A stretch of DNA of 52,126 bases, from assembly GCA_023475105.1 (NCBI GenBank), contig JAMCWJ010000008.1:1-52126 (forward strand). The letters run 5' to 3'. The stretch's first letter is position 1, and the number at the start of each line of letters is the position of its first letter. A model generated the notes under the pieces. The model worked only from the letters and a program-made list of their open reading frames with translations, ran no database searches and was not told the origin of the DNA. Source of the stretch: Nitrospirota bacterium. GTDB lineage: Bacteria; Nitrospirota; Thermodesulfovibrionia; Thermodesulfovibrionales; UBA9159. A program made the position numbers and the translations under genes. Below, in pieces: positions 1 to 52,126 of the stretch.

Positions 1-105
1 TACCTCCACCGCAACCCTCCCCGGCTCTATCCTCAGTTCCCCCAGCAGTCCTTCCACCGTCTCTTGCTCCGTCCCGTATTCCTCTCCATTCACCCTGATC
101 TTCAT
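1..105 (-). CDS. thiS: Sulfur carrier protein ThiS (5' part, cut by window edge)
   Basis: The minus strand from the ATG at 105 reads MKIRVNGEEYGTEQE, then TVEGLLGELRIEPGRVAVEV, the N-terminal half of a ThiS ubiquitin-like fold (beta-hairpin, then the GRVAVEVN-type stretch). ThiS carries sulfur as a C-terminal Gly-Gly thiocarboxylate for thiamine thiazole synthesis. The C-terminus lies outside the window. The call is supported independently by the TPP riboswitch and terminator directly upstream. A MoaD-like carrier is the only real alternative, and the riboswitch argues against it. Confidence 0.88.
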   Translation of the reverse strand, partial: MKIRVNGEEYGTEQETVEGLLGELRIEPGRVAVEV

Positions 106-130
106 TCCGTCCCTTTCCGCTCTCCCCTCC

Positions 131-169
131 AAAAAAAATCCCCTCTCCCTCGCTGCAGGGAAAAGGGGA
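131..169 (-). terminator. Intrinsic terminator of the TPP riboswitch expression platform
   Basis: On the minus strand a GC-rich stem (TCCCCTTTTCCCT pairing with AGGGAGAGGGGA around a short loop) is followed by eight U residues. It lies between the aptamer and thiS, so ligand binding probably causes premature termination. The thiS ribosome binding region (GGAGGGGAG) follows immediately. Confidence 0.8.
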
Positions 170-187
170 CCTCTCCTCACGTCCATC

Positions 188-285
188 CCGTTCCCTACGC
201 CAGCATTGCCTGGATCAGGTTCAAGGGGTCTTCCTCTTTCAGGAAATTCTCAGGCCTCCCGGCCTCCCCCACGGTGCTCTTATGC
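188..285 (-). promoter_or_regulatory. TPP (THI-box) riboswitch
   Basis: Read on the minus strand, the region contains the conserved TPP aptamer blocks in order: CTGAGA, ACCC, then GAACCTGATCCAGGCAATGC followed by TGGCGTAGGGAA. These are the hallmark sequences of the thiamine pyrophosphate riboswitch. It precedes a terminator and thiS, so it most likely represses a thiamine biosynthesis operon that continues off the left edge. Confidence 0.93.
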
Positions 286-300
286 TAAAGCTTCTCTCAA

Positions 301-330
301 ATTCTACACCATTTGCATCTATTTTAGCAA
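301..330 (-). promoter_or_regulatory. Probable promoter for the thiS transcript
   Basis: Minus strand: TTGCTA (325-330) and TAGAAT (301-306), separated by 18 nt. The predicted transcription start falls just upstream of the TPP aptamer, as expected for a riboswitch leader. Confidence 0.5.
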
Positions 331-360
331 AGCCCTGCCAGGCCAAAACCACCACCAACT

Positions 361-463
361 CTGCGTGACGATGTATTCGAGCGGTTTCAGCGGGCCATAT
401 TGCCTCGCTTTCGGCCGGGGCCTCGAAGCGAAGAGAGATAGGAACGATGGCGTCGTCACGCAG
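361..463. repeat. Foldback sequence with perfect 11-bp inverted ends
   Basis: CTGCGTGACGA (361-371) is the exact reverse complement of TCGTCACGCAG (453-463). Between them lies a second, imperfect stem around CGCTTTCGG and CCTCGAAGCG. No coding capacity is evident. The string GGCTTTTTAATGG just to the right recurs near 22050, at the end of one of the dispersed repeats, so this may be a distant relative of that family. Confidence 0.5.
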
Positions 464-502
464 GTATCGGCTTTTTAATGGTGGATAGCGGTACTGTGCG
501 CA

Positions 503-532
503 TTGACATCGGGCTTCCCAAAGAGAAATAAT
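503..532 (+). promoter_or_regulatory. Promoter abutting the radical SAM gene
   Basis: TTGACA (503-508), an 18-nt spacer and AATAAT (527-532). Only 5 nt separate the -10 box from the ATG at 538 and no clear Shine-Dalgarno is present, so the transcript may be leaderless. Confidence 0.5.
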
Positions 533-537
533 TAAAC

Positions 538-1461
538 ATGAAGACGAGATATAACTCCTTCGGGCCGTACCTGAAAAATAAATTCGGCACTATCGTTTCG
601 AAGGTAAATGTCGATGCGGGGTTTACCTGCCCCAACCGGGACGGAACTCTCGGGGTGACGGGCTGTATCTATTGCAATAATGACAGCTTCAGGCCTTCCG
701 AGTGCAGGAACGAGATACCGATCAGGGAACAGATCCTGAAGGGGATTCAGTATCTCTCGGTGCGCTACAAGGCAAAGAAATACCTTGTCTATTTCCAGCC
801 CTACACCAACACCTACGCTCCGGTGGCGGAGCTTGAGCGGATGTACCGGGAGGCGCTTGCGCTTCCCTCTGTCGTCGGCCTCGCCATCGGTACGAGACCT
901 GACTGTGTTGACAGCGAAAAGATCGCCCTGCTCAGTCACCTCGCAAAGGACCATTTTGTTCTCGTCGAATACGGATTGCAGTCGATCCACGACAAATCCC
1001 TTCAGTATATCCTGAGGGGACATGACTACCGGGCATTTCTCGACGCCGTCGATCTGACAAAAGGAAAGGGGATCGAGATCGGAGCCCATATCATCGTCGG
1101 CCTCCCGACTGAGACGAGGGATGAGATGCTTGCGATGGCCGATGAACTTTCGTCTCTCCCGATCGGGTTCCTGAAGATACATCAGCTCCAGATAGTGGAG
1201 GGCACTCCTCTCGCAAGGCAGTACGCCGAGAGACCGTTCCCCACTTTCGGCTATGACGAATATCTGGATTTTCTCGTCGATTTCATAGAACTCCTCTCTC
1301 CGTCGATCGTCCTCCAGAGGCTTTTTGCCCTTGCCCCCGACGACATCCTTCTCGCCCCAACATGGGGCAAGGCGAGGCAGGAGATCCTGCGGGATATACA
1401 CGGGAGGTTCGTGCAGAGGGATACTGTGCAGGGCTCGAAGTTCCTCTGCTGCCGGCATTGA
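538..1461 (+). CDS. YhcC-type radical SAM protein (TIGR01212 family)
   Basis: 307 aa. A cysteine cluster near the N-terminus (FTCPNRDGTLG followed by GCIYC, residues about 30-48) matches the distinctive spaced Cys motif of the YhcC/TIGR01212 radical SAM family, which binds a 4Fe-4S cluster and cleaves S-adenosylmethionine. Further family blocks are YFQPYTNTYAP, IGTRPDC, EYGLQSIHD, GAHIIVGLPTET and LKIHQLQ. The length matches the family. The substrate of these proteins is poorly defined. The small gene at 1483 follows 21 nt downstream and may be co-transcribed. Confidence 0.9.
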   Translation: MKTRYNSFGPYLKNKFGTIVSKVNVDAGFTCPNRDGTLGVTGCIYCNNDSFRPSECRNEIPIREQILKGIQYLSVRYKAKKYLVYFQPYTNTYAPVAELERMYREALALPSVVGLAIGTRPDCVDSEKIALLSHLAKDHFVLVEYGLQSIHDKSLQYILRGHDYRAFLDAVDLTKGKGIEIGAHIIVGLPTETRDEMLAMADELSSLPIGFLKIHQLQIVEGTPLARQYAERPFPTFGYDEYLDFLVDFIELLSPSIVLQRLFALAPDDILLAPTWGKARQEILRDIHGRFVQRDTVQGSKFLCCRH

Positions 1462-1482
1462 TCAACGGATGGGTCGGCTTCC

Positions 1483-1728
1483 ATGCCTGAAGAAAGAACT
1501 GAAGTGACCGCATATTCCGGCTCCCGGGGTGAAGAAATCCCGCGATCCTTCATCCTTCGCGGCGACGTGGTCGTTGTAGAGAAGATCCTCGGGATGTGGA
1601 TCGAAGAGGAATCTTCGGGGAGGCAAAGGAAGAGATGCTTTAAAGTCAAAGGGAGCGACGGATACACGCATATACTCTCTTATGACGAGGCGAAGGGCGC
1701 GTGGTCTCTGAAGAGAACCGGCGCCTGA
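1483..1728 (+). CDS. Small protein resembling the DUF6504 fold
   Basis: 81 aa. The core reads P-R-S-F-I-L-R-G-D-V-V-V-V-E, then W, then R-K-R-C-F-K-V with a DGYTHILSYD strand and a final W-S-L. The same pattern (PxxFxWxGRxxxVxxxxxxW, xFxVxDGxxYEL, WxL) occurs in the protein at 2779-3018, so the two look like paralogues on either side of lexA. Related small proteins occur beside lexA/imuB-type repair genes (family knowledge). No enzymatic motif is seen. It converges on the HMA gene, with only a few bases between the stop codons. Confidence 0.55.
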   Translation: MPEERTEVTAYSGSRGEEIPRSFILRGDVVVVEKILGMWIEEESSGRQRKRCFKVKGSDGYTHILSYDEAKGAWSLKRTGA

Positions 1729-1732
1729 GCGG

Positions 1733-1948
1733 TCAGTCAAGTATCTTGTAGCCCAGTTTTTCGACGCTGTCCTTCGAGATCTTTACGATATCCGTTTCAT
1801 CGACCTTTGAGTCGTCAAAACGTATCACGATTTTCCCGCTTTCCACATCGACGGAATCCACGCCGTCCATCTTTCCGACAAAGCGCCTCAGCGCAAGGGA
1901 ACATTCCTCACAAAACTCCCTCTGGACATTCAAGGAGACCTTACCCAT
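1733..1948 (-). CDS. Heavy-metal-associated (HMA) domain protein
   Basis: 71 aa from the ATG at 1948, which has GGAGG five bases upstream; a longer upstream reading is not supported. The sequence has the beta-alpha-beta-beta-alpha-beta HMA pattern: KVSLNVQREFCEECS with a CxxC metal site, then a helix, VDSVDVESGKIVIRFDD, and a C-terminal GYKI strand. It resembles CopZ/MerP-like chaperones, but the residue before CxxC is not the usual MxC arrangement. Metal specificity cannot be read from the sequence. No P-type ATPase is nearby. Confidence 0.72.
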   Translation of the reverse strand: MGKVSLNVQREFCEECSLALRRFVGKMDGVDSVDVESGKIVIRFDDSKVDETDIVKISKDSVEKLGYKILD

Positions 1949-2143
1949 GAGCTTCCTCCCTTCGATGTCATTATAGGGGCAATCGGCAGGCAGGTCAACC
2001 GCGGGAACCCCCAAAAGGTCTCCCTTCGCTCCGAGGCGCCGGGCCGCCTCACCCAAAAAAGGTGAGGCAATACGGCCCGCTGAAGCCGTTCGAATGCATC
2101 CCCACGCAGAGTTGATGGTGTGCCTTTTGAGCGATTCGTTCTC

Positions 2144-2178
2144 TTGACAAATCGCTCTGAATAGTATACAAATGTATA
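2144..2178 (+). promoter_or_regulatory. lexA promoter with candidate LexA self-operator
   Basis: TTGACA (2144-2149), a 17-nt spacer and TACAAA (2167-2172). A perfect inverted repeat TATAC-AAAT-GTATA (2165-2178) overlaps the -10 box and ends 2 nt before the lexA ATG. Its position fits autorepression by LexA; it resembles neither the E. coli CTGT-N8-ACAG nor the Bacillus GAAC-N4-GTTC box. Confidence 0.5.
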
Positions 2179-2179
2179 T

Positions 2180-2779
2180 ATGAAAGAACTCACCGAAAAA
2201 CAGAGGACAGTGTATAAATTCCTGGCTGAATTCATGCGGAGACGAGGTTATCCTCCGACTATCAGAGAAATCGGGGAGCATTTCGGTTTCCTCTGGTCTG
2301 CTGCGAGAGGGCACCTTCAGGCCCTTGAACGAAAAGGGTATGTGAGGCTGGACCGGGCGAAGTCGAGGGGGATAGAACTCAGGGGATGGAATATGTCGGG
2401 TGGATTAGCGGTGCCTGTTGCGGGGAAGGTAAGGGCCGGGAAGCCGATGCTCGCGGCAGAGCAGAGTGAGGAGAGTCTTTTTATCGACAGGGCCCTTTTT
2501 CAGGCGGAGGATGCCTTTGCGTTGAAGATCACGGGCGACAGCATGATAGATGCAGGGATATGGGAGGGAGATTATGTGATCGTAAAACCCCAGGAGACTA
2601 TCGGCAGCGGCGAAATCGGCGTCGTCTTCCTCGGAGATGAAGCGACGGTGAAGAGGATATATGTGAAAAAGGGAGAAATAACCCTCAAACCCGAAAACAG
2701 GGAGATGGAACCCGCGACCTATCGAGCCGGCGAAGTGCGCATAATCGGGAGGGTGATAGGGGTTGTGAGGAAACTGTGA
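2180..2779 (+). CDS. lexA: LexA repressor
   Basis: 199 aa, usual length. The N-terminal winged helix (YPPTIREIGEHFG, residues 24-36) binds the operator. The C-terminal S24 peptidase domain shows the Ala86-Gly87 self-cleavage site in VRAGKPMLA, the nucleophile Ser121 in GDSM and the general base Lys158 in ATVKR. RecA-stimulated self-cleavage should release the SOS regulon; dinB 2.2 kb downstream is a probable target. The start ATG has no Shine-Dalgarno and lies 7 nt after the -10 box. The next gene begins on the last base of the stop codon. Confidence 0.95.
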   Translation: MKELTEKQRTVYKFLAEFMRRRGYPPTIREIGEHFGFLWSAARGHLQALERKGYVRLDRAKSRGIELRGWNMSGGLAVPVAGKVRAGKPMLAAEQSEESLFIDRALFQAEDAFALKITGDSMIDAGIWEGDYVIVKPQETIGSGEIGVVFLGDEATVKRIYVKKGEITLKPENREMEPATYRAGEVRIIGRVIGVVRKL

Positions 2780-3018
2780 TGGAAGTCGGCGAAGCGGTAA
2801 GCGTTATCGCATCCTTCAGTCAGGTTTACAGAATAAAGCCTTTGAGGTTCAGATGGTCCGGAAGGCTCTTCGAGGTGAAAGATATTACCTATGTATGGAA
2901 ATCGAAGGAAGGGCGGAACGAAATCTATCATTTTTCGGTGTCCGACGGAAACTCGCTCTATGAATTGAGCTTTCACACGGAATCGCTTCTCTGGAGGCTC
3001 GAAAAACTGGAGGCATAA
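2779..3018 (+). CDS. Small DUF6504-like protein coupled to lexA
   Basis: 79 aa from the ATG at 2779 (a GTG one codon earlier is possible). It overlaps the lexA stop by one base, so translation is probably coupled. The pattern KPLRFRWSGRLFEV, W, YHFSVSDGNSLYELSF, LWRL is that of the DUF6504 group and parallels the protein at 1483-1728. Genetic linkage to lexA suggests a role in, or regulation by, the SOS response; no biochemical function is visible. Confidence 0.65.
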   Translation: MEVGEAVSVIASFSQVYRIKPLRFRWSGRLFEVKDITYVWKSKEGRNEIYHFSVSDGNSLYELSFHTESLLWRLEKLEA

Positions 3019-3066
3019 TCTACTGCGCAGCAGCGAGTAACTATATTGCTTTTTATATGCTAATGA

Positions 3067-3084
3067 TTCATACTTTGGTATGAA
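3067..3084. promoter_or_regulatory. Operator palindrome of the toxin-antitoxin pair
   Basis: A perfect inverted repeat TTCATAC-TTTG-GTATGAA lies 25 nt upstream of the antitoxin start, in an AT-rich stretch. Ribbon-helix-helix antitoxins normally repress their own operon through such sites. Confidence 0.55.
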
Positions 3085-3109
3085 GTAAGTTATACCTGAG
3101 GTGATCATT

Positions 3110-3367
3110 ATGTCAAAGGCTGTTAAACTGGCGATAAGCATAAGTAGCGAGGACTTTAAAGCGATCGAAACGATAAGAAAGAGAGAGGGCATTACGAGGA
3201 GCGGTGTTGTGAGGGAAGCGATAAGACTTCTCAGAAATAAAACCGAAAAGGATAGATTGATACGGCTCTACGAAGAAGGCTATCGAAAGCACCCGGAAAG
3301 TCTGCAAGAGATAAAGGCCAAGGAAAAAGCTTCTCTTGAGGCGTTATCGCAGGAGGACTGGAATTGA
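3110..3367 (+). CDS. Ribbon-helix-helix antitoxin (MazE-like)
   Basis: 85 aa from the ATG at 3110, preceded by GAGGTGAT. The N-terminal part has a ribbon-helix-helix pattern (KLAISISSEDFKAIETIRKREG, then SGVVREAIRLLR), followed by a charged tail that would wrap the toxin. Its stop overlaps the toxin start (TTGA), the usual arrangement of a type II toxin-antitoxin operon. Confidence 0.8.
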   Translation: MSKAVKLAISISSEDFKAIETIRKREGITRSGVVREAIRLLRNKTEKDRLIRLYEEGYRKHPESLQEIKAKEKASLEALSQEDWN

Positions 3368-3678
3368 AGAGGGGCGAGGTTTGGTGGGCCGACCTCCCGG
3401 CACCTATAGGCAAACGTCCTATAGTGCTCCTTTCAAGGGATGAGGCTTACGCTGTCAGAAATGCTGTGACGGTGGCGGAGGTCACGGGGACAATACGGGG
3501 AATCCCCGTTGAGGTGCCACTTGGAACGGAAGACGGGTTACCGAGAAAATGCGTGGTGAATCTCGACACGCTTATGACCATCCGCAAAGAACTGCTTGGT
3601 GAAAGGATCGCCCTGCTTAAGAGCGATAAAATGGAGCAGATAAAGAAGGCCATACAATTTGCTCTGGACATGGAGTAA
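3364..3678 (+). CDS. MazF/PemK-family toxin (endoribonuclease)
   Basis: 104 aa, family length. It begins at a TTG codon overlapping the antitoxin stop and reads KRGEVWWADLP, the standard PemK/MazF opening (R-G-E-V-W), followed by GKRPIVLLSRDEAY, the TGTIRGIPVEVPL strand and the VNLDTLMTIRKELLG block. MazF toxins cut mRNA at short sequences when the antitoxin is degraded. Coupling to the 3110 gene supports the call. Nothing suggests that it is inactive. Confidence 0.88.
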   Translation: MKRGEVWWADLPAPIGKRPIVLLSRDEAYAVRNAVTVAEVTGTIRGIPVEVPLGTEDGLPRKCVVNLDTLMTIRKELLGERIALLKSDKMEQIKKAIQFALDME

Positions 3679-3715
3679 TAGAGGAATACTTATGACGGAA
3701 TCTCAATAGGAACAT

Positions 3716-4215
3716 TTGTGTTGCCCCTACAGTAATTCTAATTACAGAAAAAAACCGGCAGGCTACTCGAAGGAAGAACATTGGACGATATGCCAGATGT
3801 GTGTGAACGGACGGCTTCTGCGAAGAGATTATCTGCTCATTACTTTCCGTGAGGAGTACATAGAAGACTTGAGAATAAGAGAAAGGTTTCGCAAGGAGGC
3901 ACAGGTCTGGATTGCTCTGGAGCGACATCCCTATCTTGTACGGGCATATTTCATTGAAGAAATCTCGGGGCGGCTCTATATCGCAACGGAGCACATTGCT
4001 TCTGATGAGCAGGGTCTGAATACCCCCGAAGGCTATTTTATAAGACGCTCGCCGGATTTGGTACAGAGTGTCCGATGTGCTATTCAATTCTGTAGCGGAA
4101 TGGAATACGCATATTTAAGAGGAATCAAGGCCCACCGTGACATCAAGCCAATGGGCTTTCAACTAAACTGCTATGGGAATAAACAGGACCATTTAGGACA
4201 CGGAACTCGTTATGA
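3716..4215 (+). pseudogene. Remnant of a Ser/Thr protein kinase
   Basis: An open frame carries recognisable kinase pieces: ERFRKEAQVWIALERHPYL followed by VRAYFIEE (alpha-C and beta-4 region) and the catalytic loop HRDIKP near residue 140. The glycine-rich loop, the active-site lysine and everything after the catalytic loop (DFG, APE, C-lobe) are missing or unreadable, and the frame runs into a dispersed repeat at about 4227. It is therefore a decayed fragment, not a working kinase. Confidence 0.7.
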
Positions 4216-4226
4216 ACGTTTTTCCA

Positions 4227-4266
4227 AAACCTCAACCTCCCCTAACCCCTCCTTGCTAAGGAGGGG
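4227..4266. repeat. CCCCTCCTTGCTAAGGAGGGG-type repeat, left half
   Basis: An imperfect palindrome around CCCTAACCCCTCCTTGCTAA and GGAGGGG. Its companion half lies at 4441-4485 (CCTTTCCAAGGGGAGGTTAGG); a 122-bp element (4303-4424) sits between the halves. The same two-part unit recurs at 4857-4935 on the other side of the DUF559 gene. Confidence 0.7.
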
Positions 4267-4302
4267 AGCAAGAGGCCGGCTCTTTGTATACCAGAGAGGG
4301 AC

Positions 4303-4424
4303 TCTTACTAAGAAGTACATAAGTACGATAACGTTATTTGTTACTCCGGCTTGTCCGGAGTCTTTCCTAAGAAGGATTCCCGGCAAGCGGGAATGACACC
4401 CTACTAATGAACTCATTAGTAATT
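4303..4424 (+). repeat. 122-bp dispersed element, copy 1
   Basis: Nearly identical (two differences noticed) to the reverse complement of 43408-43529. The ends share TTACTAA in inverted orientation. The interior holds a REP-like pair of hairpins, ACTCCGGCTTGTCCGGAGT and TTCCCGGCAAGCGGGAA. One end carries the palindrome ACTAATGA-AC-TCATTAGT. No coding capacity. It probably inserted into the flanking CCCTCC repeat. Confidence 0.8.
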
Positions 4425-4440
4425 GGTGTCGGGGTCGAAG

Positions 4441-4485
4441 GGGGCGTTTTTGAATCCTTCCCTTTCCAAGGGGAGGTTAGGTGTG
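4441..4485. repeat. CCCTCC-type repeat, right half
   Basis: TTCCCTTTCCAAGGGGAGG followed by TTAGGTGTGG. Together with 4227-4266 it restores the same two-part palindromic unit seen at 4857-4935. Confidence 0.6.
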
Positions 4486-4550
4486 GTAGTGATTTGATCA
4501 AATGACAACAAGAGTTTTTTGACAAGACAGACGAGAAGACTAAACGAAAA

Positions 4551-4886
4551 ATGCTGAGAAAAAACATGCCTCGGGCTGAAGTTATACTATGGTCAAAGCT
4601 GAAAGACAAGGGATTGAAAGGTTATAAGTTCAGACGCCAGTATAGTGTTGAGGGGTTTGTAATAGATTTCTACTGTCCGAAAATTAAACTGGCGGTGGAA
4701 GTTGACGGTGATTCCCATTTTACCGAAGGAGCGGATACAAGGGATAAGGAGAGACAGGCAATCATAGAATCTTTCGGGATTACCTTTTTGCGGTTTACGA
4801 ACAAAGAGATTTATGAAAATACGGACGGAGTGCTTAATAAAATTATGGAGCATTTGCCAAAACCTCCCCTAACCCCTCCTTGCTAA
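4551..4886 (+). CDS. DUF559 family endonuclease-like protein
   Basis: 111 aa. It begins RKNMPRAEVILWSKLKDKGL, then KGYKFRRQYSVEGFVIDFYC, then KLAVEVDGDSHF, which is the DUF559 pattern of the restriction-endonuclease-like (Vsr-related) fold. The catalytic residues D in IDFYC and E-x-D in VEVDG are kept. The last residues (LPKPPLTPPC) are encoded by the flanking repeat, so gene and repeat are physically fused. No strong ribosome binding site. Its cellular role is unknown. The repeats on both sides suggest that it spreads together with them. Confidence 0.82.
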   Translation: MLRKNMPRAEVILWSKLKDKGLKGYKFRRQYSVEGFVIDFYCPKIKLAVEVDGDSHFTEGADTRDKERQAIIESFGITFLRFTNKEIYENTDGVLNKIMEHLPKPPLTPPC

Positions 4887-4935
4887 AGAGGGGGTTTCAA
4901 AGTTCCTCCCCTTTCCAAGGGAAGGGTAGGTGGGG
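4857..4935. repeat. CCCTCC-type repeat downstream of the DUF559 gene
   Basis: Two-part unit: CTCCCCTAACCCCTCCTTGC then TAAAGAGGGGG, followed by CTCCCCTTTCCAAGGGAAGG then GTAGGTGGGG. It matches the interrupted unit at 4227-4485 in the same orientation. The first part encodes the C-terminus of the DUF559 protein. Confidence 0.7.
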
Positions 4936-5000
4936 AATGGTGAATGAGAATTTTTCAAAAAACCTCCTCTTTGCAAGTGTAGGTCAGGAAGGGTATTGGT

Positions 5001-6224
5001 GTGCTCTTGTCACGCATCATCATGTGTATCGATATGGACGCCTTTTTTGCTTCGGTTGAGCAGAAGGCGAACCCGCGCTTCAGGAGCAAACCCATAGGGG
5101 TCATAGGAGGAGGCCCGAGGACCATCATTACGACCGCTTCCTATGAGGCGAGGAAGTTCGGCGTCAAAACCGGGATGAGCATCCCGGAAGCAAAGAAGGC
5201 GTGTCCTCACCTCATCCTGGTGATCGCGAACAACGCTCGATACACCCACACCTGCAGAGGGCTCGAGGAGATTTTCCGCCGCTTCACTCCCGATGCGGAG
5301 ATCTATTCCGTTGACGAAGCCTTTCTCGATATCACAGCGACGCACCATCTTTTCGGGGGACCGGAGGAGATAGGCAGATCGATAAAACGTTCTGTGAAAG
5401 ATGTCTTCGGAATCAACTGCACCGTCGGAATAGCTCCGAACATCCTCCTTGCCAAATTGGTAAGTGATATTGCGAAACCGGATGGGCTTCGATGGGTGAA
5501 GCCCGAAGAAGTAGGAGGATGCATCGAAGATATTCCTGTGAAAGAACTCTGGGGGATAGGGGCCAGGACCGCTGAAAGGCTCGCGGTCCTCGGGATACGG
5601 ACCTGCGGGGAACTCGGCAGGACACCTTCGAGCCTTTTGCGGAGCAAATTCGGGATATACGGCGAGGCCTTGAGGGCGATGGGGCTCGGCGGCTGCAGCC
5701 GGCCGGTGCAGACAAATACGGAAGAGGCAAAATCCATAGGACACAGCATGACGCTGCCCCGGGACATCCTGGAGAGGACGGACATCGAGCATTGTCTGCT
5801 GCTGCTCAGTGAGAAAGTGGGCAGACGGGCGAGGAAGTATGGATACCTGGGGAAAACAGTATCTCTCACTCTTCGTTATCCGGACTTCGAGACTTTTTCG
5901 AGGCGGAAGACCCTGGCTGAGTTTACGAACGATACGCATGATATCTATAAAAGCGTTCTGAGAATACTGGAGGGAATAGGGCTGAGGGACAGGATTAGGC
6001 TTTTGGGAGTGAGCCTTTCGACGATTGTCGACGACCCGCACCAGATTCCCCTGATCGAAGAAGAAAGGAAACGGAAAGCGGTTCTTCGCGCCATGGATTG
6101 CGTGAATGACAGATTCGGGGAATTCAAACTCACGTGGGGTTCTTATTTTCGACGGGAAAGGGAAGGCGGGGTGATCTCACCCTCCTGGAAGCCCTCGGGG
6201 GTCAAGAGCGTTCACTTGAAATAA
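5001..6224 (+). CDS. dinB: DNA polymerase IV (Y-family)
   Basis: 407 aa. The GTG at 5001 is preceded by AGGAAGGG and gives the usual N-terminus before IDMDAFFASVEQ; an in-frame ATG at 5022 would be too short. Catalytic carboxylates are Asp11 and Asp105-Glu106 (YSVDEAFLDI). The thumb helix-hairpin-helix (ELWGIGARTAERLAVLGIRT) and little-finger region follow. It performs error-prone translesion synthesis. The C-terminus ends in a basic tail, not an obvious QLxLF clamp-binding motif. Proximity to lexA suggests SOS control, but no palindrome like that of lexA was found upstream. Confidence 0.93.
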   Translation: MLLSRIIMCIDMDAFFASVEQKANPRFRSKPIGVIGGGPRTIITTASYEARKFGVKTGMSIPEAKKACPHLILVIANNARYTHTCRGLEEIFRRFTPDAEIYSVDEAFLDITATHHLFGGPEEIGRSIKRSVKDVFGINCTVGIAPNILLAKLVSDIAKPDGLRWVKPEEVGGCIEDIPVKELWGIGARTAERLAVLGIRTCGELGRTPSSLLRSKFGIYGEALRAMGLGGCSRPVQTNTEEAKSIGHSMTLPRDILERTDIEHCLLLLSEKVGRRARKYGYLGKTVSLTLRYPDFETFSRRKTLAEFTNDTHDIYKSVLRILEGIGLRDRIRLLGVSLSTIVDDPHQIPLIEEERKRKAVLRAMDCVNDRFGEFKLTWGSYFRREREGGVISPSWKPSGVKSVHLK

Positions 6225-6325
6225 TCGTGCAAGAAGTCTTTATTTTAGGGAGAGTTCGATAACCCGAGTTCGGGTGGCAGCGGAAGCAGAAACTTCAGCC
6301 ATATTGTTTAGTCATGTGTGTCTTT

Positions 6326-6592
6326 CAGGAGAGGCATCCGTCTCTCGGCAAGACAATAGCCCTTTTCGGCTCTCCCGGCGCGACTATACCCCTCATCCAT
6401 ATGATTCATAAACTTTGGACATGCAGATCGGCAGCAGGCGGGATGGGGTCTCCGCGCGGTTTGTTTTGCCGATAGTCCTGCATTATGGATATGGAGAATA
6501 AAGAGGCAAAAGCCTCGGAGCGGAGCGAGAATGAGCGCGGGGACTCTGTCCCGCCTGCCGGACGTCAATTCCAGCCCGTATGAATTATCCGG
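6326..6592 (+). repeat. Long foldback repeat, copy A
   Basis: About 265 bp between dinB and the phosphoesterase. It contains CAGGAGAGGCATCCGTCTCT, then CGGCAAGACAATAGCCCTTT, an inner inverted pair (CAGGCGGGATGGGGTCTCC against GGGGACTCTGTCCCGCCTG) and the palindrome GAGGCAAAAGCCTC with CGGAGCGGAGCGAGAATGAG. It ends in TATGAATTAT, inside which the phosphoesterase stop codon lies. Copy B at 8292-8557 is clearly similar along its whole length; C, D and E are rearranged or diverged relatives. Confidence 0.8.
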
Positions 6593-7727
6593 GTACATCG
6601 GCGTGGATGAGCTCCACTATGGTCACCTCGGGGGGTGCGAGAAAGCGAATCGGCGGCCCCCATGTCCCGGAACCCCTGCTCACATACATGAGGGAACCGT
6701 TCGGGAGAGCCAGTCTTCCCGAAGTGATCGGATAGAGAAGCTCGGTGACAAGGGTGAAGGGGAAGATCTGTCCCTTATGGATATGTCCTGAAAGCTGGAG
6801 GTCGAAAAGCCCTGCAGCGCCTTTATCCACAAGAGGCCTGTGTTTGAGATAGAGGAGAAACTTCTCGCGTCCGAACCCTGAAAGCAGCTCTTTTTCCGAA
6901 ATGTCCTTTGCGAGGCCGAAGAACTTTCCTGCGGGGTCGTCGATGCCGACGACGGTGATACCGCCGGCAACGGTCGTCCCTTCGCCCCTGAGCATTCTGA
7001 ACCCTGCCTTTTCCGTGAAACAGAGGGAGTTCTCGAACCCTGCATAAAATTCATGATTTCCCGTAACCGCAAATTTTCCGTATCTCGGCCGGACCTCCTT
7101 CAGGAGATCTTCGAGCCCGTTCAGTTTGCAGACCTGCCCGTCCAGGAGATCCCCGGTAGAAACCAGGATGTCGGGCTCTTCGGCTTTCACTTTGGCGAGT
7201 ATCCTGTTCAGCCTCCCTTCCCTGACCATCAATCCGAGATGGACGTCTGAAATCTGGGCGATTTTCAACCTGCCGATTTCCGGAGGCAGTTTTGAGGTCC
7301 TGATGAGGATCCTCTCCGTGCGGATATCCCTTGCCTCAAAAAAGCCGTACATAGTGACGCAGAGAGAGAGGAAAAGAGGGATGAAAAAGGCATATCTCGA
7401 TGAAAATGCGGCGAGATCTCTTTGGAGTATGAGTTCTCCCAGATAGATTACGAGCCGGCAGAGATCTATGAAGACTGATGCCGAGAAGAATAAAAAGAGA
7501 AGCCCTCCCCACACAAAACCGATATGCGCCATGATTCGTGCAAAGAGCTCAAGGCCAACCTTTTCTGCATAATGTACTATGATCGGCGCAAGGATCATCA
7601 CAAGCATGAAAAGTATCAAGATAACGGAGATCGAAGGGCCAAAGGCAAGGGCGGCCTTCGCTTTCATGAACGTATAGAAGTGGATGCATCCGTACAGCAG
7701 AAAAAAGGCGAGCAGAAAAAGACTCAT
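6585..7727 (-). CDS. Membrane-anchored metallophosphoesterase (YkuE/YaeI-like)
   Basis: 380 aa. The first 135 residues hold about four hydrophobic segments. The calcineurin-like phosphoesterase domain follows with its metal-binding blocks in order: DVHLG, GDLLDG, GNHEFYAG and GHIHKGQ. A close relative in E. coli (YaeI) is a phosphodiesterase with activity on model substrates; the natural substrate here is unknown. It starts 10 nt after the cytochrome stop, so the two genes are probably one transcript. Its stop codon lies within the end of repeat copy A. Confidence 0.87.
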   Translation of the reverse strand: MSLFLLAFFLLYGCIHFYTFMKAKAALAFGPSISVILILFMLVMILAPIIVHYAEKVGLELFARIMAHIGFVWGGLLFLFFSASVFIDLCRLVIYLGELILQRDLAAFSSRYAFFIPLFLSLCVTMYGFFEARDIRTERILIRTSKLPPEIGRLKIAQISDVHLGLMVREGRLNRILAKVKAEEPDILVSTGDLLDGQVCKLNGLEDLLKEVRPRYGKFAVTGNHEFYAGFENSLCFTEKAGFRMLRGEGTTVAGGITVVGIDDPAGKFFGLAKDISEKELLSGFGREKFLLYLKHRPLVDKGAAGLFDLQLSGHIHKGQIFPFTLVTELLYPITSGRLALPNGSLMYVSRGSGTWGPPIRFLAPPEVTIVELIHADVPG

Positions 7728-7737
7728 CGGGGCGTCC

Positions 7738-8160
7738 CTATTTTCTGAATATGGCGTGGCACCTGACGCATGCGTCGAGGAGCCTGTGCGTCTCTCTCCG
7801 GACGGCCGGCACCTTTTTCTTGGCCGCGGCCCTTACAAGGGCTCGGACGTCTTTATGGAATTTATCGTCGAGTCTCGCAAATTCCCTGAACCGTTTCTGG
7901 TTCCTGGGAAGGACAATCGGCGTGCCCTCTTTTTCCGCGCGTTTGAGGCGTTCCCGTATCCTGTTCACGTCTTCGTAAGCCCCGGCGATCCTTTCAGGTT
8001 CATTCAGCACCACGGCGTCGAGTGTCGTCTTGAAAGCCTTGTCGAGGGCCGCCATCTCCTGTCTGATCAGGTTCTGAGGCTCAGGTTTTTCCTCTGCACC
8101 GGCCGCGGACAGCAAGACGAGGACGCACGATACGGAAAAGCAAAACAGTTTCGATCTCAT
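7738..8160 (-). CDS. Exported monohaem cytochrome c'-like protein
   Basis: About 140 aa. The N-terminus is a signal peptide (basic residues, then FCFSVSCVLVLLSAAGAEE). The mature part is a helical bundle-like sequence ending in CVRCHAIFRK, a CxxCH haem site close to the C-terminus as in cytochromes c' and c556. It should be periplasmic and bind or transfer electrons or small ligands. The ATG at 8160 is preferred; a GTG one codon upstream is equally close to AGGAGGG. The partner gene is the phosphoesterase downstream. Confidence 0.78.
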   Translation of the reverse strand: MRSKLFCFSVSCVLVLLSAAGAEEKPEPQNLIRQEMAALDKAFKTTLDAVVLNEPERIAGAYEDVNRIRERLKRAEKEGTPIVLPRNQKRFREFARLDDKFHKDVRALVRAAAKKKVPAVRRETHRLLDACVRCHAIFRK

Positions 8161-8291
8161 CACGGATGTTCCCTCCTGATCATTGTCTCCGGCCCGCAGA
8201 AGCAGAATAGGGCATACAGTCCATTATATCATGGAAGGCGAGGGTGTTCTTCGTCCGCAGGCTGAACCGCTCCAATTGTATTCATGAGTTT

Positions 8292-8557
8292 CCTTTGTTT
8301 CAGAAGAGGTATCCGTTTCCCGGCAAGACAATAGCCCTTTTTCGGTTCTACCGGCGACTATACCGCTCATCCCTATGATTCATAAACTTTGGACATGCAG
8401 ATAGGCAGCAGGCGGGACAGAGACTCCGGGCGGTTTTTTTTTGCCGATAGTCCTTCAGTATGTTTAGGGAAAATAAGGAGGCAAAAGCCTCGGAGCGGAG
8501 CGAGAATGAGCACGGCGACTCTGTCCCGCCGAGGACTCATAGATAAGCGGGTTAGGT
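8292..8557 (+). repeat. Long foldback repeat, copy B
   Basis: It follows the same order of blocks as copy A: CAGAAGAGGTATCCG, CGGCAAGACAATAGCCCTTT, TATGATTCATAAACTTTGGA, GGCAGCAGGCGGGACAGAGA, GAGGCAAAAGCCTCGGAGCG, GACTCTGTCCCGCC, then ATAAGCGGGTTAGG. It sits in the gap between the comF stop and the cytochrome start and slightly overlaps the comF 3' end. No open frame of note. Confidence 0.8.
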
Positions 8558-9277
8558 GAGGGGGGAACGGGCGAGAGTCACGACGGTCACTTCACCTGCG
8601 CCCGCCTTGATGAGCGTTTTCGCACATTCCCTAACCGTGGCTCCCGTGGTCATTACATCGTCCAGGAGAACCAACCGCTGTTTGTGGAGCTTTCCCCGCA
8701 CCGCGAAGGAATCCCTGAGATTGGCGGCCCTTTCCCTTGCATTCAATCCGATCTGGGGAGGTGTCTCTCTTTTCTTGATGAGGAGATCCATCATGACCGG
8801 GACCCCTGCGGCCCTTGAAAGGACCCGCGACAACAAAAGGGTCTGATTGAACCCGCGTTCTCTCAGGGTCCTGCCCGAGACCGGCACAGGCACGATCCCC
8901 GCTGCCGCAGGAGGGGTCAGCTCTGTCAGAAAGGCCCCGAGGGGCCTTGCAAGTCTCCTCACGCCGGAGAACTTCAGAAGGTGGATCGCCTCGGAAAGGG
9001 CGCCCGCATAGAGCCCGAAATTCAGGACACCGGTAAAGGGAGGAGGGCGCTGAAGACATTCGCCGCACTCTGCGGCATATTCCGAAACGAGAGGAGCCGC
9101 GCATCTTGCACAAGACGGTCCCTCATACTTCGTGATCGATTCCCAGCAGACCCTGCAGAGGGGAGCATGGCGAAGCGTGTCGGAGGGGTTATTGCATACG
9201 GGGCATGCGGAAGGATAAAGCAGGGAAAGAAGGGCGGCTCCTAGAGAACGATCCGCGTGTCGAGAGCTTCGCCGCAT
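8552..9277 (-). CDS. comF: ComF family phosphoribosyltransferase-like protein
   Basis: 241 aa. The N-terminus has four CxxC pairs (CPVC, CRVCW, CARC, CGEC) forming a zinc module. The C-terminal half is a type I phosphoribosyltransferase fold with the PRPP loop VLLDDVMTTGATV and the GFNQTLLLSR block typical of ComF. ComF-type proteins are linked to DNA uptake in competent bacteria, but they also occur where competence is unknown. It overlaps the pilZ gene by 37 bp and is the last gene of the aminotransferase-serA-purA-pilZ-comF series. Confidence 0.9.
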   Translation of the reverse strand: MRRSSRHADRSLGAALLSLLYPSACPVCNNPSDTLRHAPLCRVCWESITKYEGPSCARCAAPLVSEYAAECGECLQRPPPFTGVLNFGLYAGALSEAIHLLKFSGVRRLARPLGAFLTELTPPAAAGIVPVPVSGRTLRERGFNQTLLLSRVLSRAAGVPVMMDLLIKKRETPPQIGLNARERAANLRDSFAVRGKLHKQRLVLLDDVMTTGATVRECAKTLIKAGAGEVTVVTLARSPLT

Positions 9278-9762
9278 TTACCACACTTCGGTCCGAAGGG
9301 AAGCTTCACCCTCGGTACGCGGTTTTTTGCCTTGCAGCTGTGGCAGGCAATTATTATGGATTCAGGGGAAGTCTCTCCGTGTGTGCGATCGGTCCCAGGG
9401 GGACCTTTGCCGTCTGCGTCGTGGGACGGAGCTGCTTTTTCCTGGGCGGCGTCCGCATCGAACTGCCGCAGGAAATCAAGATAGCTCTGATCCTTCTCGA
9501 TAAGTTCTATTCCCATGCCGTTCTTGACAATCGAAAGGGGGGTCTTGATCGTTCTTCTCACAACGCCCCTGAGACGCGACCTTTTGCCGTCGGGGAGATA
9601 GATCTCTATATCTATCTGGGTTCCGGGTGTGAGGCCGTGCTGAGTCCTTATGAAGAGCCCCCCCCCGGAGAGATCGCTCGAGATGCCGGTAAACTTGGAA
9701 TCTCCCGCGGCGAAGGTGAGCTCAAGTCTTTTCGTGTGTCTGCTTGCGACTCTTTTTCTCAC
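9241..9762 (-). CDS. PilZ-domain protein with C-terminal zinc ribbon
   Basis: 173 aa from a GTG that directly follows the purA stop. The N-terminus shows an arginine-rich start (RKRVASRHTKR) and the SSDLSGGGLFIRT stretch, the two parts of a PilZ c-di-GMP site (RxxxR and D/NxSxxG). A Pro/Gly/Asp-rich linker leads to CHSCKAKNRVPRVKLPFG and CGKC, a four-cysteine ribbon of the MJ0042 type. This is probably a c-di-GMP receptor. The diguanylate cyclase at 24761-25717 could supply the signal. Confidence 0.8.
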   Translation of the reverse strand: MRKRVASRHTKRLELTFAAGDSKFTGISSDLSGGGLFIRTQHGLTPGTQIDIEIYLPDGKRSRLRGVVRRTIKTPLSIVKNGMGIELIEKDQSYLDFLRQFDADAAQEKAAPSHDADGKGPPGTDRTHGETSPESIIIACHSCKAKNRVPRVKLPFGPKCGKCGEALDTRIVL

Positions 9763-11064
<1,302 letters not shown>

Positions 11065-11143
11065 TTACCCATGCGCCTGGAAGCCGCGACGCGTGGCGCA
11101 CGGCCGCCCCCCCTGGCACATACAAGATCGCGCAGTTTTTAAG

Positions 11144-12721
11144 TTAAAGATTGACCACCCGTACAGACAGGATATTAGGAATCTTCCTGATATCTTCCAG
11201 TTGTGTCTGGGAAACGGGAGCATCTATGCTCACCACCGATATCGCCATCCCCCCCGCCGATTCTCTTCCGAAGTGCATCCGTGCGATATTAATGCGGTTC
11301 TTCCCGAGATAGGACCCTATATTGCCGATTACACCGGGACGATCGTTATTATACATGAAGAGCATGTTCCCTTCCGGGACGATCTCTACCGGGAAGTCGT
11401 TTATCCTGACTATCCTCGGGTCCGTCTTTCCGAGGAGGGTGCCGCCGACCGTGTTTTCCTTCCCGTCTACTTTGACGCGGAGGACGAGCATGCTCTGATA
11501 GTCTCCTCCGTCGGGGCTCTTCATCTCTTTTACGGCGATGCCCCGTTCTTTGGCGATGATCGGGGCATTCACAAAATTGACTGTCTCTTCGAGAATGGTC
11601 GCGAGAAAGCCCTTCAGGAGGGCGATGTTCACCGGCGCCGTGTTGAGCGCAGCTGCCTCTCCTCTGTACTCAATCGTGATCTCAGTGACAGCGCCCTCGA
11701 AGACCTGGGACGCAAAACTCCCGAGCCTCTCCGCGAGGGTGAGGTAGGGTTTCAGCTTCAAGATCTGGTCTGCGGGCACGGAGGGGAAGTTCACCGCATT
11801 CCGGATGACGCCGTTCACGAGATAATCGACCACCTGCTCGGCGATCGCGACCGCCACATTCTCCTGGGCTTCCTCTGTCGCGGCCCCAAGATGAGGAGTG
11901 CATATCACGTTGTCGAGGGAGAGAAGGGGGTTGTCGACAGGGGGCTCTTTTTCGAATACATCGATGGCGGCGCCCGCAACCTTGCCGCTCTTGAGGGCCT
12001 CGTAGAGGTCCGTCTCGTTGACGATGCCGCCTCTCGCGCAGTTGATGATTCTCACCCCGTCCTTCATCTCCTGAATGGTCTGTCTGTTGACGAGATTACG
12101 TGTTTCCGTGGTAATGGGCGTATGGAATGTGATGAAATCGGAACGCCTGAAGAGGTCGGGCAGATCCACCTTCTCTATTCCCATCTCCTTCGCGTTCTCA
12201 TCGCTCAGGTACGGGTCATACCCGATGACATTCATCCCCAGGGCGAGGACCCTCGTCGCAACCTGCTTGCCGATGTTGCCGATGCCGACGATCCCGATCG
12301 TTTTAAGGTAAAGTTCGACGCCCATAAAGCGTTTCTTTTCCCATTTGAAGGCCTTCATGGACGCGGTCGCCTGAGGGATCTGCCTCGCGAGGGCGAACAT
12401 GAGCGCTATAGTGTGCTCCGCGGTCGTGATCGTATTTCCGCCGGGTGTGTTCATCACCACGATCCCCTTTTTCGTCGCCGCAGCCTTATCCACATTATCG
12501 AGCCCCGAGCCTGCCCTTCCTATCACCCGCAGGTTGGCTGCCGCGCCGATTATGTCGCTGGTGACCTTGGTGGCGCTTCTGATGACAAGTCCGTGATACT
12601 CGCCTATGCATGTCTTCAGTTCCTCAGGTTTCATCCCGGTCCTGACGTCGACTTCAAGGCTCGCCCCCTTGAGAATCTCTATCCCCCGAGGGGACAAACT
12701 GTCGCTTATAAGAACCTTCAT
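11144..12721 (-). CDS. serA: D-3-phosphoglycerate dehydrogenase (long form)
   Basis: 525 aa, the long SerA type. Substrate-binding domain, then the Rossmann segment GIVGIGNIGKQVA, the RGGIVNE arginine block, the HLGAATEEAQ catalytic histidine region, an allosteric substrate-binding domain and a C-terminal ACT domain (MLFMYNNDRPGVIGNIGSYL) that normally senses serine. It is the first committed step of serine synthesis from 3-phosphoglycerate. GGGAGGAC precedes the ATG. The gene starts 13 nt after the aminotransferase stop. Confidence 0.96.
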   Translation of the reverse strand: MKVLISDSLSPRGIEILKGASLEVDVRTGMKPEELKTCIGEYHGLVIRSATKVTSDIIGAAANLRVIGRAGSGLDNVDKAAATKKGIVVMNTPGGNTITTAEHTIALMFALARQIPQATASMKAFKWEKKRFMGVELYLKTIGIVGIGNIGKQVATRVLALGMNVIGYDPYLSDENAKEMGIEKVDLPDLFRRSDFITFHTPITTETRNLVNRQTIQEMKDGVRIINCARGGIVNETDLYEALKSGKVAGAAIDVFEKEPPVDNPLLSLDNVICTPHLGAATEEAQENVAVAIAEQVVDYLVNGVIRNAVNFPSVPADQILKLKPYLTLAERLGSFASQVFEGAVTEITIEYRGEAAALNTAPVNIALLKGFLATILEETVNFVNAPIIAKERGIAVKEMKSPDGGDYQSMLVLRVKVDGKENTVGGTLLGKTDPRIVRINDFPVEIVPEGNMLFMYNNDRPGVIGNIGSYLGKNRINIARMHFGRESAGGMAISVVSIDAPVSQTQLEDIRKIPNILSVRVVNL

Positions 12722-12734
12722 CAGTCCTCCCGGG

Positions 12735-13874
12735 TTATTCCATCAATAATTCTTCGGCAACCGAAACGCCTGAGCCGAGCTTCACAGGATGCCCCATCGA
12801 TTTCAATACCATCTCGACACCCGCGACCACAGTGATGATATCGAAGGTGTCGGCGTATCCCAAGTGCGCTATCCTGAATATTTTTCCCTTCGCGCGGCCC
12901 TGACCCCCCGCAGCGGTGATCCCGTATTTTTCCCTCAGATTCTTATAGATCTCCTGGCCGTCGAGCCCGGCAGGCGACTCTATGGCGGTCACGGCATTAC
13001 TGGGGGATTCTTTCGAAAAGAGTTCGAGATTAAGGGCCTTGATAGCCTCCCTTGTAGCATTCGCAAGTCTTCTGTGGCGCTCGAAGGCGTTTTCGAGGCC
13101 CTCTCTCTGGAGGAGTTTCAGACATTCATTCAGCCCGATGATCAGTGTTACGGGAGAGGTAAAATTCGTCTGGTTCTTGGCAAGGGACTCCCGTTCTTTC
13201 TTGAAATTGAAGTAGAACCTCGGACATTTGGCGCTTTCGGCGAAGGTCCAGGCCTTCTCACTTATGCCGACAAAGGCGAGCCCCGGCGGAAGCATGAGCC
13301 CCTTCTGCGAGCCGCCGATCAGCACATCGATACCCCATGCATCCATTTTGAGATCATGTGCGACAAGGGCCGAAATCGCATCGACGACGAGGAGGGTGCC
13401 GCTGAAGTTCTTCACGACCGAAGCGATCGCCTCTATATCATGGTAGACACCGGTGGACGTCTCCGAGGCCTGCACGAACACGCCCTTTATCGAGGGATCG
13501 TGCCTCAGGGCCTGCTCTATTTCTTCCGGCCTTACCGTATATCCCCAGTCTTTCTTTATCTCTTGCAAGCTGAGTCCGTAAGCGTTGCAGATCTTGGTCC
13601 ACCTCTCGCCGAAGTTCCCCGCATTGATGACGAGCGCCTTGTCCCCGGGGCTGAAGAAGTTATTCACGGACCCCACCATGCCCCCTGTTCCGGTAGCGCA
13701 GAGGATGAGCACATCGTTTTTTGTTTGGTAAAGCCACTGCAGGCCCTTCTTTGCCGCGCCGAGCACGGGAAGGAAATCAGGGGACCGGTGGTGGATGACC
13801 GGCATGGCCATCGCAAGCAGGGCCTCGGAGGGCACCGGAGTGGGTCCTGGAGCGACCAGATATCGTTTCAACAT
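12735..13874 (-). CDS. Class V aminotransferase (alanine/serine-glyoxylate type), probable serine-pathway enzyme
   Basis: 379 aa. The opening KRYLVAPGPTPVPSEAL and HHRSPDF, the GGMVGSVNN turn and the PLP lysine in GGSQKGLMLPPG place it in the alanine-glyoxylate/serine-pyruvate group of fold-type I enzymes. No separate serC is seen, and linkage to serA suggests it may supply phosphoserine aminotransferase activity (inference). GGAGGAGG lies 6 nt before the ATG. Confidence 0.88.
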   Translation of the reverse strand: MLKRYLVAPGPTPVPSEALLAMAMPVIHHRSPDFLPVLGAAKKGLQWLYQTKNDVLILCATGTGGMVGSVNNFFSPGDKALVINAGNFGERWTKICNAYGLSLQEIKKDWGYTVRPEEIEQALRHDPSIKGVFVQASETSTGVYHDIEAIASVVKNFSGTLLVVDAISALVAHDLKMDAWGIDVLIGGSQKGLMLPPGLAFVGISEKAWTFAESAKCPRFYFNFKKERESLAKNQTNFTSPVTLIIGLNECLKLLQREGLENAFERHRRLANATREAIKALNLELFSKESPSNAVTAIESPAGLDGQEIYKNLREKYGITAAGGQGRAKGKIFRIAHLGYADTFDIITVVAGVEMVLKSMGHPVKLGSGVSVAEELLME

Positions 13875-13981
13875 CGAAAAACCTCCTCCATCGTCAGGTA
13901 GTATGTTGCAGGCAGCGCAGCGAATCGGCCTGAAGAGTTTTTCTCCGGCGCACAGTACGCATTACCTTTTTACAGTTGTTT

Positions 13982-14011
13982 AGCATATCTTATGAGACAC
14001 TCTTTGGTCAA
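13982..14011 (-). promoter_or_regulatory. Promoter of the aminotransferase-serA-purA operon
   Basis: Minus strand: TTGACC (14006-14011), an 18-nt spacer and TATGCT (13982-13987). It leaves a leader of about 100 nt before the ATG at 13874. It lies back to back with the HtrA promoter, the two -35 boxes being only 6 nt apart. Confidence 0.5.
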
Positions 14012-14017
14012 GATTGC

Positions 14018-14047
14018 TTTACAACATTATGGGGGGATTAGTATAAT
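14018..14047 (+). promoter_or_regulatory. Promoter of the HtrA gene, probably leaderless
   Basis: TTTACA (14018-14023), an 18-nt spacer and a perfect TATAAT (14042-14047). The start ATG is at 14054, exactly where transcription should begin, and no Shine-Dalgarno exists between them. Confidence 0.65.
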
Positions 14048-14053
14048 TAATGA

Positions 14054-15520
14054 ATGAAGAAAAAGTTTTTTGCGGGAGTAAGTATCCTTCTGGTGGGCTT
14101 TCTCCTGGGCGGGATTTCGTATTATCTCATCGGAAAGGTCCTCTCTCCTTCCTCCGTCAGAACACCGTTTATCCCCCCGCGGGTGCCGAGCCAGATAATC
14201 GAGTCGAGCAAGGCCTTTTCGGAGATAGTGCATTCCGTTTCCCCCGCAGTCGTTAACATATCGAGCACAAAGGTCGTCCAGAGGGAGCCGTCGCCCTTTA
14301 CGGAGGACCCTTTTTTTGACCTTTTCAGGTCCTTTCGCGATTTCGGTATTCCGAAGAAGTGGAAGGAGCAGAGTCTCGGCTCCGGTGTGATCGTCTCGAG
14401 CGACGGGTACATCGTCACCAACAATCACGTCGTCGAAAAGTCCGAAGATATCAGGGTGATTCTTTATGACAAGAGGAGTTTCCGGGGCAAGGTTGTCGGA
14501 GCGGACCCCAAGACCGATATAGCCGTGGTGAAGATCTCTGCCGACGGACTTCCTACTGCGCCCTGGGGCGATTCCGACAAGCTGCAGGTGGGGGAATTCG
14601 TTCTCGCCATAGGGAACCCCTACGGGCTGAGCCACACCGTCACTATGGGGATTATCAGCGCCGTAGGGCGTGCGAATGTCGGGATCGCGGATTACGAAGA
14701 TTTCATACAGACCGACGCGGCCATTAATCCGGGCAACTCGGGCGGACCCCTCGTGAACATACGGGGGGAGCTTGTCGGGATCAACACCGCGATTTTTTCC
14801 CGGAGCGGCGGATACCAGGGAATAGGCTTTGCGGTGCCGAGCAATATGGCCAGGCTTGTCATGGACCAGCTCATGAAGCAAGGCAAGATCGTTCGGGGCT
14901 GGCTCGGGGTGACGATCCAGGATATCACGCCGGACCTCGCCCAGAAATTCGGCCTCAGGGATTCGAAGGGGGCTCTGGTGGGGGACGTATCGAAGGGCAG
15001 TCCCGCGGAAAAGAGCGGAGTGATGAGGGGTGATGTGCTTCTCGAATTCGACGGAAAGGAAGTCACGAGCGTCGGAAGCCTGCGGAATATTGTCGCAAAG
15101 AGCAAGGTCGGGTCCCGGGTGAAGCTGAAAATCTTGAGGAACGGCAAGACGCTCGAAGTGACCGCTGTGATCGCGGAACTGCCGAAGGAGGAGTCCGGGG
15201 CCCCTTCAGAGCTTGCTCCCGAGGACATACAGAAGAACGCCTTCTCAGGTATTTCCGTCATGGACCTTACGAGGGACATCGCCAGGCAGCTCGGTCTCGG
15301 GAATGAAAAAGGGGTCGTGGTCGTAAGAGTGGAGGCGGGGTCTACCGCTGACGACGCCGGCCTCAAGAAAGGTGACGTCATTCAGGAAATAGACAGGAAA
15401 AAAGTGACGGGAATCAGTGATTTCAATACCATCACTTTATCGATCCACCCCGGCGACACAACCCTTCTGTTTATCGACAGGGGTGGGAGGAAATTTTACG
15501 TCACGATAAAGGGTAGCTGA
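14054..15520 (+). CDS. HtrA/DegP-type periplasmic serine protease
   Basis: 488 aa. An N-terminal signal/anchor (KKKFFAGVSILLVGFLLGGI) targets it to the periplasm. The trypsin-like domain has the triad His125 (TNNHVV), Asp155 (KTDIAVV) and Ser229 (GNSGGPL). Two PDZ domains follow, at about 275-365 and 400-488. It is a protein-quality-control protease and chaperone of the cell envelope. The Q-linker and two PDZ domains match DegP/DegQ/MucD. It is expressed divergently from the serA operon. Confidence 0.95.
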   Translation: MKKKFFAGVSILLVGFLLGGISYYLIGKVLSPSSVRTPFIPPRVPSQIIESSKAFSEIVHSVSPAVVNISSTKVVQREPSPFTEDPFFDLFRSFRDFGIPKKWKEQSLGSGVIVSSDGYIVTNNHVVEKSEDIRVILYDKRSFRGKVVGADPKTDIAVVKISADGLPTAPWGDSDKLQVGEFVLAIGNPYGLSHTVTMGIISAVGRANVGIADYEDFIQTDAAINPGNSGGPLVNIRGELVGINTAIFSRSGGYQGIGFAVPSNMARLVMDQLMKQGKIVRGWLGVTIQDITPDLAQKFGLRDSKGALVGDVSKGSPAEKSGVMRGDVLLEFDGKEVTSVGSLRNIVAKSKVGSRVKLKILRNGKTLEVTAVIAELPKEESGAPSELAPEDIQKNAFSGISVMDLTRDIARQLGLGNEKGVVVVRVEAGSTADDAGLKKGDVIQEIDRKKVTGISDFNTITLSIHPGDTTLLFIDRGGRKFYVTIKGS

Positions 15521-15618
15521 AGAACGGACTCAACTGGTTCGAACGGCAGACAGCTGGTTTGTATGATTTCGGAGCTGTTGGTCCTGCCGTCTACAGAGAA
15601 AGGAAAGGAGGTGAAATC

Positions 15619-16620
15619 ATGTTATCGATCATAAGGTTAGCAGTGTTTCTGATATTCGTATTGTCCGGATATTTTCTTGGTCTCAGATATAATGCACTTA
15701 TCGAAGGGACGGCCTTTGGCGCTGTCTGCGGAATACTCGCGCTCCTTATTGAGCGGCTGCTCAAGAAGGTCAACCTCGGGAGAATCATCGGGGGACTCGC
15801 AGGGCTCGTCACCGGTATCGTGTTCGCAAATCTGCTTCTTCTGCCGTTGAGAAGGGCGGTTCCCGATATATCCGTAGCGTCTTTTGTCTTGAATGCATTG
15901 CTCGGGTACGTGGGACTCCTGATAGGATTGAGGAGAGGGGAAAACCTCACCCTTCCTGGTTTGTTCAGGATTTTTAAGGGACAGGAGACGGAGGAGCATG
16001 TAAAGATACTCGACACGAGCGTCATCATCGACGGCAGGATAGCCGACGTGTGCGAGGCAGGTTTTCTTGACGGCGTTTTCCTGGTGCCGCAGTTCATCCT
16101 GCAGGAACTTCAGCATATCGCGGACTCTCCGGACCCCCTGAAAAGGGCGAGGGGGAGGCGCGGACTCGACATCCTTCACAGGATACAGAAGATGGCGCAC
16201 ATCAATGTGAGGATAACCGATGAAGATTTCCCGAAGATCAAGGAGGTCGACTCGAAACTTGTCGCCCTTGCGCGGGTCCATGACGCAAAGGTGATCACGA
16301 ACGATTTCAACCTCAATAAGGTGGCTGAACTTCAGGGGGTTACCGTATTGAACATCAATGAGCTTGCGAACGCGCTGAAGCCCGTCGTCCTTCCGGGAGA
16401 GACCTTGAAGGTCTTCGTCATCAAGGAGGGGAAAGAGTACAACCAGGGCGTCGCCTACCTGGATGACGGTACGATGGTCGTCGTCGAGAACGGCAGAAGG
16501 TTGATCGGAAAGAATGCCGAGGTCGCGGTCACGAGTGTGCTCCAGACGACCGCCGGCAGGATGATATTCTCGAAGCCAAAAGAAGAATACGAGAGGGAAG
16601 AATTCAAGACCGTGAAATAG
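15619..16620 (+). CDS. Membrane PIN-TRAM domain protein (YacL-like)
   Basis: 333 aa. The ATG at 15619 has a perfect AAAGGAGGTG upstream, so longer readings are rejected. Residues 1-115 hold about four transmembrane segments. A PIN nuclease-type domain follows (ILDTSVIIDGRIADV with the first acidic residue, then VTNDFNL-type acidic region), and the C-terminus is a TRAM domain (GETLKVFVIKEG onward). The combination and the location just upstream of ispD-ispF match the YacL family. It is a putative RNase; its target is unknown. Confidence 0.9.
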   Translation: MLSIIRLAVFLIFVLSGYFLGLRYNALIEGTAFGAVCGILALLIERLLKKVNLGRIIGGLAGLVTGIVFANLLLLPLRRAVPDISVASFVLNALLGYVGLLIGLRRGENLTLPGLFRIFKGQETEEHVKILDTSVIIDGRIADVCEAGFLDGVFLVPQFILQELQHIADSPDPLKRARGRRGLDILHRIQKMAHINVRITDEDFPKIKEVDSKLVALARVHDAKVITNDFNLNKVAELQGVTVLNINELANALKPVVLPGETLKVFVIKEGKEYNQGVAYLDDGTMVVVENGRRLIGKNAEVAVTSVLQTTAGRMIFSKPKEEYEREEFKTVK

Positions 16621-16636
16621 TGCCGGGCATGCTGCC

Positions 16637-17338
16637 ATGAAAGAGACGATCATCGCCATTGTGCCGGCGGCCGGTCTCGGAACGCGGTTCGGTCCCGGCA
16701 CGAACAAGCCGTTCCATCCTATCCTGGGCAAGCCCCTCATCGTCTGGGCCCTCCGGATTTTCGAAGCAATGGACGAGGTCAGCGAGGTGATCCCTGTGCT
16801 CAAGGAGTCTGATAGGGAAAAGGGGATCAGAATTTTTGAAGAATACGGCCTCGCGAAGGTCAAACTGATCGCGCCCGGCGGGAAGGAACGGCAGGACTCG
16901 GTTCATCACGGACTCGAGCTGCTGAGGGGAAGAGCGGACATGGTGCTTATCCATGACGGAGCGAGGCCCCTCGTCGATGGCGCACTCGTGAGGAGAACGA
17001 TACGGGGTATCGAGGACAGCGACGGAGTTATCACCGGAGTGCCGGTGAAAGATACGATAAAGGAAGTACGGGACGGCGTTGTGGCAAGGACATTGAGGCG
17101 GGAGATCCTATGGTCCGTTCAGACCCCGCAGGTTTTTCGCTATGAGTCGATCATGAACGCATACGGAAGAGCGATCAGGGAGCGGTTTTATTCTACCGAC
17201 GACGCTGCACTCGTCGAAGGAGCGGGGGGGCGTGTGAAGGTCGTGATGGGGTCCTATGGCAATATCAAGGTCACGACGCCGGAGGATATAGCGGTTGCGG
17301 AAGCGCTGCTGCGAGCAAGACCGGAGGGCGAAGCGTGA
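16637..17338 (+). CDS. ispD: 2-C-methyl-D-erythritol 4-phosphate cytidylyltransferase
   Basis: 233 aa. The N-terminal VPAAGLGTRFG nucleotide-binding loop, GKPLIVWAL, the VLIHDGARPLV block and STDDAALVE are IspD hallmarks. It transfers CMP to MEP in the non-mevalonate isoprenoid pathway. Its stop overlaps the start of ispF by four bases, so both are translated from one message. Confidence 0.95.
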   Translation: MKETIIAIVPAAGLGTRFGPGTNKPFHPILGKPLIVWALRIFEAMDEVSEVIPVLKESDREKGIRIFEEYGLAKVKLIAPGGKERQDSVHHGLELLRGRADMVLIHDGARPLVDGALVRRTIRGIEDSDGVITGVPVKDTIKEVRDGVVARTLRREILWSVQTPQVFRYESIMNAYGRAIRERFYSTDDAALVEGAGGRVKVVMGSYGNIKVTTPEDIAVAEALLRARPEGEA

Positions 17339-17811
17339 GGGTGGGCGTGGGGTATGATTCCCACCGGCTTGTGAAGGGGAGGAAACTTATCCTGGGCGGA
17401 GTGGATATCCCCTTCGGCAAGGGGCTTCTCGGTCATTCCGACGGGGATGTGCTCTGCCATGCACTGATCGATGCAATTATCGGCGCCTTGGGGGCGGGCG
17501 ACATCGGCAAGTACTTCCCGGACACGGATCCGAGATGGAAGGACGCCGCGAGCGTGGAGATGCTCAAATACGTGGTCGAAATAACGAGGGCGTGCGGCTT
17601 CGAGATCGCATGGCTCGATTCGGTCGTGATTGCGGAGAGGCCGAGGCTCGCGTCGCATGTGGATTCGATGAAGGCTGCCATTGCAAAGGCCGGTGTTCCT
17701 CATGGCAGTATTAATATCAAGGCCAAGACGAATGAGGGCATGGGGTTCATAGGCCGTGAGGAGGGCATGGCGGCGCATGCGGTCTGCCTGCTGGAAAAGA
17801 GGGCGGTCTGA
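17335..17811 (+). CDS. ispF: 2-C-methyl-D-erythritol 2,4-cyclodiphosphate synthase
   Basis: 158 aa starting at a GTG inside the ispD stop. The metal ligands are in GYDSHRL and HSDGDVLCHA, followed by GDIGKYFPDTD and the C-terminal KTNEGMGFIGREEG motif. It forms MEcPP two steps after IspD. The usual length and intact motifs indicate a working enzyme. A short hairpin (CCTCCG/CGGAGG) follows about 20 nt after the stop, without a U-tract. Confidence 0.95.
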   Translation: MRVGVGYDSHRLVKGRKLILGGVDIPFGKGLLGHSDGDVLCHALIDAIIGALGAGDIGKYFPDTDPRWKDAASVEMLKYVVEITRACGFEIAWLDSVVIAERPRLASHVDSMKAAIAKAGVPHGSINIKAKTNEGMGFIGREEGMAAHAVCLLEKRAV

Positions 17812-17993
17812 GACCGTGAGAGGTCAGCCTCCGAACCGTTTCCGGAGGCGGGACGGCGGAGAGGGGTTTTCTCGGGCCGGGAAAGTGGGTTGATTTCTCA
17901 AGGTGGCGTACCGCTATTCTCCTGATACCTATTTCTCCGATCATGAAGTATTCCCGAACAACCGGCGAGCAGAATGACGAAGCGAAGAGTCCG

Positions 17994-19868
17994 ATGAGAA
18001 GAGATTCCGGATATGATGTGATCGTGATAGGGGCCGGCCATGCCGGGTGCGAAGCCGCCCTCGCCTCTGCGCGCCTTGGCAGGGCGACCTGTCTTTTTAC
18101 GATGAATCTCGACACGATTGCTCAGATGTCCTGTAACCCTGCGATAGGCGGGCTCGCAAAGGGCCATCTTGTTCGCGAGATTGATGCCCTGGGCGGTGAA
18201 ATGGCGAAGAATACCGACAGGGCGGGCATACAGTTCAGGATGCTCAACAAGTCCAAGGGCCCTGCGGTTTGGTCCCTGCGGGCGCAGGCCGACAGGGTCC
18301 TCTACAGACTTTCGATGAGGAAGGTCCTTGAATCACAGAAAAACCTCTCGATAAAACAGGCGCTCGTCGAGAAAATCGTGGTCGAAGACGGAAAGGTGAA
18401 GGGGGTCTCGACATCGCTAGGTATTTTCTACGGCGCACGGGCGGTGATCGTTACAACAGGCACATTTCTCAGGGGATTGATTCATATAGGACTTGATAAT
18501 TTCCCCTCAGGCAGGGCCGGAGAGTTCCCCTCGGTCGGGCTGTCCGATTCGCTCAGGGAACTCGGCCTGGGGCTGGACCGCCTCAAAACGGGAACGCCGC
18601 CGAGGCTTGACGCTCATACGATCGATTTTTCGAAGACAGCCGCCCAGTTCGGTGATGAGCCTCCCCTGCCGTTTTCCTACGCTACATCGAGAATCACGAA
18701 CCCCCAGCTTCCCTGTTATATCACCTATACGAATTCCGAAACCCACAGGATCATACGGGAGAACCTCGACCGGTCGCCTCTTTACAGCGGAAGGATCAAA
18801 TCGACCGGCCCGCGCTACTGCCCGTCGATCGAGGACAAAGTAGTGAGGTTCAGCGGCCGTGAGAGGCATCAGGTCTTTCTCGAGCCTGAAGGCCTCGAGA
18901 CGAGCGAATACTACGCAAACGGAATATCCACGAGCCTTCCCTATGATGTCCAGGTGGCGCTTGTGAGGACCATCCCCGGGCTGGAAGAGGCGGAGATCAT
19001 GCGGCCTGCCTACGCTATCGAGTATGATTTTGCCTATCCTACGCAGCTAAGGCACAGTCTCGAGACGAAACTCATCGAAGGACTGTTCCTGGCCGGACAG
19101 ATCAACGGGACGTCGGGATACGAAGAGGCTGCCGCACAGGGGCTCATGGCCGGGATAAACGCAGCGTTGAAGCTCAAGGGAAGTCCGCCGCTCGTCCTCG
19201 GCAGGCACGAGGCATACGCCGGCGTCCTAATCGACGATCTCGTCACGAAAGGAACCAGGGAGCCTTACAGGATGTTCACTTCGAGGGCTGAATACCGGCT
19301 TCTCCTGCGTCATGAAAATGCCGATGAACGTCTGACGGAGAAGGGGTATGCCATCGGCCTCCTCGGAGAAACCGACTATCTCAGATTCAGGGAGAAGCAA
19401 AGACGTATCGAATGTGAGACGGCCAGACTCAGGAGCAGGAGGATCAAGCCTGAGGCGGTGAAGGAGGCCCTGGCGGCTCTGAATACGACTCCCCTCAGGG
19501 AGGATGCGGCTCTGGAGCAGCTGCTGAAAAGGCCGGAGATAAGCTACGATTTCATACGCAGGGTTTCCCCGCCGGAGGAGCCTCTTTCCGAGGAAATCTG
19601 CAGGGAGATCGAGATCCGGGTCAAGTACGAGGGGTACATCACGAGACAGGCGGAGGCTGCGGAAAGGCTCAAGAAGATGGACGAAAAAAGGATTCCCGAG
19701 GGTATCGACTATTCCGCGATAAGTGGGCTGTCGAAGGAGATTCTGCTGAAGCTCGAAGAGGTGAGGCCCGCAAATATCGGCCAGGCAGGCCGGATCCCGG
19801 GGGTAACGCCTGCGGCGCTCTCCCTTTTGCTCATCGCGATCGAAAAGATGAGGCGAAGGGCAAAATGA
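17994..19868 (+). CDS. mnmG: tRNA uridine 5-carboxymethylaminomethyl modification enzyme MnmG (GidA)
   Basis: 624 aa from the ATG at 17994, which gives the usual N-terminus shortly before the FAD loop VIGAGHAGCEAALASARLG. An in-frame ATG at 17943 would add 17 residues; neither start has a strong ribosome binding site. Diagnostic blocks: SCNPAIGGLAKGHLVREIDA, DRLKTGTPPR, GQINGTSGYEEAAAQG and FTSRAEYRLLLRHENAD. With MnmE it modifies U34 of several tRNAs. It is followed by rsmG, a gene pair often found near the replication origin. Confidence 0.96.
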   Translation: MRRDSGYDVIVIGAGHAGCEAALASARLGRATCLFTMNLDTIAQMSCNPAIGGLAKGHLVREIDALGGEMAKNTDRAGIQFRMLNKSKGPAVWSLRAQADRVLYRLSMRKVLESQKNLSIKQALVEKIVVEDGKVKGVSTSLGIFYGARAVIVTTGTFLRGLIHIGLDNFPSGRAGEFPSVGLSDSLRELGLGLDRLKTGTPPRLDAHTIDFSKTAAQFGDEPPLPFSYATSRITNPQLPCYITYTNSETHRIIRENLDRSPLYSGRIKSTGPRYCPSIEDKVVRFSGRERHQVFLEPEGLETSEYYANGISTSLPYDVQVALVRTIPGLEEAEIMRPAYAIEYDFAYPTQLRHSLETKLIEGLFLAGQINGTSGYEEAAAQGLMAGINAALKLKGSPPLVLGRHEAYAGVLIDDLVTKGTREPYRMFTSRAEYRLLLRHENADERLTEKGYAIGLLGETDYLRFREKQRRIECETARLRSRRIKPEAVKEALAALNTTPLREDAALEQLLKRPEISYDFIRRVSPPEEPLSEEICREIEIRVKYEGYITRQAEAAERLKKMDEKRIPEGIDYSAISGLSKEILLKLEEVRPANIGQAGRIPGVTPAALSLLLIAIEKMRRRAK

Positions 19869-19872
19869 ACAG

Positions 19873-20658
19873 ATGAGCACGCCGGCGTCGGCGTCTGAAA
19901 CGCTGCTTATGAAGGGATTTAAGGAATTGTGCCTGGATTATACGACCGGGCAAGTCGCGGCATTCATGACCTACCTGTCTGAGCTGAAGAAGTGGAACAG
20001 GGCCTACAGTCTCACTTCATTAAAGACGGATGAGGAGATAGTCATAAAGCATTTCCTCGACTCCCTCCTTTATTTGAAGGGGTTTCCGGACGGAGCGGCG
20101 AGCGTGTTGGATGTCGGAAGCGGCGCCGGTTTCCCCGGGATACCGATAAAGATCATGAGGCCCGAAATTTACGTGTACCTTCTCGAGCCGTCAGGGAAGA
20201 AGGCCAATTTCCTTGTTCATTTAGTGAAGAGTCTGGGGCTTGGCAATGTCGAGGTCCTCCAAAAAAGGGTCGAAGAACTGAAATCGGCCGAGGTCGATGT
20301 GGCGGTGACGCGGGCCCTTTTCGCCATCAAGGAGTTCTTTCGGAAGGTGTCCCCCTGTGTCAAACGCGGGGGAAGGCTAATCCTGAGCAAGGGGCCCAAG
20401 GTGGAAGAGGAGCTGAAGGCGATAGAGGGTATGGATTTTGCGGTACTGAACCTCCCGCTTCCCCTTTCCCCTATAAAAAGATTTCTCGTGGTGATCAGGA
20501 AGGACATGTCGCGACCCGTTTCGGAAGGTCAGCCCCTAAGAAGATCGGCTGACACCTTCCCGGATGCCCCCGGCACCTGCGTGAATGCCGAATGCCGGCT
20601 GCGCAGGGCCGGCTGCAGGGGATTCGAAGGCTGCCCGGGGTTCAAGGCCCGGGGCTGA
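19873..20658 (+). CDS. rsmG: 16S rRNA guanine-527 N7 methyltransferase with cysteine-rich tail
   Basis: 261 aa; typical RsmG is about 210. The core has the SAM loop LDVGSGAGFPGIPIKIMRP, SLTSLK, and VTRALFAIKEF, so it should methylate G527 of 16S rRNA. The extra C-terminus, about 45 residues, contains four cysteines in CVNAECRLRRAGCRGFEGC followed by PGFK. The same frame runs without interruption from the core, so the tail is part of the protein. It might bind a metal or cluster; no known catalytic need for it. The gene starts 4 nt after mnmG. Confidence 0.9.
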   Translation: MSTPASASETLLMKGFKELCLDYTTGQVAAFMTYLSELKKWNRAYSLTSLKTDEEIVIKHFLDSLLYLKGFPDGAASVLDVGSGAGFPGIPIKIMRPEIYVYLLEPSGKKANFLVHLVKSLGLGNVEVLQKRVEELKSAEVDVAVTRALFAIKEFFRKVSPCVKRGGRLILSKGPKVEEELKAIEGMDFAVLNLPLPLSPIKRFLVVIRKDMSRPVSEGQPLRRSADTFPDAPGTCVNAECRLRRAGCRGFEGCPGFKARG

Positions 20659-20796
20659 TGTCCTGCTCCCGGGAAGCGATGATGCCCTAGCGTGTTCAGA
20701 GGGAAAGGGGCTGAATTATGCCCTTCATGGGAGACTCTGGTCCGCCGATACCTCGGAAGACCGAGGGCCAGAAGATGCACAGGTTATTGGACCCGG

Positions 20797-20970
20797 GAGG
20801 GGCATCCGTCTCTCGGCAAGACAATAGTCCTTTTTCGACTGTAGCCGGGCCTATGAACCTTAGGGCACTCTATTCCTATGTATTGGTGAAGTCCGCCCTT
20901 GTGGACCTCCACATAACCCGGAGTCTTGCCCTCCGAGCCGGGCACCTCTCCTGAGTTTATGAATTATGCG
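20797..20970 (+). repeat. Long foldback repeat, copy C (inner part deleted)
   Basis: The left end GGGGCATCCGTCTCTCGGCA then AGACAATAGTCC matches copies A/B. The right end, AGTCTTGCCCTCCGAGCCGG then GCACCTCTCCTGAGTTTATG, is an imperfect inverted version of the left end and matches the right end of copy D. The central block with the GAGGCAAAAGCCTC palindrome is missing. It lies between the convergent rsmG and the minus-strand gene at 20990. Confidence 0.7.
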
Positions 20971-20989
20971 GGTTAAGAAGCGGGGAGAA

Positions 20990-21187
20990 TCAGGACCTCA
21001 TGAGACTTTCAAGTTCCATGAGGTCCTCCGTGCGCTTGCAGGTAATGCAGTCACAACTATCTATGCTTCCGTCTTCCCATTCAGTTACCCGTATGCTGGA
21101 GTTCCAGCATACGGGACAGATGACGTAATAAGACTCGCCAAAACCTTTTTCAGCACTGAACCTTACTGTAGAATCATTGTAAAACAT
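20990..21187 (-). CDS. Small four-cysteine (zinc-ribbon-like) protein
   Basis: 65 aa from the ATG at 21187: MFYNDSTVRFSAEKGFGESY, then YVICPVCWNSSIRVTEW, then SIDSCDCITCKRTEDLMELE. The CPVC and CDCITC pairs 20-odd residues apart suggest a zinc ribbon. TAGAAT lies 5 nt before the ATG and there is no Shine-Dalgarno, resembling the leaderless arrangement of other genes here. It could also be read as a chance frame, but the paired cysteines and beta-strand-like spacing argue for a real gene. Confidence 0.55.
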   Translation of the reverse strand: MFYNDSTVRFSAEKGFGESYYVICPVCWNSSIRVTEWEDGSIDSCDCITCKRTEDLMELESLMRS

Positions 21188-21341
21188 AGTATATTCTACC
21201 ACTTTTCCGGTGATGTTTTTTGCCGCGCGGGGCGGATATTCCGGGAGCGGTTTTTTCGGGCAGTGCCGGAGGTGCCGCCTTGACTTCGGCAAGCGAGACG
21301 GTAAAATGAGACTGGAGAAAAGAACCTGAAGGAGGAATGGT

Positions 21342-21740
21342 ATGGCTAAGGCAAGAAAGGCGAAGCAGCTGAGTTTCACTCTGAACGACAGGAGCGGCCT
21401 GCTTTCGGAAGTAACGGGCGCACTTTCCGCGGCAAAGGTGAATATCAGCGCCATCTGCGCGTACGCGATGGAGAGGAGCGCTTATTTCATGCTCTCGACG
21501 GAGAGCAACCCGAAAGCGAAGAAGGCCCTCGCCCTGCTGGACACCTCGATCGAGGAGGAAGACGTGGTCGCGGTCGAGATGTCGAACAGGACGGGGGAAC
21601 TGGAGAAGGTCGCAAACCGGATCGGCGGCGCAGGCATCAACATCTACTACATGTATGGGACCGCAGGGGTGGGCAGGACCTCGATCTGTATCTTCAAGAC
21701 CTCGGACGACAAGAAGGCGATCAGGCTGATCAATAAGTGA
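21342..21740 (+). CDS. Tandem ACT-domain protein
   Basis: 132 aa, preceded by AAGGAGGAATGGT. Two ACT domains: residues 8-70 (QLSFTLNDRSGLLSEVTGAL) and 75-132 (VAVEMSNRTGELEKVANRIG). ACT domains bind amino acids; stand-alone pairs such as this are likely amino-acid sensors or regulatory subunits. The ligand and partner are unknown. The downstream gap begins with the parS-like site. Confidence 0.85.
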   Translation: MAKARKAKQLSFTLNDRSGLLSEVTGALSAAKVNISAICAYAMERSAYFMLSTESNPKAKKALALLDTSIEEEDVVAVEMSNRTGELEKVANRIGGAGINIYYMYGTAGVGRTSICIFKTSDDKKAIRLINK

Positions 21741-21776
21741 GAGTATCGTCCCGGAAGAAGACCCTGGACCGGGAAA

Positions 21777-21792
21777 TGTTCCACGTGGAACA
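21777..21792. promoter_or_regulatory. parS-like centromere site
   Basis: TGTTCCACGTGGAACA is a perfect 16-bp palindrome matching the widely conserved ParB-binding consensus TGTTNCACGTGNAACA. It is intergenic, 37 nt after the ACT gene and about 1.1 kb from rsmG. parS sites cluster near the chromosomal origin, and mnmG-rsmG is a common neighbour of parAB; no parAB is present in this window. Confidence 0.8.
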
Positions 21793-21899
21793 CAAGGGCG
21801 CGGCTTCGATACGCCATCCCTTCGGTCATCCCGAATCCGTCATGTGACGCATAGGGTGAGGACGGCATCTTCGTCTCACCATGTTATCCGCGATTTTCT

Positions 21900-22075
21900 T
21901 TGCCCCCTGAGAGGGGTTGGCGTCTTGCGGGGGCGTTCTTGCCGGTAACTTTCCCCTTCATCCATGGTATTCATGAGTGCGCGACGGGGCAGAAATTTCG
22001 TGCTTATTCCGCGCCGCTCCGATGCCTTTGCCTTTCTAGGCGCATCCGGCTTTTTAATGGGTCTATGCGAGATGT
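21900..22075 (-). repeat. Long foldback repeat, copy E (diverged)
   Basis: TTCCCCTTCATCCATGGTAT then TCATGAGTGCGCGACGGGGC, followed by TTCGTGCTTATTCCGCGCCG and CTCCGATGCCTTTGCC, align block by block with copy D (27500-27590) but with many substitutions. It shows the family in the orientation opposite to A/B. No coding capacity. It occupies the first part of the 900-bp gap after the ACT gene. Confidence 0.6.
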
Positions 22076-22100
22076 AGTGGTTATCCCAATTTTTTTCGAT

Positions 22101-22159
22101 GTCATTCCCGCTTGTCGGGAATCCTTCTTAAGAGAGACTCCGGTCAAGCCGGAGTGACA
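22101..22159. repeat. REP-like palindromic repeat
   Basis: GTCATTCCCGCTTGTCGGGA then ATCCTTCTTAAGAG then ACTCCGGTCAAGCCGGAGTG then ACA. Two adjacent hairpins, the same units as inside the 122-bp element at 4303 and 43408. Confidence 0.75.
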
Positions 22160-22365
22160 TTCAAAGGTATCCTACTTATGTTCCCCTTGTAATCCCCACT
22201 GCTTTACGGCCAAGTACTATCTGCATAAGCTTGTATATTATGAGATTTGTCTGGACAGCCGAAGCGCCATAATCCGGAAAAAACAGCTAAAGAATATGAG
22301 CAGACAAAGTAAGATAGAAGTTATCAGGCAGGGGAATCCTTTGTTAAGAGACTTGTATGAAGACA

Positions 22366-22401
22366 TTGTCGGAAAGATTCCGGACAAGCCGGAATGACAA
22401 A
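22366..22401. repeat. REP-like repeat, partial
   Basis: A half unit: TTGTCGGAAAG then ATTCCGGACAAGCCGGAATG then ACAAA, one hairpin of the REP-like family. Confidence 0.6.
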
Positions 22402-22489
22402 GTAGGAGGGTATTACTATTCACAATGAGCCAGTACAATATGTTGGGGCTATCCATGAGAAACCCGGATGCGGCAAAAACATTAAACCT

Positions 22490-22575
22490 GTCATTCCCGC
22501 AAGCGAAGCGCGTCGGGAATCCTTCTGAAAACAAAGAAATCCCGCCGAGGCGGGACCGGACAAGCCGGAATGACA
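22490..22575. repeat. REP-like palindromic repeat
   Basis: It begins GTCATTCCCGCAAGCGAAGC then GCGTCGGGAATCC and ends ACCGGACAAGCCGGAATGAC, with an extra hairpin (AAATCCCGCCGAGGCGGGA) between. It is the third REP-like unit in the 900-bp stretch before the DUF3786 gene; the rest of that stretch shows nothing recognisable. Confidence 0.7.
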
Positions 22576-22635
22576 CTGTTACTGGACTTTCATCTATTAG
22601 TTGCCAAAGTAACAATTCCCCCTCTGCGGTTCGAT

Positions 22636-22641
22636 TATAAT
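22636..22641 (+). promoter_or_regulatory. -10 box directly before the DUF3786 gene
   Basis: A perfect TATAAT ends 5 nt before the ATG at 22647. No Shine-Dalgarno. The -35 region is not convincing. Grouped with the other start-proximal promoters. Confidence 0.45.
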
Positions 22642-22646
22642 AGGAT

Positions 22647-23246
22647 ATGCCGACAGGGGAGGAGAAGGTATGGGAAACCCTTGCGGGCCTCAGTCCCGAT
22701 GAGGTCTGCAGGAGGTCAGAGGCAGTTTTTGATCCTTCTGCAGACCTTTACATCCTGGAATCTTTCGGCAGGGAGTTCCGCATTTCCCCCCGGGAAAAGA
22801 GGCTCTTCAGCGATTCCCCCGAAGGTGAGGTCTTCCTCCGGAGACTTGGATATTTTTTCAGGCTCTCGGTGATCGGGTACCTGGCGCTCGCGAAAGATAT
22901 TCCGCTTTCCGGGCGTCTCCTCAAGCCTGAGAATATGAAAAGTGGTCAGCTTTTTTTCAGAGGGTCCCATGTGCTGCCTCTCGACAAGGTGGCGGAAAAA
23001 TACGGCAGCGACAGAGACCAGTTCCTGGAAAGGGGAAGGGAATTGGGCGGCAGGAGGCTGACTTACGGCGACGCTTCGCTGAGACTCTTTCCCCTCCCGC
23101 GGGTCCCCGTTGTCGAAATCCTCTGGCTGGCCGATGAAGAATTTCCCTCGAGGGCTGATCTCCTGTTCGATTCGGCGAGCGAGATCCAGCTGCCGATCGA
23201 TGTGATATGGTCGATTGCGATGCTGAGCGTATTGGTATTTTCTTAG
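22647..23246 (+). CDS. DUF3786 domain protein
   Basis: 199 aa. The sequence (WETLAGLSPDEVCRRSEAVF early, LYILESFGREFRISP, YLALAKDIPLSGRLLKPENM in the middle, FPLPRVPVVEILWLADEEFP near the end) fits the DUF3786 family, common in strict anaerobes, where it is sometimes fused to or near corrinoid or Fe-S proteins. No catalytic motif is evident and there is no signal peptide. Function unknown. Confidence 0.75.
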   Translation: MPTGEEKVWETLAGLSPDEVCRRSEAVFDPSADLYILESFGREFRISPREKRLFSDSPEGEVFLRRLGYFFRLSVIGYLALAKDIPLSGRLLKPENMKSGQLFFRGSHVLPLDKVAEKYGSDRDQFLERGRELGGRRLTYGDASLRLFPLPRVPVVEILWLADEEFPSRADLLFDSASEIQLPIDVIWSIAMLSVLVFS

Positions 23247-23304
23247 GCCTGCCCGAGGGGCCTCCGGTAATATGATGCGAAAGGGAATTTCCCCCTTCAG
23301 GCTC

Positions 23305-23334
23305 TTGACAGAAAACTCCTGCGGAGGCTTTAAT
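23305..23334 (+). promoter_or_regulatory. Promoter abutting the bamD gene
   Basis: TTGACA (23305-23310), an 18-nt spacer and TTTAAT (23329-23334). The probable GTG start at 23341 is 7 nt from the last -10 base, again a leaderless geometry. A GGAGG at 23323-23327 would lie upstream of the predicted transcript start. Confidence 0.5.
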
Positions 23335-23340
23335 AAGAGA

Positions 23341-24135
23341 GTGCAAAGAAACAGCGTGAAACCGAAAAAAGTCCGGCCGGGTGCGGTGATTGCGTATCTC
23401 CTGATTCTTGCCCTGGTGCTGATGGTGTCCTGCTCAGGGAAAAAAGAGGTGAAGCGAGATGAGGTCTTTGACCCTGAGAAGTCGCTTGCCAGAGGCACCG
23501 ATCTTATCGAAAGGAAGCAGTATGAAGAGGCGCGGAAGGTGCTCCTCGAGGTAAAGAACAGGGATTTCACTAAGAAATACGCGCCTCTTGCGCAGTTGAA
23601 GATTGCCGACTCCTATGTGAGGGACGAGGAGTATGAGGCCGCTGCCCAAGAATACCGGAGGTTCCTCGATATATACCCCGACCACAAGGATGCGTCGTAT
23701 GCGCAATACCAGATTGCGATGACGTATTTTGTCCAGATAGAGAGCCCTGAAAGAGGGTATGGCGCGGCGGAAAAGGCCATGGAGGAATTCGAGAAGATAA
23801 AACGCATGTTCCCCCGGAACCCCTACCGGGAGGTCATAGACCTCAGGATCGAGAAATGCAGAAACACGATAGCCGATTACGAATTTCTCGTGGCGGAATT
23901 CTACTTTAAAAAAGGCTCATACAACGCTGCATTGGGGAGGTACAAGCTGCTCTCCCAGAAGTTCCCTGATTACAATAAAGAGTCGATGGTCCTCTATCAC
24001 TCCGCGCTTTGCTACAAGAAGCTGGGCAACAAAGACAAGGCCGTGGAGTCCCTCAACCGCCTCATAGAAAAATATCCTGATGACAGGCTCGTCAAAGACG
24101 CGAAAAAAGAGCTCGCCTCACTCGGCAAACAATAA
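23341..24135 (+). CDS. bamD: BamD-like outer membrane assembly lipoprotein
   Basis: 264 aa from the GTG at 23341 (GTG at 23356 also possible; an upstream ATG at 23272 is less likely). A lipoprotein signal ends in LMVSC, with Cys as the lipid site. The mature protein is a series of tetratricopeptide-like helices (ARGTDLIERKQYEEARKVLL, YAPLAQLKIADSYVRDEEYE, SYAQYQIAMTYFVQ) in BamD/YfiO style. It would help insert beta-barrel proteins. It shows that the host has an outer membrane. Its 3' end overlaps the next gene by 56 bp. Confidence 0.85.
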   Translation: MQRNSVKPKKVRPGAVIAYLLILALVLMVSCSGKKEVKRDEVFDPEKSLARGTDLIERKQYEEARKVLLEVKNRDFTKKYAPLAQLKIADSYVRDEEYEAAAQEYRRFLDIYPDHKDASYAQYQIAMTYFVQIESPERGYGAAEKAMEEFEKIKRMFPRNPYREVIDLRIEKCRNTIADYEFLVAEFYFKKGSYNAALGRYKLLSQKFPDYNKESMVLYHSALCYKKLGNKDKAVESLNRLIEKYPDDRLVKDAKKELASLGKQ

Positions 24136-24772
24136 GACCTATTACCCTGCCTTTCTGGACATCGCGGGAAAGAAGTGCGTTATCGCCGGAGGCGGGAAGG
24201 TCGCGGAAAGAAAGTGTACCGCTCTTATTAAGGCAGGAGCGGAAGTGACCGTGATAAGCCCGGCACTCAGCCCGAGACTCGAAGGCTACAGAAAGAAGGG
24301 CATGATCACGCACCTCCGGCGGCGCTACAGGGAGGGCGATGCGAGGTCGGCCTTCGCGGTCTTCGCAGCGACGGATTCGGAGATTGCGAATTGCAAAGTG
24401 GCAGCCGATTCCGTCTCTTCCCGCGCCCTCGTAAATGTTGCGGATAATCCTTCGCTTTGCAGCTTGATAGTGCCTTCCGTCGTCAAGAGGGGTCCTTTGA
24501 CATTCGCCGTCTCGACGGGCGGCATCAGCCCCGCGATGGCGAGGGCGATAAGGAGAGAGCTCGGGGCGCTTTACGGACGAGACCTTGTGAGATATCTGAG
24601 ATTTCTGCGAGACCTGCGGACCAGGGTCGCGGGCGAGATACAGGATAAAGGCGTGAGGGGAGTCCTCTTGAAAGGTCTTGCAACACCGGAGATTCTGGAA
24701 CTCCTTAGGCGAAAGGGTTTTGCGGAAGCGAGAAAGGCTGCCCTTGGCCGCCGGAAGAAGTTATGCCCCTGA
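24080..24772 (+). CDS. Precorrin-2 dehydrogenase / sirohydrochlorin ferrochelatase (CysG N-terminal type)
   Basis: 230 aa. After a 20-residue extension the Met8p-type NAD domain begins (YYPAFLDIAGKKCVIAGGGK, VAERKCTALIKAGAEVTVIS), then ADNPSLCSLIVPSVVKRGPL and FAVSTGGISPAMARAIRREL. It oxidises precorrin-2 and may insert iron to make sirohaem, the cofactor of sulfite/nitrite reductases, or feed d1-haem or haem. The long overlap with bamD suggests coupling, or a start slightly later without an obvious codon. Confidence 0.88.
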   Translation: MTGSSKTRKKSSPHSANNKTYYPAFLDIAGKKCVIAGGGKVAERKCTALIKAGAEVTVISPALSPRLEGYRKKGMITHLRRRYREGDARSAFAVFAATDSEIANCKVAADSVSSRALVNVADNPSLCSLIVPSVVKRGPLTFAVSTGGISPAMARAIRRELGALYGRDLVRYLRFLRDLRTRVAGEIQDKGVRGVLLKGLATPEILELLRRKGFAEARKAALGRRKKLCP

Positions 24773-25717
24773 GTCCGTCGAGACACAATTCCTGCCTGAG
24801 GCCTTGCTGCGATACATGAGCCGGTCCGCCCTCTGCAGCAGCGTCTCGATCGTATCCTCTCTGCATGCGAGCGTGGCTCCAATGGATATGGTGACCCGGA
24901 TTGTTGTTTCCCCTGCGATAAGGCTCGATTGTTCTATCAGCATGCGGAGGCGGTCGGCAATGCCGCAGAGAACGTCTCCCTGTACGTTCAATATGACTGC
25001 GACAAACTCTTCTCCCCCCCAGCGGCCTATCGTGTCGAAAGGGCGTGAGTTGTTTATGAAGGTCTGCGCGATCATCCTCAGCACGTCATCGCCCGTTGCG
25101 TGGCCGTATGCATCGTTGATGTTCTTGAAGTGATCTATATCGATGAACAGCACGCCGAAAGGCCATCCGTACCTCTGCATCTCCGAGAGCCTCGCGTCGA
25201 GATTCATCTCGATGTAGCGCCTGTTCGGCAGACCTGTGAGATGGTCGAGGATCGTCATTTTTTGAAGTTCTTCGATCCGGTGAAGGAAAGCCGTCCCTGA
25301 AGAGTTGTCGCTGAATATCTCGACCGCGCCGACGGTTTTCCCCTTCGGATCTCTAAGGGGAAAGGTACGTATCAAGACCGGGACCCTGTGGCCGTCCCTG
25401 TGGCGAAGGTAGGCCTCTTTTTCCTCTTCGGTTCCCCCGGCGATGCTTCTTTCGAGCGGGCAGGAACCGCTGTCGCAAAGCGTGGCGCCGCTGTCATCGA
25501 TATGGATAAGCAGATTGTCCCTGCAGCGTTTGCCGACCACCTCGGAGCTTCGATATCCCGCAATCCTTTCCGCAGCAAGGTTCCAGTAGGTTATCCTCCG
25601 GTCCAGGTCGACAAAATATATCCCGTCGTGCAGATGGTCGAGGAGATTTCCGCAGAATTCATCATCCACTAGTGTCCTGGCGGAGTGCGTTCTTTCGGCG
25701 TGCTTGACTTTTTTCAA
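24761..25717 (-). CDS. PAS-GGDEF diguanylate cyclase
   Basis: 318 aa from a TTG at 25717; a GTG at 25669 with AGGA upstream is an alternative. PAS domain (LLDHLHDGIYFVDLDRRITY and NLAAERIAGY, residues 25-135), short coiled linker, then a GGDEF domain with LTGLPNRRYIE, FIDIDHFKNIND and the active-site GGEEF. An inhibitory RxxD (RPFD) lies five residues before GGEEF, so product inhibition is likely. It should make c-di-GMP; the PilZ protein in this window is a possible receptor. It converges on the sirohaem gene with a 12-bp overlap. Confidence 0.93.
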   Translation of the reverse strand: MKKVKHAERTHSARTLVDDEFCGNLLDHLHDGIYFVDLDRRITYWNLAAERIAGYRSSEVVGKRCRDNLLIHIDDSGATLCDSGSCPLERSIAGGTEEEKEAYLRHRDGHRVPVLIRTFPLRDPKGKTVGAVEIFSDNSSGTAFLHRIEELQKMTILDHLTGLPNRRYIEMNLDARLSEMQRYGWPFGVLFIDIDHFKNINDAYGHATGDDVLRMIAQTFINNSRPFDTIGRWGGEEFVAVILNVQGDVLCGIADRLRMLIEQSSLIAGETTIRVTISIGATLACREDTIETLLQRADRLMYRSKASGRNCVSTDSGA

Positions 25718-25854
25718 GACGTTACCCGGAAGTTACAAAACATTTCCCGTCGCCGGGCCCTGTTCCGCGATGCTGCATAATCTTTTATTATAGCAGGTGC
25801 GCCTCTGCTCAGGTACGCAGTACCCCGCCCGGGAAGACCCGCTCCGCGTTTCGC

Positions 25855-25883
25855 TCATCAGAAAAAGATTTCTATAGTATAAT
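25855..25883 (+). promoter_or_regulatory. Promoter directly before the TPR gene
   Basis: A perfect TATAAT (25878-25883) lies 6 nt before the ATG at 25890; a weak -35 (TCATCA, 25855-25860) is at 17-nt spacing. No Shine-Dalgarno is present. Confidence 0.5.
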
Positions 25884-25889
25884 AACTTC

Positions 25890-26642
25890 ATGACAGGGAA
25901 TAAGGCGATCAGGATCACATCGAAACTGGGTTCCGAGTTCTCTACTGAAGTCGCTTCGGGAAAAGAGAAGTACTTCGTTCAGACGGAAGATTGCGGAACG
26001 AAGAAACATATTGTTGTCTCGCGGGTATACCTGGAGGGACAGATACTCCTCACGAGGAAAACGGATTACGCCGACATGGCGGATGCGCCCGACAGGGACG
26101 CGAAGGTTTATGAGCTGATGCGGAAGCAACATCAGCTTGCCGTCAATATCGTCAAGGGGGGCACATTCAAGGAAACAAAGACGACGGCGGAATATCTCGA
26201 AGAGGTGAAGAGTCTCCTGAAAAACCAGAGCAAAAGAAGGGCGCTCAGACTGCTCGGTGACGGGCTTGAACAGTATCCCGACGATCCCTTTCTGCTGTCC
26301 TACTACGGATGCCTCGATGCGGTTGCCAACAAAAACTACCGAGACGGCATAGACACCTGTCTTGTGGCGATAGAGAATCTGAAGAAGAAAGTGCCCTTCG
26401 GGGAGGAATTTTTTTTCCCCGTCTTTTACCTGAACCTCGGAAGGGCGTATCTTGCCGCGGGGAAGAGGAAGGAAGCCTTCAAGGCCTTCAGCAGCGGACT
26501 TGAGATGGACGGGGGAAATAGGGATCTCCTGTGGGAAATGAGAAAGCTCGGCCTCAGAAAGGTCCTTCCGGTCCCTTTTCTGAAACGTTCGAACCCGATC
26601 AACAAATACATCGGCATGATGCTGCACGCATTGAAGAAGTAG
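25890..26642 (+). CDS. Tetratricopeptide-repeat protein
   Basis: 250 aa, cytoplasmic by sequence. The N-terminal 75 residues are a beta-rich domain (SEFSTEVASGKEKYFVQTED, HIVVSRVYLEGQILLTRK). The rest consists of helical TPR-like pairs (RRALRLLGDGLEQYPDDPFL, VFYLNLGRAYLAAGKRKEAF, KAFSSGLEMDGGNRDLLWEM). A protein-interaction role is likely; no partner can be named. A cysteine-rich frame continues after its stop in another frame (see findings). Confidence 0.75.
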   Translation: MTGNKAIRITSKLGSEFSTEVASGKEKYFVQTEDCGTKKHIVVSRVYLEGQILLTRKTDYADMADAPDRDAKVYELMRKQHQLAVNIVKGGTFKETKTTAEYLEEVKSLLKNQSKRRALRLLGDGLEQYPDDPFLLSYYGCLDAVANKNYRDGIDTCLVAIENLKKKVPFGEEFFFPVFYLNLGRAYLAAGKRKEAFKAFSSGLEMDGGNRDLLWEMRKLGLRKVLPVPFLKRSNPINKYIGMMLHALKK

Positions 26643-26772
26643 GCTGTTTTACCTGCGGTCACCCGTCTGAAATAGCGCTATGCAAGGCCTCTGGCGACGG
26701 TGGAGCCTGCGGCTTTGTGATTGAGATGGACGATGAATCGATAGAGGATGGAGAAGACCTCACAGAGGATGT

Positions 26773-27411
26773 ATGCAGGAAGAACGCACAGAGAAGGCTC
26801 CTGGAGCAGGGGAAGGGGTGGACCCCAAAGGAGACATGCATTTCTGTCCGAAGTGCGGAATAGCCCTGAAGGAAGTAGACAGGTATTGTCCCCACTGCGG
26901 ACATGCCCTGGACAGTTCGTTGACCGGACCGGTCCAGGGGGGAGAGCGCACCGGTCGGGTGCGTGAAGAAGAGCTGATCGCGTTCATAGGGAACAATGCC
27001 TACACCTATATACGGAAATTCAGGAAGTTTTCTGTGGACGGAACCGATAATTTCTCCGCGACCTGGCACTGGCCGGTCTTTTTTACAGGCTTTTGGTGGT
27101 TGCTCTACAGAAAGATGTATCTGTGTACCGCTCTGTACTTTGTCCTGTGCTTCATACCGTATCTGAATTTTTTTTCCTGGATCACCTTTGCCGTAACGGG
27201 CAACTATCTGTATTACCGGCACTGCAGCAGGAAGATACGGGAGATCAGGACCGTCCAGCCGTCGGGAGACCTTCTGGTGATATTGTCCCAATTGGGGGGA
27301 GTGAACACCTGGGTGCCGCTGGCGGCGATACTGATCAGCGTGCTTGCTCTCATATCGATGATGGTCTTTATCCCTTTCCATGTGACGACGAGACAGTTCT
27401 TCCGCGTCTAG
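26773..27411 (+). CDS. Zinc-ribbon membrane protein with DUF2628 domain
   Basis: 212 aa from the ATG at 26773; an ATG at 26836 would begin directly at the ribbon. The ribbon is MHFCPKCGIALKEVDRYCPH then CGHAL (two CxxC). The DUF2628 part follows: ELIAFIGNNAYTYIRKFRKF, WPVFFTGFWWLLYRKMYL, and three hydrophobic segments. Such proteins are inner-membrane, of unknown function; the ribbon probably faces the cytoplasm. Repeat copy D starts right after the stop. Confidence 0.8.
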   Translation: MQEERTEKAPGAGEGVDPKGDMHFCPKCGIALKEVDRYCPHCGHALDSSLTGPVQGGERTGRVREEELIAFIGNNAYTYIRKFRKFSVDGTDNFSATWHWPVFFTGFWWLLYRKMYLCTALYFVLCFIPYLNFFSWITFAVTGNYLYYRHCSRKIREIRTVQPSGDLLVILSQLGGVNTWVPLAAILISVLALISMMVFIPFHVTTRQFFRV

Positions 27412-27424
27412 CGGGCCTGCAGGT

Positions 27425-27800
27425 TTCCTTTGTTTCAGGAGCAGCTTCCCCGAACGCTTTCGGAGCAAGACAAGAGCCGAGTTCGGCTCTGCTGGCGACT
27501 CTACCCCTCACCCATGGTATTCATGAATTTTCGGCGGGTCAGAGTCCCCGTGCTCATTCTCGCTCCGCTCCGAGGCGTTTGCCTCTTGATCTTCAACACA
27601 CATACTGCAGGACTATCGGCAAAAGAAGCCGCTCGGGGACTCTGTCCTGCCTGCTGCCGATCTCCATGTCTGAAGTTTATGAAAATATGCTTAAGAGTAC
27701 TCTGTTGCCATGTACCGGGGAGGGCCGCTTCAGCGGACCGGCACATAATCCGAAGTCTTGCCCTTCAAGCCGGACACGTCTCCTGAGCTTATGAATTATG
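27425..27800 (-). repeat. Long foldback repeat, copy D (complete)
   Basis: It has both outer ends: TTTCAGGAGCAGCTTCCCC then GAGCAAGACAAGAGCCGAGT on the left, and AGTCTTGCCCTTCAAGCCGG then ACACGTCTCCTGAGCTTATG on the right, partly complementary to each other. The interior is the inverted form of copies A/B: GGCGGGTCAGAGTCCCCGTG, CTCATTCTCGCTCCGCTCCG, then GGGGACTCTGTCCTGCCTGC. The first and last of these inner blocks can pair. No coding capacity. Confidence 0.78.
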
Positions 27801-27857
27801 GGCGCAGGAAAACGAAGAACGCCTGAAGGCTGTGATTATTACGCCTGAATCAACAGG

Positions 27858-27885
27858 GGCAGCCAAGAGGGGGATCTTGGCTGCC
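27858..27885. other. Strong 11-bp hairpin
   Basis: GGCAGCCAAGA and TCTTGGCTGCC pair perfectly around GGGGGA. No U-tract follows, so it is not a standard terminator. It lies in the 690-bp gap between the DUF2628 gene and the two-CW gene; otherwise that gap holds only repeat D. Confidence 0.55.
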
Positions 27886-28105
27886 GGAGGGTGGAAAAGT
27901 TACTAACGACATTAAAATACCTCATCATTGTGAAGAATTTGTGAAGGAGGCAGGATCTGTTAGGCTCCGTAGAATATCGGCCCTTCCTTAAGCAAGATCA
28001 ATAGACGAATTTGTTTTATTAATTTGACCCCGTCTTTTTTCTGTGATAAAAGATGTCTTGGAAATAGACCCTTGAAGGGTTGGTTCGGAAAGAGGTACGT
28101 TGATT

Positions 28106-28456
28106 ATGACAAGAAAGATGAACTGCTGGGAATTCATGAAATGCGGAAGAGAACTCGACGGAGAAAAGGCGAAGGAATTCGGAGTGTGTCCTGCGGCAAC
28201 CTATCCCTACGCGGATGGCCTGAACGGGGGGATCAACGGCGGGAGGATCTGCTGGGTGATTGTCGGGAGCTATTCCTGCCACACCGGAAAGACGTCTCTC
28301 GCGCGGAAGAAAAATATATGCTTTGACTGCAAGTTTCATGAGAAGGTACTCTTGGAAGAGGGGATCATGGATCTTCGGTCGAAGAGGAAGAAGATGGCCG
28401 GGAAGGTGACTGCCGCCAAGGCCGGGGCCCGTCGGCGCGGGAGACCGCCCCGGTGA
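28106..28456 (+). CDS. Two-CW domain protein
   Basis: 116 aa from the ATG at 28106 (AAGAGG upstream). It contains NCWEFMKCGRELDG, FGVCPAATYPYADG, LNGGINGGRICWVIVGSYSC and NICFDCKFHEKVLLEEG: paired C-W segments and six or more cysteines that define the two-CW family. A basic Lys/Arg-rich tail (RRRGRPPR) follows. These small Cys-rich proteins probably bind metal or sense redox state; some family members are fused to signalling domains. The 3' part is duplicated at 29624-29798. Confidence 0.82.
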   Translation: MTRKMNCWEFMKCGRELDGEKAKEFGVCPAATYPYADGLNGGINGGRICWVIVGSYSCHTGKTSLARKKNICFDCKFHEKVLLEEGIMDLRSKRKKMAGKVTAAKAGARRRGRPPR

Positions 28457-28843
28457 ATCCGTCGAAGCTGCCGCGGGAGTTAACCTTCATCGGCAAGGAG
28501 CCATGAGCGGCGAGTCGATTCCCTGCCCTTTACGCCCCTAACACCCTTAGGGTTTGCCCTTACGCTTTACGACTCTTTGCGACTCAAACATTAAACAAAA
28601 TTAATCGTTCTTTCATTTTTTCTTAATCTTGAGCACATAGAATGTGAGTTGCAAGGGGTATGACTTTGTGAGACAGCCAGAAATGCCGAAGAGTCACTGT
28701 GGTTCCCCGCTGACGCCGAAAGAAAGTCGACAGGAGGGAAAAATCATACGGAACGAAAGGAGGTGAGTCGCACCGGTCTGATTGCGCCAGGTCCTAGCGC
28801 CAGGCACAAATGTTCACGTCAAAAAACGGACAAGGAGATGACA
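28457..28843. other. 387-bp stretch without recognised gene
   Basis: No open frame with coding character was found. Near 28759 is GAAAGGAGGTGAG, a strong Shine-Dalgarno without a matching convincing gene. It may be the leader of the secreted-protein gene at 28844. Confidence 0.4.
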
Positions 28844-29458
28844 ATGAAAGCTTTAAGTTGGTTGGCATGTTTAAAAAGTTTGCGTGTCCTTCTGATAGTA
28901 GTGGGAATAATTGCGTTCATTGCACCGATGACCGCGGAGGCGGTCCGGACAATGCCTCCGTCGCAGCCTCCGTCGCAGGGCGGGGTACCGCCGGGCCAGC
29001 CGTTCCAGAATCTGCAGAACCAGATCAACGCGCTCAAAACACTCATCAATGACAACTTGATCGGTAATCATCATATTGAGCTGACATTCGACCTTGATCC
29101 CGGTGCGTCGTTTTCGTTTCCTCTGCCTAAGAAGCAGAGCCCGGTTCGCATAGAGGTGACAGTCAGCAGAATGAACGGGGGTACCCAGACACCGACTGAG
29201 ATCATGTACGCAGTCGTGAATCAGGACCCCGTATCAAACGAAATGACGTGGATTGGTACCAACAGTGACGGCAGTGTGGTGGCTACAAACACTCTGGACA
29301 GCACGGACGATGTCATCGCCGTTATTTGCGGCGGGGCGTGTCCTACGTATGATGACCGCTTGCTCGTTAACGACCTTTCCGACAGCACCGTCAAGATCGA
29401 GAGCAACGCTGCCACTGTCAGCGTTAAAAGCAGTTATGTAGTGCATCTCTGGTTCTAG
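28844..29458 (+). CDS. Secreted protein of unknown function
   Basis: 204 aa from the ATG at 28844, six bases after AAGGAG. A signal peptide (KSLRVLLIVVGIIAFIAPMT, cleavage after AEA) is followed by a Pro/Gln-rich linker (MPPSQPPSQGGVPPGQPFQN), a short helix (LQNQINALKTLINDN) and a beta-rich C-terminal domain of about 130 residues with two cysteines (ICGGACPTYDD). It ends in a hydrophobic aromatic residue pattern (VVHLWF). No family was recognised. A terminator follows. Confidence 0.7.
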   Translation: MKALSWLACLKSLRVLLIVVGIIAFIAPMTAEAVRTMPPSQPPSQGGVPPGQPFQNLQNQINALKTLINDNLIGNHHIELTFDLDPGASFSFPLPKKQSPVRIEVTVSRMNGGTQTPTEIMYAVVNQDPVSNEMTWIGTNSDGSVVATNTLDSTDDVIAVICGGACPTYDDRLLVNDLSDSTVKIESNAATVSVKSSYVVHLWF

Positions 29459-29542
29459 TCGGATGTCGACGAAGTCGGGACATTAAGGTCCTCATTTGCC
29501 GGTCCGGAGGAATAGAGAAAGAGTCCTGCCTTTCGGAGCAAA

Positions 29543-29576
29543 GGAAGCCGGGGTTATGACCCCGGCTTCCTTATTC
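29543..29576 (+). terminator. Probable intrinsic terminator
   Basis: GGAAGCCGGGG and CCCCGGCTTCC form a perfect 11-bp stem with a TTATGA loop, followed by TTATTCC. It ends the secreted-protein transcript. The U-tract is short. Confidence 0.65.
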
Positions 29577-29623
29577 CCCTTAATGACGTGCCGGCCGACT
29601 CGAACAAAGTCTCCGGGTCATGA

Positions 29624-29798
29624 CCCCGGGAAGACATCTGTCTCGCGCGGAAAAAATATCTGCTTTAACTGCAAGTTTCATGAGAAGGTACTCTTGACAG
29701 AGGGGATCAGGGATCTTCGGCTGAAGAAGAAGACGGTGGGGAAGGTGGCCACCGCCAAGGCCGGGGCGCGCCAACCAGGTGACCGCCCGGGAAGCTGA
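29624..29798 (+). pseudogene. Partial duplicate of the two-CW gene (3' part)
   Basis: The frame GKTSVSRGKNICFNCKFHEK, then VLLTEGIRDLRLKKKTVGKV, matches the C-terminal half of the protein at 28106-28456 with scattered substitutions. The N-terminal half with the first CW segment is absent, and no start or ribosome binding site precedes it. It is a truncated tandem duplicate. Confidence 0.75.
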
Positions 29799-29930
29799 CG
29801 TCCTAATACGCTGCCGTATGATTTATGTCATGGTGAACTGCACGGTTCTTTGTTATTCTTGGGCAAAGCAGTCGTTCTTGGAAGGGGCGGCCCCGATAAG
29901 AAGATTAATCAGAAAGACAGGAAACATTAT

Positions 29931-30557
29931 ATGGATGAGAAGAAGCGAAAAAAAGACCTTCCGGTCGAAATGGAGATGTCCGACGACGATATCTATGAGG
30001 CGATGAGGGATATCAGTGGATATCTGGACGTTACCCCGGCCGATCTGAAAGAAATCTACAAATTCGCTTTTACGCATGCATTCAACCGTATCACCACTTC
30101 TGTCAGGGCAAAAGACATAATGACTACGGAGGTTTTTTCCGTGAAGAGGACGACTCCGATACCGGAGGTCGCCGGTCTGATGGCGGCACAGGGCATATCG
30201 GGACTGCCTGTCCTGGGAGACGACGGAAAAGTGGCCGGGGTCATTTCGGAAAAAGACTTCCTTGCATGTATGGGAGCGGAGGACAGAAAACACTTCATGG
30301 CCGTAGTTGTGGAGTGCCTGAAAGGCGGCTGTGTCGCGCTGCCTATCCGCGGGAAAAATGCGGAGGACCTCATGACATCTCCTCCGATAACGGTTGCTGA
30401 GGACGCGACGGTAACCGAAATCGCAAACCTTTTTGGCGAAAAAAATATCAACAGGGTCCCGGTTACAGACGAGGAAGGAAATCTGAAGGGAATTGTTTCG
30501 AGGGCGGATGTGATACGCGCCTCCTCGTTTAAAGGCGGACCATGTTTCATCACGTGA
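29931..30557 (+). CDS. Tandem CBS-domain protein
   Basis: 208 aa from the ATG at 29931 (AGGAAA upstream). After a helical N-terminus come two CBS motifs: AKDIMTTEVFSVKRTTPIPE with VAGVISEKDF (about 65-130) and AEDLMTSPPITVAEDATVTE with LKGIVSRADV (about 140-200). CBS pairs bind adenine nucleotides and regulate a partner. The HPP membrane gene begins 15 nt downstream, and CBS and HPP domains also occur fused in one protein elsewhere, so the partner is probably HPP. Confidence 0.88.
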   Translation: MDEKKRKKDLPVEMEMSDDDIYEAMRDISGYLDVTPADLKEIYKFAFTHAFNRITTSVRAKDIMTTEVFSVKRTTPIPEVAGLMAAQGISGLPVLGDDGKVAGVISEKDFLACMGAEDRKHFMAVVVECLKGGCVALPIRGKNAEDLMTSPPITVAEDATVTEIANLFGEKNINRVPVTDEEGNLKGIVSRADVIRASSFKGGPCFIT

Positions 30558-30572
30558 GAGATATTGTTCGAT

Positions 30573-31115
30573 ATGCTCAAAGATTATTTTGAGAAAATGC
30601 GAGGAATCACAAAGAGCCCTCCTGCGGTAAATCTTCCCGAGATCATCTGGTCATGGGTCGGGGCCTTCCTCGGCATAGCGGCTGTCGCCTTCATCAGTTA
30701 TCGCATCCTCGACGCAACGGGACTGACGATGATCATCGGCTCCTTTGGGGCCTCTGCCGTGCTCATCTACGGGGCGGTGAAGAGTCCGCTTGCGCAGCCG
30801 AGAAACCTTCTCGGCGGACATTTCTTTTCCGCCGTCATCGGCGTAACCTCGTACCAATTGTTGCATTCGCAACTTTGGGTTGCCTCTGCAATCGCGGTGG
30901 CAACCGCCATCGCATTCATGCACGTGACAAAAACTCTCCATCCCCCCGGAGGAGCAACTGCCCTGATCGCGGTGATAGGGGGAGAAAGCGTCCACAGACT
31001 TGGGTTCCTCTACGCGGTCATTCCTGCGGCAGCCGGTGCGTCCGTCATGCTGGCAGTCGCCCTCCTGGTGAACAATATCCCGAAGACCCGGAGATATCCC
31101 GAGTTCTGGCTGTAA
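30573..31115 (+). CDS. HPP family membrane protein
   Basis: 180 aa from the ATG at 30573 (an in-frame TTG at 30564 is less likely). Four hydrophobic segments. The HPP signature appears as TKTLHPPGGATALIAVIGG near residue 115, and IGSFGASAVLIYG with SPLAQPRNLLGGH earlier. A cyanobacterial HPP protein transports nitrite; the substrate here is unknown. It is co-transcribed with the CBS gene, which probably gates it. Confidence 0.9.
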   Translation: MLKDYFEKMRGITKSPPAVNLPEIIWSWVGAFLGIAAVAFISYRILDATGLTMIIGSFGASAVLIYGAVKSPLAQPRNLLGGHFFSAVIGVTSYQLLHSQLWVASAIAVATAIAFMHVTKTLHPPGGATALIAVIGGESVHRLGFLYAVIPAAAGASVMLAVALLVNNIPKTRRYPEFWL

Positions 31116-31359
31116 TGGTGCAGGAACGGGAGCAGGAGATAGCGACGCGTTGAAACTGGTATAAGGCTCATCTGAGGAAATTCGGGATAAAGTCGAAATG
31201 GAAAAGGCAAGGTTTTACTGCCCTGGACGGAGTTCGGCTTATCTATGCAGTTACCCCCCCCCGCTTAGAATCTGCTAAAATGGTGTAAAGGAGAAGCCAA
31301 ACCGGAGTTTGTGGCGCGGTCTTTAAGCTGCATTATTACTTTTACCATAGGAGGATAAA

Positions 31360-31575
31360 ATGTTGCTTGATCCTGACAAAATTGTCCCTTATATCCCCAC
31401 AATAGCCGCCCAGCTATTGAACGCCGTCTATGAGAGAGTCGCCTTGACAGGCGCTGACCCGCAAAACGAAGAGACTTTCCGGAAAGAAGAAGAGGTTGTT
31501 TTTAAGCAATGGGAAAACCTGATGTTCCGTCTCAACGAAACCACAGATAGAATCCGGGAGAGAGGACGAACATAG
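31360..31575 (+). CDS. Small helical protein, unknown function
   Basis: 71 aa with a good AGGAGGATAAA before the ATG. The sequence is mostly helical and charged: LDPDKIVPYIPTIAAQLLNA, EEVVFKQWENLMFRLNETTD. No cysteines or membrane segment. No family was recognised; the ribosome binding site and codon pattern support a real gene. Confidence 0.6.
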   Translation: MLLDPDKIVPYIPTIAAQLLNAVYERVALTGADPQNEETFRKEEEVVFKQWENLMFRLNETTDRIRERGRT

Positions 31576-31622
31576 ACTCACATGCTCCGGATTATTTGAA
31601 ACGTGGGGGCCGGTTATGTGGT

Positions 31623-31634
31623 ATAGTTAACTAT
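31623..31634. promoter_or_regulatory. 12-bp palindrome upstream of the glucan synthase gene
   Basis: ATAGTTAACTAT, followed by GATAAC, in an otherwise featureless 366-bp gap before the TTG at 31942. It could be an operator or part of a -10 region; weak. Confidence 0.3.
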
Positions 31635-31941
31635 GATAACAGAAGCCCTCTTTCATTCGTGGATACACTCTTTTTTCCCCCACAGGGCTCCCATTATATA
31701 GACCATAAGTCCTCTTTTGACGGAGGCTCACGTAACCATTCTTATAACAGCGGGGGAGTATTGCTTTTTGAGCAGGCGGGATTTTGCTTGAGAGAAGACT
31801 CCCCTGAGTGAGAATAAGGGATGATCGGGGATTTTCGAAAAGAGAGCGTTGCGTATGTCAGGGCATGGGAATACCATAGCAAAGTGAGGAGATGCTAATC
31901 TGCAGAGACTACTTGCTTTCAGAAAGAAGGAGACCTCAAAG

Positions 31942-34900
31942 TTGAAGGTGAGCGACAAGACCATACTCGGGAGCCTGCCTCATTCGCGTGTGAGCTTCCG
32001 CGGAACGGACCTGGCACAGAAGTACGCCGGCGACAAGCCGCCACTGCGATCGGAACTTTTCAGCAGAGACCAGATGGAACAGCATGGCAGGACCCTCGCG
32101 GGCTTGCACAAATTGAGTCCAGGGCATGCGCCCGACCAGCTTCTATCGCGGCTTTCCGAGAATGAAGGCGTCCTGATCTCTGCCCGCAACCTGCTGGCCG
32201 ATGCTGTCAAGACAGACAGGCGGATTACTCCGGCAGGCGAATGGCTGCTCGATAACTTCTATCTGATCGAAGAAGAGATCCGCACGGCCAGGAGACACCT
32301 GCCGAAGGGTTACAGCCGGGAACTGCCACGCCTGCTGAACGGCCCCTCGGACGGGATTCCACGCGTCTATGACATTGCGCTGGAGACGATCTCTCACGGA
32401 GATGGCAGGGTGGACTCGGAAAATCTGAGCAGCTTCGTTGCAGCCTACCAGACGGTGAGCGTCCTGAAGCTGGGCGAATTGTGGGCAATCCCCATCATGC
32501 TGCGCCTGGCGCTGATCGAGAATCTCCGGCGCGTTGCAGCCCGGATTGCTGCCGACAGGATCAACCGGAACTTCGCTGATTATTGGGCGGACCAGTTGAC
32601 GGAGACAGCGGAGAAGGACCCGAATAGCCTGATCCTGGTGATTGCGGACATGGTGCGGTCGGACCCGCCCATGGTGAGTTCGTTTGTTGCAGAATTTACT
32701 CGCCGGCTGCAGGGACAGAGCCCCGCTCTGGCATTGCCGCTCACCTGGATTGAGCAGCGGCTCTCCGAGTCCGGCCTGACAATCGAGCAGTCGGTGCATT
32801 CGGAGAACCAGCAACAGGCCTCCGACCAGGTTTCCATAAGCAACAGCATCGGCAGCCTCCGGTTTCTGGGGGCGATGGATTGGCCCGAGTTCGTCGAGAG
32901 GATGAGCTCGGTCGAACAGGTGTTGCGTGAGGACCCTGGCGGAGTCTACGGCAAGATGGATTTCGCCACACGGGACCGCTACCGTCACGTGGTGGAGAAG
33001 ATAGCGAAGGGCAGCCTGCTTTCCGAAGGAGAGGTGGCGCGCAAAGCTATCGGGCTTGCGCGCGAGGCCGCGGACCATAAAGACGACAAGCAGGGCAGAG
33101 ACGATCGGGTGGCGCATGTCGGCTTCTACCTGATCGACAAGGGATTGCCGCAGCTCGAACGAATGGTGGGGGTGCGGCTATCCATCTCTGAGTCTCTTCA
33201 GAAAATTGGCTACGCGTTTCCTTTGCTCTTCTATGTCGGCACGATCACGCTGATCACGGTGATTTTTACCGGGAGCTTATTGGTGGAGAAGGCATACGCT
33301 GGTGGGTCCCCTGACTGGCTACTTGCGCTGATTGGCATATTCTCGATGCTGGGCGCAAGCCAACTGGCGGTGGAGCTGGTTAACTGGCTGGCTACGCTGC
33401 TGGTGACCCCGCATCAGCTGCCGAGAATGGATTACTCCAAAGGGATCCCGCCGGAATCGCGTACCCTTGCCGTGATCCCGACCATGCTCATAAGCGCCCA
33501 AAACATCGAGGACCTGATCGAGGCGCTGGAAGTTCGGTTCCTGGCAAATAGGGACGAGAACCTGCACTTCGGCCTGCTGACGGATTTCCGGGACGCGGAC
33601 GAGGAAACGACTCCGGAGGACAAGCCGCTGTTGCAGCTGGCCCGGAAGAGGATCGAAGAGCTGAATAAAAAGTACGGGAGCACACAAGGCGATACCTTCT
33701 TCCTTTTCCATCGCCCCCGCCGATGGAATACCAGGGACCGGATCTGGATGGGGTATGAGCGTAAACGAGGGAAGCTCGCGGATCTGAATTCGCTACTGAG
33801 CGGCAGGGGAAATGGCAGGACACATGATCTCTCCGAAAATCGCTTCTCACTCATCGTCGGTAATACGGAAATCTTATCTAACGTGACGTACGTGATCACC
33901 CTTGACACGGATACTCAACTGCCGCGCGATTCGGCGCGGCAGTTTGCGGGGGTCATGGCGCACCCGCTGAATCGCGCATGCTACGACGAAGACAAGCAGC
34001 GCGTTGTTGCCGGGTACGGCATCCTTCAGCCACGCGTGGCCGCTAGCCTGCCGGGCACAAACCGGTCGCGGTATGCGCGGATGTGCGGGAGTGATCCCGG
34101 CATCGATCCGTATACGCGCGCTGTCTCTGATGTTTACCAGGACCTCTTCGGTGAAGGCTCGTTTATCGGCAAGGGCATCTATGATGTCGCTGCATTCGAG
34201 CGGGCGCTTAACGGACGCTTCCCCGAAAACCGGATACTCAGCCACGATCTTCTGGAAGGGTGTTATGCACGGGCTGGGCTGTTGAGCGATGTGCTGTTGT
34301 ACGAGGAATATCCGTCCTGCTACAGCGCGGATGTGAGCCGTCGCCACCGCTGGGTTCGAGGCGATTGGCAGATTGCGCGGTGGCTGCTGTCGGATGTGCC
34401 TGGTCCCGGTCCCGGCGCGCGTTTTCAGAAAAACCCGCTCTCAGGACTGTCCCAATGGAAGATCTTCGATAACCTTCGGCGCAGCATGATGGGGATTGCC
34501 CACACACTCCTGCTGCTGCTGGGCTGGACGGTTCTGTCATCAGTCCTGTTCTGGACCTTGTCGGTAATCGGAATTATTCTGGTTCCCCCCTTGATTGCCT
34601 CTATTTTGGAAATGTTCCGGAAGCCGGACGATGCGCTTCTGGGGCAGCATCTCGCTGCCGCAGTACGCTCTGCGCGCAGGCGCTTCGCCCGGGCCGCATT
34701 TTCGCTCGCGTGTCTGCCCTACGAGGCTTTTTTCAGTCTGGATGCTATTTTGCGCACCGCGTGGCGGATGCTGACGCGCAAACGACTTCTGGAATGGAGC
34801 CCGTCAAACGACGCAGACCGCAGTAGCCGTAATAACCAAGAGGGCCTCGCCGCCTACTGCCGGACGATGTGGATCGGCCCCATTATTGCTGTCGCCGCAT

Positions 34901-37900
34901 TGATCTATCTGTCGCTTTCGAATCCCGCGACGCTAGGAGCGGCCGGGCCTATACTGTGGCTCTGGTTTGTTTCCCCTACTATCGCGTGGTGGATCAGCCG
35001 GCCTCTCACCCGCCGCGGAGCAAGGCTGATGGCTGAACAAATCCTCTTTCTCCGGAAGCTTTCGCGAAGGACCTGGGCGTTTTTCGAGACCTTCGTAGGC
35101 CCGGAAGATCATTGGCTGCCACCTGATAACTATCAGGAGTATCGCGTTGCTACGGTTGTGCATCGCACGTCGCCGACCAACATGGGCCTTGCGCTGCTGG
35201 CGAATTTGTCCGCATATGACTTCGGTTACATTTCAGCCGGACAACTCATCGAGCGTACGGAGAATGCGCTGCGCACGATGGAAGCCATGGAACGGCACCG
35301 GGGCCACTTCTACAACTGGTACGATACGCAGTCTCTGAAACCGCTGCTGCCTAGGTACATTTCGACGGTCGACAGCGGGAACCTTGCAGCCCACCTGCTT
35401 ACCTTGCGGCAGGGCCTGCTTGCTCTTCCCGATCAGACGATCCTGGGCCCAAGATTATTTGACGGTCTCACCGATACAGTAATGATTCTCCTGGACGCTG
35501 CGGCCGCAATGGCTCCCGAAGGAGGCGCTCATGGCCGACTGGCTCAACTCCGGAAGGACCTCGAGCCCGTATATAATTCCCCTCCAACTTCGCTCGCCGC
35601 TGCGCGGCACCGCCTGGACCAGCTGGCTGCATCCGGCGCTGAAGTGGTCGTTAGTCTCGATGCCCTCGGTGCGGCTCCCGATAACGAAGCCGCGTGGTGG
35701 GCACGCGCCTTTGCCGCGCAATGCCGGGCTGCTCTCGATGATCTGATGTTTCTCGCTGCGTCGCCAGCAAGCAGCATCGATAAGATACCGACACTGCGCG
35801 AACTGGCAGGACTTGGCAACCAGCGCGCCAGTGAGAGAATTGCGACTATCGAACGCCTTGCGCAGCAATTAAGTGAACTCAGTCGTATAGAATATGATTT
35901 CCTGTTCGACAAGGCGCGTCATCTGCTGGCTATCGGGTACAATGTTAGCGAACGCCGAAGGGACGCGAGTTTTTACGATCTGTTGGCTTCGGAAGCGAGA
36001 TTATGCTGTTTCGTGGCAATTGCGCAAGGACAACTTCCGCAGGAGAGCTGGTTCAGCCTGGGACGCCTGCTCACTAATTCCGGTGGAGAGCCGGTTCTTC
36101 TTTCATGGAGCGGTTCGATGTTCGAATACCTTATGCCGCTTTTGGTGATGCCGACGTACGAACACACGTTGCTCGACCAGACCTATGCGGCGGCGGTGGA
36201 CAGACAGATCGGGTATGGGAGGCAGCGCAGCGTACCGTGGGGCATGTCGGAATCAGGGTACAACGCGGTCGACGTCCATCTCAACTACCAATACCGCGCC
36301 TTCGGCGTACCCGGCCTGGGGCTCCAACGCGGTCTTGCCGATGACTTGGTCATTGCGCCCTATGCCTCGGCGCTTGCCTTGATGGTGGCGCCTGAGGAGG
36401 CTTGTCTGAACCTGCAACGACTTAGCGCTGAAGGCTTTGAGGCCCGCTATGGTTTTTACGAAGCGATCGACTATACCCCCTCACGTCAGCGGCGCAGACA
36501 ATCGAGCACGGTGGTACGGTCATTCATGGCACACCACCAGGGCATGAGTCTCCTCTCACTGGCCCATCTGCTTTTGGACCGTCCGATGCAAAAAAGATTC
36601 GAATCAGACCCTTTGTTCCAGGCTACTATGCTCCTTCTCCAGGAGCGGGTCCCAAGGGCTACAGCCTTCTATCTGGAGACCCCCGAGCTCTCCGACGTTC
36701 GTGCGATTTCCAGTGGGGCGGAGATGCCGGTGCGCGTTTTCAACAGCCCCAACACTCCGATACCGGAGGTGCAGCTGCTGTCCAACGGCAGATACCACGT
36801 GGTGGTCACGAACGCCGGCGGCGGTTACAGCAGTTGGAAGGAGATGGCAGTAACACGCTGGCGCGAAGACACCACCTGCGACAACTGGGGCACGTTTTGT
36901 TACCTCCGCGACGTGGCGAGCGGGAAGTTCTGGTCAACTGCGTATCAGCCTACGCTCAAACGGTCTGACACATACGAAGCGATTTTTTCGGACGCGCGGG
37001 CGGAGTTTCGCCGCCGCGACCACGACTATAAGACGCATACGGAGATCGTTGTTTCGCCGGAAGATGACATCGAACTGCGCCGGATCCGCATCACGAACTC
37101 CTCCCGGACACGCAGAACGATCGATGTAACGAGTTACGCGGAGGTCGTCCTTGCACCGCCTGCCGCAGACGCGCTGCACCCGGCGTTCAGCAATCTCTTT
37201 GTTCAGACCGAGATCATCGACCAAAGGAAGGCGATCCTCTGCACCCGACGCCCCCGCTCCCAGGGCGAGCACGCGCCATGGATGTTTCACCTGATGACCG
37301 CTCACGGGACAGAGGTCGAAGAAGTTTCCTATGAGACCGACCGCATGCAGTTCATCGGCAGGGGAAGGACCGTCGCCAATCCGCAAGCCATGAGCGGTCG
37401 AGCGACTCTATCGGGGGCGCTCTCCGGAAGCGAGGGCTCAGTGCTTGATCCGATTGTCGCAATCAGGTACCGGATCACGCTCGATCCGGAAGAGTCGGCA
37501 ACGATAGATGTAGTGTCGGGCATCGGGGAAACCAGGGACGTCTGTATGGGCCTTGTCGAGAAATACCAGGACCGGCGTCTCGCGGACCGCGTCTTTGATC
37601 TGGCGTGGACACACAGCCAGGTGCTGCTGCGGCAGATCAATGCCACAGAGGCCGACGCGCAACTCTATGGACGCATTGCCGGCTCTATAATTTACGCCAA
37701 TCCCTTGCTGCGTGCCGACACGGGCATTCTCAGAAAAAACCGCCGCGGGCAATCCGGTCTGTGGGGATACGCCATTTCCGGGGACCTGCCGATCGTGCTG
37801 CTGCGGATCGAAGATCCGGCCAATATCGACCTGGTGCGGCAGCTCGTCCAGGCCCACGCATACTGGCGTCTCAAAGGACTAGCGGTGGACCTGGTAATAT

Positions 37901-40662
37901 GGAACGAAGATCGCGCCGGGTACCGGCAACTTCTTCAGGACCAGATCATGGGGCTCATTGCGGCAGGCCTCGAAGCCAATGTGAAAGACCGACCGGGCGG
38001 CATTTTTGTAAAGCTCGTTGAGCAGATATCGAATGAGGACCGCATTTTGCTCCAAACAGTAGCTCGCGCCATCATTAGCGACAGTTGGGGAACGCTGGAG
38101 GAACAGGTCAACCGCCGCGGTATCGTGAACGCAATAGTACCGCGCCTCAAACCGACCAGGCCCCTTCGCTCCGAATCCGTCACATTCGTGGCAATGCCCC
38201 GCCGCGATCTGATCTTTTCCAACGAGTTGGGAGGATTCAGCCCTGATGGACGCGAGTACATAATTACGACCACGCGGGGGCAGGTGACTCCGGCGCCATG
38301 GGTGAATGTGCTGGCCAATCCACGCTTCGGGACGGTTATTTCGGAGAGCGGGTCGGCTTACACTTGGAGCGAAAATGCCCATGAGTTCCGCCTCACCCCC
38401 TGGCACAACGATCCTTTGTGCGATTCGGGCGGAGAAGCTTTTTACCTTCGCGATGAAGAGAGCGGCCTTTTCTGGTCGCCCACTCCGCTACCCAGCCGCG
38501 GCGCGGCGCCGTATGTCAGCCGGCACGGGCTCGGCTATAGCGTCTTTGAACACACAGAGGACGGCATCAGCTCCGAGGTCTGGGTTTACGTGGCCATAGA
38601 CGCACCGGTCAAGTTCACGGTCTTGAAAGTGCGCAACGAGTCAGGCCGGTCCCGCCGTCTCTCCGCCACCGGTTACGCTGAGTGGGTGCTTGGTGATCTG
38701 CGACCGAAATCGGGGATGCACGTAATCACCAAAGTTGACCCCGATACCGGCGCTCTCTTAGCGTTAAACCCATACAACACGGAGTTTACCGACCGGACCG
38801 CGTTTTTCGACGTGGATGATACGACCCGGACCTTAAGCGGCGACCGGACCGAATTCCTTGGCCGTAACGGCACGCTTCGGAGCCCGGACGCGATGACGCG
38901 GTCGCGGCTTTCCGGCAAAGTAGGGGCTGCCCTGGATCCCTGCGCCGCTATACAGGTCCCATTCGATTTGACCGACGGGCAGGAGCGTGAGATTATTTTC
39001 AGGCTCGGCGTTGGGCAAGACTCAAATGATGCCGGCCAACTGGTGCGCCGCTTTCGTGGATCTGCTTCCGCGCGAAGAGCTCTTGAAGCGGTCTGGCAGT
39101 ACTGGAACCATACTCTCGGCGCAGTGCAGGTGGAAACACCGGAGCAGTCCGTCAACGTCCTGGCCAATGGCTGGCTCTTATACCAGACTCTGGCATGTCG
39201 TCTTTGGGCCCGGTCCGGATACTACCAGTCGGGTGGCGCCTTTGGTTTCCGCGACCAGTTGCAAGACGTGATGGCGGTCATTCACACGGAACCGCGCCTT
39301 GTGCGCGAGCACCTCCTGCTCTGTGCGGCCCGTCAGTTTGGGGAGGGAGATGTTCAGCATTGGTGGCATCCTCCGTCAGGCCGGGGAGTGCGTACGCACT
39401 GTTCGGACGACTTCCTCTGGTTGCCGTTGGCTACATGCCGGTACGTCATGAGCACCGGTGACACCGGCGTATTGGATGAATCCGTCCGCTTCATCGAGGG
39501 CCGCCCAGTAAGAACTGATGAGGACTCGTATTACGATCTTCCCGGCCGATCGGACGAAACGGCCACTTTGTACGAACACTGTGTGCGGGCCATCCTGAAT
39601 GGCCTCAGACTCGGTGAGCACGGCCTGCCGCTCATAGGCTCGGGTGATTGGAACGACGGCATGAACATGGTGGGCGAACATGGTAAAGGCGAAAGCGTCT
39701 GGTTGGGGTTCTTCCTTTATGACGTGCTTATGCAGTTTGCCGCGATTGCACGACTACGTGATGACCTGCCCTTTGCCGAGCGCTGCCGGGAGGAAGCTGC
39801 TCAACTGCGCAGGAATATCGAGGAGAACGGTTGGGATGGCGGCTGGTACCGACGCGCTTACTTTGACGACGGCTCGCCGCTGGGTTCTGCGGGCAATGCC
39901 GAATGCCAGATCGATTCGGTAGCGCAGAGCTGGTCTGTTCTCTCGGGCGCCGGGGATGCCGAACGCTCCCGCATGGCAATGGAGGCAGTGGATAAGCGCC
40001 TTGTGAGCCGCGACCATAGCCTGATCCAGCTCCTGGACCCGCCGTTCGATAAATCGGATCTGAATCCCGGCTATATAAAAGGATACGTCCCGGGTGTAAG
40101 GGAGAATGGCGGGCAGTACACCCATGCGGCGATCTGGGCCGCGATGGCCTTCGCTCAATTGGGCGACAGCAGTCGCGCGTGGGAACTGCTTACGATGATC
40201 AACCCGGTAAACCATGCGGGATCTCCGGAGAAGATTGCGACCTACAAGGTGGAACCGTATGTTGTCGCTGCCGACGTATATGCGCTCTCACCGCACGTTG
40301 GCGGCGGTGGATGGACCTGGTACACGGGGTCGGCAGGCTGGATGTACAGGCTTATCCTGGAATCGCTACTGGGGCTGCGGCTTGAAACAGACAGGCTGCA
40401 TTTCGCGCCGTGCCTCCCCGGGGAGTGGGAGTCGTTTAAGGTGCATTACCGTTACAGGGAAACGGTCTACCATATCACCCTGCTGCAAACGAATAACGGC
40501 AGCACAGTGAGTGTGACCGTCGATGGCATTGAGCAACCCGATGATACTATTCCACTTCTTGACGACCATCGGGAACATTCGGTCCAGGTGAAAATACCCG
40601 TCCCGGACAAAACGAAGGAACATAATACGTTAAGTATATGCAATATAAAGGGGAAATTATGA
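31942..40662 (+). CDS. Giant cyclic beta-1,2-glucan synthase (NdvB-like)
   Basis: 2906 aa from a TTG with AAGGAG nine bases upstream. Layout: N-terminal region with FYLIEEEIRTARRHLPKGYS; membrane segments at about 420-490; a GT84 glycosyltransferase domain with the acidic LDTDTQLPRDSARQF near 655; further membrane segments at 850-890 and 980-1025; a glucoamylase-like domain near 1440-1480; two beta-sandwich domains; and a C-terminal GH94 phosphorylase-like domain with GSGDWNDGMN at about 2567. NdvB builds, cyclises and trims beta-1,2-glucans for the periplasm. It overlaps galU by 4 bp. Unusually large and GC-rich; otherwise intact. Confidence 0.93.
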   Translation: MKVSDKTILGSLPHSRVSFRGTDLAQKYAGDKPPLRSELFSRDQMEQHGRTLAGLHKLSPGHAPDQLLSRLSENEGVLISARNLLADAVKTDRRITPAGEWLLDNFYLIEEEIRTARRHLPKGYSRELPRLLNGPSDGIPRVYDIALETISHGDGRVDSENLSSFVAAYQTVSVLKLGELWAIPIMLRLALIENLRRVAARIAADRINRNFADYWADQLTETAEKDPNSLILVIADMVRSDPPMVSSFVAEFTRRLQGQSPALALPLTWIEQRLSESGLTIEQSVHSENQQQASDQVSISNSIGSLRFLGAMDWPEFVERMSSVEQVLREDPGGVYGKMDFATRDRYRHVVEKIAKGSLLSEGEVARKAIGLAREAADHKDDKQGRDDRVAHVGFYLIDKGLPQLERMVGVRLSISESLQKIGYAFPLLFYVGTITLITVIFTGSLLVEKAYAGGSPDWLLALIGIFSMLGASQLAVELVNWLATLLVTPHQLPRMDYSKGIPPESRTLAVIPTMLISAQNIEDLIEALEVRFLANRDENLHFGLLTDFRDADEETTPEDKPLLQLARKRIEELNKKYGSTQGDTFFLFHRPRRWNTRDRIWMGYERKRGKLADLNSLLSGRGNGRTHDLSENRFSLIVGNTEILSNVTYVITLDTDTQLPRDSARQFAGVMAHPLNRACYDEDKQRVVAGYGILQPRVAASLPGTNRSRYARMCGSDPGIDPYTRAVSDVYQDLFGEGSFIGKGIYDVAAFERALNGRFPENRILSHDLLEGCYARAGLLSDVLLYEEYPSCYSADVSRRHRWVRGDWQIARWLLSDVPGPGPGARFQKNPLSGLSQWKIFDNLRRSMMGIAHTLLLLLGWTVLSSVLFWTLSVIGIILVPPLIASILEMFRKPDDALLGQHLAAAVRSARRRFARAAFSLACLPYEAFFSLDAILRTAWRMLTRKRLLEWSPSNDADRSSRNNQEGLAAYCRTMWIGPIIAVAALIYLSLSNPATLGAAGPILWLWFVSPTIAWWISRPLTRRGARLMAEQILFLRKLSRRTWAFFETFVGPEDHWLPPDNYQEYRVATVVHRTSPTNMGLALLANLSAYDFGYISAGQLIERTENALRTMEAMERHRGHFYNWYDTQSLKPLLPRYISTVDSGNLAAHLLTLRQGLLALPDQTILGPRLFDGLTDTVMILLDAAAAMAPEGGAHGRLAQLRKDLEPVYNSPPTSLAAARHRLDQLAASGAEVVVSLDALGAAPDNEAAWWARAFAAQCRAALDDLMFLAASPASSIDKIPTLRELAGLGNQRASERIATIERLAQQLSELSRIEYDFLFDKARHLLAIGYNVSERRRDASFYDLLASEARLCCFVAIAQGQLPQESWFSLGRLLTNSGGEPVLLSWSGSMFEYLMPLLVMPTYEHTLLDQTYAAAVDRQIGYGRQRSVPWGMSESGYNAVDVHLNYQYRAFGVPGLGLQRGLADDLVIAPYASALALMVAPEEACLNLQRLSAEGFEARYGFYEAIDYTPSRQRRRQSSTVVRSFMAHHQGMSLLSLAHLLLDRPMQKRFESDPLFQATMLLLQERVPRATAFYLETPELSDVRAISSGAEMPVRVFNSPNTPIPEVQLLSNGRYHVVVTNAGGGYSSWKEMAVTRWREDTTCDNWGTFCYLRDVASGKFWSTAYQPTLKRSDTYEAIFSDARAEFRRRDHDYKTHTEIVVSPEDDIELRRIRITNSSRTRRTIDVTSYAEVVLAPPAADALHPAFSNLFVQTEIIDQRKAILCTRRPRSQGEHAPWMFHLMTAHGTEVEEVSYETDRMQFIGRGRTVANPQAMSGRATLSGALSGSEGSVLDPIVAIRYRITLDPEESATIDVVSGIGETRDVCMGLVEKYQDRRLADRVFDLAWTHSQVLLRQINATEADAQLYGRIAGSIIYANPLLRADTGILRKNRRGQSGLWGYAISGDLPIVLLRIEDPANIDLVRQLVQAHAYWRLKGLAVDLVIWNEDRAGYRQLLQDQIMGLIAAGLEANVKDRPGGIFVKLVEQISNEDRILLQTVARAIISDSWGTLEEQVNRRGIVNAIVPRLKPTRPLRSESVTFVAMPRRDLIFSNELGGFSPDGREYIITTTRGQVTPAPWVNVLANPRFGTVISESGSAYTWSENAHEFRLTPWHNDPLCDSGGEAFYLRDEESGLFWSPTPLPSRGAAPYVSRHGLGYSVFEHTEDGISSEVWVYVAIDAPVKFTVLKVRNESGRSRRLSATGYAEWVLGDLRPKSGMHVITKVDPDTGALLALNPYNTEFTDRTAFFDVDDTTRTLSGDRTEFLGRNGTLRSPDAMTRSRLSGKVGAALDPCAAIQVPFDLTDGQEREIIFRLGVGQDSNDAGQLVRRFRGSASARRALEAVWQYWNHTLGAVQVETPEQSVNVLANGWLLYQTLACRLWARSGYYQSGGAFGFRDQLQDVMAVIHTEPRLVREHLLLCAARQFGEGDVQHWWHPPSGRGVRTHCSDDFLWLPLATCRYVMSTGDTGVLDESVRFIEGRPVRTDEDSYYDLPGRSDETATLYEHCVRAILNGLRLGEHGLPLIGSGDWNDGMNMVGEHGKGESVWLGFFLYDVLMQFAAIARLRDDLPFAERCREEAAQLRRNIEENGWDGGWYRRAYFDDGSPLGSAGNAECQIDSVAQSWSVLSGAGDAERSRMAMEAVDKRLVSRDHSLIQLLDPPFDKSDLNPGYIKGYVPGVRENGGQYTHAAIWAAMAFAQLGDSSRAWELLTMINPVNHAGSPEKIATYKVEPYVVAADVYALSPHVGGGGWTWYTGSAGWMYRLILESLLGLRLETDRLHFAPCLPGEWESFKVHYRYRETVYHITLLQTNNGSTVSVTVDGIEQPDDTIPLLDDHREHSVQVKIPVPDKTKEHNTLSICNIKGKL

Positions 40663-41528
40663 GATCCATGCCGATTAAGAAAGCTATTGTCGCAGTGGCC
40701 GGCGCCGGGACGAGATTCCTTCCGGCAACGAAGACCATGCCGAAAGAGATGTTACCGATCGTGGATAAGCCGATTATTCAGTTAGTCGTCGAGGAATTGG
40801 TGGAAGCCGGGATACAGGACATTATCTTAGTCACAAAGTGGGATAAGAAGCCTCTGGAAGACCACTTCGATCATAACTGGGCCCTGGCAAATGAATTAAG
40901 GGAAGCGGGAAAGCTGAAACAGCTCGAGGAGATAACACGAATTTCCGAGATGGCCAACTTCGTCTATATTAGGCAAAAGGGCCCTTATGGCAACGGTACC
41001 CCTGTTTTGTCTGCCGCGAGCCTGGTAGATAACGAACCGTTTATCTATGTTTGGGGTGATGATCTTGTGCGCTCAAAAGTATCCTTCACCAAGCAGATGA
41101 TAGAGGATTATCAGGGTCACGGCCACCTGATGATCGGGGTGCAGAAAGTCGAACGAGAGATGGTGAACCGCTACGGGATTGTAAAGCTGCGTCCTCACTC
41201 TTCGGAAATCGAAAAAATTATAGAAAAGCCCTCCATCGATGAGGCCCCCTCTCAGCTGGCCGATTTCGGGCGGATGATCTTGAACCAGGATATCGTCGAT
41301 ATCCTAAGAGAAATTCCGCTCGGCAAAGACAACGAGCTTTGGATCGTCGATGCAATCCGTCAGTATGTCGAACGTGGAGGGATTTTTCTGGCCAAAGAGG
41401 TGGATAATGGAGAATGGTTGACTACCGGAGATCCGTTGAACTACCTGAAGGCAGTCATAAAATATGCCTTGGACAGGGAGGATATCGGGCAAGACCTGAA
41501 GGAGTTCCTGAAAACCTCGGTATGCTGA
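40659..41528 (+). CDS. galU: UTP-glucose-1-phosphate uridylyltransferase
   Basis: 289 aa from the ATG at 40659, which overlaps the glucan synthase stop (ATGA) and follows AAAGGGGA; an earlier ATG at 40638 lacks a good site. The nucleotide loop VAGAGTRFLPATKTMPKEML then PIVDKPIIQ, the WGDDLV metal site and the IEKPS block are all present. It makes UDP-glucose, the donor used by the glucan synthase encoded just upstream. Translational coupling points to a dedicated supply. Confidence 0.95.
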   Translation: MRSMPIKKAIVAVAGAGTRFLPATKTMPKEMLPIVDKPIIQLVVEELVEAGIQDIILVTKWDKKPLEDHFDHNWALANELREAGKLKQLEEITRISEMANFVYIRQKGPYGNGTPVLSAASLVDNEPFIYVWGDDLVRSKVSFTKQMIEDYQGHGHLMIGVQKVEREMVNRYGIVKLRPHSSEIEKIIEKPSIDEAPSQLADFGRMILNQDIVDILREIPLGKDNELWIVDAIRQYVERGGIFLAKEVDNGEWLTTGDPLNYLKAVIKYALDREDIGQDLKEFLKTSVC

Positions 41529-41646
41529 AATCAGCAGAAAGGCTATCCGGCCTTGCCTTCGGCTCATATTTCTGGTAGCATTCATCAGAACACTCCAGGT
41601 TCTCGAACGGCAAGAATATGACCGGCAACACCAAAGGAGGCAGACA

Positions 41647-41763
41647 ATGGGCGACAAAGGCGGCAAAAAGGACAAAGAGAAGGGCCAGAAACAGAAGGCG
41701 ATCAAACATGCGGCAGATCTAAAAGAGAAAAAGGACAAACAACCAAAAAGCGCGCTGAAATAG
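41647..41763 (+). CDS. Small lysine-rich protein
   Basis: 38 aa, preceded by AAGGAGG with a 7-nt spacer, so translation is well supported. It reads MGDKGGKKDKEKGQKQKAIK, then HAADLKEKKDKQPKSALK: almost entirely Lys, Gln, Asp and Glu, highly soluble and probably disordered. It could bind nucleic acid or be a stress protein; no function is claimed. It lies 118 nt after galU. Confidence 0.65.
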   Translation: MGDKGGKKDKEKGQKQKAIKHAADLKEKKDKQPKSALK

Positions 41764-41772
41764 GGAGCAGGA

Positions 41773-41910
41773 TCAGCCACCAGGGAAATTAGGACCCTCA
41801 TTTCCCCACGTAAACCAACGACAGTTTTTGTCTTTTTTCGGGACAAGAATGATACTTTCTTTCTCATTAGGTTCGACCTCTGCGAGAACATTCACTTCAT
41901 TTGCCCCCAT
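41773..41910 (-). CDS. Possible small protein, unknown
   Basis: 45 aa from the ATG at 41910 (an in-frame ATG at 41931 adds 7 residues): MGANEVNVLAEVEPNEKESI, then ILVPKKDKNCRWFTWGNEGP. It has protein-like composition but no ribosome binding site and no recognised family. It may be a remnant. The surrounding 284 bp between the Lys-rich gene and the Fic gene hold nothing else. Confidence 0.3.
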   Translation of the reverse strand: MGANEVNVLAEVEPNEKESIILVPKKDKNCRWFTWGNEGPNFPGG

Positions 41911-42047
41911 TGAGCCAAATGAACTGCGCATAGATTGACCACAGTGGACCTTCCGAGCGCGAGTCGGTGGCCTCAGGCCCCGTGGTCGTCCCTGGGCTTG
42001 TCATACGGGCCATATCTCAACGGTATCAGAGAACTTTGCTATGGAAC

Positions 42048-43199
42048 TTACTTTTTTATGAGGATGTCCAACAGAGCTTGAGAGGCGAATAATTTGTTCC
42101 GTCGTTTCCCGGTCACTTCTTTAAGAATTCCCAAGTCTTGCAGCTTTATAACACCACCCTTCAAACTGTTGAATGAAGCATCCCATTTTCTTGTCAATAC
42201 TGAAATAGAGACAACGGGACTGGTGAATATTTCATCTAATAATTTATGTACGATTTCCGGAACTCTTCTGGCCTTGTTGATACGCTGAGAATATTCGTCA
42301 TGGAGGGCAAGTATTTTTTTTGCGTTATCTAAAGCATCGTTAGCCATATTAACGACCCCACGAAGAAAAAATTCAATCCATCCTTTCCAATCCCCGGTCT
42401 TACTTGCTGCAAGCAATCGTGCGTAATAATCATCTCTATATTTTTCGAAGAATTCAGAAAGATAAAGAAGAGGTTGGCTAAGACTTCCTTTCTGACAGAG
42501 GAAAAGTGTAATGAGAAGCCGTCCAATGCGACCATTTCCGTCAATGAATGGGTGTATTGCTTCAAATTGGTAGTGCAGCAAGGATGCTTGAATTAAGATA
42601 GGTTCTTTCGGTTCCGAATTGATATACTTTTCCCAATCTGACAGGGAGGCGTTCATCTCTTCTACAGGTGGCGGAATAAATGTTGCCTCGTTAAGCGTAC
42701 AGCCAGGCGGACCTATCCAGTTCTGGCTTCTGCGTAATTCACCTGGGGTGCCATGCTCGCCACGCACTCCTTTCATCAAAATCTTGTGCAATTCACAAAT
42801 TAGTCTGGTAGAAATAGGTAGTTTTTCAAGGAGAGCGATGCCTTGAATCATGGACTGAACATAATTATATACTTCTTTGACGTCTAGTATTTTGGGAATT
42901 TTCATTTCAGATGCCTCATAGAAAAATAAGTCACTTAAAGAAGACTGAGTGCCTTCAATTTTTGAACTTGATACGGCTTCGCGACGAATATAAGGAGAAA
43001 TTAAAAGAAAGGGATTCTTAAGTAACCTTCCTATGCCGGATAGCTCGCCCAATAATCTATCAGCATCTGAAAGAAGTCTAATAAGGCGATCGTCATATTC
43101 TATTATTGGCGGAAGGGGATTGGGAACAAATGCGCAATAATCCCTTAACGTTCTTACACACCTTCCGGCCGGTGATCTTTCAAAATCTTTAGGGTTCAA
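42048..43199 (-). CDS. Fic-domain protein with N-terminal inhibitory motif (first copy)
   Basis: 383 aa. The catalytic loop HPFIDGNGRIGR (residues 216-227, His216) is complete, so AMP transfer is expected. The inhibitory helix motif (SSKIEG, 78-83) blocks ATP binding in class II Fic proteins. The C-terminal 100 residues resemble a winged helix (VVSISVLTRKWDASFNSLKG then GVIKLQDLGILKEV), so it may also bind DNA. A periodic operator-like array lies directly upstream (43234-43339). Lower GC than the glucan genes suggests horizontal acquisition. Confidence 0.9.
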   Translation of the reverse strand: MNPKDFERSPAGRCVRTLRDYCAFVPNPLPPIIEYDDRLIRLLSDADRLLGELSGIGRLLKNPFLLISPYIRREAVSSSKIEGTQSSLSDLFFYEASEMKIPKILDVKEVYNYVQSMIQGIALLEKLPISTRLICELHKILMKGVRGEHGTPGELRRSQNWIGPPGCTLNEATFIPPPVEEMNASLSDWEKYINSEPKEPILIQASLLHYQFEAIHPFIDGNGRIGRLLITLFLCQKGSLSQPLLYLSEFFEKYRDDYYARLLAASKTGDWKGWIEFFLRGVVNMANDALDNAKKILALHDEYSQRINKARRVPEIVHKLLDEIFTSPVVSISVLTRKWDASFNSLKGGVIKLQDLGILKEVTGKRRNKLFASQALLDILIKK

Positions 43200-43233
43200 T
43201 GGTTAAATCTCTTTTTCAAGAAGTAATTTCCCC

Positions 43234-43339
43234 TGCAATAAGAAAATGCCATATTGCAAGTTTATCAAAGAAATTGCAATAATGTCAATCTTATTGCAAC
43301 AAAAGTACATATTACGCAATAACAAAACGTATTATTGCA
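43234..43339. promoter_or_regulatory. Three-unit operator array before the Fic gene
   Basis: Three inverted pairs of TGCAATA and TATTGCA: 43234-43240 with 43252-43258; 43275-43281 with 43292-43298; 43315-43321 (CGCAATA) with 43333-43339. Left arms start at 43234, 43275 and 43315, so units repeat every 40-41 bp, about four helical turns. A seventh, imperfect half site (CTGCATTAT) is near 43367. All lie in the AT-rich promoter region of the Fic gene. Confidence 0.7.
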
Positions 43340-43407
43340 GTTTCAGAAATAAGTGGAATACAGAAACTGCATTATGCTCATTTAACAAAATCTTTAAGAA
43401 AGGAGGA

Positions 43408-43529
43408 AATTACTAATGAGTTTATTAGTAGGGTGTCATTCCCGCTTGCCGGGAATCCTTCTTAGGAAAGACTCCGGACAAGCCGGAGTGACAAATAACG
43501 TTATCGTACTTATGTACTTCTTAGTAAGA
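43408..43529 (-). repeat. 122-bp dispersed element, copy 2
   Basis: The reverse complement of 4303-4424 with two differences noticed and the same length. It lies between the Fic promoter and tRNA-Arg. The interior REP-like hairpins (TTCCCGCTTGCCGGGAA and ACTCCGGACAAGCCGGAGT) are perfect here. Confidence 0.8.
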
Positions 43530-43599
43530 AGATTGAAGGCCGGATGGACACCTGGAATAAAGAAGGGATCACGGCATCCCGTAACCCCTTGAATTTTAT

Positions 43600-43675
43600 G
43601 GTGCCCCCTGCAAGAGTCGAACTTGCGACACCAGGTTTAGGAAACCTGTGCTCTATCCTTCTGAGCTAAGGGGGC
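43600..43675 (-). tRNA. tRNA-Arg (CCT anticodon)
   Basis: Cloverleaf on the minus strand: acceptor GCCCCCT/AGGGGGC, D arm GCTC...GAGC, anticodon stem CAGGT/ACCTG with loop TTCCTAA (anticodon CCT), T arm GCAAG-TTCGACT-CTTGC, discriminator A and an encoded CCA. All stems pair. Confidence 0.95.
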
Positions 43676-43754
43676 TATCAACTACGATCAAAGTCCTGAA
43701 CCGAAAAAAGAACAAAGCAAAAGGGAAAAAGCAGTGCATATTCGGAACTCTCCA

Positions 43755-44210
43755 CTACGGCTTATCCAGCATCCCGACGACTTTTTCGACCGCTTCTTCC
43801 GCATTTTTCACGGCGATGATGCCCTTGATGTCCCACGTATCAATTCCAACGACAGGCTTTCCCATCTGGAGGGCAAAGGCGATCTCAGAAAGCGTTCCAT
43901 ATTCACCGCCCACGGCAATCACGGCATCCGCTGTGCGCACTATAATAACATTTCTCCCGATTCCCAGTCCAGTTACGACAGGGATATCGATGTAGTCATT
44001 GGCGTCCCGCTTGTGGTCCTGAGGCAATATCCCGACGGTCGTTCCTCTCTCTGCCTTCGCTCCCTTCGAGACGGCCTCCATCACGCCGCCCAGACCTCCG
44101 CAGACAAGGACGAAACCCATGCGGGCGATCAGTCTCCCGAGCCTTTCCGCCTCAACGAGGAGTTTCTTTTCGACCCTTCTTCCACCGATAACGGAAATGA
44201 CCTTTTTCAT
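43755..44210 (-). CDS. LOG-family protein (TIGR00725 type)
   Basis: 151 aa from the ATG at 44210; a longer frame would run through the tRNA-Pro gene and is rejected. The Rossmann-like fold shows [15 protein letters not shown] and [16 protein letters not shown], the GGGxxGxM and PGGxGTxxE motifs of LOG/lysine-decarboxylase-like proteins. LOG enzymes release the base from cytokinin nucleotides; bacterial homologues of this subgroup are presumed nucleotide phosphoribohydrolases or nucleotide-binding proteins. It lies between two tRNA genes and may be co-transcribed with tRNA-Pro. Confidence 0.85.
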
Positions 44211-44224
44211 CTCGCAAGGGAGAA

Positions 44225-44302
<78 letters not shown>

Positions 44303-44350
44303 ATACTGACACCCAGGAAATCCTCCGGCTTTCCGGAGACCCTCATCCAA

Positions 44351-44395
44351 TGGCGGGATCGTGTGGAATCGAACCCACACACGCTCTTTGCAACT
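44351..44395 (-). other. tRNA 3'-end-like remnant
   Basis: Minus strand: GTGTGTGGGTTCGATTCC, then ACACGATCCCGCCA. A T-arm (TGTGG/CCACA around a TTCGAT loop) and a terminal CCA are recognisable, but there is no D arm, anticodon arm or 5' acceptor strand. Such 3' fragments are left by integrases that use tRNA genes. Between here and the IS256 copy (about 300 bp) no gene was recognised. Confidence 0.4.
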
Positions 44396-44694
44396 CATTG
44401 AACTATAAAAATAATTATATCAACCAAAAATCATCGTTGACGGTCTGTTGACGATTTCCTCTTGGCCGCTTTTATATTAACAACCTCTGCAGGTTTTTTC
44501 AATGACAGCTTTGAGATGGCTATCCTCTTATTCTCTATGCCCCTCTGTGGAGGGATAGTCAAGCTGGTTAATAGAAAGGCAAAATGGAGAGGTTATGTCG
44601 GCGAATGTAAAGAATATCCTGAAGGACATATTTTTTCTTTTGATTTTATTTCGCTAAAAGGCGAAAGATTAAGATAATTTGTGACTCTTAACTG

Positions 44695-46017
44695 AAAAGT
44701 GTCGATAAGGAGTTTTTGATGGGACATATAGAAGAGATTTCGTTCATCCCTCCGAAAACAGGCCTTGAGGAAATGCGATGTTTCTGCCGAGAAGCAACCC
44801 AGATGGCTGAGTAGCATTCAACTGCAATTTCACATAGCGCTCGTTTCGCAACTCACTTGGAGGAGGAGCTTTGCTGCATCCGTCCTCAGTCTCACCGAGC
44901 TGAACGGGGGCTCAACCACATTCGTTGTCCTGAGGTGCGGCCAGTGTTCCTTCGGGAATGAGTAGAACGTGACCATTCTATCCCAATCAGCGAGGAGTTT
45001 CTCTGTCGCCTTTGAATAATCATTCCGGTAGCGTGCAACGAATGCATCCCGACGGCGCTCACACTCTGCAAGCGTTTCCGCATAGGGAAGCTGTTTGAGC
45101 TGTTTTGCGGCCTCAGCACGTAGCCTCTTAGGGAAACAGTCAAGTACGTTCCTGATCTTATGGTTCCAGCACCGCTGCTCTTTCCCTTCGGCATGGAGTT
45201 CCCCGAGTGCCGACCATATTCCAAGATGACCATCGGCAATCGTAAGTCTGCCAAGCCTCAGGCCACGCCCTGTCAGGCCCCTCAGAACACCGCTCCAGGA
45301 CTCCTTGCTCTCCCGATATCCGCTGTCGCAGGCAAGGAATACCTTCTTGCCGTTGGTGAGCGCTCCGATAATCACCAGAAGCGCCGCCTTGTCTTTCTCA
45401 AGGCCAGCCTTCACATAGATGCCATCTGCCCACTGATAGACCACCTCAAGGGATGAGAGATCCTGGCGCTTCCACTCCTCATACTCAAGCTGCCATTTCG
45501 CCTTCAGCCGTTCTATCGAGGAAGCTGACAATGGCGCTCCTTCTCCCAATAAACCACGAAGCGCCATATCGAAGTCACCTTTGGCCAGACCGTGTAAATA
45601 CAGTTCCGGCAGCAATTGACCAACTTCTTTCGAGCGGCGCTTGAAAAAAGGAATTATCTTGCTTTCGAACCGCTCCTCCGTCCCCCTTACACGAGGACGC
45701 CGCACGGTGATCGTCCCGCTCATAATGCTGAATTTCTTCGGCTTGCCGTGGCCGTTCCTATACCCGCCAGTGCTATCAACCATCTTGAGTCTTTCAGACT
45801 TCCTCCTTCCGAGAAATGTTTCGACTTCATCCTCCAGAATGCTCTGAATGTATTCCTGCATCTTTCCTCGAACCATCTCCTCCAATACCTCATACGTCGC
45901 TCTTGACGGTCTTGCCGTCTCAGTGATACCCTTTCTCATGGTGGTGTCTCCTTCCTTTCGTTGATTTCCAGGTCAACCTAAAAGGATACACCGCCTGTTA
46001 TCTATTTACACACTTTT
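44695..46017 (-). mobile_element. IS256-family insertion sequence, decayed
   Basis: Candidate inverted ends AAAAGTGT at 44695-44702 (plus) and 46010-46017 (minus) enclose an IS256-type transposase gene. The right side cuts a KAP NTPase gene. No target-site duplication was found, and the transposase C-terminus is degraded, so the element is probably immobile. The ends were judged by eye and are approximate. Confidence 0.65.
44830..45939 (-). CDS. IS256-family transposase, C-terminus altered
   Basis: 369 aa with a good ribosome binding site (GGAAGGAG). Typical blocks: VEDEVETFLGR-like N-terminus, GYRNGHGKPKKFSIMSGTIT, PELYLHGLAKGDFDMALRGL, YQWADGIYVKAGLE (first Asp), LTIADGHLGIWSAL (second Asp), RCWNHKIRNVLDCFPKRL and HLRTTNVVEPPFSSVRLRTD. 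After this the normal C-terminal stretch (about 40-50 residues) is lost: the frame ends LLLQVSCETSAM and pieces of the lost end appear in other frames downstream. Probably inactive. Confidence 0.85.
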   Translation of the reverse strand: MRKGITETARPSRATYEVLEEMVRGKMQEYIQSILEDEVETFLGRRKSERLKMVDSTGGYRNGHGKPKKFSIMSGTITVRRPRVRGTEERFESKIIPFFKRRSKEVGQLLPELYLHGLAKGDFDMALRGLLGEGAPLSASSIERLKAKWQLEYEEWKRQDLSSLEVVYQWADGIYVKAGLEKDKAALLVIIGALTNGKKVFLACDSGYRESKESWSGVLRGLTGRGLRLGRLTIADGHLGIWSALGELHAEGKEQRCWNHKIRNVLDCFPKRLRAEAAKQLKQLPYAETLAECERRRDAFVARYRNDYSKATEKLLADWDRMVTFYSFPKEHWPHLRTTNVVEPPFSSVRLRTDAAKLLLQVSCETSAM

Positions 46018-46323
46018 TGATTGTACCTCAATGAGCCCCTCGGTGAGCTTGGCAAGGATTGCATGGATAAGCGCAGATTGGGCCTCATCACGGCCCTCAT
46101 ACTTCCATGCATTAAACCAGAGCGTGCGTACCTTGTTAGCGTCCTTCTTCTGATCCAAACGATACCTGAGCATTGTCATGAGGCTTGTCTTACCACTTCC
46201 CCATGCCCCAAAAATGCCAAGCGTAAGGGGAGCCAATTCTTGCTGAGTGCAGATGCCGGCCGGGACATCCACATAGCTTGAATATCCAAGACAATCATAT
46301 AGTGTTTCTTTATCTGACCACAT
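46006..46323 (-). pseudogene. KAP family P-loop NTPase, truncated by the insertion sequence
   Basis: 105 aa from the ATG at 46323 (AGGAGG upstream). It shows the KAP N-terminus: LGIFGAWGSGKTSLMTMLRY (Walker A), then VRTLWFNAWKYEGRDEAQSA. The frame then enters the IS end and stops; KAP proteins are normally several hundred residues longer, and the rest was not found across the IS. KAP NTPases are membrane-associated ATPases often linked to phage exclusion. Non-functional here. Confidence 0.75.
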
Positions 46324-46362
46324 ATTATCGTCCTCCTTCTGATGCAGCCACGGCACTCCCTT

Positions 46363-46482
46363 TCATTTTCCCTTTTTACTCCCTTCCGCCTCTATCTCCT
46401 CAATCGTCGGTAGACTGCTCATTTCTGCCACAGCTTGCGGCAGAAATCTTATCAACGTATTTGTTCGTGATAAGATAATCAC
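46363..46482 (-). CDS. Possible 39-aa gene or gene remnant between Fic and KAP genes
   Basis: From the GTG at 46482 the minus strand reads MIILSRTNTLIRFLPQAVAE, then MSSLPTIEEIEAEGSKKGK. The same frame stays open upstream into the end of the Fic gene (KNRHVDVIIL), suggesting the C-terminus of a lost larger protein or a fused frame. No ribosome binding site and no recognised family. Confidence 0.3.
   Translation of the reverse strand: MIILSRTNTLIRFLPQAVAEMSSLPTIEEIEAEGSKKGK
46421..46482. promoter_or_regulatory. Inverted repeats upstream of the KAP gene
   Basis: ATTTCTGCC/GGCAGAAAT (46421-46429 and 46439-46447) form a perfect 9-bp hairpin. Next come CTTATCA (46448-46454) and TGATAAG (46468-46474), a perfect 7-bp pair, and GTGATAAGATAATCAC (46467-46482). 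The TTATCA/TGATAA half sites also occur at the XRE promoter (51300-51400). Confidence 0.4.
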
Positions 46483-46519
46483 ATCAACATGTCTGTTTTT
46501 CGCTATCCTACCCTCTTTA

Positions 46520-47581
46520 TTACCCTCTTTTAGTGGTATTACCTCTTTTCCTCCAAAGGGCCCCCGGACCTCGCCCGATACATTCCACTTTTTTGATGCT
46601 CTGCAGTTCCCTAAGCACCCTGCGAATCATATCTCTGCTGACACCGGGGCATGCCCGTTCAAGCTCGGATAATGTGAACTCCTTCGAAAAAGAATCAACG
46701 GCAGCCCTTATCAGCTCGGTCTTAGCACCTCTTGGTGACCGCAATTGTCCGACCCTCTCCTCAAATTCTTTGTAAGCGGTCTTGAGTGTATAAAGTACAT
46801 AATTTATATAAGGCCACGGATCATGCTTCGCATCGTGCCAGCGTTGTGAGCTTTGTTCAAGGGTCTCATAATACCGGTCTTTGCTTTGTTCGATGATCCT
46901 CTCGATGCTTACATAGCGGCCTGCCTCGTAGCCAAGATGATAGCACTGAAGCAGGAGAAGCAGCCGCGAAACTCTGCCGTTGCCGTCCCGGAAGGGATGA
47001 ATGGAGAGAAAGTCGAGATTGAAAGCGGCCATAGCAACCAAGGGATGAACCCACCGTTCGCGCAGGCACTGATTCCATAGGTCAATCAGTTCAGCCATAA
47101 ATGCCGGTGTCTTGGCGGGTGAAACAGTTCTGAAACGCACACGCGAAGTCCCGTCTGGATACTTCTCGATGATATCGCTTTCTTTCTCTTTGTATTTACC
47201 GGCATCCCACATGTCGCCCTTTGCCAGTTTATGCAGTCTCAGGATTGTATCCTTCGATACCGGAAGCTTTGCCCCCTGCTCATGTATTAGTTTCAGCGCA
47301 TTGCGATACCCACGGACTTCTTCTTCATCACGGTCCCGTAAATGTGACTTGCCGAACACTATGGTGGCAACGCGGGCCTGATCGACCTCTACCCCTTCAA
47401 TCCGAGTCGATGAAACTGCACTCTCTATCAGAGCATGTTCTTTGAGAACCTTGAGCTTCTGAGGAGATTGTTTTGTGAATAGTTCCTGCCTGCCGCGTGC
47501 TTCTCCCAAGTCTGACAGATACCAGGACGTTATGGACGGCACGGTTTCAGGTTTGTGCGAGAATTGCCGAAGTGTCATCAT
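46520..47581 (-). CDS. Fic-domain protein (second copy), coupled to the helicase
   Basis: 353 aa. Catalytic motif HPFRDGNGRVSR (195-206, His195) and the inhibitory SSTRIEG (57-63) are intact. The C-terminal 80 residues resemble a helix-turn-helix (FTLSELERACPGVSRDMIRR, VLRELQSIKKVECIGRGPGA). Its ATG overlaps the helicase stop (ATGA), so the two proteins are made from one message. It is not close in sequence to the Fic protein at 42048. Fic enzymes attach AMP to target proteins; the target here might be a partner of the helicase. Confidence 0.9.
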   Translation of the reverse strand: MMTLRQFSHKPETVPSITSWYLSDLGEARGRQELFTKQSPQKLKVLKEHALIESAVSSTRIEGVEVDQARVATIVFGKSHLRDRDEEEVRGYRNALKLIHEQGAKLPVSKDTILRLHKLAKGDMWDAGKYKEKESDIIEKYPDGTSRVRFRTVSPAKTPAFMAELIDLWNQCLRERWVHPLVAMAAFNLDFLSIHPFRDGNGRVSRLLLLLQCYHLGYEAGRYVSIERIIEQSKDRYYETLEQSSQRWHDAKHDPWPYINYVLYTLKTAYKEFEERVGQLRSPRGAKTELIRAAVDSFSKEFTLSELERACPGVSRDMIRRVLRELQSIKKVECIGRGPGALWRKRGNTTKRG

Positions 47582-50500
47582 TTCTGCTCCCCCCCATACA
47601 AGTCTTGATTCTCTTTCACCTGCATCGGCTGGGTCATCGCATCCACTGAGAGATAGTAATGCGCAACCTTGGTAACTTCATTCCACGCAAACCTGGCAGG
47701 ATCTTTGATAGGCTCCTGCAGTTGCGGCTCGATTTTGCAACTGGTAACGACATAAAGCCAATAGCATTCCCTACGGTCTTCTGCAACGCGCCGTTCATTC
47801 GGTGTAAGAAGAATAGTCCCGGTAGCATCGCTGAGCCCTTTGACCTCAATGAGACGCAGTTCACCGGAACTCAGATCAAGACTGGTAATGTCATATCCAA
47901 GGTTCTTTTCATGCACGTCGTAAACCTGGCGACCCTCCTTCTGCTCATGTTCCATGACAACCTTCATGGCGACGGCCTCGGTTTCGAAATCAGGACGCAA
48001 TCTCCGTATGGCAGGATTTTCCCGCTCCGGGTGGGGCAGTATGAGCACGCTTGTAATGCGTTCCACCGCCTGAAGCGAGAGCGAACGCTGACGCTCAAGA
48101 TCCTGCCTGCGTCTGTCGCGGCGACTCAAGAGCTCTGAATGGCGGGCTTCTGCCTGAGCAAGGCGTCCTTCGGCACCGGTGACTTTCTGTTCCACTTCGG
48201 CGGCCGCCCTACCTATCTCCTCGTCAGTCTTCTGGAGAAGTTCTGTCAGGGATAATTCTACATGAGAAGCCACACGTTCAACTTCAGCAAGCCGCTCAGA
48301 GCGCGTTTCCTCAAGAAAGGGCTTCAATGCACTATCGTTGAGCCACTCACCCACTTCCGGTAACACGGTCACAGAAGAGGTCATTTCCTCAGTCTCGGCG
48401 GGAGTGAGGTTGCCGAGCACGCTTGGATCCACAAGCCGAGGCTCTCCTTTCTCCGTGATCTCAGCAGCAAAGAGCCGTTTGTGAATCACTTGGCCGAGAC
48501 CATCTACTACCCTGCCGCGGTAAAAATCAAGGCGCGCAGCGGAATCATGCTGAAGTGAGTAAAAACAGGCGCCTTTGCTAAAGACCTCCTGAGAGCGGGA
48601 ATAAGCCTCCCTTCTTACCGCTTCGAAAAGCGGATGCCCCGGAGTTACCCATTCAAGATTGTCCTTTTCAGCCGTCTCGCGGTCTGTGGAGCAGCGGGGG
48701 TACTTGTTGGCAAGGGCAGGAAGTTTCCAGTCCGGCTGAGACTCATAGCGCCTGAGGGCTGAAGGCGTCTTTCCCGGGTCGAAGGTATGAGGCAGGCCCG
48801 CTATGAACTTAACGGTCAAAGGCACATATTCCGAAGCGTCTTTCATGAACCGTGCTATGGTTTCAGGGACAACTCTCCTCTCCTGGGCCTTGGCCCTGCG
48901 TTCAATAAGCATCTCAAGGTTGAGCTTCTTGGAAGCAAGGCCTTCGAGCGCATTCTGGCAGATTGCCCGGAATTGGGTCTCATCAACGTTCTTGAGAAGC
49001 CGCTCCTCAAGGTCCTGGTCTCCGAGCTTTCCGGCGTAATAATCCCGGAGAACCCTCTCCACATGAGCCGCGGGCAGGACCTCGCCAACCACGTTAAACA
49101 CCGCGTCGTCGTCAAGGGCGTCCCTTATCTCCTGCAGTTTCTCAAGCAGTCTCCGGAGGACGCGTCCCTCAATCGTGTTCGTCGCTGCAAAGTTGAAAAT
49201 GAGACAGTCTTTTCTCTGGCCGTAACGGTGAATCCTTCCCATGCGATGTTCAAGGCGATTCGGGTTCCAGGGGATATCATAGTTGAAGAGAATATTACAA
49301 TATTGAAGGTTAATTCCTTCTCCTGCTGCCTCTGTAGCAACAAGGATCTGGATATCCCCCTCTTTAAACTGCTGCTCCGCATAGAGCCGAGTTCCGGGTT
49401 CCTCGCGGGACCCTGGTTTCATGCCCCCGTGAATGCAACCGACCCGAAATCCCCACGCCTTAAGACAGTTTAGGAGGTAATCAAGTGTGTCTTTAAACTC
49501 AGTGAAGATCAGAAGCCTTTTTTCAGGGTGATCGAAAAAACCCTCTTTGTGCAGCAGATCTTTAAGGCGGGAAAGCTTTGCCTCAGCGCCGGCGTCCTCG
49601 ACAGCCTGCGCCTGAAGCGCAGGACGTTTGAGCTCCTCTATCTCTTCACGGACCTGTTCCGCGTTGCCCGCGAGCGTGATCGCCTCAAGCGTCTCTTCCA
49701 GACGCTCGCGTTCTGCTTCCTCCATCTCTTCAAGTTCTTCCGGTGACGGAAGATCAGGCGGCGCAAGCCTGCACAGTTCCTCTGCCCTCTTCAGCCCTTC
49801 AGCTAGACGTTTCGCACGGTTCTGAAGGGAATGACGCATGGCATAGGTGCTCGATGCAAGCCGACGCTGGTACAGAGACATTAAGAAGCCAATTGCGCGC
49901 GCTCTAGGATCGTCACCCTGGGCCGCAGCCCTTGCGCTTTGCTGCTTAACAAACCTTGTGATGTCCCTATAGAGGTCGAATTCCGGACCGTCTATCTGAA
50001 AATCAACGGTATGGGGGATTCTCTTCGTAAATATCTTCTCCGCAACCCATGTTCCATCGGGACGCCGCTCTGGGAAATAGACCATCGCCTCTTTTGTTCG
50101 CCGCAGATAGAACGGTGCTCGGCGATTGTCCATCGCCGCTCGTATCGATCTCACATCAGCATAGGCGTCGGCATCGAGAAGCTGCAGAAAGAGACTGAAA
50201 TTCACGGGATCACCTTTGTGTGGGGTAGCGGTCAACAGGAGCTGGTGGTCGGATGTATCTCTTAACAATTCCCCAAGGGCGTATCGGGCTGTTTTGCGGG
50301 CAGGCGGTGTCCATGACATGCGATGTGCCTCATCCACGATGACCAAATCCCACTGGACCTGGCGCAATCCCGGCAGCATCTCAGTGCGCTTGGCAAGATC
50401 GAGGGAAGTAATGACGGTCTTCTGTTCCATCCATTGGTTTACGCCGAATTGCTCGCGGATATCCTGCCCCTTGAGGACGAGGAACTTCTCATCGAATTTT

Positions 50501-51015
50501 TCCTTCAGCTCGCGTTGCCACTGGAATGCGAGGTTAGCTGGACAGACGATCAGGATTCTCTCTGCCAAGCCTCTGAGCTTGAGCTCGCGGATAAGGAGCC
50601 CTGCCATGATCGTCTTTCCGGCCCCTGCATCGTCGGCCAGGAGAAAACGGACGCGGGCGAGCTTAAGCAGGTAATCATAGACCGCTTCAAGCTGGTGAGG
50701 CAGCGGGTCAACGCGAGAAATGGAAAGGCCGAAGTAAGGGTCGAACTCATAGGGGATTCCGAGTGAATATGCCTGAATGCCCAGGCGGAGAAGAGCACCG
50801 TCCCCCTTGTATGTGAACTTCGAGTCGATGACCGTGATGGAATTAAGGTCCTGTGTTGTAAGAGTTACTTTCCTGAATCGTTCTGTTTGCGTCCCCACGA
50901 GGCCGACAACCCACGTGTTCGGCCCATTTGCCCGTACGGTCTCGACACGCATGGGCTCATTGAAGAGTGAACCGACAAGTATCTGACCTTCTTTGAAGGG
51001 TTGACCTTCACTCAT
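47578..51015 (-). CDS. SNF2-type helicase with C-terminal DUF3883 domain
   Basis: 1145 aa. Motor blocks: HQLEAVYDYLLKLARVRFLL, Walker A DAGAGKT (129-135), DEAH (228-231), TATPHKG (262-268), and in the second RecA-like domain IFTEFKDTLDYLL, ATEAAGEGINLQYCNILFNY and RMGRIHRYGQ. A long coiled-coil middle (LEEMEEAERERLEETLEAIT; later GRLAQAEARHSELLSRRDRR) leads to DUF3883 at about 1030-1120 (NLGYDITSLDLSSGELRLIE then VKG), a nuclease-like fold. It resembles DISARM DrmD-type helicases. It is the second gene of the XRE-helicase-Fic cluster; no methyltransferase is visible, but one could lie outside the window. Confidence 0.88.
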   Translation of the reverse strand: MSEGQPFKEGQILVGSLFNEPMRVETVRANGPNTWVVGLVGTQTERFRKVTLTTQDLNSITVIDSKFTYKGDGALLRLGIQAYSLGIPYEFDPYFGLSISRVDPLPHQLEAVYDYLLKLARVRFLLADDAGAGKTIMAGLLIRELKLRGLAERILIVCPANLAFQWQRELKEKFDEKFLVLKGQDIREQFGVNQWMEQKTVITSLDLAKRTEMLPGLRQVQWDLVIVDEAHRMSWTPPARKTARYALGELLRDTSDHQLLLTATPHKGDPVNFSLFLQLLDADAYADVRSIRAAMDNRRAPFYLRRTKEAMVYFPERRPDGTWVAEKIFTKRIPHTVDFQIDGPEFDLYRDITRFVKQQSARAAAQGDDPRARAIGFLMSLYQRRLASSTYAMRHSLQNRAKRLAEGLKRAEELCRLAPPDLPSPEELEEMEEAERERLEETLEAITLAGNAEQVREEIEELKRPALQAQAVEDAGAEAKLSRLKDLLHKEGFFDHPEKRLLIFTEFKDTLDYLLNCLKAWGFRVGCIHGGMKPGSREEPGTRLYAEQQFKEGDIQILVATEAAGEGINLQYCNILFNYDIPWNPNRLEHRMGRIHRYGQRKDCLIFNFAATNTIEGRVLRRLLEKLQEIRDALDDDAVFNVVGEVLPAAHVERVLRDYYAGKLGDQDLEERLLKNVDETQFRAICQNALEGLASKKLNLEMLIERRAKAQERRVVPETIARFMKDASEYVPLTVKFIAGLPHTFDPGKTPSALRRYESQPDWKLPALANKYPRCSTDRETAEKDNLEWVTPGHPLFEAVRREAYSRSQEVFSKGACFYSLQHDSAARLDFYRGRVVDGLGQVIHKRLFAAEITEKGEPRLVDPSVLGNLTPAETEEMTSSVTVLPEVGEWLNDSALKPFLEETRSERLAEVERVASHVELSLTELLQKTDEEIGRAAAEVEQKVTGAEGRLAQAEARHSELLSRRDRRRQDLERQRSLSLQAVERITSVLILPHPERENPAIRRLRPDFETEAVAMKVVMEHEQKEGRQVYDVHEKNLGYDITSLDLSSGELRLIEVKGLSDATGTILLTPNERRVAEDRRECYWLYVVTSCKIEPQLQEPIKDPARFAWNEVTKVAHYYLSVDAMTQPMQVKENQDLYGGEQK

Positions 51016-51030
51016 TCAGATGACCCCGGA

Positions 51031-51264
51031 TCATAATCGTTGATCATCTTTAATCAGCGTCAATAAGTCATTCGGCTGACAGTTAAAATAAATGAGAAGT
51101 TTTTCGAGATCCTTCCTACTGAAATTATAATTGTGGTTCGTTGCCATCCTGGACAAGGTAAGCGCCTTAACGCCAGTCTCCTGCTCAATGACCTTGAGAG
51201 TGATTCGCCGTTTCTCTATGGCGCTCTTCCGTTCAATTGAGGCTTTCAAATTAACAATTAGCAT
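51031..51264 (-). CDS. XRE/Cro-type DNA-binding regulator
   Basis: 77 aa from the ATG at 51264, preceded by GGAAGGGG. The sequence (MLIVNLKASIERKSAIEKRR then ITLKVIEQETGVKALTLSRM) is a small Cro/C1-type helix-turn-helix; the tail (KDLEKLLIYFNCQPNDLLTL) is the usual dimer helix with the CQPNDLL block. It is the first gene of the cluster, 15 nt before the helicase, and probably represses it through sites at 51300-51400. Confidence 0.82.
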   Translation of the reverse strand: MLIVNLKASIERKSAIEKRRITLKVIEQETGVKALTLSRMATNHNYNFSRKDLEKLLIYFNCQPNDLLTLIKDDQRL

Positions 51265-51299
51265 TTGAACCCCTTCCAAAGTCTTTCAATGCCAAAATG

Positions 51300-51400
51300 T
51301 TATCACTAAGAGATAGCAAATCGCAACAAAAAAGAAAAAGCATCACGAAAAGACTTGACAAGCATATCACAAAAGGGGGATAACTATCATATGGTGATAA
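51300..51400. promoter_or_regulatory. Candidate operators at the XRE promoter
   Basis: TTATCAC (51300-51306), ATATCAC (51364-51370) and GTGATAA (51394-51400); the last forms TATCA-TATGG-TGATA (51385-51399), a perfect inverted repeat. TTGACA at 51355-51360 is a possible plus-strand -35. The region lies between the divergent XRE and 51461 genes, so one regulator could control both. Confidence 0.45.
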
Positions 51401-51460
51401 TTAACATATCCAAAAGATTGCATGGTAGCATCGCATGATAACAAGAGAGGGAGGTGGAAC

Positions 51461-51673
51461 ATGTTTGTCAAGAAGGAAGATTTCAGCTGCGTTGAGGGTC
51501 TTTATAAAAGCCTTGATCAGGAAGAAAGGAAGAAGTTCCTCAGTATCCTCGTTAAACAGGCGGGTAAGAGGGCAGGAGAGGATGTCGGTAGGTCCCGTTG
51601 GGGGATACGGCAGCAGGACAGTAAGGCAGCAATAAAAAAGTGGTGCCTGCTTCCCCTCACCTCAGCGGTTTGA
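51461..51673 (+). CDS. Small protein, unknown, divergent from the XRE operon
   Basis: 70 aa from the ATG at 51461 with GGGAGGTGG upstream. It reads MFVKKEDFSCVEGLYKSLDQ, then EERKKFLSILVKQAGKRAGE: helical and basic, resembling the N-terminal part of a larger protein. No family was recognised. It may be truncated; the 3' portion after residue 50 (IKKWCLLPLTSAV) looks non-native. Confidence 0.45.
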   Translation: MFVKKEDFSCVEGLYKSLDQEERKKFLSILVKQAGKRAGEDVGRSRWGIRQQDSKAAIKKWCLLPLTSAV

Positions 51674-52126
51674 ACATCTTAGAGACATACAGCTTGAGAC
51701 TCTTACGTCTGTACTCTACGTCCTACGACCTTAAAACCTTTCGGCTGAGTCCAAGAGGAGCAAGACCACCACTTTGGTGAGCCACTCTTCACTTTCCTTG
51801 TACTCCTGTTTTGGGTTGTTGTCAAGAAGTTTTTGATGGAGGATGGGGAGAGATATAAAACTTCACTTTTTCTTCCCAGTAACTTCGATATTCTTTTCGC
51901 CTTTCTCTAATCCTCTTCTTTTTTAGTTTGATGATCTCCCTTTTGAACAAATTGGGCGAAATCTGCATTCTGCTTGTCATTGAGTTACAGACATGGAAGT
52001 GTTGTTTTTCGGAATAACCTAACGCTGTTGGCCCTGAATTAATCGTAATCGACTGACCCTATCGAAGCCCTTCCCGGATTAAAATACCCTAAAAAAGAAA
52101 GGACCGGGAGCGGGAAGGCCCGACGT
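51674..52126. other. 453-bp stretch at the right edge without recognised gene
   Basis: AT-rich toward the end. A 52-aa minus frame (51822-51980, Lys/Arg-rich, no ribosome binding site) was seen but is not convincing. An imperfect inverted repeat around CCTTCCCGG and CGGGAGCGGGAAGG lies at 52069-52118. Confidence 0.3.

What the first reader, a model, noticed from the sequence alone, without database searches (positions are those of the whole stretch)
46006..51673. XRE regulator / SNF2-DUF3883 helicase / Fic operon: candidate defence system
Three minus-strand genes are tightly linked: XRE (stop 15 nt before the helicase start), an 1145-aa SNF2-DUF3883 helicase, and a Fic protein whose start overlaps the helicase stop (ATGA). 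A KAP P-loop NTPase follows but is broken by an IS. The helicase resembles DrmD of DISARM, yet the usual methyltransferase and DrmA/B/C are not seen. A Fic enzyme translationally coupled to a nucleic-acid motor suggests a sensor-effector pair: the helicase recognises foreign DNA and the Fic protein AMPylates a host target. The neighbourhood (tRNAs, IS, second Fic) is typical of accessory islands.
Basis: partly seen in the sequence, partly recalled or inferred. Interest (0 to 1): 0.7.

Follow-up and report, generated by a model that had tools for sequence, protein, structure and literature searches.

The report
Broken phage-defence operon with Fic cargo
A bacterial genome fragment holds the helicase gene of a known, predicted phage-defence system (Hma) with a Fic enzyme gene overlapping its end, but the system's DNA-methylating and ATPase genes are not found in the genome assembly, so this copy is likely a decayed remnant, while related loci carry Fic as one of several alternative genes at that place.

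Summary
In detail: XRE, 1145-aa SNF2-DUF3883 helicase, Fic (ATGA overlap), a cut KAP gene, an IS256 transposase. The helicase is HmaA (PADLOC 549 bits; DrmD 381, below the NCBIfam DrmD cut-off), the predicted helicase-nuclease of Hma (type-1 BREX-related). Among 80 related loci the DUF1156 methyltransferase HmaB lies downstream in 44 of 46 with 6 kb or more of flank, and in all 8 Fic-bearing loci with 3 kb or more. Neither HmaB nor HmaC is found in the window's genome, and the operon is cut at KAP/IS256, so this copy is likely decayed. Fic is one of several cargo genes behind HmaA (12 of 67 loci). The overlap is not Fic-specific (28 of 59 loci without Fic have one). Fic joined HmaA repeatedly and mostly lives elsewhere. 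HmaA has its own predicted nuclease domain, so Fic is at most a backup effector (inferred). New points: Fic as slot cargo (not mentioned in the main text of the 2026 effector catalogue), copies of the HmaA 3' end downstream (13 of 73 loci), and a conserved palindromic element behind Fic.

The parts
51031..51279 (-). small XRE-type (HTH_26) regulator gene, 82 aa from the TTG start; 15 nt upstream of hmaA
   Evidence: an 84% identical copy lies before an AbiEi-Fic-helicase operon in another genome of the phylum (L156); tblastn at E up to 0.1 finds no other in 115 loci
47578..51015 (-). hmaA: SNF2 helicase with C-terminal DUF3883/NOV_C domain (predicted PD-(D/E)XK nuclease), 1145 aa, frame intact
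   Evidence: HmaA 548.8 bits; DrmD below cut-off; GAGKT, DEAH, D1042, E1057, K1059 invariant in 76 of 76 aligned proteins
46520..47581 (-). fic: Fic/Fido protein, 353 aa, HPFRDGNGR at 195, STRIEG at 58, 4-nt ATGA overlap with hmaA
   Evidence: (nearest solved chain by sequence 8uqu_A, 318.6 bits)
46446..46480 (-). conserved palindromic element about 40 nt behind the fic stop (GATAATCNNATCACGAAN9TGATAAGAT, 1 mismatch here)
46006..46356 (-). 5' fragment of a KAP P-loop NTPase gene (QatA-like, about 106 residues of a family of roughly 620-690); more likely start ATG after AAGGAGG at about 46323
44830..45939 (-). IS256-family transposase gene, C-terminus apparently cut (profile 2-318 of 338); no clear pair of terminal inverted repeats

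Best explanation
The operon is likely the surviving front part of an Hma (type-1 BREX-related) locus, hmaA with a fic gene in the cargo slot behind it, whose methyltransferase and ATPase genes are not found in the genome assembly and were likely lost at the KAP/IS256 break. In intact relatives the order is hmaA, cargo, hmaB, (cargo), hmaC (shown). There HmaB is predicted to mark self DNA, HmaC to assemble the scanning complex, and HmaA to translocate and cut unmarked DNA (from the literature, not tested here). Fic is inferred to be a backup effector: held off by its own inhibitory helix, it would AMPylate a host target when restriction fails or is blocked, as Sofic is reported to do in abortive infection. 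In the window HmaA would have nothing to direct it, so the copy is likely inert as a restriction system; the Fic protein may still be active.
For: HmaA is the best PADLOC model, 548.8 bits over residues 12-1091, against 381.3 for DrmD. NCBIfam DrmD scores 349.6 against a cut-off of 610. HmaB/DUF1156 and HmaC/DUF499 are named on one representative each. HmaB downstream in 44 of 46 loci with at least 6 kb and HmaC in 36 of 46. All 8 Fic-bearing loci with at least 3 kb downstream have HmaB. DUF1156 and DUF499 absent in G000 but found in 5 of 5 Hma-positive genomes given as controls. KAP cut and transposase C-terminus cut. Putative nuclease residues invariant in 76 of 76. Of 34 Fic frames read, HPFx(D/E)GNGR is complete in 32, L164 has one substitution, L169 is a fragment that lacks it; S(N/T/S)R(I/L)EG is in all 34.
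Against: The genome is 91.8% complete in 114 contigs, so HmaB/HmaC could lie in an unassembled gap. A KAP gene like this one was not found behind Fic in any other Hma locus, so what the break removed is inferred. hmaA and fic frames are intact, which would fit continued use. No AMPylation target, toxicity or regulation was tested. 2 of 46 HmaA loci (L024, L053) also lack a downstream HmaB.
Confidence: 0.7

Rival explanations
1. A working methyltransferase-free sensor-effector pair: HmaA senses foreign DNA and switches on Fic, which AMPylates a host target.
For: Intact frames and ATGA overlap. In 9 of 12 Fic-bearing loci Fic itself starts in the 4-nt overlap, against 28 of 59 other loci with any overlapping frame of 150 codons or more.
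Against: All 8 Fic-bearing loci with enough flank keep HmaB. Most HmaA loci have no such Fic (55 of 67), and in Nitrospirota close HmaA and close Fic share only the window's genome. HmaA has its own predicted nuclease. HmaC is not found in this genome and the operon is broken.
Confidence: 0.1
2. Fic is a passenger: a self-standing, mobile Fic (toxin-antitoxin-like) gene that lodges in operons without working with them.
For: The same Fic subfamily sits beside an EPSP synthase gene (L153, L154) or a flagellar gene (L161), beside type I and type III restriction genes (L170, L166) and in Eco57I-methylase loci with a distant helicase (L155, L156, L171). On the Fic tree the Hma-linked label needs 6 changes, at least 3 forced by starred branches.
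Against: It recurs in one slot, same strand, at or near the helicase stop: 12 of 67 loci and none at that strength in 509 kb of upstream flank. Other genes identified in the slot are defence-type genes.
Confidence: 0.25
3. Fic regulates the system by AMPylating HmaA or HmaC, acting as a brake rather than as an effector.
For: Translational coupling to hmaA would fit a fixed ratio.
Against: HmaA occurs beside many unrelated cargo genes, so it does not need Fic as a brake. No direct evidence.
Confidence: 0.1
4. The locus is complete in the cell and only the assembly is broken: hmaB and hmaC lie in a gap or the contig is chimeric at the IS.
For: Draft genome, 91.8% complete, 114 contigs; the window ends in a repeat found in four other contigs.
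Against: The contig runs on through the IS into tRNA and other genes. Neither gene is found in the assembly while controls ring.
Confidence: 0.15

Closest known systems
Hma (helicase, methylase, ATPase; PADLOC) = type-1 BREX-related (DUF499-centred) system
   Same: The helicase is its HmaA by sequence, and the gene order in relatives is the Hma set with a cargo slot.
   Different: HmaB and HmaC are not found here, and a Fic gene sits in the slot. Fic, Fido and AMPyl do not occur in the main text of the 2026 effector catalogue PMC12839542 (supplements not seen).
DISARM (DrmD helicase)
   Same: SNF2 helicase of the same broad family (381 bits PADLOC).
   Different: NCBIfam DrmD cut-off not reached (349.6 of 610); HmaA matches far better; relatives' neighbours are DUF1156 and DUF499 genes.
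Sofic / SoFic AMPylator
   Same: Fic domain and catalytic motif; inhibitory motif of the recalled class-II type. Sofic acts in abortive phage defence (abstract of PMC12249575).
   Different: A different subfamily: 51.5 bits against the NCBIfam SoFic cut-off of 550. The window's other Fic is nearer to SoFic (PADLOC 399.7 bits) but also under that cut-off (181.6).
Accessory effectors of BREX and BREX-related loci (OLD-TOPRIM, Schlafen and others)
   Same: OLD-TOPRIM and Schlafen/HATPase genes are seen here in the same slot.
   Different: Fic is a predicted protein-modifying enzyme, not a nuclease; the published catalogue covers nucleases (sections 28, 29 and part 1 of section 35 read).
Qat (QatA KAP NTPase)
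   Same: The cut KAP gene matches the QatA N-terminus (79.2 bits).
   Different: Only profile positions 2-93 of 628; QatB, C and D were not searched for.

Membership tests
Hma / type-1 BREX-related system | HmaA: SNF2 helicase with C-terminal PD-(D/E)XK nuclease domain | tested here: met
   PADLOC HmaA 548.8 bits, residues 12-1091 of 1145; NOV_C domain; D1042, E1057, K1059 invariant in 76 of 76. Nuclease activity itself not testable here.
Hma / type-1 BREX-related system | HmaB: DUF1156 DNA methyltransferase | tested here: not met
   None in 12.6 kb downstream nor in the held genome, while 5 of 5 Hma-positive genomes ring
Hma / type-1 BREX-related system | HmaC: DUF499 AAA ATPase | tested here: not met
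   controls 5 of 5
DISARM | DrmD helicase at family cut-off | tested here: not met
   349.6 bits against 610; HmaA is the better model
DISARM | DrmA, DrmB, DrmC and a methyltransferase in the locus | not tested
   Not searched for genome-wide; the three-gene operon does not contain them
Fic protein adenylyltransferase | HPFx(D/E)GNGR catalytic motif | tested here: met
   HPFRDGNGR from His195; motif definition recalled
Fic protein adenylyltransferase | AMP transfer to a protein | not testable with these tools
   needs an enzyme assay
SoFic family | NCBIfam SoFic cut-off | tested here: not met
   51.5 bits against 550 for the operon's Fic
Qat system | full-length QatA | tested here: not met
   QatA profile positions 2-93 of 628 only
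Qat system | QatB, QatC and QatD | not tested
   not searched for

The most novel reading that the evidence does not exclude
Hma (type-1 BREX-related) loci carry a dedicated exchangeable effector slot directly behind hmaA. Cargo enters by recombination that duplicates the hmaA 3' end, and a protein-modifying effector class, AMPylating Fic enzymes, has been recruited into it at least three times as a translationally coupled backup effector. A conserved palindromic element behind fic marks or controls this cargo.
Probability: 0.35. Interest if true: 0.62.

Novelty: new variant of a known kind. Interest (0 to 1): 0.4.

Why it matters
It turns a likely misreading (a DISARM-like or stand-alone helicase-Fic system) into an incomplete Hma locus. 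It adds Fic enzymes to the accessory genes seen in Hma loci, beyond the nuclease list in the main text of the 2026 catalogue. The duplicated HmaA 3' ends offer a testable account of how such loci swap effectors: one recurring junction, with scars that can be counted in any genome collection.

Tried and rejected
DISARM membership was rejected. An exclusive helicase-Fic pair was rejected. ATGA coupling as evidence for a special pair was weakened by the same overlap in loci without Fic. XRE as a conserved part was rejected: tblastn (E up to 0.1) found one copy in 115 loci, L156, which is not a close HmaA locus; upstream of hmaA, by eye, some loci have an excisionase-like HTH. KAP as a regular Hma gene was rejected: no match of 40 bits or more at the other loci except 29% far upstream in L088. 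Reading the palindromic element as a short coding ORF was rejected by eye, because third codon positions are conserved and the spacer is hypervariable. The element as a general cassette end stays open: 7 of 11 sites in Nitrospirota lie behind Fic, 1 behind a DUF4062-HATPase_c_4 gene, 3 elsewhere. An exact-pattern scan of viral contigs found none. RNA folding of five copies gave modest z-scores of -1.6 to -2.5. Promoter scan, structure prediction and fold search were not run. Contexts of the nearest helicases (91%) and Fics (87-88%) could not be read (no metagenome scans). Matching of longest-contig lengths typed (119 values each, one of 120 rows in each having none) gave one shared contig besides the window's, P0032/P0204, taken as a pair on length alone.

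Rows dropped: 9 of 80 loci with under 500 nt downstream or a helicase running off the contig were left out of the overlap count, 13 with under 1100 nt from the Fic count. Partial Fics L168 and L169 were left out of the trees. One search used only full-length single-match proteins: 73 helicases, 35 HmaB and 25 HmaC of 81 sequences (80 loci and the window), same-strand hits only; one search used 76 of 81. The first tree set 14 Hma-linked Fics from many phyla (two, the window's and L186, from Nitrospirota) against 18 others from Nitrospirota only, so the nesting of the window's Fic may partly reflect sampling. Cargo counts rest on one query per type; some Schlafen-query hits share only the HATPase_c_4 part, as L186 shows.
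Full report
What is there. The three minus-strand genes and the 4-nt ATGA overlap are as described. Pfam gives SNF2, Helicase_C and NOV_C (DUF3883) for the helicase, Fic for the 353-aa protein, HTH_26 for the 82-aa protein, KAP for the 116-aa fragment and a Mutator-type (IS256) transposase behind it. The host is taken as Nitrospirota because a genome of the same order, G387, holds a 37,733-base contig whose length and HmaB and HmaC genes (100%) match the public Nitrospirae record JACRHC010000123.1.

What the helicase is. Against PADLOC the best model is HmaA (548.8 bits, residues 12-1091), well ahead of DrmD (381.3) and BrxH (354.9). The NCBIfam DrmD model scores 349.6 against a cut-off of 610. 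The family is widespread and conserved: the best 120 of 7,966 hits are all at 78% identity or more, and the 80 named loci span many phyla. GAGKT, DEAH and D1042 / E1057-x-K1059 of the C-terminal domain are invariant in 76 of 76 aligned proteins. PMC12839542 (section 29) describes this C-terminal domain as an active PD-(D/E)XK nuclease of type-1 BREX-related systems, its name for Hma; assigning D/E/K as the catalytic residues is recalled.

The normal neighbourhood. 80 loci (the best 80 of 273 confirmed) were fetched with up to 10 kb flanks. Neighbour clusters were built and representatives named by HMM: HmaB (DUF1156 methyltransferase) and HmaC (DUF499 ATPase). HmaB lies downstream on the same strand in 44 of 46 loci with at least 6 kb of downstream sequence (exceptions L024, L053) and HmaC in 36 of 46. 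A cargo slot lies between hmaA and hmaB. Genes identified there include Schlafen AlbA_2-HATPase_c_4, UvrD, OLD-TOPRIM and PHP-SMC types, PRTase-CE, DUF3800 and DUF3644-endonuclease types, and Fic. A TIR protein lies between HmaB and HmaC in L172. In 55 loci with at least 3 kb downstream, tblastn hits before HmaB (or with no HmaB seen) are 13 for the Schlafen/HATPase query, 4 UvrD, 4 OLD and 3 PHP-SMC.

Fic in the slot. A Fic gene of this subfamily (at least 200 bits) lies within 1.3 kb behind hmaA in 12 of 67 loci with at least 1.1 kb downstream, and none in 509 kb of upstream flank. All 8 of these with at least 3 kb downstream also have HmaB; the other four contigs end within 2.9 kb. Fic itself starts in the 4-nt overlap in 9 of 12; L049 has a 412-aa gene in between; L021 and L070 differ. 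Of 59 loci without Fic, 28 have some other frame of at least 150 codons in the same overlap, so coupling belongs to the slot and not to Fic alone. Of 34 Fic frames read (Hma-linked and other), 31 have HPFxDGNGR, L157 has E for D, L164 has HPFRDGNSR, and L169 is a fragment without the motif; S(N/T/S)R(I/L)EG is in all 34.

Fic elsewhere. In 395 Nitrospirota genomes, close HmaA (at least 64% identity in the listed matches, partial ones included) occurs in 20 and close Fic in 21, with only the window's own genome in both (counted from the tables). With a looser Fic (46%), G008 has Fic behind a broken HmaA (L186). Of the 20 non-HmaA Fic loci fetched (L152-L171), I annotated part. In restriction-type operons: type I (L170) and type III (L166), an N6_N4 methylase neighbour (L158; L165 only below cut-off), and an Eco57I methylase with a distant helicase (L155, L156, L171). 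Beside housekeeping genes: EPSP synthase (L153, L154) and a flagellar gene (L161). A tree of 32 Fics needs 6 changes between Hma-linked and other, at least 3 forced by starred branches; the window's Fic nests with seven Fics not beside HmaA (97/92). A wider quick tree of 71 rows gave 8 and 3, with no starred set holding the window's Fic. So Fic entered or left the slot repeatedly, with the sampling caveat given under Tried and rejected.

Why this copy looks decayed. The KAP match ends after about 106 residues while 9 of its 12 best relatives lie in frames of 623-687 aa, and the IS256 transposase lacks its C-terminus. No HmaB or HmaC is found in the 12.6 kb beyond or in the held genome. The same family searches ring in 5 of 5 Hma-positive Nitrospirota genomes and in Thermotoga maritima among 14 controls. 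The assembly is 91.8% complete, so absence is strong but not final. That the IS took part in the loss is inferred.

How it likely works. PMC12839542 (sections 28, 29) proposes that the methyltransferase marks self DNA, the DUF499 ATPase builds the scanning complex and the helicase-nuclease cuts; it cites an experimental study for antiphage activity of the helicase (PMC11232893, not held, not read). PMC8565338 (passages) named Hma as a new candidate system, with 1,638 instances and presence in 26 phyla. PMC7641849 (passages) saw the same operon earlier in archaea. My added step, inferred only: Fic is a backup effector that modifies a host protein when restriction is defeated, by analogy with Sofic (abstract of PMC12249575) and with the OLD and Schlafen accessory genes (part 1 of section 35 of PMC12839542).

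What may be new. The main text of PMC12839542 has no occurrence of Fic, Fido or AMPyl; PMC8565338 and PMC7641849 have none of Fic. Library searches pairing Fic with restriction, DISARM, BREX or hsd terms (titles and abstract starts only, 20 of 38, 15 of 52, 2 of 2 and 7 of 7 listed) showed no title on this pairing; two listed papers hold both Fic and hsd gene names and were not opened. Supplements were not read and most subscription papers are not held.

Scars of cargo exchange. The last 100 residues of each locus's own HmaA find same-strand copies 0.6 to 4.1 kb downstream in 13 of 73 loci (E at most 1e-4); the first 100 and two middle stretches find none downstream of 73; upstream there are 2 loci for the C-terminus and 1 for a middle stretch. 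HmaB C-termini recur downstream in 2 of 35 loci; the HmaC search gave none. This is what single-crossover insertion of DNA carrying an hmaA 3' end plus a new cargo gene would leave (inferred). The window has no such copy.

A conserved element. Behind fic (window 46446-46480) lies GATAATCNNATCACGAAN9TGATAAGAT. In 390 Nitrospirota genomes there are 12 matches (up to 2 mismatches) at 11 sites in 10 genomes, and 0 for the reversed control. Seven sites lie directly behind a Fic gene, one behind a DUF4062-HATPase_c_4 gene of the same G008 locus, and three elsewhere: beside type I restriction genes in G328 and G324, and near a DUF4143 ATPase in G389. Most Fic genes of the phylum lack it (48 genomes have a Fic at E up to 1e-40; 7 have the element behind one). 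It also lies behind Fic in L031, L061 and L078, and in L015 behind hmaA and behind a Fic 3' remnant. Its role is unknown.

Verdict. The window itself is an incomplete remnant of a known system; the general pattern (Fic as slot cargo, repeated recruitment, 3'-end scars) is the part worth following.

Noticed in passing
46446-46480 minus; also L015, L031, L061, L078, L158, L186 and others: Conserved palindromic element with a hypervariable 8-9 nt spacer, often directly behind Fic genes; 11 sites in 10 of 390 Nitrospirota genomes, 0 for the reversed control.
   Followed up: partly
L017, L020, L024, L026, L031, L032, L038, L046, L051, L059, L070, L074, L082: Decayed copies of the hmaA 3' end downstream of hmaA in 13 of 73 loci, none downstream for other parts of the gene.
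   Followed up: partly
42048-43199 minus; L015:21831-23012: The second Fic matches PADLOC SoFic (399.7 bits; below the NCBIfam cut-off); in L015 a 67% relative lies just behind a complete Hma locus and a Fic 3' remnant.
   Followed up: partly
G000 contig C35:3-359 (L207): C-terminal part of a second Fic of the operon's subfamily, cut by a contig end; DNA 76% like window 46427-46679.
   Followed up: partly
52000-52126: The window's right end is a repeat that also lies at contigs C72, C2, C42 and C29, so the contig likely ends at a multi-copy element upstream of the XRE gene.
   Followed up: no
51031-51279; L156:7713-7934: The XRE gene has an 84% identical copy at the head of an XRE-AbiEi-Fic-helicase-ATPase-Eco57I-methylase gene row in another genome of the phylum.
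   Followed up: partly
44355-44400: By eye, a tRNA 3'-half-like sequence next to the tRNA-Pro gene, not called by ARAGORN; possibly an old attachment site.
   Followed up: no
51626-51825: Stretch upstream of the operon 85% identical to G000 contig C67:665-863; nature unknown.
   Followed up: no
just behind Fic stops in many of the loci: Repeated GGGTAATA-like motifs at and just behind the Fic stop codon across phyla, seen by eye.
   Followed up: no
L186 (G008 contig C87): Another broken Hma locus: hmaA in pieces, Fic behind it and a DUF4062-HATPase_c_4 gene further on, no HmaB match in the 15,950-base contig.
   Followed up: partly
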